From positions 1-33,395 of the IMG/VR virus record IMGVR_UViG_3300009129_000057: a stretch of 33,395 nucleotides of DNA; one strand, given 5' to 3'. Below the pieces are notes generated by a model. It was not told where the DNA came from. It did no database searches and worked only from the letters and a program-made list of their open reading frames with translations. Origin of the DNA: a virus. Every line of letters begins with the position of its first letter. The first letter of the stretch is position 1. Both the position numbers and the translations under genes were made by a program. Positions 1-33,395 of this stretch are shown here, piece by piece.

Positions 1-1635
1 TACTGAAGACTCGAGGATTGTAGCAACATCAGGTCCAACGACGATGAAGTTAGCGCTACCCCGAAGAGTCTTGCGGTGAATTGTGTTAGCGGCATCAATA
101 ACTGTCTCAGTAAGAGTCTCATACCACTCGCGGACCGTACCGGTGAAGGCAGGGCCTGGAGTAAGTGAGCTCGTCTGAGCAACCTCGGTGCCAGTTTCCT
201 TGTTAACGAACTTACCAGGTGAACGCGACCAGAAGAGGTTTGCGCCATTACCCTGGAGGAGTAGGTCATTAAGGATTTCACGATCGATCTCAAGAGCAAT
301 CTGCTCAGAAAGAATCTGCGTAAGCTCAACCTCAGCGTCGAGGCTGTGGTAAGCGTTAAGATCCTGTGCAAGCTCTGGGGACCACTTGGCCTTGAGCTTA
401 CGAGACTGAGCTGTTACTGCAAGGGCTTCAATCTTGATATCAATTTCTGGAATTGCGGCGCCAGTATTGCTACCGTCACCCTCGAATCCAGGAATAACAA
501 GCGTATCACCCTGATCGGCATTAACGTCCAACCCAGCAGCTACAACATGGGTAAGCTCCATACCAGAAGCTCCAGCCGTTGTTGGAACAGCAGCAGCAGC
601 ATCACCGGCGGTAGCCTTCTGAACAATGGCCTTAAGGACCAGATCTGTATCAGCAGTTGCCGAAGCAGCAGAGCCGCGAGGCGCAAAAGCATTAGCTGTA
701 AAAACGCCAGTTGCACTTACAGTACCAATCTCATTCAGGCGACGGAGGTTGAATGCCCCACCACTCTGCATATCTGTCGGTGCAGTAAGAAGAGCGTTTG
801 TACCGGTTAACGATAGTGATTTTACCATTGTGGTATCTAGATTTGCAATTGATGCACGTAGTGGCACAAAAACGCATGCCCAACCTTCACTATCTTCATC
901 AATACGCTTACTAAGCTCAGCATCAAATAAGATTAACCGACCATCACGACCGGATGTATTAAGATCAGTATTGGCAGCGATAGATGTCCCAGTACCGAAT
1001 CCACCATGTAGCGTAACTTGCAGGGAGTGAGCAGCATCAGCGGCACCACCACCGGTAGCACTCAATGAAACTTCCATTTGATTAGCGGCTACATCAGGAA
1101 GGAAGTCCGAGTTACCGTCCACCGCAGAAGCAGTTGCGTGGCGCTTGGAATAACCTGATCCAGCAAGATCATACTGGCCCCCGCTACCAAGAGATCCACT
1201 CTGGACTCCCTTACCAACTGGGTTGTTATAAAGCGACTCGCCTGCATCATATGCATCACCTTGAGCTGTACCATAGGTATAATCAAGGTAAAAGAGCAAT
1301 CCGGAAGGAAGGCTCATTGGCTGAATACTAACAAGATCATTAGCGATAAGTCCACCAAAGACCCGGCGAACAATTGGGAAAGCAACGTTCGAGAAACCAC
1401 GAACCTTACCAGCATCTGCCATTGCGCCGCTACTAGAGCCAAGAGTACTTGCCTCGCGTAGGACCTGGGATGCCTGATTTTCTAACATACATGCCATGTT
1501 CTCGCGGTTTACACCACTGAGTCCACGGAGAAGCCCTGTGCGGCTCCACTTTTCTACCAACCGTCGGTTTTGAGTGCCGAGATGACGTGCTCTGATGCCT
1601 TCGGTTAGTTGTTCTAAACTAAAAGACTTTGACAT
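1..1635 (-). CDS. 23: Major capsid protein, T4 gp23 family (3' end cut by window edge)
   Basis: Forms the hexameric shell of the phage head. The frame is open from an ATG at 1635 to base 1, giving 545 visible residues with no stop, so the C-terminus lies outside the window. AAGGAG lies 8 bases before the ATG. Two blocks match gp23: residues about 86-108 (AFPIVRRVFGGLIAND, then QPMS) and about 410-450 (SRKLKAKWSPELAQDL, HSLDAEVELTQIL, LEIDREIL). The visible end (NFIVVGPDVATILESS) aligns with roughly residue 385 of the 521-residue T4 protein, so the full protein may be near 680 residues. The extra length is an Ala/Gly/Thr/Asp-rich region between the two blocks (about 115-405). A likely maturation site for the prohead protease is LRE61/A62, close to T4's cleavage after E65. 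The gene is last in the visible head operon, downstream of the scaffold as in T4. Confidence 0.93.
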   Translation of the reverse strand, partial: MSKSFSLEQLTEGIRARHLGTQNRRLVEKWSRTGLLRGLSGVNRENMACMLENQASQVLREASTLGSSSGAMADAGKVRGFSNVAFPIVRRVFGGLIANDLVSIQPMSLPSGLLFYLDYTYGTAQGDAYDAGESLYNNPVGKGVQSGSLGSGGQYDLAGSGYSKRHATASAVDGNSDFLPDVAANQMEVSLSATGGGAADAAHSLQVTLHGGFGTGTSIAANTDLNTSGRDGRLILFDAELSKRIDEDSEGWACVFVPLRASIANLDTTMVKSLSLTGTNALLTAPTDMQSGGAFNLRRLNEIGTVSATGVFTANAFAPRGSAASATADTDLVLKAIVQKATAGDAAAAVPTTAGASGMELTHVVAAGLDVNADQGDTLVIPGFEGDGSNTGAAIPEIDIKIEALAVTAQSRKLKAKWSPELAQDLNAYHSLDAEVELTQILSEQIALEIDREILNDLLLQGNGANLFWSRSPGKFVNKETGTEVAQTSSLTPGPAFTGTVREWYETLTETVIDAANTIHRKTLRGSANFIVVGPDVATILESSV

Positions 1636-1652
1636 TTTGTATCTCCTTTATT

Positions 1653-1666
1653 GATTAATATCGTTG
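1653..1666 (-). promoter_or_regulatory. Possible late promoter of the capsid gene
   Basis: On the minus strand the 54-base gap before the capsid gene reads AACGATATTAATC, followed by AATAAAGGAG and the start codon. The first part resembles the CGATATATTTAT motif found upstream of the scaffold gene and of the 237-aa structural gene. A strong separate promoter for the most abundant virion protein would make sense, but the match is only partial and no T4-type TATAAATA box is present. Confidence 0.25.
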
Positions 1667-1689
1667 TGTCAAAAGCTGAATACGATAAC

Positions 1690-3468
1690 TTACTTGCCAT
1701 CGATTCCAGCAAGTACTGCCCAACGATCTACCTCAACACCACTCTTGGCCGCAGCAGCGGACCGGGTTGATTTGGAAGATGAGCCACCGCGCAATGCGCG
1801 ACTCTCAGTTAGGGAACGACCCTTTGTCGATCTCTTATTGAGAGAAGCAGTGAGGCTCTGATATAGCAACTTGGCTTCCCTGAGCGTTCTGGCCTTATCA
1901 AGGGCCTCAACGATGGCACGCTGTTGCTTTGGCGTGACATTACGGTTTTGCATAAGCTTATTTGCATAAAGCAGCTTAGCATTAAACAAGTTCATCTCAG
2001 TAAGTTGAGTGCGGAGGGAACCAACCGCCTTTTTATATTCAACTAACTGTCGAGAAAGAGCTCGACTCTTGCGGCTCTCATTTACTCTACGATTTCTTGA
2101 AACTCTACGATTTCTTGCGGCGCGTCGACGACGATAACTCTCAGGCATCGCGTCTCCACCAGCAGGTCGGCCTCCAGCATCTGGCTCGCCACCATCATGG
2201 GCATCACCAAGCTCGTCAGCCAAGGCATTGAGAAGTGCATCTTCATCAACATCTACAAAAGAATCACCCTCTGCATCACCATCACCGAAATTGTCAAGAA
2301 CAGCGGCGTCAACACCCTCTGCTTCTCGAATTCGCTGTCGGCGCATGCGCTGAAGTTCACGACGGAGCATAGTCTCACTGATTTCAACGATTTCATCATC
2401 GTCAGAAACAGCAACATCAACAGCAATACCGTCGCTTTCAAGGGCAAACTCTTCTTCGCCACCCTCTTCTTCGCCACCGAGTTCTGCCTCGCCACCTTCG
2501 TCACCCTCTTCACCGGGCTCTTCAATTGTGAACTCTAAATCAAGATCACCAAGTAAAGCATCTAGCTCCTCGGCCTCTTCCTCATCGGCTGGGGCCAGGA
2601 CTACCTGTGCGTCAACCTCATCGAGTTCTTCCTTCTTCTTTTCATCTTCATTCTCTTCAGCCTCAAATAGGTTCAGAACGCTAAAGAGGTCCTTTTTCTT
2701 ATAAGCCATTTGCTTCATCTCCTTAAGTATAGATCGTGCTCGCCTACGAAGGCCGAATTTATCGGACTCTCCTTCAGTAAGTATTGCATCATTGTACAAA
2801 CTGAATGCTTCCCTGAGCAACTTGGTGTAATTTTTACGGATAATTGCCTGTTGGGAAGGTTGTAGATTGTTAATGTTTAAACGTTCGAAAATGCGGCTTA
2901 GCTTTCGGACGCTCTTTTCTAGACGCTGAATCCTCTTCAGCTTGGTCGATGCCTTTCGCTCATTTTGCAAAAGACTAGTTAAAGCTTCTGCCATTCCTTG
3001 ACTTAGAAGAATATCATCCTCTTCATCAACTCCGGCATCGCCCACGTGAAGATCAACGCTGCCCGTGTCAACAACAACGGACCCGTCAGCACCAATCTCT
3101 ACATCCACATCAGCACCGGCTGGTACACTAACTGAAGGTTGGGATGCCCCACCCTCCGGTTCACCTACCATCGGTGCCTCTGGTTCAGTTCCTAAAGAAG
3201 CCATGGCATCTAAATCTAGTGTCATTGGCTCATCGATCATGGGAACCTCACCCTCAACGTCTGCACCTGCCTCCTCTGGCGGTGCGCCGAGGTCAGCTAA
3301 GTCTTCATCGGACATGTCCAATGCTTCTTCATTCAAGAGCTCTCTCTCAATGAGTGCTCGAATTTTTGGAGTGACAGCGTTAATAATTTTATTCTTCGCA
3401 TTTTGCTCAGCCATTTCTCTTAATTGCCTGGCTTCTGCAATAGCTTCTTGATAGAGGTTTGTTCCCAT
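1690..3468 (-). CDS. 22: Prohead core scaffolding protein, T4 gp22-like
   Basis: Likely the main scaffold of the prohead core, assembled inside the capsid shell and then degraded by the protease. It is 592 residues, about twice T4 gp22 (269). The N-terminus (NLYQEAIAEARQLREMAEQN, then a helix ending IRALIERELL) is charged and helical. Residues about 45-150 and 265-430 are very acidic, with GGEEE repeats. A basic patch near 455-475 contains a tandem RNRRVS/RNRRVN repeat. A conserved-looking helical segment (QLTEMNLFNAKLLYANKLMQ, about 490-510) precedes the C-terminal tail EVDRWAVLAGI. Many L/I-x-E sites are available for gp21-type cleavage. Assignment rests on this composition and on position directly before the capsid gene. 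The start is an ATG with AGGTGA 10 bases upstream. Confidence 0.8.
   Translation of the reverse strand: MGTNLYQEAIAEARQLREMAEQNAKNKIINAVTPKIRALIERELLNEEALDMSDEDLADLGAPPEEAGADVEGEVPMIDEPMTLDLDAMASLGTEPEAPMVGEPEGGASQPSVSVPAGADVDVEIGADGSVVVDTGSVDLHVGDAGVDEEDDILLSQGMAEALTSLLQNERKASTKLKRIQRLEKSVRKLSRIFERLNINNLQPSQQAIIRKNYTKLLREAFSLYNDAILTEGESDKFGLRRRARSILKEMKQMAYKKKDLFSVLNLFEAEENEDEKKKEELDEVDAQVVLAPADEEEAEELDALLGDLDLEFTIEEPGEEGDEGGEAELGGEEEGGEEEFALESDGIAVDVAVSDDDEIVEISETMLRRELQRMRRQRIREAEGVDAAVLDNFGDGDAEGDSFVDVDEDALLNALADELGDAHDGGEPDAGGRPAGGDAMPESYRRRRAARNRRVSRNRRVNESRKSRALSRQLVEYKKAVGSLRTQLTEMNLFNAKLLYANKLMQNRNVTPKQQRAIVEALDKARTLREAKLLYQSLTASLNKRSTKGRSLTESRALRGGSSSKSTRSAAAAKSGVEVDRWAVLAGIDGK
2084..2119 (-). 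repeat. Tandem 18-bp repeat encoding RNRRV units in the scaffold gene
   Basis: A 16-base identity (2084-2099 and 2102-2117) recurs with an 18-base period and encodes RNRRVS then RNRRVN in the basic patch of the scaffold. It probably arose by slippage or local duplication. Confidence 0.8.
2449..2478 (-). repeat. Tandem 2 x 15-bp repeat in the scaffold gene
   Basis: Two perfect 15-base copies (2449-2463 and 2464-2478) encode consecutive GGEEE units in an acidic region. They share a 13-base core with the doublet in the portal gene. Confidence 0.85.
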
Positions 3469-3494
3469 GCTTATCTCACCTTGAAATGCTAGTT

Positions 3495-3507
3495 CATAAA
3501 TATATCG
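3495..3507 (-). promoter_or_regulatory. Possible late promoter upstream of the scaffold gene
   Basis: The minus strand reads CGATATATTTATG about 27-40 bases before the scaffold start codon. The 12-mer CGATATATTTAT recurs exactly upstream of the 237-aa structural gene at 25214-25225. It abuts the stem-loop at 3506-3533, an arrangement of terminator then promoter that would separate the scaffold and capsid genes from the operon before them. Function is inferred from recurrence and position only. Confidence 0.35.
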
Positions 3508-3533
3508 CTGGGTGTAAAAGTTACATACCAGCG
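3506..3533 (-). terminator. Stem-loop, possible transcription terminator
   Basis: The arms CGCTGG (3506-3511) and CCAGCG (3528-3533) pair perfectly. A small asymmetric bulge separates them from a second perfect pair, TGTAA (3513-3517) and TTACA (3521-3525), which closes on a three-base loop. In the minus-strand transcript the hairpin is followed by AUAUAUUUAU, AU-rich but not a clean U-run, so it may be a weak terminator, a processing site or an mRNA-stabilising structure. It sits in the largest gap of the window, after the 203-aa gene. Confidence 0.45.
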
Positions 3534-3655
3534 TGCATCATTTATTATATGTATTCTCATCGACGCAACAGTTCCACAGACATTATCAAGATTTTTTCGC
3601 ATTTCTTCTTTCATCGTTATTCTAACAATATCCTCTATACACATGAATTTGTAAA
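3534..3655 (-). other. Remainder of the 187-base intergenic gap
   Basis: This AT-rich stretch between the stop of the 203-aa gene and the stem-loop has no convincing reading frame with a ribosome binding site, no tRNA-like fold and no clear repeat. It is presumably the untranslated 3' region of the upstream operon. Confidence 0.4.
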
Positions 3656-4267
3656 TTATTCATATGAGTTCCTATATTCTTTTTCCTGGTCAGCATAAAT
3701 TGCGCCAATTAATTGCCTCAGATCTAACATTACATCATCTTCTGTCGGAGGTATATCATTAATTTCATATGCCGGCCGTTCTTCAACACCCAGGTCCATT
3801 GGGGGAGGACTTAATGAATATCCATGTTTAGTACCATAGGAAATATTTCCGGATGTTCTAGAAGGATATTCTGAACCGGCATGATGATATCCAGAGACAG
3901 AACCACCTAGTGCAACTTCCCTTCCTTTATATAGATCTGGAAATGGTACCATACTATTTTTTGCAACCGCTTCACCTAACTTAGTATTTCCAGCGGCAAA
4001 GTAAAATGGATTATTTTTTCTATCTGACATAAAGTCTGTGATATGATGTCCCATATTCGTCTTACGTACAAAGACATCAATGTCTTCATCTTCAATTTGC
4101 TCTTCAATATCTTCGTGATGATCTGGTTCTATATACGGAAATATATCGTGTTGCTTTTTCGGTAAATGAAATTCAGGCTCGAGGCGTCCATACCCCAAGC
4201 CTTTTTTATCATCATAATTATTTTTAACTGCAGACGTTGGTCGTTTGCGAAGATAGTTGTCAGACAT
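3656..4267 (-). CDS. Hypothetical head-module protein (203 aa)
   Basis: Function not recognised. The 203-residue protein is hydrophilic and has no membrane segment or signal peptide. The N-terminal third is basic, then comes an acidic cluster with histidines (PDHHEDIEEQIEDEDIDVF, about 49-67). The middle is rich in Gly, Ser, Tyr and His, and a proline-rich stretch (SPPPMDLGVEERP) leads to a helical acidic end (DDVMLDLRQLIGAIYADQEK). The ATG at 4267 has GAGG 8 bases upstream, and the gap to the 179-aa gene is 8 bases. Its place between the protease and scaffold genes suggests a minor head or core component. It is the last gene before the stem-loop, so it probably ends a transcription unit. Confidence 0.75.
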   Translation of the reverse strand: MSDNYLRKRPTSAVKNNYDDKKGLGYGRLEPEFHLPKKQHDIFPYIEPDHHEDIEEQIEDEDIDVFVRKTNMGHHITDFMSDRKNNPFYFAAGNTKLGEAVAKNSMVPFPDLYKGREVALGGSVSGYHHAGSEYPSRTSGNISYGTKHGYSLSPPPMDLGVEERPAYEINDIPPTEDDVMLDLRQLIGAIYADQEKEYRNSYE

Positions 4268-4275
4268 TAAATGCC

Positions 4276-4815
4276 TCAGCTCTTACTATATGATCCGACT
4301 GAGCTCTTATGGCTTTTTCCCATAATATATTTCTTAACCTTATGACCGGACTGTTGTTTGGAAGATGCCATCGGATCTAACGCGGAACCTTCGCCGATAT
4401 ACGGTGGCCTAGACGCCTTATTCTTTTCTAAATCATCTGGTGGATCTGGCTGATCAGCGGGATTTACGCTCCCCACACCAGGACTTGCAGGATTGGGCAT
4501 ATGTGGTGACCCGGGAAGACCGCCTGGGCCGGACTCTACTTCTGCAATTACAGGAGGTTGCACTGCTTTTGGACCCTTGTCATAATCTCGACTAAAAGAA
4601 GAAAAACAATATCCATTCTCAACAATTCCGTCAAGGACATTTTCCTGGAAATGTTCTTGAATAGAATCCCGGGTCAACGATTCGTCATGAATCGGTGACC
4701 CGGGAAAAGATGCCTTAAGAGACTTTGTGTTTGAACGTGAAAGTTCTTTTACACCACCAAGTTTTCCGTTTCCACCGCCAGGAATATCTACAGTATTTTG
4801 ATTGTGGCTCGGCAT
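4276..4815 (-). CDS. Hypothetical head-module protein, paralogue of the next gene upstream (179 aa)
   Basis: Function unknown. It aligns along most of its length with the 158-aa protein encoded just upstream. Shared elements in order are SPIH, T-x-DSIQ-x-HFQE, LDG, a following RDY, GGLP, PNPASPG-x-GS, and NPADQ-x-DPPD (about residues 40-130). The Pro/Gly/Asp-rich centre looks like an extended or disordered linker, and the C-terminus is basic and Ser/Lys-rich (MGKSHKSSVGSYSKS). The N-terminus is Gly/Asn/Ser-rich. The start has only a weak AGGT signal, so translation may be coupled to the upstream gene, which ends 13 bases before. The pair probably arose by tandem duplication. Confidence 0.75.
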   Translation of the reverse strand: MPSHNQNTVDIPGGGNGKLGGVKELSRSNTKSLKASFPGSPIHDESLTRDSIQEHFQENVLDGIVENGYCFSSFSRDYDKGPKAVQPPVIAEVESGPGGLPGSPHMPNPASPGVGSVNPADQPDPPDDLEKNKASRPPYIGEGSALDPMASSKQQSGHKVKKYIMGKSHKSSVGSYSKS

Positions 4816-4828
4816 AACTAGTTACCTA

Positions 4829-5305
4829 TTAAGATGGGGATGACTTGCCTAAGCCATAATCACCAAGTGTGTGGGTTGAAATAGCCTCGGAAGACTTTTT
4901 CGGGCTTAGCTGTGAACCAACACCGGTTCCCCAAGTATCACCAGCTTTTTCACCATAACCGTCAGGCGGGTCAGATTGATCAGCAGGATTTTGACTTCCT
5001 GGACCAGGCGAAGTTGGATTAGGTACCCATGCAGAAGCCGGAAGGCCTCCTCCACCGGTTTCAACATCACCATATTCTGGGGCCTCTACATAGTCTCTAT
5101 TTAAGATACCAAAAGTGTGACCAGCATCATTAACATCTCCATCAAGGCAAAGCTCTTGGAATTGTTGTTTAATGCTGTCAGCTGTCATCTCAGACGTATG
5201 AATAGGAGAGGCAGCATAAATAGTCGACATCTGCTTACTGTCATGGCGGCCTCTGTCCTTATTAGTGACAACGGCCTTTACAGTTATTTGTTTATGAGTT
5301 GGCAT
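4829..5305 (-). CDS. Hypothetical head-module protein, paralogue of the next gene downstream (158 aa)
   Basis: Function unknown. The first 30 residues are basic and polar. They are followed by SPIHTSEMTADSIKQQFQEL, then NRDY, GGGGLP, PNPTSPGPGS and NPADQSDPPDGYG, the same ordered elements as the 179-aa protein. The tail is Ser/Gly-rich. The ATG at 5305 has a strong AAGGAG 6 bases upstream. No membrane segments or catalytic motifs are visible. Position between the protease and scaffold genes suggests a head-associated role, for example a decoration or core protein, but this is inference from location only. Confidence 0.75.
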   Translation of the reverse strand: MPTHKQITVKAVVTNKDRGRHDSKQMSTIYAASPIHTSEMTADSIKQQFQELCLDGDVNDAGHTFGILNRDYVEAPEYGDVETGGGGLPASAWVPNPTSPGPGSQNPADQSDPPDGYGEKAGDTWGTGVGSQLSPKKSSEAISTHTLGDYGLGKSSPS

Positions 5306-5323
5306 AATTAACTCCTTATAGAT

Positions 5324-5635
5324 TTATCGGCGGCGTCTTGTCGGCGATCTGCGTGCTGATCTAACAATGCGGCCGCGCAGCTTTTTCTTAGCTTCGTTTA
5401 CTTTACGTAACTTTCTCTTTAACTTGGTTTCCTCAATCTTAAGGACTGCCATAATATCGATATCTTTTGCAATCGTATCAGCCTCTTCCCCAGCATCTAC
5501 CTCTTCGGCATTTACCTTGGCAGGGTCGTCGATTCCGGCCTCAATTGGGTCGGACTCTCGAATCATACGTGCTTTCTCTTCAAGTACCAAGCGCCGGAGC
5601 ATTCTTGGTGTAAGTTTCTTAATTCGTCTGGACAT
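5324..5635 (-). CDS. Small Arg/Lys-rich prohead core-like protein (103 aa)
   Basis: A 103-residue, highly charged, all-helical-looking protein. The N-terminus is basic and amphipathic (RMLRRLVLEEKARMIRESD). An acidic middle (EEVDAGEEADTIAKDID) follows, then a Lys/Arg-rich helix (ETKLKRKLRKVNEAKKKLRG) and an Arg tail ending RRR. Small basic or charged proteins encoded near the scaffold in T4-like phages (gp67, gp68) are prohead core components, and this may be an analogue, although I see no specific sequence match. The basic tail could bind nucleic acid or the acidic scaffold. The ATG has AGGAG 9 bases upstream. Confidence 0.75.
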   Translation of the reverse strand: MSRRIKKLTPRMLRRLVLEEKARMIRESDPIEAGIDDPAKVNAEEVDAGEEADTIAKDIDIMAVLKIEETKLKRKLRKVNEAKKKLRGRIVRSARRSPTRRRR

Positions 5636-5710
5636 GGTTATAAACTCCTATTCATAATATTTTACGAATCCATTATACATATTTCGCTTAAGCAGATTTT
5701 GACCTCTATT

Positions 5711-6124
5711 TTACGGCATTACTTTCTTTTCAGTAAAGGCCAAACTCGCCCAACGATCGGAAGCTTCACCAAATAAATCCTCCAACTCTGCTCCTTGGGC
5801 TTGTTCATTCATTAAACTATTGCCGCTAGCTGCCTGCGGGCTGGTTTCACCACCCAATTGATCCTGCAATGTTGTCATTGCAGTATCTCTAAAAATATTA
5901 GTCATAATTGGGTCGTTAGTTAAACCAGCAACCGTATCATTAACAGCAGCTATAAACTTATCTTCTTTAGGCTCAACATTCTCAACTATTTTTTGTGTAG
6001 ATTTTCTCGATTTTAATTTAGCTTTTTTAGGGACAACGGCCGATTCATGAAGTAAACCTTCAGCTAAAATCTCCATAAGACATTCTTTAACAATACCCTT
6101 AAGCTGATTTCTAGATACTTTCAT
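5711..6124 (-). CDS. Probable prohead core protein sharing the scaffold's C-terminal motif (137 aa)
   Basis: A 137-residue protein with an amphipathic N-terminal helix (NQLKGIVKECLMEILAEGLL), a Lys-rich linker and a Gln/Asn/Glu-rich C-terminal half. Near its end it has ASDRWASLAF, which closely resembles the extreme C-terminus of the scaffold (EVDRWAVLAG). A shared terminal motif in two proteins of one assembly pathway suggests a common binding partner, perhaps the capsid shell. ILAE and LHE near the N-terminus fit the L/I-x-E rule for gp21-type cleavage. The start has AAGGA upstream. A core role is inference; the motif is seen directly. Confidence 0.75.
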   Translation of the reverse strand: MKVSRNQLKGIVKECLMEILAEGLLHESAVVPKKAKLKSRKSTQKIVENVEPKEDKFIAAVNDTVAGLTNDPIMTNIFRDTAMTTLQDQLGGETSPQAASGNSLMNEQAQGAELEDLFGEASDRWASLAFTEKKVMP

Positions 6125-6133
6125 TATATTCCT

Positions 6134-6751
6134 TTATGAGGTAACCGTACCAGCATCATCACCTGAGATGCCATCAATACCACGTAGGTCACAGTTATAG
6201 TCATGCACAATGTTTGTTAATTCGCCATATACTCTAACATTACCGTTGCCAGCAATATAAATTCGGCGACATTTAACATTCATCTCAATTGTTTCCTCAG
6301 CAGCCAAAGTATAATAGTGCCCGTTAGCTTTTACAGCTGATTCAGGGCGTGTATCGCCGCCGGCGACGTATGCAGCTATTTCTGCATCGGTTACCTTATT
6401 GCCCCTTTGAGTTACTGCATCACCATCTGCCTCACCCTCAGCTAAAAGTACCGGAACCCTCAATGAACAAAAGTATATATAAGCATCGTTAGTCGCATGT
6501 AGGTTCTTTATAGTAACACGTTTTGTGATGAATGGAAATGTCACTGTAACGTCATCACCCTTGACAAGATCATTCGCAGTAAATGCCTCCGTACCACCAA
6601 CCCCATTATTTTCATGATCATTAGCCGGTGCAGCAACTTGTAAAAATGGGCGGCCGGCTTGTTGGTATTCACCAACTGCACCAAGGCCTGGACCAGGATA
6701 GCTTTTCATATGTGGTGTATTATCAGTCCTGTCTTTATCATAATACGACAT
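6134..6751 (-). CDS. Probable virion structural protein (205 aa)
   Basis: Family not firmly recognised. The N-terminus is rich in Gly/Pro (KSYPGPGLGAVGEYQQAGRP, about 16-35) and looks extended. The rest is rich in beta-strand-like alternation (DDVTVTFPFITKRVTIKNL, KCRRIYIAGNGNVRVYGEL), which suggests a compact beta-sandwich. There is no signal peptide, membrane helix or catalytic motif. It lies directly downstream of the protease, with 2 bases between them, and has a GGGAG ribosome binding site. A head decoration or head-to-tail protein would fit, but this is inferred from fold impression and position. Confidence 0.75.
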   Translation of the reverse strand: MSYYDKDRTDNTPHMKSYPGPGLGAVGEYQQAGRPFLQVAAPANDHENNGVGGTEAFTANDLVKGDDVTVTFPFITKRVTIKNLHATNDAYIYFCSLRVPVLLAEGEADGDAVTQRGNKVTDAEIAAYVAGGDTRPESAVKANGHYYTLAAEETIEMNVKCRRIYIAGNGNVRVYGELTNIVHDYNCDLRGIDGISGDDAGTVTS

Positions 6752-6753
6752 TA

Positions 6754-7356
6754 TTATTTCTCCCAGTCAAGTATATCATTAAATAATCTATCTACTCTAT
6801 CAGATTTGTTAAAATGCTTTCGAAGATCTCGAGGGGAAATATCTTTCCCTTCTGCCATCATAAATGCACCTGGTGTCGAGGGTTCTGAAACGAAATCCCA
6901 ACAAATCAGCTGGAAATCATCTTGTACAACATCATAATCACCTTCGTGCTTTGTTGAACCTACTCCTCGAGAAGAAATTCCTAAGGTAACTCCGGACTCT
7001 ACCAAGCTTTGTAAAATTTTTCCGCATGGTGTGTCAAGCAACTCTACGTTTCCATAGCATACACCTTCGTCCATCCAGGCCTCTCTAACAATATGAGAAA
7101 CATTCTTAAGTTCTACGACAGAAGAGTCCGGGTGATCACACTCACCTAATGCTCGATTCTCTCGAATAAACTTTTGATAATTTCTTACTTCTCTTTCCAA
7201 GATAGGGAGAGGGTAAACTCGCCCGTTTTGATTAAGGGTGTCTGCTTTCTGCAAAATTCCCTTCATAACAATCTTACCACCATTTTTGTCTTTTGACTCC
7301 TGGATCATTTCCTTTGTATACTCAAAAGGTGTCCAGGCAGTTAGAAGTTTACTCAT
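6754..7356 (-). CDS. 21: Prohead maturation protease, T4 gp21 family
   Basis: Serine protease that sits in the prohead core, processes the capsid protein and degrades the scaffold before DNA packaging. The 200-residue length is close to T4 gp21 (212). Visible family motifs are the early strand and loop (KGILQKADTLNQNGRVYP, about 32-49), the histidine motif GECDHPDSS (catalytic His75) and the serine motif LGISSRGVGS (nucleophile Ser128 or Ser129), followed by the conserved DFVSEPSTPGAFM (about 154-166). These belong to the herpesvirus-protease-like fold. Its ATG overlaps the end of the 284-aa gene by 8 bases and has a strong GGAGG. Location between portal and scaffold matches T4. Confidence 0.92.
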   Translation of the reverse strand: MSKLLTAWTPFEYTKEMIQESKDKNGGKIVMKGILQKADTLNQNGRVYPLPILEREVRNYQKFIRENRALGECDHPDSSVVELKNVSHIVREAWMDEGVCYGNVELLDTPCGKILQSLVESGVTLGISSRGVGSTKHEGDYDVVQDDFQLICWDFVSEPSTPGAFMMAEGKDISPRDLRKHFNKSDRVDRLFNDILDWEK

Positions 7357-8203
7357 CGTCAGCCTCCATAATTTCTGATTTTAATTGGGAGACTAATAGA
7401 AACCTAGAAACAGTTTCATCATCGACTGCGCTGGTGTCTAGGGTTGATACTGCAAATTGAACCTTATCCATTTTTTCGTTAAGAATCTTATTATCGCATG
7501 TATTCGCGTACAGGTCAAGCTCTGTGTGCAAGCTGGCCTTCAATTCATTTAAGTAACCCCTGAACTCTCTTGTCTCGCCATGTTGAGTACTAAACACATA
7601 TTCTTTAATCAATGTCTGTTGCTCATTATTTAACTGCTGCCCATATCTCTTATTAAATTTCTCTGTCATTAATCTAACAGTCAGGGTACTTACGTCCTCA
7701 TTAAGAAAAACCTCTAAAGGTTCATCCCTTTTTTCTGTCAATAGAAAATTACAAACCTTATTTTCATAATCTGCAACACGAGATAAATTTGGTTCGCCCG
7801 AAGAACGCCAATCATTAAGCAGCGTCTGAATTGTTGCATATTCCCTATACTCATCAATTCTTTGATTATAGAAAGTTGGATCAGACAACGTATAATTGAT
7901 ATCCTTTATTAGGGCTGCTTTTTCTTTTCGTAGTTGGTCTGAGTCAAAATCTAAAGCAGCCTTCTTGGCTTCTTGTAGAATCCGAATCGCTAATGACTCC
8001 TTATCAACCGCGGTTTTTACTAGCGCATTAAAAAGACGAAACTCTCTATATAGTTGTGTCCCGGGCTGGAAGTGCTTTCTTACAATTCCTAAAACTTGCT
8101 GGTACTTTTCTGTTTCATCAGTAATTAGCGACTCAGCCATTATACGTAGGAGTTGCTCATAAATAATACCAACATTTCTTTTCTTGTTGTGAGACTTACT
8201 CAT
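7349..8203 (-). CDS. Hypothetical helical protein between portal and protease (284 aa)
   Basis: A 284-residue, charged, mostly helical protein with no membrane segments. The start is basic (SKSHNKKRNVGIIYEQLLRI), followed by a recognisable block KHFQPGTQLYREFRLFNALV (about 44-63) and ILQEAKKAALDFDS. My impression is that similar proteins follow the portal gene in other T4-related marine phages, but I cannot confirm this. In T4 this slot holds gp67 and gp68, core proteins, so a role in portal-initiated core assembly is plausible. The start codon abuts the portal stop with no gap and the end overlaps the protease start by 8 bases, so the three genes are probably translated in coupled fashion. 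Confidence 0.8.
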   Translation of the reverse strand: MSKSHNKKRNVGIIYEQLLRIMAESLITDETEKYQQVLGIVRKHFQPGTQLYREFRLFNALVKTAVDKESLAIRILQEAKKAALDFDSDQLRKEKAALIKDINYTLSDPTFYNQRIDEYREYATIQTLLNDWRSSGEPNLSRVADYENKVCNFLLTEKRDEPLEVFLNEDVSTLTVRLMTEKFNKRYGQQLNNEQQTLIKEYVFSTQHGETREFRGYLNELKASLHTELDLYANTCDNKILNEKMDKVQFAVSTLDTSAVDDETVSRFLLVSQLKSEIMEADDE

Positions 8204-10276
8204 TTATTCATCATCCTCTTGATTATCCAGCGTTATTTCTAAATCAATGCCTTCGCCCAAGTCATCTTCGTTTTCCGTAATCATACGTTTACTAGTACTA
8301 CCTATGGCGCTGGACAGATTACTTAAAGTAGATTCAATCTCTCTAGTCATTCTAGAATGTTGTTGCATTTTATTATCTAGAAAGTCTCCCATCCCAGGAA
8401 TTACCTGGCGGGATGTTCCGATATTTTCTTTAAACGGATCTTTAAAGAAATCATTATCAAATGGCTTATTTGACGTATCTTGTGATCTAGTTGCCTTACC
8501 GGTCGAAGTCATACTAAGAAAATCAGGCATATGAGTTGAATCAGGGCCGAATCGGACCTTCCTGGTTTTTTTTAATGGTTCATTAAATGCATTTCTAATT
8601 TGAGACTGGGCTTTTGTTGGGGATTCTTCATCATCTATAGATAAAATATGCACATGATCATCATCATCTTCAAGGGGCTCTTTATCTTCATCATCTTCCG
8701 GATTTTCTTTACCATCAGTAGGCAAAGCTGTCAATAGCTCACCCGTTGTATAGTCGGCAGCGAATAGATCTTCACCCCCGGCTTCTTCTTCGCCACCGGC
8801 TTCTTCTTCGCCACCGCCAAAGAGATCACCTCCGCCTCCGCCCATATCGCCACCGCCGCCGTCTTCGGCTCCTGGTGCTTGAGTTGCTTCAATCTCAAGA
8901 TCTATAACCTTATCATCCTTCTTACCTTCTTCAATTAACTTAATCTCTTGTTCAGTAAGGCCCATGACATTCTTTCGGATCCACCGGCGATCAACCAGCC
9001 CTTCAGGGGCCGTACCAGCAATCTCAAATCTTGCCCTAATCAACTCAAGCTTTTGTTGCTGTGCAACCGAGGATGGGTTTGAAAGCTGCAAATCAAAATC
9101 CAGTAAATCATCTCCTTCATAACCATGAGAAAATAAATGAATCATTGCCAACTTATTAAGCTCTGAAAGAACTGTCTTCTGGATTCGTTGGATGGTCCTG
9201 GAAAATCTGATGTCTTCTTGGGCTAAAGTTGCCTTGGATCCAATCTCTTCGTCATATCCCAGGTATGCTCGAGGTATCTTAAGGGCTGCGAACAGTTTCT
9301 TTTGGATATATTCAACATCCTCAATTGCCGTTGTATTTGTACCACCAGCCAAGGTATCAATCTTCGTTCCTGACTCTCCACCTCGAACAGGTAGGAAATA
9401 ATCTTCATCAACTGATAATGGGTTATACCTTAAATCAACTCGGCCCGTGTCTTTGTCCACGATAGCAGATCGTTTAAGGCTGGTCTGTGCCTGCTCTAGG
9501 TACTCAGCCACATTCTCCGGGGGAACATTACCAACATCAATATAAAATACACGGCGCTCAGGTGCGCGTATGACGCGATACACTAACATCGCATCTTCAA
9601 TTAAAATAAGTTGACGCCAGATTCTACGAGCCGGCTCCAAGACGGATGAACCATATGGTAAGAATGCATCATTTCCTAATAAACGAAAATGAGCAACTTG
9701 CCAGTTTTCCAAAATTTGATTTCCTTGGGTTATCCACCTAAATCGTACGGCCGCAGGATCTTCTGGATCAAAACCTTCTTCTCTCTCTATCTCTGAAATA
9801 GGAACTGGGAATGCATTTATAATTCCATATTCTGGGGAAACGTCGGTCGTCAAAAAGAAATCACCATACTTACACAGATTTCGAACCCACATGGTTAAAT
9901 TAAACTCTGTGTTTAGGGTATCATAAAATAATACCTCTAATAGCTCTTTAATTTTTCTATTATCAGAATGAATATGAAGATTTATGCCCTTTTCATCAAC
10001 AGATGTAGTTTCTTCAGAATAAATGTCTAGTGCAGCTGAAATTTCTGGTGTCGCCTCCATTTCACTAAAGTCGCTATACCTGGACATCCTATCAAAGGAT
10101 CCATACGTGCTTAGAGTATTATTGTAGAGATCATTATGAGCCCTTCCAAACATCTGCATAGAAGAGACGGCCGCCGGCTCGGAATAGCCTTTAACCCGGC
10201 GCTTAATCTGTGGTCCGGTTCTAAAGAGCTGAGTTAGTCTTTGAAACAGATTCGGATTCTTTTTTCTCTTTGGCAT
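8204..10276 (-). CDS. 20: Portal protein, T4 gp20 family
   Basis: Forms the dodecameric portal ring at one vertex, which starts prohead assembly and is the channel for DNA packaging and ejection. At 690 residues it is longer than T4 gp20 (524). The core is recognised from SRYSDFSEMEATPEISAALD (about 65-84), the stem and crown region with LEPARRIWRQLILIEDAML and YRVIRAPERRVFYIDVGNVP, and KLFAALKIPRAYLGYDEE followed by ATLAQEDIRFSRTIQRIQ (about 330-370). The extra length is a C-terminal extension from about residue 480. This is Gly/Asp/Glu-rich with two GGEEEA units, then charged and probably disordered, ending LEITLDNQEDDE. The ATG has GAGGA upstream. It lies directly downstream of the terminase gene. 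Confidence 0.93.
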   Translation of the reverse strand: MPKRKKNPNLFQRLTQLFRTGPQIKRRVKGYSEPAAVSSMQMFGRAHNDLYNNTLSTYGSFDRMSRYSDFSEMEATPEISAALDIYSEETTSVDEKGINLHIHSDNRKIKELLEVLFYDTLNTEFNLTMWVRNLCKYGDFFLTTDVSPEYGIINAFPVPISEIEREEGFDPEDPAAVRFRWITQGNQILENWQVAHFRLLGNDAFLPYGSSVLEPARRIWRQLILIEDAMLVYRVIRAPERRVFYIDVGNVPPENVAEYLEQAQTSLKRSAIVDKDTGRVDLRYNPLSVDEDYFLPVRGGESGTKIDTLAGGTNTTAIEDVEYIQKKLFAALKIPRAYLGYDEEIGSKATLAQEDIRFSRTIQRIQKTVLSELNKLAMIHLFSHGYEGDDLLDFDLQLSNPSSVAQQQKLELIRARFEIAGTAPEGLVDRRWIRKNVMGLTEQEIKLIEEGKKDDKVIDLEIEATQAPGAEDGGGGDMGGGGGDLFGGGEEEAGGEEEAGGEDLFAADYTTGELLTALPTDGKENPEDDEDKEPLEDDDDHVHILSIDDEESPTKAQSQIRNAFNEPLKKTRKVRFGPDSTHMPDFLSMTSTGKATRSQDTSNKPFDNDFFKDPFKENIGTSRQVIPGMGDFLDNKMQQHSRMTREIESTLSNLSSAIGSTSKRMITENEDDLGEGIDLEITLDNQEDDE
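8780..8815 (-). repeat. Tandem 2 x 18-bp repeat in the portal gene
   Basis: Two perfect 18-base copies (8780-8797 and 8798-8815) encode a Gly-Gly-Glu-Glu-Glu-Ala doublet in the portal C-terminal extension. A related 15-base doublet encoding GGEEE occurs in the scaffold gene at 2449-2478. Confidence 0.85.
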
Positions 10277-10331
10277 TTTATCCTCGTTTCACCATCTAAT
10301 ATTAACGTACAAAAGTAAAAAATAAATCTAC
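10277..10331 (-). other. Short gap between terminase and portal genes
   Basis: This 55-base AT-rich gap holds the portal ribosome binding site (GAGGATAAA before the ATG). No hairpin or recognisable promoter is seen, apart from an ACGTTAATATTAG stretch loosely like the putative promoter motif. Confidence 0.4.
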
Positions 10332-11936
10332 TTAATCCAGCAACCAACTAAAATCCCCATACGGATTCTCGTCAGAATCATTTGACCCAGGATCTTCTTG
10401 GTTCAAAACCCTCGGCTTATATGGGTTCTCTGCAAACTGCCCTTGTTTCGGGAGCGTTGAATCTTTATAGGTGTTTCTATTTACAGCAAATGCATTTAGC
10501 ATTGCCTGATTGACATCGACGCTTTGTTTATTATAGTTTGGTGAGGTATCATATAACCAGACGCCGATAGCCAAAGCCATAACCAAGTCATCGTTCTGTC
10601 CTCTTTGTGCTTGAGCTTTATTACCTTTCCAGATAAACGTTTTTAGCTCATTATATAGCCGGTCAGAATATAACTTAATATGACCGTTTCGCAAGACCTC
10701 TTCAAGCTTTGTCAAAATTTGGGCCCGGGAGGTACCTGATGTCGTGAACCCGGCTTTGTGAACTAGGCTTCCACCGGAATACATTGCAGCATACTTATCT
10801 TTTTCTTTTTTATAATAAAGGTTAGGGTACTTAAGCTCTATTAACTTCATTACAACAGCATACCCGTATGTATTATTCTCAGGACATAATAGTGCATTCT
10901 GATATCTCATACCAGCTTCATTAAGTAATATTGCAAATTGATCTGGTGGAATCTTTCCCTTATACTCTGCGACTACCTCTGATTCATTTGTATCAATAAC
11001 GTGAAATGCAGAATAATCACTAGCGTCACCCCGGGCAACATCAGCAGATATAATATATTTGTGATCCGTCAATGGGTACTTCCATACCCAGACACCCATC
11101 TCGGGGCCCCATCGTTCCAATGGATTTTGGACTTGCGTTCTTATTTTCTCGATGTGATCTGCAGAAAGAAATGTTTCACCTGATGCAGCAAAGTCACACA
11201 GCAATTCCTGCGCAATCTGTTGTTGGGTTAGGTTTTTGCATTCATTACTAAACCATTCGTCATCGCGTTCAGGGTGTACATCCCATGGTAGCTTAATTGG
11301 ATTAAACTCACTTTCGCCAGCATCAGCCTTCATATATAGATCATAGTACTGACCACCCACACCATTGGGGGTTGATAAAACAATTGCCCGTCCACCAGTT
11401 GATAGAGTAGGATATAGTCCCATCCATAACTCATCAAAGTTTCTAACAAACGCAGCCTCATCCACAATCAGTAGTGTTAATGCCTCTGATCTACCGGCAT
11501 CGTCGGAAGTTGGAATTGCCTTTATTGTCGACCCATTTGTAAATTCTACAGACTGCTTATTATTAGTACTCAACTCTGGTAATATTAGCCATGGAGGAAT
11601 ATGTTTAAGCGCAACCTTAACCTTTTTTATGAAGTTCATCGCAACACTTAGCTTTGTTGCAATAACAAGAATATTCTTATCCTTATAAAAAATAGCAAGC
11701 CAAACAGCATATGCGGCAGACAGGGTTGATATCCCTAATTGCCGCGACTTCAAGATAACGTTATAGCGATGATTAACGAAATCATCAATACAATCATCTT
11801 GAAATGAAAATGTGGCAAATGGAATTAGCCCACGTGTCGGATGCTGGATCTTAACATATTTGTTGAAAAAATACTTTGGATCCTTACCACACTTGACTAT
11901 TTCTCTTACTTGCCGCTGTTTGTTAACTGTGGCCAT
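10332..11936 (-). CDS. 17: Terminase large subunit, T4 gp17 family
   Basis: Packaging motor ATPase and nuclease that fills the prohead through the portal. The 534-residue protein has an N-terminal ATPase. Its Walker A-like motif is SRQLGIST (64-71), where the usual lysine is replaced by isoleucine. Walker B is LLIVDE (155-160) and the coupling motif is STPN (188-191). The C-terminal RNase H-like nuclease carries acidic residues in ISADVARGD (D299), CPENN (E353) and QNDDLVMALA (D449/D450). I chose the ATG at 11936. A TTG 45 bases further upstream is also in frame, but it would overlap the preceding gene by 41 bases and has no ribosome binding site. The signal before the ATG is also weak, so translation may be coupled to the 124-aa gene, which ends 4 bases earlier. 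No gp16-like small subunit is evident, although the 124-aa gene is a candidate by position. Confidence 0.93.
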   Translation of the reverse strand: MATVNKQRQVREIVKCGKDPKYFFNKYVKIQHPTRGLIPFATFSFQDDCIDDFVNHRYNVILKSRQLGISTLSAAYAVWLAIFYKDKNILVIATKLSVAMNFIKKVKVALKHIPPWLILPELSTNNKQSVEFTNGSTIKAIPTSDDAGRSEALTLLIVDEAAFVRNFDELWMGLYPTLSTGGRAIVLSTPNGVGGQYYDLYMKADAGESEFNPIKLPWDVHPERDDEWFSNECKNLTQQQIAQELLCDFAASGETFLSADHIEKIRTQVQNPLERWGPEMGVWVWKYPLTDHKYIISADVARGDASDYSAFHVIDTNESEVVAEYKGKIPPDQFAILLNEAGMRYQNALLCPENNTYGYAVVMKLIELKYPNLYYKKEKDKYAAMYSGGSLVHKAGFTTSGTSRAQILTKLEEVLRNGHIKLYSDRLYNELKTFIWKGNKAQAQRGQNDDLVMALAIGVWLYDTSPNYNKQSVDVNQAMLNAFAVNRNTYKDSTLPKQGQFAENPYKPRVLNQEDPGSNDSDENPYGDFSWLLD

Positions 11937-11940
11937 GTTA

Positions 11941-12315
11941 TCATTGTACTCTAAGGCTACAGTTTCTACGATAGATTGCAATTCTACGCGGGTTGTGTAC
12001 GGACATTGAAATTAATTCAATATTATCCATGTTTATTTCCTCTTCTAGTTTTAACGCATTACCAGAAACTTCCTTATAACGCTTTTTCGTAGCATCAACT
12101 TTCGAAGAAATAATTTGAATTGACTCATCTACTAACCGATCAACCTGCTGACGCAAGGCTTGTTCGGAAGCAAAATGAACAACAGTTTGAAACTTAATTA
12201 GAAGCTTATCATCCTCAAGGGCACATGTTAGTGATCTAGTTCCATCACCGCTACTTTTCCCCCAAGTATAATTTACAACATCACCGAGCTGGTTTAATTC
12301 ATCTTTTGAAATCAT
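11941..12315 (-). CDS. Hypothetical protein upstream of terminase (124 aa)
   Basis: Function not recognised. The 124-residue protein is hydrophilic. A beta-like N-terminal half (RSLTCALEDDKLLIKFQTVV) is followed by a long helix (about 50-95, ASEQALRQQVDRLVDESIQI then a Lys-rich stretch) that could form a coiled coil. The tail is basic (NPRRIAIYRRNCSLRVQ). AGGAG lies 7 bases before the ATG, so it is well translated. In T4 the small terminase subunit (gp16), a mostly helical ring protein, is encoded just before gp17. This gene occupies that position and has a similar size, so it is a candidate small terminase, but no sequence match supports it. Confidence 0.7.
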   Translation of the reverse strand: MISKDELNQLGDVVNYTWGKSSGDGTRSLTCALEDDKLLIKFQTVVHFASEQALRQQVDRLVDESIQIISSKVDATKKRYKEVSGNALKLEEEINMDNIELISMSVHNPRRIAIYRRNCSLRVQ

Positions 12316-12362
12316 GATTTATCTCCTGGATATCCTCCCTATCTAAATATCTAGACAACGAA

Positions 12363-12668
12363 CTATTTGACCTGATAGATGAAAGAAGGGGTGTCATTTC
12401 TTTTATTTATTTCACTTGTTATGGTTTTAGGGCCGGGCCTCCAGCCATTATTCCACTTTGCCTTATTCGGCGTGGCCCAAATTAGCTCGCAATCTAAACA
12501 ACACTCATTCCTACGGAAAGATAAGACATCATCATGATCTCTCATAAGTTGCTGGCAAACGGGACAGTCTAATGGTACCACATCCGGAAGGTCGGTCGGA
12601 ACTATAATAGAATATTGACTAGTCTTTTTGAGCCTCCTATTATTGGGTAGCTCTTTCCAGTTATCCAC
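12363..12668 (-). CDS. Small zinc-ribbon protein (101 aa)
   Basis: A 101-residue protein with a probable zinc-binding ribbon: CPVC (Cys35, Cys38) and, 17 residues later, CCLDC (Cys56, Cys57, Cys60). A basic region on each side could bind nucleic acid. The start is GTG at 12668, overlapping the end of the SbcCD-like gene by 8 bases, with a strong GGAGG 7 bases upstream lying within that gene. Translational coupling to the recombination gene is likely. The role is unknown; a transcription or recombination accessory factor is possible. No ATG gives a better start. Confidence 0.75.
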   Translation of the reverse strand: MDNWKELPNNRRLKKTSQYSIIVPTDLPDVVPLDCPVCQQLMRDHDDVLSFRRNECCLDCELIWATPNKAKWNNGWRPGPKTITSEINKRNDTPSFIYQVK

Positions 12669-15600
12669 TTAGTGCCTCCGCGCCGGCGCATTGTATCATT
12701 GAATTCTTGCCATGTTGACGAATGTCCAATACAACATCAACGATATCCTTTACACCATCAACATGAGAAATAACCAAAATATTCCTAAACCATCGCTTTA
12801 AAGACTTAAGCAATCTATTACAGGATTCAACATTCATCTCATCCAAAGCGCCGAAGCCCTCATCAATAACTAAGAGATTTGTCTTTGGTAATGAGCTAAT
12901 ATTAATCAATGCTACACGAATCGCAAGAGACGCCATCATCTTCTCCATACCTGAACCACATTCAATAATACGGCGTGAATCTCCATAGTTTATGAAAATA
13001 TCCATTGCATTGCTATTTGACTCAGCCTCAAGCTCCACAGTAAACCCAACAACGTCCTGTAAGATCTTTGATATCTCTTTGTTGATAATCGGGAGCTGGG
13101 ACGTGATAATCTGCAAGGGAATTCCCTTTTTAGAGACTGCATTCATAAACAGCTCATAGATTCTCCATTGAGACATCAAATCCTTGAACTCATCTCTCTC
13201 TTTTTCTAAGCGTCCAATCTCATTGGTAAGTAATCCAATCGACTCAGATATACTCATCCGTCGTGAGTCAAGCTCTGTGATATCAGATGATAATTCATTC
13301 ATCATTTTTTTCATATGACTAATTTCTTCTGCAACCTCGCCATCGCTAACCCTGAGCTTCATATCGTTTAATAGTTTTTCTGCATCGGCAACTATCACAG
13401 TTGTAGTATTAACATCTGTTTCTAATGAATGTAGTTCAACAGCCTTCTCAGAAGCTTCGACCTTTAATCTTGTACCTTGGGTTAAAATAGCATCATATCT
13501 TTCTAATTTGTCTATCAACCCTTCTTTAACCAAGATTTTAAGAGATTTTCTGGCCGCTCGAACACCATCCAGTAATGCCGTGGTTTTATCCTTCTGCTTT
13601 CCTAATAGTTTCTTATTCTTGTGAGCATCCTTGATATATTTGCATGTGGGAAATTGATCACCACATGGAACCTCATCAAGTTTAGCTACGGACTTCTCCT
13701 GAATTTGTAGTAATGTTTTTTCTGTTTTATGACTATGCTCTAAATCTTTAAGGCTAGCCTCTAAATCCAGTTGGGTTGATAATCGTTCTCGGAGCTCGTC
13801 TACAGGAAACTGCTCTTTAACCTGCTCAATTTTTTCAATTTTAAGACCAATATCATGACATTGTTGTTCGGCAACCTCCTGATCAGCTTGAAGCGTTTCC
13901 AATCGCGCATGCGCCTTAGCTAGCTTCGTAGCCTGCATCTCAACATCCTCTGATGTCACCATATCTTTATCTTTATGGGTAGCCAATGATACGGTTAGAT
14001 CTTGAAGCTTATTTCTCTTCTTTGTAAGCTGGTTGTCAATATCATCACGATCAGATGTTTTTCTACCCATAGTCATATTGGCTTGGATAATCATATGATC
14101 CCATTCATGATCTGGGGCATTTTTAATTAGAGCTTTGATATGGGCGGAGTCGTTTGCAGCTGCGGTCAACATTTCTTCAAACATGTTCAAATTTAAGAAA
14201 TTCGTTAATACAGACTTTCTCTGGGTTGCCTTATGTTTGATAAAGTTATTCATTTCACCCTGACTAGCCATGGACGTTAATAAGAAATCATCAGCAGTAC
14301 CAACCAATTTCCGAATAATCTTCTCAGTTTCAGTACGCTGAGCGCCGCTAAGATCCTGTATTACATTCCCATTTTCATCAATCTTGAATAGATTAAGGTG
14401 CGTGACAGCATGAAGCTTTCCAGCCCTTGTTTCATGTTTTGTTGATTGCCTTTCAATTCTATATAATTGTCCGTTAATTGACATATCAACAGAACCCTGG
14501 CAATATCCTTTTCGTGAATTAATAATGTGGAGGTTCTTAATCGACCCCCTATCCGTAGTATTAAATAAGGTATACATCAATGAGCCAGGAATTGATGACT
14601 TTCCAGATCGATTCGGGCCAAAGAGACCGATGATGCCACTAAGGTCATCAAACTTAATATAGTTTCCCTTTCCATATGAAAACGTATTATCAAATCGAAA
14701 ATTCTTTATTGACCATTTAACATTTCTGGCGGAATCACCATTTGAGATCTGGGGAACGTACTTATTTATCAAATCATCTAACAATCCCCATTCATCATCA
14801 TCTAAATCAATCTCAGAATAATACTCTCTCATTAACTTAGAGTGAGTATTTGCTTCCCTTAAATCATCTTTGAATAGCTCGCCGTCACCAAGTTTGATTA
14901 CCGAAGTACTACCTACATCAACATCATTCTTATAAACAATCTCTGTAGCATCCTTAAATTCCTTAAGAGCAGAATGAAGTTGTTTTATCTCATGCTGAGA
15001 AAGTTGTTCATTGGTTCGAACCCTAAAGCGAGACCCGTCAGGATATGCCTCCGCTTCATCCAATGTTGTTTGTACGTCTTCCGTCCAGTCAATCGTTACA
15101 AAGGGTTTTGAGTGGGGCACCTCATAAAATGTCGATCTAAAATTATCACGATCATCGATCTCCCAAAATAAAAACCCCTTGCCGGGATCCTCACCATAGT
15201 TTTGCTGGATTGTCGACCCTGGGTACGCTATACGTTTCTCATGGTCTAAATATTGGACCTTATGAATATCACCCAAGAATGTGAAGTCATAATCTTTAAA
15301 GAATTCAACATTAACCTCACCTTCGACCTTCCAATTAATATCTGTTTGAGAACCCTCTACACCACCATGAAAAGTAGCAATGTTAATCTCTCCAGGGATA
15401 GGCTCAACATCATCCCACGTATCCATATCGAAACATGAAAACACACACCAATTAAATCCCGGTACACCAATTGGATATGTTCCTGATTTCTTATAAAGGA
15501 ATAAGCGTGGATTATTCAGTGCAGAAATAATGGGACTAATAGCATCCTGCCTATCCTTATTCATCATCAAACCATCATGGTTTCCTAGAATAATGTGGGT

Positions 15601-15825
15601 AGGGGCAATTTCTGCTAATCCGGTAAACCACCAATTTAGAATATCAATTAATTCTGGTGAAATGCCCTGGGTCTTTGAGTGAACAATATCACCCCCGACA
15701 AATATCGCATCCGGATTTAAGCTTTTTGCTTTCTCAAAGAATGCTTGAAAAGATTCTCGATATTCATCATGTCTGGTTAAACCCCTAAAGTGAATATCGG
15801 ATATGTGCACGCACTTAAAACTCAT
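12661..15825 (-). CDS. Fused SbcD-SbcC-like recombination nuclease/ATPase (gp47-gp46 fusion)
   Basis: Processes DNA ends for recombination-dependent replication, as the T4 gp46/gp47 (Rad50/Mre11) complex does, but here in one 1054-residue chain. Residues 1-300 are a metallophosphoesterase with SDIHF (D10, H12), GGD46, GNHD (81-84), FHGG (H153), GDIH (185-188) and YPGST (201-205). Residues from about 370 are an SMC-type ATPase with Walker A GPNRSGKSS near 400. A long coiled coil follows, with a turn at PCGDQFPTCKYIK near 720 as the probable zinc hook. The ABC signature ECGSGMEKMMAS lies near 955 and Walker B LLVIDEGFGALDE near 985. The Walker A, signature and nuclease metal ligands all appear intact. 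The gene lies 12 bases after the primase gene. Confidence 0.93.
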   Translation of the reverse strand: MSFKCVHISDIHFRGLTRHDEYRESFQAFFEKAKSLNPDAIFVGGDIVHSKTQGISPELIDILNWWFTGLAEIAPTHIILGNHDGLMMNKDRQDAISPIISALNNPRLFLYKKSGTYPIGVPGFNWCVFSCFDMDTWDDVEPIPGEINIATFHGGVEGSQTDINWKVEGEVNVEFFKDYDFTFLGDIHKVQYLDHEKRIAYPGSTIQQNYGEDPGKGFLFWEIDDRDNFRSTFYEVPHSKPFVTIDWTEDVQTTLDEAEAYPDGSRFRVRTNEQLSQHEIKQLHSALKEFKDATEIVYKNDVDVGSTSVIKLGDGELFKDDLREANTHSKLMREYYSEIDLDDDEWGLLDDLINKYVPQISNGDSARNVKWSIKNFRFDNTFSYGKGNYIKFDDLSGIIGLFGPNRSGKSSIPGSLMYTLFNTTDRGSIKNLHIINSRKGYCQGSVDMSINGQLYRIERQSTKHETRAGKLHAVTHLNLFKIDENGNVIQDLSGAQRTETEKIIRKLVGTADDFLLTSMASQGEMNNFIKHKATQRKSVLTNFLNLNMFEEMLTAAANDSAHIKALIKNAPDHEWDHMIIQANMTMGRKTSDRDDIDNQLTKKRNKLQDLTVSLATHKDKDMVTSEDVEMQATKLAKAHARLETLQADQEVAEQQCHDIGLKIEKIEQVKEQFPVDELRERLSTQLDLEASLKDLEHSHKTEKTLLQIQEKSVAKLDEVPCGDQFPTCKYIKDAHKNKKLLGKQKDKTTALLDGVRAARKSLKILVKEGLIDKLERYDAILTQGTRLKVEASEKAVELHSLETDVNTTTVIVADAEKLLNDMKLRVSDGEVAEEISHMKKMMNELSSDITELDSRRMSISESIGLLTNEIGRLEKERDEFKDLMSQWRIYELFMNAVSKKGIPLQIITSQLPIINKEISKILQDVVGFTVELEAESNSNAMDIFINYGDSRRIIECGSGMEKMMASLAIRVALINISSLPKTNLLVIDEGFGALDEMNVESCNRLLKSLKRWFRNILVISHVDGVKDIVDVVLDIRQHGKNSMIQCAGAEALSG

Positions 15826-15837
15826 TCAAATCCCATC

Positions 15838-16809
15838 TTAAAATAATGAACCGCTCTTAATGGAACCAATTAAGTGATATAATCGATCCGTAGACTTCCA
15901 CGGTTTGGCCAGTTTTTTAGCATGTAAGAAATCTAATTTACTCATTTCTCCTACATCACTAAATGGGCCAAGGTCTAAAACCCTAACCTGGATCCCATAT
16001 GAAGATAACAACTTACAATACTTTTGAGTTTTATCATTCATATCTGAATCTAGGGCTAATAAGACCGGAGTCTTATTCTTTATAATTTTCTGGAATGTTG
16101 CATATTCTTCTGAAAAGTGCGAGCCCAGAAGACATGTTGCATTACTATCACACTTTGTAAGATCCATTGGCCCTTCGACCAAAGTAATCTCTTTAGACCA
16201 GTCAATGTTTATCTCATTGAAGATAACATTCTTTTTTGAAACCTTAGCATTTAGATATTTCATCTTGCTCTCGTCATTGTCGATCGTGCGTGCTACAAAA
16301 TAATTTAGATCACCCACATCATTAAAAGAGGGCATAATAAGTCGCCGGCGAAATTTTCCTCTAGTACATGTGCCTAACTTAAAGTACCAGAAATCTCTAT
16401 TAGTTAAGTTTCTGGCTCGGGCATACCGAATGGTCTTTTGAACGTCCGGATCTCTTAAGGCAATACTGGTCGCTAATAGCTTAAATCCTTCCGGAGGAAT
16501 TACAATTTCCTCTTCTACCTCGGCAACTACTAGCTTCTTTTTTCCGGCGAACTTATTCTCATATTCATGAAGATGACGCGGGAAGTATTTACGAAGCATA
16601 CCATGTAAAGATCGGCCTCGAAGGTCACAAACCCAACAATGAAACTGATCACTGTCTATTTTAATGACTAACTTCTTCTTCGACGAAACACCATAAGATC
16701 CACACCGGGGGTTGGGGCAACATACGGCTACATTGAGGCCGTCGGACCCAACGACACATGTCCCAAATATCTTATTTAAGAACCTAATCTTGTCGCTTAC
16801 AGTAGACAT
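15838..16809 (-). CDS. DNA primase, zinc-finger plus TOPRIM (T4 gp61-like)
   Basis: Likely makes RNA primers for lagging-strand synthesis. The 323-residue length is close to T4 gp61 (342). The N-terminal zinc finger has Cys30/31 and Cys36 (CCPNPRCG), then Cys58 and Cys61 (FHCWVC). A central RNA-polymerase-like region contains RRRLIMPSFN. The TOPRIM fold shows the glutamate motif LVEGPMDL near 210-217 and the aspartate motif LALDSDMND near 250-258. No helicase domain is present, so it is a stand-alone primase that would work with a separate gp41-type helicase outside the window. The ATG has no clear Shine-Dalgarno sequence. It is preceded by an AT-rich TATAGTATATTAAG stretch. Confidence 0.88.
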   Translation of the reverse strand: MSTVSDKIRFLNKIFGTCVVGSDGLNVAVCCPNPRCGSYGVSSKKKLVIKIDSDQFHCWVCDLRGRSLHGMLRKYFPRHLHEYENKFAGKKKLVVAEVEEEIVIPPEGFKLLATSIALRDPDVQKTIRYARARNLTNRDFWYFKLGTCTRGKFRRRLIMPSFNDVGDLNYFVARTIDNDESKMKYLNAKVSKKNVIFNEINIDWSKEITLVEGPMDLTKCDSNATCLLGSHFSEEYATFQKIIKNKTPVLLALDSDMNDKTQKYCKLLSSYGIQVRVLDLGPFSDVGEMSKLDFLHAKKLAKPWKSTDRLYHLIGSIKSGSLF

Positions 16810-16882
16810 CTTAATATACTATACCCAAAGAACGTACAAGTGTTCATTGTGATCAAAAGAATGTTGAATTTTTGTTTTACAA
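16810..16882 (-). other. Gap between resolvase and primase genes
   Basis: A 73-base AT-rich gap. TATAGT, about 14 bases before the primase ATG, looks like a bacterial -10 element, but no matching -35 is seen at the right spacing. No stable hairpin is seen. It may hold a weak promoter for the DNA-metabolism genes. Confidence 0.25.
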
Positions 16883-17446
16883 TCAGGGATTGGTCTGATC
16901 TACTGTTTTCGATCCTGCCTGGGCAATGACATATGCATCAGCTGCATCGAAACAACCGGGCTCCAAAACCTGTTGTCCCTTGCGGGGCCCACTTTTTAGA
17001 ACTTTCTGCGGCCACTCATAAACTACCTGGCCTGATACCCAGTCAAGGACCTGTTCCTTGGTAGGCTTACCGCCTTTTTTCTTTGAAATAATCTTAAGGC
17101 CGACGGATTTTCTAGCAACATTAACATTAATATACAACGGTTCACAAAAAAACTCTTGCTGGGCTAGATATCCCACAATGCCGTTAAATCTTGCTAATGT
17201 TAAAAGAGTTTTTGCAGAAGAAAAACCGGGGCGGAAAGCCTGCAAATTCTCCTCTATAAAAACCCGAGTTATGTCGTATGTAATATGCAACGAGGACAGC
17301 CTCTCTCGCATTATCTGAGCCTTCTGGTAGGACGATAGTTTGTTACTAAGGGGAATATATCCCATATCAACAAAGGACCCTCCTGGACTTACTATGCACC
17401 AGCCTGTACAACTGGTTGAAATGTCTAATCCTATGCTATAACTCAC
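16883..17446 (-). CDS. RuvC-like Holliday junction resolvase
   Basis: Probably cuts branched DNA intermediates before packaging, replacing T4 endonuclease VII (gp49), which is unrelated in fold. The 187-residue RNase H-fold protein shows the RuvC acidic residues: D8 in IGLDIS, E65/E66 in FIEEN, and D167 and D170 in DAADAYVIA. The Lys-rich loop ISKKKGGKPTKEQ (about 120-132) may contact DNA. The start is GTG at 17446, overlapping the TAG stop of the 1772-aa gene by one base (TAGTG), with AAGGT upstream. This ties expression of a DNA enzyme to a structural gene. Confidence 0.88.
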   Translation of the reverse strand: MSYSIGLDISTSCTGWCIVSPGGSFVDMGYIPLSNKLSSYQKAQIMRERLSSLHITYDITRVFIEENLQAFRPGFSSAKTLLTLARFNGIVGYLAQQEFFCEPLYINVNVARKSVGLKIISKKKGGKPTKEQVLDWVSGQVVYEWPQKVLKSGPRKGQQVLEPGCFDAADAYVIAQAGSKTVDQTNP

Positions 17447-20400
17447 TAAAAATCTACCTTAACTCGGAAGGCTAGGTTGTCAGCGTCACGTTTCATAATG
17501 GGCTGGGCCAAACTAGTCCTTGCTACAATATTAAGGTTCTCGTCGTGAAAGTTCAATCCGGTAACATAAACAAATTCTGTATCTTCCTCGCTAGCAAATG
17601 TTGAAGCCTTTAAGTTTTCATAACGAGGATTCGAACTCGAATTAATTTGGCCCTGTTGACAAGGTACCAATATCTCCATAATGTGGATGTTATGATTACC
17701 TTCAAGGTTTACTTCAAACTGCTCTTTACCAAAATATGGGATACAAGGGCTGTGAACTACTGCAACTCCTTCTTCATAAATTATATTACCAACGCTAGAC
17801 CAAAGAGGGTGTTCAGTTTCAGCATCTGCCCGGTATAAAAGACCATGCCCATTATCTCGAAGGGTAATTTTTACCTTCCCGCCTGAACCGGTTACATCAT
17901 GGTCGATTAATTCGAATGTTTTAGGTGTTATCTTTCTACCATAAAACAGATTTGATACGTCAAAAAAGACGATTTCGTTAGAAGAAGTGTCCCTGGTCCG
18001 CTGAAGTATGGCAAGTACAGAACCGGGTGCTACCCCTGGATTTTCCGGGGTGGAACCAGCCACTGCCGCGAAGATTGAATCTTCACTTAAATCATCATTA
18101 CCTTCGGAATCAACAGCAATCAACCCGGGATACATCATCTCTTCCGGTACCATATTTCTCAAAGTAACCAGCCCATAGTCAATTGTACCGTAATCATTTA
18201 CGAACTTAGACGTTTCATGGTCAACTGTGGGTTTGGACTCGTAGCTTCCAGAAGCAAGTATGGTAAAATCAGGGACAAACATGCCGTTATCACAAGGAAG
18301 TATGGTGAGGTTTCTCTTTCTAATCCCAGGATCATCGTTTAAGAATTCATTTGCCTCTTTTTCTTCCTGTGTGGTGGTATCAATTGTTGATCCAGTTAGA
18401 TTCATTAGAAGGGGATACTCACCCTGCACAAATTCTCTGCAGAAATTTTCCAGATTTAGTAAATGACCACCCACACCAAATGACATTGCCACATTAAACG
18501 GATCATCTGTGGTTGAAGTCATTGTCTGGAACGGGGTCAACATTACTTCTCTTTCCCTAGACTCCTTAACAAAGAATGGAGGCAAGAAAAACATCAGATG
18601 TTCTTCAAGTTCCTCGATACCATCCTTCTGTGTTGACCATAGCTGGGGCAGTGTTCTATAATCATTCCAGATTTTTAACTCATGGACCTCTGCATTCAGC
18701 GGATGCCGCAGGTGATAGTCATTTGGCTCAAGTGGATCCGGATCGTCTGCAGTCCAGCCGGACTCAGAGTCAACATCATCTAGCCGGCCCCAGGTAATAC
18801 CATGTTTTGCTGCAGCTTCGTAACTAAAGAAGCCCTGTATGTACTGGGTTTCATCTGAATTTAATGTCAACACTTGATCATAGACATAGTCCTTGCCAAA
18901 ATCTGTCTCTAAGTCGGTTACGGAATCTGCTAAAGTTGACGATAATATGGGTGTATATTTAAGCGTATCCATGGTATAATCAACCATGGCGTTAAAATAA
19001 GTTTCTCTAAGGCTGTAGTCTGTTTCTGCCTCTTCCCCGAGTTCAACTGGAATATCCTGGGCAAATACTTCAATCCCAGAAGAATTAAGCCATCGGCCGA
19101 CTTGAGGATCTCCTGGGAGGCCTTCGGGGTGATCGGCTTTTTCTTGAACATACCATGCATATTCTTCAGCTACATGATCACCTTCTATTGTAGGTAATCC
19201 CTCAGCATCTAAGTAAGATGTGGTCTGACTATAGGATGCCCCATTTTTACCTTCAAAGTAATTTCCTACAAATAATGCAGCAGGATCTGCTTCTATATCA
19301 GTGTCTTCAAAATCAGTAATTAGTGTCCATCCGCCCTCGCCATCCGAGTGCGATAGATCTGCCCATTTTCTTGGTTCTGCGTCTCCAAACTCTTGTGGAA
19401 GACTTAAGTCAGCTACAGAATAAGGATCAATTGGATCAAGAGGCAAATTGAACTCAGTGTCAATTTTGCCATCAATTATAATTTGAGCTTTTGAGTCATC
19501 GATTAAGCTTGTTCCCCAACGTATGGCAATGTGGTGCCAATGATTACGTCTTAAGGAATTATCTGAGGAGAGGTATATCAGGTTCGACCCAGAGATAGCA
19601 TTGGGCCGATCAGCCTCCGGTAATGCTGCGGTAACTTCCCATAGCTCTGTACTGTAGTTGTAATATTGTTCGTTACCGTATACACCATGCTCTAAATAAG
19701 GAACGTGAGACGGTGGGATATCTGCAGACGAACTGAGTTGTAACATAATTCGGAATGTGTCCGGGTGGCCGCCATGGTCGATATGGCTTCCGGTAACCAA
19801 ACTAATGGCGTAACTGGATGACATGTGGAGGACTGTCCCGGCTTGAAAGGCATGAGATTGTTCCCTGTTAACAACAACATGATCTCTACCACCGTCTAAG
19901 TCAAACTCATCTTCAATTGTGGAATATGTTATTGGAGATCCGGCCTCAGACCATGTAAACTCATTGGCATCTGTATCTGCAAAGGCATCTCGAGCATCTT
20001 CATCAACCATCGAGGATGATTCTGTATTTTCAACCCAATCCCATGATGTATCATCACCTGGGATTGTCTGTTCCCATGCATACCAAGTAAATTCTTCCTG
20101 TTGGAGAGTTTCAATTCTAGCAGTACCTATATTTCCATCCCATCCGCAGACTAATGTTTGAATCCAGACTCGCCCATAGACTCGGGTCGGCTCATAGGTC
20201 ATAACAGCTTCGTAACCCTGTCCTTCTGCCCAGGCTATTTGTTCTAAGATTGACGGATCTGCAGGATCACCGTATGTAACCAATAAAGGAAAATAACTTC
20301 GGTCCACATGTACGTACGTCATCCATTCCACTTCATCAGGAAGAGTAGTCGTAGATGGATCGGTTGGATCAACATCTTCATACCCAGCGTCATATTCATT

Positions 20401-22764
20401 ATAGTCAGCCCAAGCTTGCTCAGTCCACTCAGTAGCATTTGTATGACCTGGATAGTGTGATAAATTTGTTGTTTCTGCCGCTAACGCAGCTATAATTTCA
20501 TCATCATCAGCATATCCCCAATATGAGGCAATTCCATAATCAGTTACATCAACTGCTGTGTCATACCAATACTGGTTGCCATTGACGTCGAAAGTGCCGT
20601 CAACATCATCACCTGTCTCTTTATCATAATAACCTGTGTAACCATGATTTGCAGCTGTGTCAAATGAAGCGCCGTCGTCATCGGTCCACCCTACAATTTC
20701 GCCGTAACCAACCGATGCTGCAGTGAATTCAGTACCAAGTGTACCCCACAGAAGTACACCAGCAGAAGTGGCCTGATAGCTGTTTATCGTTGCGGTAGGG
20801 TCATCTGGAAAATCTTTGGCTACTGCATCAAAAACGTTATATTCGGTTAGGCCGTTGTCATCTGTCCATAATAGTTCTTCGGCTTCATTAACTTTTTGCT
20901 GGCCATCTTCATCAACGATCTCCACCTTTTCCGCCCAGCTCTTAAAGTACTCATTGCCATCGATCGTTTTAGCGATGTTTATTGCAGTTGCGTAATTGTC
21001 AAAATCGCCGACCTCATTCTTGCCAACGGTCCAGTCAGTAGCATTCTGAATATTCCCCGGGGCGGCAAATTCGAACGTTTGAACGCCATTATACCCATCG
21101 TCACAAATAATACTGCAGTTTTTGATAATCGGGTCGCCAGACTGGAAATCATAATCTGGGGACTCATCGCCCTTATCTGTTATTAGGTTTTCATGACGAG
21201 GATATCCTCTCTCTGCCCACCATTCTTCTTCTGTCCATTCACCGTATAAAACATCTTCGGGTGGATCTACGACACCATCGCCATTAGGATCAGCAATAAT
21301 AGCATCGATATCAGAATTATCTGTCAATAAGTAAAATCCGGTATACCCAGCCTCTTCAGCGGTTGCCCATTCTGGATCTCCATCAGGAGGTGAGTCTAAA
21401 TCAACCTCATAAAACCAATCGACCCACCAACTACTATCATGTGCAGCCCGGCCCCCTCCATGGAAGTCAATAAACAGTTGTTCCCAATCCTTAACCACAA
21501 ATGACCCAGAGGCACACGAATCAACCTCATCAATAGTATACCGGGGGTTAATATAGAACTCAAACGTAAAGGAACCAGAGGGGCTATAAGGGATTATGCT
21601 AGGATCGACTGTTTCATCTGTAATCGACGGGTAAATAAGCGCTGAATCTGGTGGTACTAATGACGACGTGAAGAAATTAATGGCGTTATAATTGCTAAAT
21701 GCCCAATGTAAGCTAGGGTGCTTTGTCCTATAGTGAGGAAATAAAACATCCTTAACAACATTCTTTCGTAAAGAGTCGCTTGTCAGCTTAAATGATGGCT
21801 CAAACCTAGTTACTGAAACTGCGGTATGCTTTCTAGATGAAACTTCAGAATCATTAACCATTCCCAGATAACGATCTAGCATTACGTTAATCGACGTTGC
21901 CGATCCGGATGTCGCAACTTCCACGTTAAAGACATTATAGGGAAATGTTGGAAGATCTTGATCTCCTACCCCGTCAGCATCCAGGTCTAAATCTAGTATA
22001 GGAGTGCCTGTTATTGGGTTGGTAATTACCCCAGTCACCGGAGGGTCGCATGTGCCATATTGCACATTAGTTATTGTAACCGTTGAGTAATTATAGTCAG
22101 ATATGTATGTCGTATCAAAGGATGCCACAGAGTCGACTGCTGCAGACGTGGCACTAGCCACTAATTCCAAAGCCTGTTCTACATCATATACATCAGGGGA
22201 GAGTGAAGGATCACCCACACCAGGTAAGTCCTTAAGATCAACCATGTGGAGTGAACCATTTTCAGGTATGTCCGGCTTTTGCTTTGAGTTTCCCCAGTCA
22301 CTATTATAAAAATAGAATCTACGTACGGTGCCATATGCTTCAGTTAAGTCAAAGTAAGCATTTTCGATATACTTGTGTGAAGAATGGCCGAGGAGATCGC
22401 GATAATCAAACGATCCTTCCGTCCCATAGCCACCAGCTAGGGTTGAGTCTGTGTCTTCGGTTCTAAACGTTAATTCGGTAACCTGTTGTATTTGAACTGG
22501 ATCATTAAGTGAGGCGGATGCAATCATCGCATGCCGATATGCCTCTACGGTATCATCCCCGAAGGAGTCCGGACCAGAATCATTGAATGCTTGGAGGGGC
22601 TGGGCTTCTTTTTCGAATTTAGAGCGTTCAGCAAAAACATAAACAGAGCCGGTTACTCCGGTCTCTAATATACTTCCAGCTGAAGCTGACGAATAATGGC
22701 GTTTAGGACGGGTCTCTAATGTTAAGTTCTCGAACCATTGACTATCTAAACCGAATATCGCCAT
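17446..22764 (-). CDS. Giant virion structural protein with a split LamG-like domain (1772 aa)
   Basis: Probably a tail or adsorption component. The C-terminal half carries a LamG/concanavalin A-like beta-sandwich. Its strands are visible as SGSFTFEFYINPRY (near 400), FQAGTVLHMSSSYAISLVTG (about 973-992), NHWHHIAIRWGTS (near 1075), AQIIIDGKID, ALFVGNYFEG (near 1165) and AEVHELKIWNDYR (near 1360). Two insertions appear to separate these strands, about 410-970 and 1172-1352. They are rich in Asp, Glu, Trp and Tyr. A DPNGDGVVD calcium-type loop lies in the first insertion and DLDADGVGD lies N-terminal to the domain. After the fold comes a structural region (about 1375-1680) and a C-terminal domain ending RVKVDF that is shared with the 529-aa protein. 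No signal peptide or membrane helix is seen. LamG domains often bind carbohydrates, so receptor contact is possible. Confidence 0.85.
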   Translation of the reverse strand: MAIFGLDSQWFENLTLETRPKRHYSSASAGSILETGVTGSVYVFAERSKFEKEAQPLQAFNDSGPDSFGDDTVEAYRHAMIASASLNDPVQIQQVTELTFRTEDTDSTLAGGYGTEGSFDYRDLLGHSSHKYIENAYFDLTEAYGTVRRFYFYNSDWGNSKQKPDIPENGSLHMVDLKDLPGVGDPSLSPDVYDVEQALELVASATSAAVDSVASFDTTYISDYNYSTVTITNVQYGTCDPPVTGVITNPITGTPILDLDLDADGVGDQDLPTFPYNVFNVEVATSGSATSINVMLDRYLGMVNDSEVSSRKHTAVSVTRFEPSFKLTSDSLRKNVVKDVLFPHYRTKHPSLHWAFSNYNAINFFTSSLVPPDSALIYPSITDETVDPSIIPYSPSGSFTFEFYINPRYTIDEVDSCASGSFVVKDWEQLFIDFHGGGRAAHDSSWWVDWFYEVDLDSPPDGDPEWATAEEAGYTGFYLLTDNSDIDAIIADPNGDGVVDPPEDVLYGEWTEEEWWAERGYPRHENLITDKGDESPDYDFQSGDPIIKNCSIICDDGYNGVQTFEFAAPGNIQNATDWTVGKNEVGDFDNYATAINIAKTIDGNEYFKSWAEKVEIVDEDGQQKVNEAEELLWTDDNGLTEYNVFDAVAKDFPDDPTATINSYQATSAGVLLWGTLGTEFTAASVGYGEIVGWTDDDGASFDTAANHGYTGYYDKETGDDVDGTFDVNGNQYWYDTAVDVTDYGIASYWGYADDDEIIAALAAETTNLSHYPGHTNATEWTEQAWADYNEYDAGYEDVDPTDPSTTTLPDEVEWMTYVHVDRSYFPLLVTYGDPADPSILEQIAWAEGQGYEAVMTYEPTRVYGRVWIQTLVCGWDGNIGTARIETLQQEEFTWYAWEQTIPGDDTSWDWVENTESSSMVDEDARDAFADTDANEFTWSEAGSPITYSTIEDEFDLDGGRDHVVVNREQSHAFQAGTVLHMSSSYAISLVTGSHIDHGGHPDTFRIMLQLSSSADIPPSHVPYLEHGVYGNEQYYNYSTELWEVTAALPEADRPNAISGSNLIYLSSDNSLRRNHWHHIAIRWGTSLIDDSKAQIIIDGKIDTEFNLPLDPIDPYSVADLSLPQEFGDAEPRKWADLSHSDGEGGWTLITDFEDTDIEADPAALFVGNYFEGKNGASYSQTTSYLDAEGLPTIEGDHVAEEYAWYVQEKADHPEGLPGDPQVGRWLNSSGIEVFAQDIPVELGEEAETDYSLRETYFNAMVDYTMDTLKYTPILSSTLADSVTDLETDFGKDYVYDQVLTLNSDETQYIQGFFSYEAAAKHGITWGRLDDVDSESGWTADDPDPLEPNDYHLRHPLNAEVHELKIWNDYRTLPQLWSTQKDGIEELEEHLMFFLPPFFVKESREREVMLTPFQTMTSTTDDPFNVAMSFGVGGHLLNLENFCREFVQGEYPLLMNLTGSTIDTTTQEEKEANEFLNDDPGIRKRNLTILPCDNGMFVPDFTILASGSYESKPTVDHETSKFVNDYGTIDYGLVTLRNMVPEEMMYPGLIAVDSEGNDDLSEDSIFAAVAGSTPENPGVAPGSVLAILQRTRDTSSNEIVFFDVSNLFYGRKITPKTFELIDHDVTGSGGKVKITLRDNGHGLLYRADAETEHPLWSSVGNIIYEEGVAVVHSPCIPYFGKEQFEVNLEGNHNIHIMEILVPCQQGQINSSSNPRYENLKASTFASEEDTEFVYVTGLNFHDENLNIVARTSLAQPIMKRDADNLAFRVKVDF

Positions 22765-22877
22765 TTAACCACACCTGAGCTATCTTTATACGTCCCGTGT
22801 GGAACAGACGCTTCCGTATATACGTTAATTGTTAGAGCTACCGAAACATGAGACAAAAATAACATTACCACCTCGCC
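22765..22877 (-). other. 113-base gap before the 1772-aa gene
   Basis: The gap contains an imperfect palindromic CGTATATACG and, closer to the gene, ACGTATAAAGATAG, which is somewhat like a T4 late promoter (TATAAATA) about 20 bases before the ATG. CCACAC (22769-22774) and GTGTGG (22797-22802) could pair around a 22-base loop just upstream of the start, but this is weak. No gene fits in it. Confidence 0.3.
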
Positions 22878-24467
22878 CTAGAAGTCTAATCTAACACGAA
22901 TCGTAATATCCTTCTCATCATTCTTTTCGATTGGTCTAGACAATTTAGCGACTGCTAATAGATTATCATTGGCATCATACATCCCCACGGTAGTTGGGAA
23001 CGTAAATGATCTTTGAGTATCTTCCTGGCCTTCGTCAATTACTACAACCCTATTTTCTTCATCAACATATGTCGGGTTGGCAGAATAATTAAATTCATCA
23101 GCCGTAGCCCTGCAGAATATTAGGGTGGAATTAATTGTAGTTACATTTTGGAACGTTATCGCAGTTAATGAACCGGATTGGAATCTACATGTTGCAAAGT
23201 GATCAACAATATTATCAATCGACCCCGAAACTAAGAAATCTGGTACGAATCGTGCATAAGGATTTCCGGATCCGTAATCATCACCGGTACCATCCATATA
23301 TCCTGGATTGACGTCATCGTCATCATTCGAGTCAAGAGCAGCATTCGAGTACTCTGAAAGTGTGCCGGTAACTGGGTGGCCCAGCCACCCATACCCGATA
23401 CCGACCTGGCCGTTGGACACAGATACCTGATATTCGGAAGCCGTATCGCCTTCCGGCGCTGCTGTTAGTGTCTCAACGATATCAGACGAATCTATGGCGT
23501 TTCCATCAGGTTCATCGCTACCACCATGACTAATCCATGCGCTACTACACTTAATGGAAGTAACTGACTCTGCACTCATACCATCAATAATACCCATGAC
23601 AGCCTGGTCCGGATCAATTGCACGGTTAACGTTAAATACCGCAACGCCGGCATCATAAAACAAGAGGCCGACTTTTCTGGATGTATCAGCGGAGTCAACA
23701 ATATCTGCAACTTCACCACCGAAAGTAGTCCGCTTACTAGTAGCAGCGCCAATATCAGTAAAAATTGCCACCGAACCAGTAGAGGTAGTATTTAAGTTGG
23801 GTGTGATGCCATCAGCCCAATATGGAGGTGGATCAATAATGTGATCACCATCCGCATCAAGCTCTAGCTCTGGATTTCCAATTGGGATTAGGTCTCTATC
23901 AACCAAATCTTGCTCACGCCAACAGCGGTAAGAGTTGCCGGCCAAAGAAGCAGATTGATAAAACCTCATGGCAAAGGTTTCTCTCTTAATCTTATCCCTG
24001 GCAAATAGTCTCTTAAAGCAAACAAAGAATGCATTATCTATGCGGTCGTCCTCTTCGTCCGATCCAAAGGGGGTTGAAAAATAGGCATCTGAGTCACCCA
24101 TAAGGGTGGCTGCAAACTGCTTATATATGTCAACCTTCTCCCTCATCATCATTGATTCGGAGGGAAATAATAACTTACCAGAAGCATCTTCGGAGATTAA
24201 AGTGTCTTGAACTGTCGAACCACTAAAATATAGCCCAACTGTCATATCCATAACAGCATTTGCACTTTGCAATGTATGATCTTGATCGTACACCGTCTGA
24301 AATAGCGATGATGTAACACCTTGTCCTATTCCTCCGGTGACAAATACCTGAAATTCTCTTCTGGTATCTGACCCGGATATATCCTCCTGGATAATATCAA
24401 CTAATTGATTTAACGCCGAGCGGCTTGTCTTAATATCTGCCGCTGAAATTTCTTTAAATGTTGCCAT
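22878..24467 (-). CDS. Virion structural protein sharing the C-terminal domain of the 1772-aa protein (529 aa)
   Basis: No exact role is known. It is beta-rich and soluble. Distinct segments are an N-terminal helix (KTSRSALNQLVDIIQEDISG), QVFVTGGIGQGVTSSLFQTV (about 41-60), FVCFKRLFARDKIKRETFAM (about 148-167), VGLLFYDAGVAVFN, and the C-terminal domain from FLVSGSIDNIVDHF to the end. The last 90 residues match the 1772-aa protein's end, including SANPTY, DANDNLLAVAKLSRPI and RVRLDF. A calcium-type loop DADGDHIID lies near 205. Shared terminal domains suggest both attach to the same virion structure, likely the tail tip, baseplate or fibres. GAGG lies 14 bases before the ATG, which is rather far. 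Confidence 0.82.
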   Translation of the reverse strand: MATFKEISAADIKTSRSALNQLVDIIQEDISGSDTRREFQVFVTGGIGQGVTSSLFQTVYDQDHTLQSANAVMDMTVGLYFSGSTVQDTLISEDASGKLLFPSESMMMREKVDIYKQFAATLMGDSDAYFSTPFGSDEEDDRIDNAFFVCFKRLFARDKIKRETFAMRFYQSASLAGNSYRCWREQDLVDRDLIPIGNPELELDADGDHIIDPPPYWADGITPNLNTTSTGSVAIFTDIGAATSKRTTFGGEVADIVDSADTSRKVGLLFYDAGVAVFNVNRAIDPDQAVMGIIDGMSAESVTSIKCSSAWISHGGSDEPDGNAIDSSDIVETLTAAPEGDTASEYQVSVSNGQVGIGYGWLGHPVTGTLSEYSNAALDSNDDDDVNPGYMDGTGDDYGSGNPYARFVPDFLVSGSIDNIVDHFATCRFQSGSLTAITFQNVTTINSTLIFCRATADEFNYSANPTYVDEENRVVVIDEGQEDTQRSFTFPTTVGMYDANDNLLAVAKLSRPIEKNDEKDITIRVRLDF

Positions 24468-24485
24468 GACTTTCTATAACCCTCT

Positions 24486-25199
24486 TTAATTCTTAGAAAT
24501 TTGAACTTCAAACTCTTTTACAGCGCCCGACTGAATCCCCACGATACTTATGACAGAAGAGATTACATTCTTATCGCTAGCATTACCATAAATTAGGAAT
24601 TGTGAATCTGTTACTGATTTCGTCTCAACAGGTACGGTAACCCGAGAACCACCGACTGAAGTTGTTGTCGGATCCCTGGTTACAATATACGTTGCAATAT
24701 TATCGGCATCAACATTATCGGGCGTCATACCGCGTAATTGCAGGAATCTACTGGGTACCTTAATAATAAAGGCCTGATCCCTTAACTCAACGTCAATGGT
24801 ACTCTCATTCTGAATTTCCTGAGTCACTGTCAACGTAATACTTGAGCCAGATCCTGATCGAGCCATGGACAATGTTGTCCCAGTCGAATCTAGCCCATCT
24901 CCGGCTAGCGATAAACTCGGAAGCCTAATTAGGTTCGGATTTGAAACACTAACCAGCTTATGTTTTAGTGCTAAATTACCGCTTGTTTGAGCCTCGAAGA
25001 TCGGGGTATTTTTTTCAACTTTTTCTTTCCCCACTGTTCTGCCAAACTTCTCTATGATTGTATAATCAACCTCATCATCACCTAATGCAAATTTTACGAT
25101 AGAAAAAGAACCGTCATTCCTGGCTAAGAATGCCCGTCCCGTGTCAGTTAAAACTGCGTCTACTATGATGTTATTTGTTGAATGATCTAAAAATCCCAT
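24486..25199 (-). CDS. Probable virion structural protein (237 aa)
   Basis: Role not established. The N-terminus (MGFLDHSTNNIIVDAVLTDT, then RAFLARNDGSFSIVKFALGD) is compact and looks conserved. I associate it with structural proteins of tailed phages but cannot assign a named family. The rest is beta-rich with Ser/Thr-rich stretches (SMARSGSGSSITLTVTQE) and ends in a strand-rich domain. No membrane segment or catalytic motif is visible. GAGGAG lies 8 bases before the ATG, and the CGATATATTTAT motif lies just upstream of that, so this gene may begin its own late transcript together with the 529-aa and 1772-aa genes. Confidence 0.8.
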   Translation of the reverse strand: MGFLDHSTNNIIVDAVLTDTGRAFLARNDGSFSIVKFALGDDEVDYTIIEKFGRTVGKEKVEKNTPIFEAQTSGNLALKHKLVSVSNPNLIRLPSLSLAGDGLDSTGTTLSMARSGSGSSITLTVTQEIQNESTIDVELRDQAFIIKVPSRFLQLRGMTPDNVDADNIATYIVTRDPTTTSVGGSRVTVPVETKSVTDSQFLIYGNASDKNVISSVISIVGIQSGAVKEFEVQISKN

Positions 25200-25213
25200 C
25201 TACATGCTCCTCA

Positions 25214-25225
25214 GATAAATATATC
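25214..25225 (-). promoter_or_regulatory. Possible late promoter upstream of the 237-aa gene
   Basis: The minus strand reads CGATATATTTAT, immediately followed by CTGAGGAG and then the ATG 8 bases later. The 12-mer is identical to the one before the scaffold gene. It lies in the short gap at the end of the 614-aa gene. If it is a -10-like late element, the leader would be very short and contain just the ribosome binding site, as is usual for phage late transcripts. Confidence 0.35.
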
Positions 25226-25226
25226 G

Positions 25227-27071
25227 TTACTTGTTAGTCCGTAAATCGTCTATTTCAATATCAATAACCTGGCTCTTTTGCCTGTCTGTATTGATAACCT
25301 GTAATTTGTATGATCCGCCTTCTACTTTTGTTGTCCATAAGTCTAAGTCTTCATCGTCTTCGCCTTTGATAGATAAGTATTCCGGATCAAAGAATATCTT
25401 ACAAGAAGAATGACCACTATCTTTAATACAATCACTCGTGAGGTTTATTTCTCCGTTAGCTGGATCGACCCCCTCTAAAAGATAAAAATTGGGATAAGGC
25501 TTAGGGGCCCCGGAGGGCGAGATCATTTTTTTCATTAATTTATTCTTAGACTCATCAAACCAGACTAAGAATTGTGCAGAGTAATTTGAGCTAAAATCAT
25601 GTGCATCAATACTACATAATGAATATATAGCATAAGACTCCTTCGTAAACTCTTCATCCCAATACGTCGTGGATGGGTCTTGCATCTCAACAACACGTGA
25701 GCGCCGCGGCATCTCACTACGGGCATCAGGAATCTCACTATCATCAAAATCATACTCTACTTGCATCTCAAATGGATCATAGATAGTTTTTCTCTTAAAA
25801 ACCTGAAATCTTTTGATATCTCTTTGTGGAACAACAGGAAAGCTCCACATGACCATAAGTTTTTGATCTTGATAATCCCACACAAAATCTAAATCAAACG
25901 GTGGGGGTGGTGGCCGGTACTCTCTACATCTTACCCTACTCTTCCTAGAAGATCTTGAAGATATTAGTCCAGATATTGCGTATACCTGTGCTGTTTCTTC
26001 ATCAACTGCCTGAAATTGGCACATCGCGATCGCACGAATTGAATACGAATAATATGATCCATATTTCATCTTAGTATCGATAGCAACACCGTTAGCAGAC
26101 CCTGCAACGATTATTGGTTCACAACGCTTATATCTTCGATTCGGTTGAAGCTCCCATTTATCAATCACATATCCAATGATTTTTACAGCACTCTTAAATG
26201 CACCGGGATCAACTCGATCGATTGATATCGGAATAATATTAGGCGCATACTCATAATCCGATATCATTCCTGGCTGGCCATCTTTTCGAGCCTGAGTTTG
26301 AATTTCAGCAGCTTGCTTAATTTTATAAGAAAGCTCATTCATAAAGGGTGAGGTAGGATCCGCAACTGACTTAACTAAAATATCATGTAAAAACTTATCG
26401 CTGATCTGACTATATTGCTTTATGGCTCTAAACGTTCTTAACCAACGAGGGCGATAATACCGTCTTCGGCCTGATCGAGTACGATAATAGTATACCGACC
26501 GATATCTTAGGCGTCCCATAGCTCGGATAATCCATTTACCGGCCACATAATCACCGGTCATTTCATTCAAAAGCTTTGCCGTATTGGCCCGGGTGTACTG
26601 CCAACCCTTTTTCTTATTCCAGTATGATTTATCATACCCTAAGGATCTGCCCCTAATCCGCATTGATAATCTCAATAGCTTATGTGCTTTATACCCAATC
26701 GAGCGATCTTGTAAGTTTAATGTTGAGTATCCCTTACTAGCAACATCGATTTCTTTCTGAATCTTATCTAAATTATCCTTGATAATTTTTTCTACGTTTT
26801 GTGGCTTTGAAAGTTCGGCCACAAACTCATTATCAACGCTGGCGTTTGTTCGAACATCAGCTGGATCAAATGAAAACTCAATCCAGCGAGGAATTCTTTT
26901 TCTTAAAGAATGCTTTAGATCTGCTGTTGTGGCACCATGCATACGAGCATCACCACTATCATCAATTTTTTCATCTGGAACGAAAAAGTTATACCTAAAA
27001 CGTGCACGAAAGCGCCATACTTCAGGTACATCTAGAATCGTTAATACTTTAGATGGGTAGGAAATTGCCAT
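25227..27071 (-). CDS. Structural protein with basic R/Y-rich segment and fibronectin-like domain (614 aa)
   Basis: Function unknown. The N-terminal part (about 1-180) is charged and helical. A strikingly basic and aromatic segment follows (RYRSVYYYRTRSGRRRYYRP, about 188-207). After a proline run (RPPPPPFDLDFVW) near 388, residues about 390-510 look like a fibronectin type III-type domain (QKLMVMWSFPVVPQRDIKRF then QVFKRK). A second beta domain at about 520-614 ends IDIEIDDLRTNK. Such domains are common in phage tail proteins. Start ATG and the previous gene's TAA share one base (TAATG), so translation is probably coupled. No catalytic motif is seen. Confidence 0.8.
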   Translation of the reverse strand: MAISYPSKVLTILDVPEVWRFRARFRYNFFVPDEKIDDSGDARMHGATTADLKHSLRKRIPRWIEFSFDPADVRTNASVDNEFVAELSKPQNVEKIIKDNLDKIQKEIDVASKGYSTLNLQDRSIGYKAHKLLRLSMRIRGRSLGYDKSYWNKKKGWQYTRANTAKLLNEMTGDYVAGKWIIRAMGRLRYRSVYYYRTRSGRRRYYRPRWLRTFRAIKQYSQISDKFLHDILVKSVADPTSPFMNELSYKIKQAAEIQTQARKDGQPGMISDYEYAPNIIPISIDRVDPGAFKSAVKIIGYVIDKWELQPNRRYKRCEPIIVAGSANGVAIDTKMKYGSYYSYSIRAIAMCQFQAVDEETAQVYAISGLISSRSSRKSRVRCREYRPPPPPFDLDFVWDYQDQKLMVMWSFPVVPQRDIKRFQVFKRKTIYDPFEMQVEYDFDDSEIPDARSEMPRRSRVVEMQDPSTTYWDEEFTKESYAIYSLCSIDAHDFSSNYSAQFLVWFDESKNKLMKKMISPSGAPKPYPNFYLLEGVDPANGEINLTSDCIKDSGHSSCKIFFDPEYLSIKGEDDEDLDLWTTKVEGGSYKLQVINTDRQKSQVIDIEIDDLRTNK

Positions 27072-30000
27072 TATGAACTGCCATCCTCTGTTGTAAGCGT
27101 TGATACCGTTACAAAGAAATCATTAAAAGAGCTATAGTTTTCAGATCGTCGACGAGGCTTAAGTTTTCTAATAATGTGCCCGGAAGCATCTTGAACCTCT
27201 TCTGTCATATCCATAAATTCTTTTCGCTCGGCCGGGGATTTTCCTGCTAAAACGTTCGTTGTTGCAATCATATCAATCTCAAAATCATCTGGGTCTACAG
27301 GGACCATAAGTACCCTATCAAATGTACGCGGGGCGAGTATTTGGTTAATCATTGCACATGGACCTAAAATTCTAGATGAACAAATCATTCTAAAATGTTG
27401 CATATGATAAGAGGATAAGCGAGGCTTCTTTCGGAAAAACCTGCGGCGTATAAAACGATATCGCTTATTTTCATATCTTCGAAGTTTCCTATTATGTTTG
27501 AGACTAGCTCTATTTTGCTTATTGACCCACTTATTGCGTTTTCGAATCATCTTATTATAAGCTGATTTGTACTTTGCCGCTCCCTTGCGTAACGGGTGAG
27601 AACGATTACCTGATCTATAATAAGATCCCCAGCCGGCAAGATAACGACTTTGCATCACTAGTCTTTGCTTGTTCTGGATCGCCCTAGCATATCTTTGGAC
27701 CCGAGCTCGACGATATCGTGAATAAACACGGTTATATGCCTGTCCATAGGTGATATACTTAGAGCGCCGATAATATCTCTTTTTATTCCCTTTCTCAGCA
27801 ATACGCAAATCCCGGGCAAGTCTGGCTAGCTGGGATAGGGTGGGCCGCGTCCAGATCTCAGAATCCTTGAATGTAGCCACACGAACCCGCGGGTTATTCT
27901 GGATCTTGGTGTTTAATAATAGGTTTCCAGCAGGGATGGTACCAGAATAAACCCACCACTTAGTTTTTTCATGAGCCTGAGATAATTGAAGCATTTTTGC
28001 AGCATCAGCATCTACTAATAACTGGCCCCACTCTTCATGTTTTAGGAATGTATTCTCGTCCAGTGTTAGCCCATTTAACAATCGATAGTAAATGTGCAAT
28101 AAGCGATTTGTTATATGATTCTGAATCATTTGTATACGCTTCTTTTCCGGTACATCCCTATACTGCCAGTGATCATAAAGCTGCAGCGCAGTCTTATTTT
28201 GTAAGCCTTTCCACGTAGCCATAGTAAATTCAGAGTTCTTAACCATGGAATCAAAGTTCCATGTTCTAGTCCTTCTCCTGCGACCTCGACGTTCGGACGG
28301 ATATATTTTTCTAAATGCTTCAGGCATTAAAAAGATCGATCGATCATACACAAACTTTTTAGGCTTAAATACTATGTCTTCATACTCTAAATCTCGTTTA
28401 TGAACATGAAGCTCAAATACATCCTTTGCCTTACTTAGCTCAGTATTATTCTTTTTCCCCAGAGTATAAGGCGGATTTTGTAGAATATCAATCGTGTCCA
28501 TTGGTATACCAACAGTCATAACACGAATATTTCCACCAACTAATCCTCTCATTTCTGGGGCGTTTAAGAATGACTTAAGGGCGACCATCTCCTCAGCTTC
28601 TAAAATCATTTCTGCGGAAAGATATGATGGGTCATTATCTTTTCTAGACAATTTTTTTGAAGCAACACGTTGTAAAGCCAATTGGTGAGGAGTCAATGAC
28701 TTTAGAATATCCTGACCAAAAAGAGTCCTCGTCTTCCATGCCATATAACGACGAATTCTAGAAGACTCGATATACCTACCTGACTTCTCGTATTTTTTAT
28801 TTCCGGTCATGCTGAAGTCTTCTTCAGCAGTGTTGAAAAATGTCTTTACATTCGCTGCAGATGTACCCATTGAGTCGCCAATTGCCTGCAGATGACTCAT
28901 TAATAGATTCTTAAACTCAAGCTCTTCCTCAAAAGCATTAACAAATGATTGAAGATCTGCAAAGACGGCATCAGACGAAGAAACACTCGACGCAGACTGC
29001 AATGCATCTAAAACGGATAGCTTTCCTTCCATCATATCACGTGTTAAAACTATTTCTTCTGGCTGCTCAGCCTCAGTTTCACGTTCCTTAATCTGCTTAG
29101 CCCGAGTTTGGGGGTCTTGGTTCATTGATATCGATAGGACATCACGTGAAGCTTTTACAGCACGTTCATTAACCTCTGCATTATATTTAACGAATACCGT
29201 ATTATTATGTCTTACTAACTCAGCATTGGTAAACCTGGTATACAGTATCGTAAATATCTCAAATATAGCAGCAATTAGTGCATTCTCATCCCAACCGTTA
29301 TACTTTGTTAGCCTGGTTTGATTCATATAAACGCCACCGGCATTATCCCTATTAGCTAACTCAACAGCTTCCTCCTGAATTTCTCTTGCTATTTTAATGA
29401 TATGAGAAAAAGGAGTATAATATGAGCTAGTTCCTTGGGCAGATTTTCGAAGGGCGGAAACAATCCCACTATTTCTTAATTTTATAATTGTCCTGGTATT
29501 TGTCTCCTCCGGTGGACGGCGCTGGTCATCCATCGTGTTCCTGGCTACAATTGATGTCCAGAGTGATGTTCTTTGCCAGCGGCTGGCCATCCTATAGTAA
29601 TCTTTCCGGCGCTCTTCCTGTTCATCTGCACTGGCCTGCTTTGCTTTTTCAAATAGCTGGCTGTAGGATGATGTGGTTCGAACTAAATTAATAGCTGCAT
29701 TAGCTGAAATATTATATGTTTTTTGAATCCAGTCAGCCGTAATTGCAGCATAAGGCCGGAACCCGCCTATTCTACTCAATTGAATTGAAGGATCTGGCGG
29801 GCGAGGGATTGGACTATCAGCATCAGGCTCTAAAAATTCTTCCGCGCCAGTATCAACAACTAATTGATCACGCGCGTCGCGAATCTCAAGGGTGAACCGT
29901 AATAGTTTATGTCGTAATCGAGGATTTTCACGGGACAAATTCATAAGAGAAGCAATAATAAGCTGCTGCTCACTCTTTCGAACTGCCGACTGTGTGCCGT

Positions 30001-31666
30001 ATATACATGTTATGAATGATCTTAAAATCTTAAGAAATATTGTCCTTGAATGTAACCGCTGATCTGGATCAACACTATTTAATAATAGCTCTAAATACTC
30101 AGCAACATCATCCGTAGTCTTCTTAAGCTCAGAACCGAAATCATAGTACGGCTCAAAGTCTAAACCATCAAAAAGATTTCCAAAACGCATGATGCCATCA
30201 ACAAGCGCAGTTGAGCCAGCAGTAGCTGTTTGGCCATCCTTTGTTGTAAAGTCCCTAGTTTCGAAAGGTAATATTAGCCGGTTTCGTGAATCATTTAGCA
30301 GCACAAACGAAGCCAGGCTGCCCCGGGGCCAGCCATCAGTTAAAATATTTCTTCTAACTCGGCCGAGTGACCACCAGAATGGATTATGTAGATCTACATT
30401 AAATCTCTTACCAAGACTAGTTCCAGAAAGATAGCCTATTCCAGCGCTGGTACAAAGTTCATTCGAAATGGTAGTTGTTAGTACCTTTATTTTGTCAGCA
30501 TCGTCTGCTGGAAGGGAGGCAATAAACCTTGAATAGTTATTGTACTTCGTCGCATCAAACTTTCGTTGGCGTTTTTTTCCTCCGGACGTCCACTGCCTAT
30601 TCCCCATCTTATAAATTCTGAACTTGTAGAATTTTGACTTTGGAATAACCCGGGTGTTAATGGTCGTAGAGTTTTCATCTTCGCCACGCTCGGTCTCTTT
30701 ATCAGTCACCAATCCTGGGGAATGGTTCCTACATGCATAGTATAGGTCATAAAGCATTTGGCCGTAGACCTTACTATTACTAAATTTCTTATATCCCTCC
30801 TCAGAGAAACCCAAGTCGTTTATAAACAACGTGCTAAGGTCTGTGTTTTTCCCTACTGAGGTGCCTAGCTCAGACTTTTTAGCATAATGACGAGCTGTTG
30901 CCCCACGAAGCCTTGACGAATTATCCTTAATATCTAAAGAACTTTTAGCCCCTGATAGGACCTGTAGAATTTTTTCCCTCCACTCGATCCACATTTCCTC
31001 TTTATCAGTATAATATTCATACTTTTGCTCAAGCTGGGTAAAGACACCCCCGATATCAACATCCTTAAGCTTCTTAATTACCTCTTCAACATTTTCAATC
31101 TGAAGCTGCCTCATGGCCCATCGGAACTCAAGTAAAGACTCAATATATCCTTTCCTTCCGGAGGTTGATCTAGCCGGCATCCAATCGAATGACGCTATCA
31201 ATTCTGGGCGAAGGCTGGAAATTGAGTGCTCTAATAAATACCCGTTCATTCCTGTCATAGAACCAATCGGAACATTACTTTTAGATGACTTAGCATCGAC
31301 GTCTTCAGTTATTCTCTTTGCCGGTGGATTGTATAGGCGTACAGAACTTAAATCACGAATTGATAATGATGCAGATATACCTGATTGTAACGTTCTGGAA
31401 TATGAACTGGACGGGATTTTTCTATAAATTGAATAATGAGTCGCGGCCTGGTTTCTTCTAGTCTTGCGCCGGCGTGCGGCACCACCAAAAGTTACCTTTG
31501 AATTATCTGCTAACGAATCTGATTTATTTTCATCTTTTTCAGCTAACGTTATCGAGACTTTTTCTGTACTAGCATCTTGGTTAGATCCCAACAAGTTGTT
31601 CCCGTTGTCAATTGGATCAGACTGAACATTCAGCGTTGTATATCTTCTTCTATTCCTAATTGCCAT
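27071..31666 (-). CDS. Very large hypothetical virion-associated protein with basic segment (1531 aa)
   Basis: Function not recognised. Its 1531 residues are mostly charged and helical, without a signal peptide or membrane helix. The N-terminal 100 residues are basic and Ser-rich (GGAARRRKTRRNQ). The middle holds long helical stretches (for example DSMVKNSEFTMATWKGLQNK near 1140). Residues about 1290-1415 are extremely rich in Arg, Lys and Tyr (YSRYRRARVQRYARAIQNK, then RRYENKRYRFIRRRFFRKK) and could bind DNA, RNA or an acidic partner. The C-terminus resembles an Ig- or fibronectin-associated tail. Location among structural genes and tight spacing (1 base after the upstream gene) suggest a virion protein, perhaps of the baseplate or an ejected internal protein. 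No enzymatic motif was found. Confidence 0.78.
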   Translation of the reverse strand: MAIRNRRRYTTLNVQSDPIDNGNNLLGSNQDASTEKVSITLAEKDENKSDSLADNSKVTFGGAARRRKTRRNQAATHYSIYRKIPSSSYSRTLQSGISASLSIRDLSSVRLYNPPAKRITEDVDAKSSKSNVPIGSMTGMNGYLLEHSISSLRPELIASFDWMPARSTSGRKGYIESLLEFRWAMRQLQIENVEEVIKKLKDVDIGGVFTQLEQKYEYYTDKEEMWIEWREKILQVLSGAKSSLDIKDNSSRLRGATARHYAKKSELGTSVGKNTDLSTLFINDLGFSEEGYKKFSNSKVYGQMLYDLYYACRNHSPGLVTDKETERGEDENSTTINTRVIPKSKFYKFRIYKMGNRQWTSGGKKRQRKFDATKYNNYSRFIASLPADDADKIKVLTTTISNELCTSAGIGYLSGTSLGKRFNVDLHNPFWWSLGRVRRNILTDGWPRGSLASFVLLNDSRNRLILPFETRDFTTKDGQTATAGSTALVDGIMRFGNLFDGLDFEPYYDFGSELKKTTDDVAEYLELLLNSVDPDQRLHSRTIFLKILRSFITCIYGTQSAVRKSEQQLIIASLMNLSRENPRLRHKLLRFTLEIRDARDQLVVDTGAEEFLEPDADSPIPRPPDPSIQLSRIGGFRPYAAITADWIQKTYNISANAAINLVRTTSSYSQLFEKAKQASADEQEERRKDYYRMASRWQRTSLWTSIVARNTMDDQRRPPEETNTRTIIKLRNSGIVSALRKSAQGTSSYYTPFSHIIKIAREIQEEAVELANRDNAGGVYMNQTRLTKYNGWDENALIAAIFEIFTILYTRFTNAELVRHNNTVFVKYNAEVNERAVKASRDVLSISMNQDPQTRAKQIKERETEAEQPEEIVLTRDMMEGKLSVLDALQSASSVSSSDAVFADLQSFVNAFEEELEFKNLLMSHLQAIGDSMGTSAANVKTFFNTAEEDFSMTGNKKYEKSGRYIESSRIRRYMAWKTRTLFGQDILKSLTPHQLALQRVASKKLSRKDNDPSYLSAEMILEAEEMVALKSFLNAPEMRGLVGGNIRVMTVGIPMDTIDILQNPPYTLGKKNNTELSKAKDVFELHVHKRDLEYEDIVFKPKKFVYDRSIFLMPEAFRKIYPSERRGRRRRTRTWNFDSMVKNSEFTMATWKGLQNKTALQLYDHWQYRDVPEKKRIQMIQNHITNRLLHIYYRLLNGLTLDENTFLKHEEWGQLLVDADAAKMLQLSQAHEKTKWWVYSGTIPAGNLLLNTKIQNNPRVRVATFKDSEIWTRPTLSQLARLARDLRIAEKGNKKRYYRRSKYITYGQAYNRVYSRYRRARVQRYARAIQNKQRLVMQSRYLAGWGSYYRSGNRSHPLRKGAAKYKSAYNKMIRKRNKWVNKQNRASLKHNRKLRRYENKRYRFIRRRFFRKKPRLSSYHMQHFRMICSSRILGPCAMINQILAPRTFDRVLMVPVDPDDFEIDMIATTNVLAGKSPAERKEFMDMTEEVQDASGHIIRKLKPRRRSENYSSFNDFFVTVSTLTTEDGSS

Positions 31667-31667
31667 T

Positions 31668-33395
31668 TTATGTTCCTACCACAAACGAAGGCTCTGATGT
31701 TTCCAACGTTACGTCTTCAGCTGTTACTTCATTACCGTAAGTATAGTCGGCCAATACAGGGATTACGCTATATTCAATTGTGCCTGGTTCTCCTGATAAT
31801 TCTCTATCAAAGAAATAATATCTACCAGAATATGATAGATTGTGCACTGTGCCAACCGTAGATTTTACACCTTGAAATCTGGCCATCACGATAAAATGAT
31901 CTACATCATCCTGATCACCAGTGATAGACCAGAGTAATAGCGTCTTATTTGTTCCCAACTTACGGGCGTTAAGCTTATCAATCTCTGGCTTGAAATCTGG
32001 GATATCGGCGTCTATTGCAGATTCAATTCCCGTACGTCCTTCGATAAATTTATCTTGTGACTTCATTCTAGATCTTGGGTTCATTCCAAATGACTGACCT
32101 GTAGAAGGTAAGGTGCCGTTTCTTAATGTCGACGGGTTCATGAATTTCGAAATCTTACGCTGGTATTTCTTTGCAGTAGCGATATCAATATCATCACTTA
32201 GGGCCGTGTCAAACAAGGTCTCTGCACTCCGCATTAATACCCTAACGATATACCGATAAGACCTCCCAGCCTGTAACGAAGAGACTCCAGTGTACCTTCT
32301 AGATGTTACATCATCTACAAACTCTCCAGAACTTAAGACACCGAATGTTTCTGTTTCTCCAGAAACACTATCCTGGCGTTGTACTAAAAACGCGACCAGA
32401 TTATTAAGCTTTTCCCTATCGGATTGCAGTTCATCAATAAAGTTCTTTTCAGCACCTGCAGCTTCCAGAGCCCCAACGATTGTTTCCATTCCAGTGTCGG
32501 TAAATGATGGTTCAATATTAAATGAGACAGAAGCATTACCAGAATCATCACCTTGAATTGCTAAACCGGTTAGCTGAATTACGATTCTTTCTTCCTCTGA
32601 GACTTCTTTGTAAAATTCATGAACCTCTGTTATTTTTGATTGTACTTCATTTCCGTTTGGGTATACTAATACACACCGATACTCATAGATATGACCATGT
32701 CGTACGGCTGTATCTTCAAAGACTAAATCAACCGTATCAGAGTTAATAGTCTGTGTTTGATCCTCGGGTTCTGAGCCTACAATTCGTTGTGAATCGTTAA
32801 ATCGTCTCGCGGACGGTTTGGAGCTTAGGTCGTTTGCCGTTATATACAATGCAACTGGGCCTTCCGGAATATTGGAAACTCGAACTATGACCTGGTCACC
32901 CTGTGTTTGTGCAAATATTGAAATATGCGTAAGCTCTTCAACAGATTTTTTCCCTAATGATCTATGCCTTCTTGGTTTTGCAACTGCATTACGAAATGCA
33001 TGTGATACGCGTTGGCGAGGGCCGACGGGGATGGCACGATATATACATGTTGAAGAATTATTAATCCAGTCGTTAATACGCTTATACCGGTCTTTCCTTG
33101 TCAACGGAATTTTTCGAATAAGCTCATATTTTCTTGCGTAATTTGCAGAGTCCGGATTCAAATACTTTCTATATAACCAAACCTCAGTTGCAACTCGATC
33201 AACCTGTCGTATCCAAACTATATTTCGGCCGACTCGGGCTGATCTGGCAAAAACATATGGGGCATAATCAGGGGTTAAAAATTCTTCAATCTCTGCATCA
33301 TGATCAACAATACGGTGCTTGACGTCTAAGACATCACCGTCTGAATTATAAAGCTCTATTAAAAAATGTAGTTTTTGTAAGCCCTTAAGCGCTTG
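31668..33395 (-). CDS. Structural protein with fibronectin-like repeats (5' end cut by window edge)
   Basis: The frame is open from the right edge (starting in ALKGLQKLHFLIELYNSDG) to the TAA at 31668, so only the last 575 residues are visible. A TTG at 33161 could be read as a start, but it has no ribosome binding site and the sequence upstream continues as good coding sequence (DYAPYVFARSARVGRNIVWI), so this is an internal piece of a longer protein. Beta-sandwich domains of fibronectin III type appear at about 160-265 (QVIVRVSNIPEGPVALYITA to YRCVLVYPNGNEV), about 270-395, and about 468-555 (TLLLWSITGDQDDVDHFIVM, then TIEYSVIPVLADYTYGNEV). Basic residues cluster at about 110-155 (GPRQRVSHAFRNAVAKPRRH). 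Likely a tail or fibre-associated virion protein. Confidence 0.8.
   Translation of the reverse strand, partial: QALKGLQKLHFLIELYNSDGDVLDVKHRIVDHDAEIEEFLTPDYAPYVFARSARVGRNIVWIRQVDRVATEVWLYRKYLNPDSANYARKYELIRKIPLTRKDRYKRINDWINNSSTCIYRAIPVGPRQRVSHAFRNAVAKPRRHRSLGKKSVEELTHISIFAQTQGDQVIVRVSNIPEGPVALYITANDLSSKPSARRFNDSQRIVGSEPEDQTQTINSDTVDLVFEDTAVRHGHIYEYRCVLVYPNGNEVQSKITEVHEFYKEVSEEERIVIQLTGLAIQGDDSGNASVSFNIEPSFTDTGMETIVGALEAAGAEKNFIDELQSDREKLNNLVAFLVQRQDSVSGETETFGVLSSGEFVDDVTSRRYTGVSSLQAGRSYRYIVRVLMRSAETLFDTALSDDIDIATAKKYQRKISKFMNPSTLRNGTLPSTGQSFGMNPRSRMKSQDKFIEGRTGIESAIDADIPDFKPEIDKLNARKLGTNKTLLLWSITGDQDDVDHFIVMARFQGVKSTVGTVHNLSYSGRYYFFDRELSGEPGTIEYSVIPVLADYTYGNEVTAEDVTLETSEPSFVVGT

Follow-up and report, generated by a model that had tools for sequence, protein, structure and literature searches.

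A clade-restricted acidic insertion in a predicted laminin-G-like sandwich of a virion-type protein from an uncultivated Far-T4-type phage

Introduction

Far-T4 phages are common in aquatic samples, and almost no members of this group are in culture. Ig-like domains are known as mobile surface domains of phages and occur in tail, sheath, and fibre proteins that are otherwise unrelated. In PMC7198788, the Rhodothermus phage RM378 is given as the sole isolate of the Far-T4 group.

Here, we present the analysis of a window of 33,395 nt, i.e. the whole stretch of the IMG/VR virus record IMGVR_UViG_3300009129_000057 that was studied (33.4 kb). Its genes include those for a T4-type terminase, portal, head protease, and major head protein. 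Among named phages, the nearest relatives are RM378, Microcystis phage Mel-JY01, and Flavobacterium phage immuto; all three are only distantly related and were reached via the C-terminal module of the gene adjoining the one described here. The window represents an uncultivated Far-T4-type (RM378-like) phage. The analysis centres on a 1772-aa protein, referred to as W, whereas its homologues from IMG/VR carry L-numbers.

Results

The protein family and its gene neighbourhood

The following genes and modules are concerned:

17446..22764, minus strand: ORF of 1772 aa, encoding a laminin-G (LamG)-containing virion-type protein (proposed tail- or baseplate-attached adhesin) of a 63-member family with conserved synteny
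17446..17718, minus strand: C-terminal module of about 90 aa (FVYVTGLNFHDENLNIVARTSLAQPI...RVKVDF), also found in the upstream paralogue at 22878-23150
22878..24467, minus strand: upstream paralogue of the LamG protein, 529 aa, enlarged in the same clade as W

The LamG gene is located within a syntenic block common to its relatives, and the neighbours in this block resemble genes of RM378, Mel-JY01, and immuto. The C-terminal module recurs in the upstream gene as well as in several proteins of these three phages and is possibly a common attachment module. Direct searches with W in Pfam, PHROG, and NCBIfam, tblastn of the whole protein against GenBank phages, and a PDB sequence search all gave no match. 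Elsewhere in the window, a single 1054-aa protein (12661-15825) combines a metallophosphoesterase with an SbcC-like ATPase (gp47 and gp46 functions) in one chain; Mel-JY01 has a protein that matches it over nearly its whole length.

A profile of the C-terminal 384 residues of W detected 80 loci in IMG/VR, which together with loci found earlier provided a family alignment of 63 distinct proteins of at least 750 aa. The typical member has a length of 770-860 aa and the common core comprises 785 columns. Compared with this core, W contains six insertions (residues 87-284, 417-970, 1026-1056, 1112-1120, 1128-1155, and 1178-1306), three of them large (87-284, 417-970, and 1178-1306):

21913..22506, minus strand: N-terminal insertion, residues 87-284, 198 aa, missing from most homologues
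21517..21639, minus strand: N-terminal portion of the LamG sandwich, residues 376-416, with strand FTFEFYINP, aligned in homologues (model pLDDT 86-90 on the strand)
19855..21516, minus strand: the insert under study, residues 417-970, about 554-555 aa, shorter than 10 aa in 54 of 63 homologues
18580..19854, minus strand: remaining LamG sandwich, residues 971-1395, with further insertions
19597..19689, minus strand: short insertion within a LamG loop, residues 1026-1056, where L001 reads DLDSDGDVDEDD
19300..19383, minus strand: small insertion, residues 1128-1155; site of a domain X (see below) in L030
18847..19233, minus strand: third large insertion, residues 1178-1306, 129 aa, clade-specific

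At the 87-284 site, L023 (5913-9137) carries a different insertion of 235 aa (residues ~80-320) without recognisable domain X.

One predicted sandwich on both sides of the insert

The Pfam model Laminin_G_3 (PF13385) matches 46 of 59 scanned members at E<=0.01, and among those scanned whole its curated cut-off of 27.6 bits is passed by L018 (32.0), L030 (32.8), and L036 (28.3). Unmodified W gives no match to Laminin_G_3, and with its insertions closed up it reaches 22.2 bits (E 1.6e-4), which is below the cut-off. Residues 330-1395 were modelled with AlphaFold2 on the basis of 59 sequences; the pLDDT is 83-92 for the LamG strands, mostly 40-75 for the insert, and 60.7 as the mean of the whole model. 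By VIA-align, this model matches the laminin-G domain of PAPP-A (Z 16.9, 183 residues, rmsd 3.2, model positions 31-1066) and pentraxins (Z near 16); Foldseek alone detected no PDB match for the LamG model below E 0.05. As the 183 aligned residues span model positions 31-1066, both flanks of the insert are predicted to form one laminin-G/concanavalin-like beta sandwich.

A preliminary description of this DNA, made from the sequence alone, had proposed a LamG-like fold split by an insertion at 19850-21535. These bounds agree with ours within 20 nt, and the proposal is borne out both by the predicted closure of the fold around the insert and by the absence of the region from most homologues.

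Extent, distribution, and composition of the insert

The insert lies between strands two and three of the laminin-G/pentraxin-like sandwich, which it splits directly after strand FTFEFYINP; the corresponding insert-free site in L018 reads FTFEFYVNPRYTSDQRDGHFKAGTIFHMSSS (core columns). The length of this loop among the 63 homologues falls into three classes: 519-627 residues in six proteins (W 555, L001 627, L006 621, L002 604, L016 531, L005 519), 153-256 in three (L085 256, L084 255, L019 153), and fewer than 10 in the remaining 54, so the region is not an integral domain of the family. In a tree calculated from 774 core columns, the six long forms constitute one clade with a support of 1.0, whose sister group consists of L018, L020, and L019. 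The insert is rich in acidic residues (D+E 22% versus 15.6% in the rest of the protein) and in tryptophan (4.6% versus 1.2%), and poor in basic residues (K+R 3.6% versus 6.2%). It matches no model in Pfam, PHROG, or NCBIfam, a profile scan of viral contigs and all fetched ORFs revealed no homologue outside the six related contigs, and neither DNA repeats nor base composition were found to mark it. The insert is real and specific to this lineage, in which it elaborates a known fold at a loop prone to insertions.

The upstream paralogue has a length of about 524-533 aa in the insert clade versus about 400-453 aa in most aligned relatives (517 aa in L035), and its enlargement in the same clade fits a joint elaboration of one surface. 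It also contains clade-specific acidic insertions (NPELELDADGDHIIDPPPYW; GHPVTGTLSEYSNAALDSNDDDDVNPGYMDGTGDDYG) that are missing from the shorter relatives.

Internal organisation of the insert

The following segments can be distinguished within the insert, together with a related motif in the N-terminal insertion:

21184..21372, minus strand: cassette A, residues 465-527, EWATAEEAGYTGFYLL...ADPNGDGVVDPP...WTEEEWWAERGY; the homologous cassette B is missing in W
21256..21291, minus strand: DPNGDGVVDPPE, EF-hand/dockerin-type calcium-loop-like motif in cassette A, residues 492-503
20899..21189, minus strand: first half of the scaffold, residues 526-622, strand-strand-helix-strand (model E219-226, E232-239, H260-272, E278-288), dN 0.09-0.12
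20206..20838, minus strand: fast W/Y-rich stretch, residues 643-853, with the units GYTGYY, WTEQAWADYNEY, and WAEGQGYEA, dN 0.25-0.37
20065..20205, minus strand: second half of the scaffold, residues 854-900, VYGRVWIQTLVCGWDGNIGTARIET, from alignment and model
21952..21987, minus strand: DLDADGVGDQDL, calcium-loop-like motif, residues 260-271, in the N-terminal insertion 87-284

Degenerate repeats of a small unit with the pattern W-x-x-A-x-x-x-GY had been suggested earlier. In this exact form the pattern occurs only once in the insert of W (P 0.016), but its part A-x-x-x-GY is found five times versus 0.23 expected (0 of 2000 shuffles, about 20-fold enriched) and never elsewhere in the protein; all six inserts are enriched to a similar degree. 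The repeat is better written as [W/T/S]-A-x-x-x-G-Y, often following W-[TSD]-E-x-x. Furthermore, W[TSDP][ED]..W (P 0.0015) and GYTG[FYWR] (0.003 expected) each occur twice in the insert of W. Self-alignment of whole inserts gave a mixed picture, with a clear signal in L001 (0 of 100 shuffles as good), a weak one in W (2 of 100), and chance level in L002 (13 of 100). No tandem repeat was detected at the DNA level, so the repeats of the insert are degenerate.

A larger unit also recurs, an acidic cassette of about 60 aa with the consensus W-x-T-A-x-x-x-GYTGFYLLADN...DPNGDGVVDDP...WTEEAWAxxxGY. It is located at residues 465-527 in W (A) and at a later position (B) in L001 and L002, and both copies are present in L006. 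Cassettes moving between sites in different phages were considered as an explanation, and this idea is weakened by L006; a duplication after which one copy was lost or replaced is the simpler account. The pattern DxDxDGxxD occurs twice in W (DPNGDGVVD and DLDADGVGD) versus 0.04 expected by shuffling. All six clade proteins contain one to three such loops within insertions, and the other 57 contain none. By their sequence, these loops are putative calcium-binding sites.

The insert does not evolve uniformly. Its slow scaffold (residues about 525-642) shows a dN of 0.09-0.12 among W, L001, and L002 and retains 80-84% identity, though synonymous changes are mostly saturated. The W/Y-rich parts reach a dN of 0.25-0.9 in the same proteins, versus 0.04-0.09 in the adjoining core (285-416, 970-1025) and the C-terminal core. 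Gapped residues number 19-74 per segment between W and L001 or L002, and 19-44 in the stretch 643-853 among the three. Rapid evolution, as presumed from the sequence at the outset, thus holds for the W/Y-rich parts, which change several-fold faster than the core and with many gaps. It may reflect relaxed constraint. Where measurable, dN/dS is 0.09-0.5, which indicates purifying selection. A reverse transcriptase of a diversity-generating element was not found in six related contigs, which are partial.

A self-nesting domain in relatives of W

In L019, L084, and L085, which belong to two lineages, the loop that holds the insert in W is occupied by a different and readily recognised domain of about 120 aa, here termed domain X, of the type ATFTFSDKPNEGSTITLVDSDGTSVTFEIDNENNG...GTAADLVAKINAQS.LDIVATNP..G.VVLTQGT.GTAGNTTIT.N..HW....VNVPSAFTGG. 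Within the LamG family it also occurs at the site of W residues 87-284 (L027, L030), at that of residues 1128-1155 (L030), and near residue 1549 (L084, L085). Scans with single copies detected it in further phage proteins, among them the tail sheath proteins L126, L129, and L130 and the tail fibre protein L100. The sheath protein L126 is encoded on the same contig as the domain-X-bearing LamG protein L084.

Domain X nests in itself, such that the first ~40 positions of one copy are followed by a full copy and then by positions ~43-121. Two-level nests are present in L084, L085, L096, L097, L099, L108-L110, L114, and L118, and in L112 one copy is interrupted after its fourth strand. Three levels are seen in L128 (2374-6399, residues 135-502). 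No model in Pfam, PHROG, or NCBIfam describes domain X, tblastn against GenBank phages gave no match, and a copy had no relative in 84,980 bacterial and archaeal genomes. Literature searches revealed no earlier account of W or of domain X. The structural model of domain X (pLDDT 80.6) shows modest similarity to inserted domains of tail sheath proteins (8kee, Z 9.2; 8foy, 8.8; 9khy, 8.6) and to domains D2/D3 of FliD (Z about 8), and it also resembles predicted phage proteins annotated as baseplate J-like, major tail, or tail sheath.

Discussion

Origin of the insert

Two readings of the origin of the insert deserve the most weight. According to one, an independent domain unrelated to domain X was gained once in the clade, and the use of the same loop by both would simply reflect that few loops tolerate insertions. 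This reading comes close to being probable: in the viral contigs and ORFs scanned, homologues of the insert are confined to the six related contigs, database models do not match it, and the sequence comparisons with domain X failed. The similar predicted order of strands and helices in the insert and in domain X and the repeated use of the same loops by domain X speak against it. Alternatively, the insert may descend from a domain X that moved into this loop, was later interrupted and expanded by insertions nested within it, and no longer shows its origin in its sequence. This is possible and somewhat less probable than the first reading. In its favour, L019, L084, and L085 carry domain X in the same loop, and L030/L027 carry it at two further insertion sites of W; domain X nests in itself, and the copy of L112 is broken at the very point proposed for the insert of W. 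In addition, the scaffold order of strand-strand-helix-strand, W/Y-rich stretch, and strand-strand with a GN turn is that of the domain X model (beta-beta-beta-alpha-beta-beta-beta), but these elements are of low confidence and interrupted in the model of 330-1395. A profile match of the insert to domain X was not found: single hhalign comparisons yielded E 0.05-0.8, hmmsearch domain scores were below 0, and gap-tolerant alignments were equalled by 19 of 200 shuffles (insert) and 13 of 200 (residues 87-284), that of the insert also differing from the predicted one. In a wider form, exposed loops of the LamG family would be landing sites for a self-inserting mobile virion domain, of which the insert of W would be an old, nested, and diverged product; we put this forward only tentatively.

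It is unlikely that the insert is a largely disordered acidic linker under little constraint and with no specific binding function. The insert is acidic, of low pLDDT over long stretches, and subject to large changes in length, but it is rich in Trp and Tyr and under purifying selection, and its scaffold is conserved among W, L001, and L002 despite saturated synonymous sites. As a large in-frame insertion within a conserved protein, it could also be absent from the mature product, i.e. represent an intein, an intron, or an assembly error. This is highly improbable, as the insert is in frame in several separately assembled contigs and has its own conserved scaffold, and neither a conserved Cys/Ser start with a His-Asn end in its alignment nor a Pfam splicing or homing domain was found.

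Proposed function and significance

We consider it probable that W is a Far-T4-type virion protein whose LamG loop carries a clade-gained, outward-facing insert for host contact or tail protection. In this reading, the protein has a family core of ~785 residues, with a laminin-G/pentraxin-like sandwich and the C-terminal module common to the neighbouring protein. One clade has gained a domain of 520-630 residues in the loop between sandwich strands 2 and 3, consisting of a conserved scaffold that carries quickly changing acidic, Trp/Tyr-rich units with calcium-loop-like motifs. Such units presumably originate from duplications, and close relatives differ in those that have been lost or replaced. 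The loop is insertion-prone, with a mobile beta/alpha domain at this place in other branches, and gives the impression of a site where new surface modules can dock. Most likely, the LamG fold would present the insert outward, where it may contact host surface glycans or protect the tail.

The gene position and the C-terminal module, which is common to the upstream gene and to proteins of RM378, Mel-JY01, and immuto, suggest a location on the tail or baseplate. GenBank phage records gave no match to the LamG part, so no annotated relative supports this location. Contact with a glycan or receptor is suggested by the LamG fold together with the acidic, aromatic-rich, and fast-evolving insert. A clade-restricted insertion in a conserved lectin-like fold is a concrete candidate region for host contact in Far-T4 phages. 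Of broader interest is the self-nesting mobile domain in relatives of W, whose occurrence in LamG, sheath, and fibre proteins suggests a way to enlarge virion proteins without breaking them.

Comparison with known systems

W shares with Laminin_G_3 and the pentraxin/laminin-G sandwiches of PAPP-A, PTX3, and CRP the strands FTFEFYINP, GTxxHMSSS, WHHIAIRW, and xxIIIDG, with a predicted fold likeness of Z 15-17. It differs from them in the ~555-residue insert between strands 2 and 3 and in its smaller insertions, and it stays below the Pfam cut-off even after closing these up. Like the targets of diversity-generating retroelements, the insert is a fast-changing region of a phage protein with a proposed surface location, but here indels and substitutions occur throughout, and six related, partial contigs revealed no reverse transcriptase.

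The model of domain X is similar to the domain found inserted in contractile tail sheath proteins (cyanophage A-1(L), 8kee; Milano, 8foy; Mu, 9khy) and to D2/D3 of the flagellar cap protein FliD; for the insert of W itself, the predicted likeness to these domains is topological only. As sheath inserted domains do, domain X occurs in tail sheath proteins (L126, L129, L130), but unlike the sheath and FliD domains it is found in several kinds of virion protein and nested in itself. Domain X thereby resembles the Ig-like domains of phage virion proteins in being mobile, while having a different fold.
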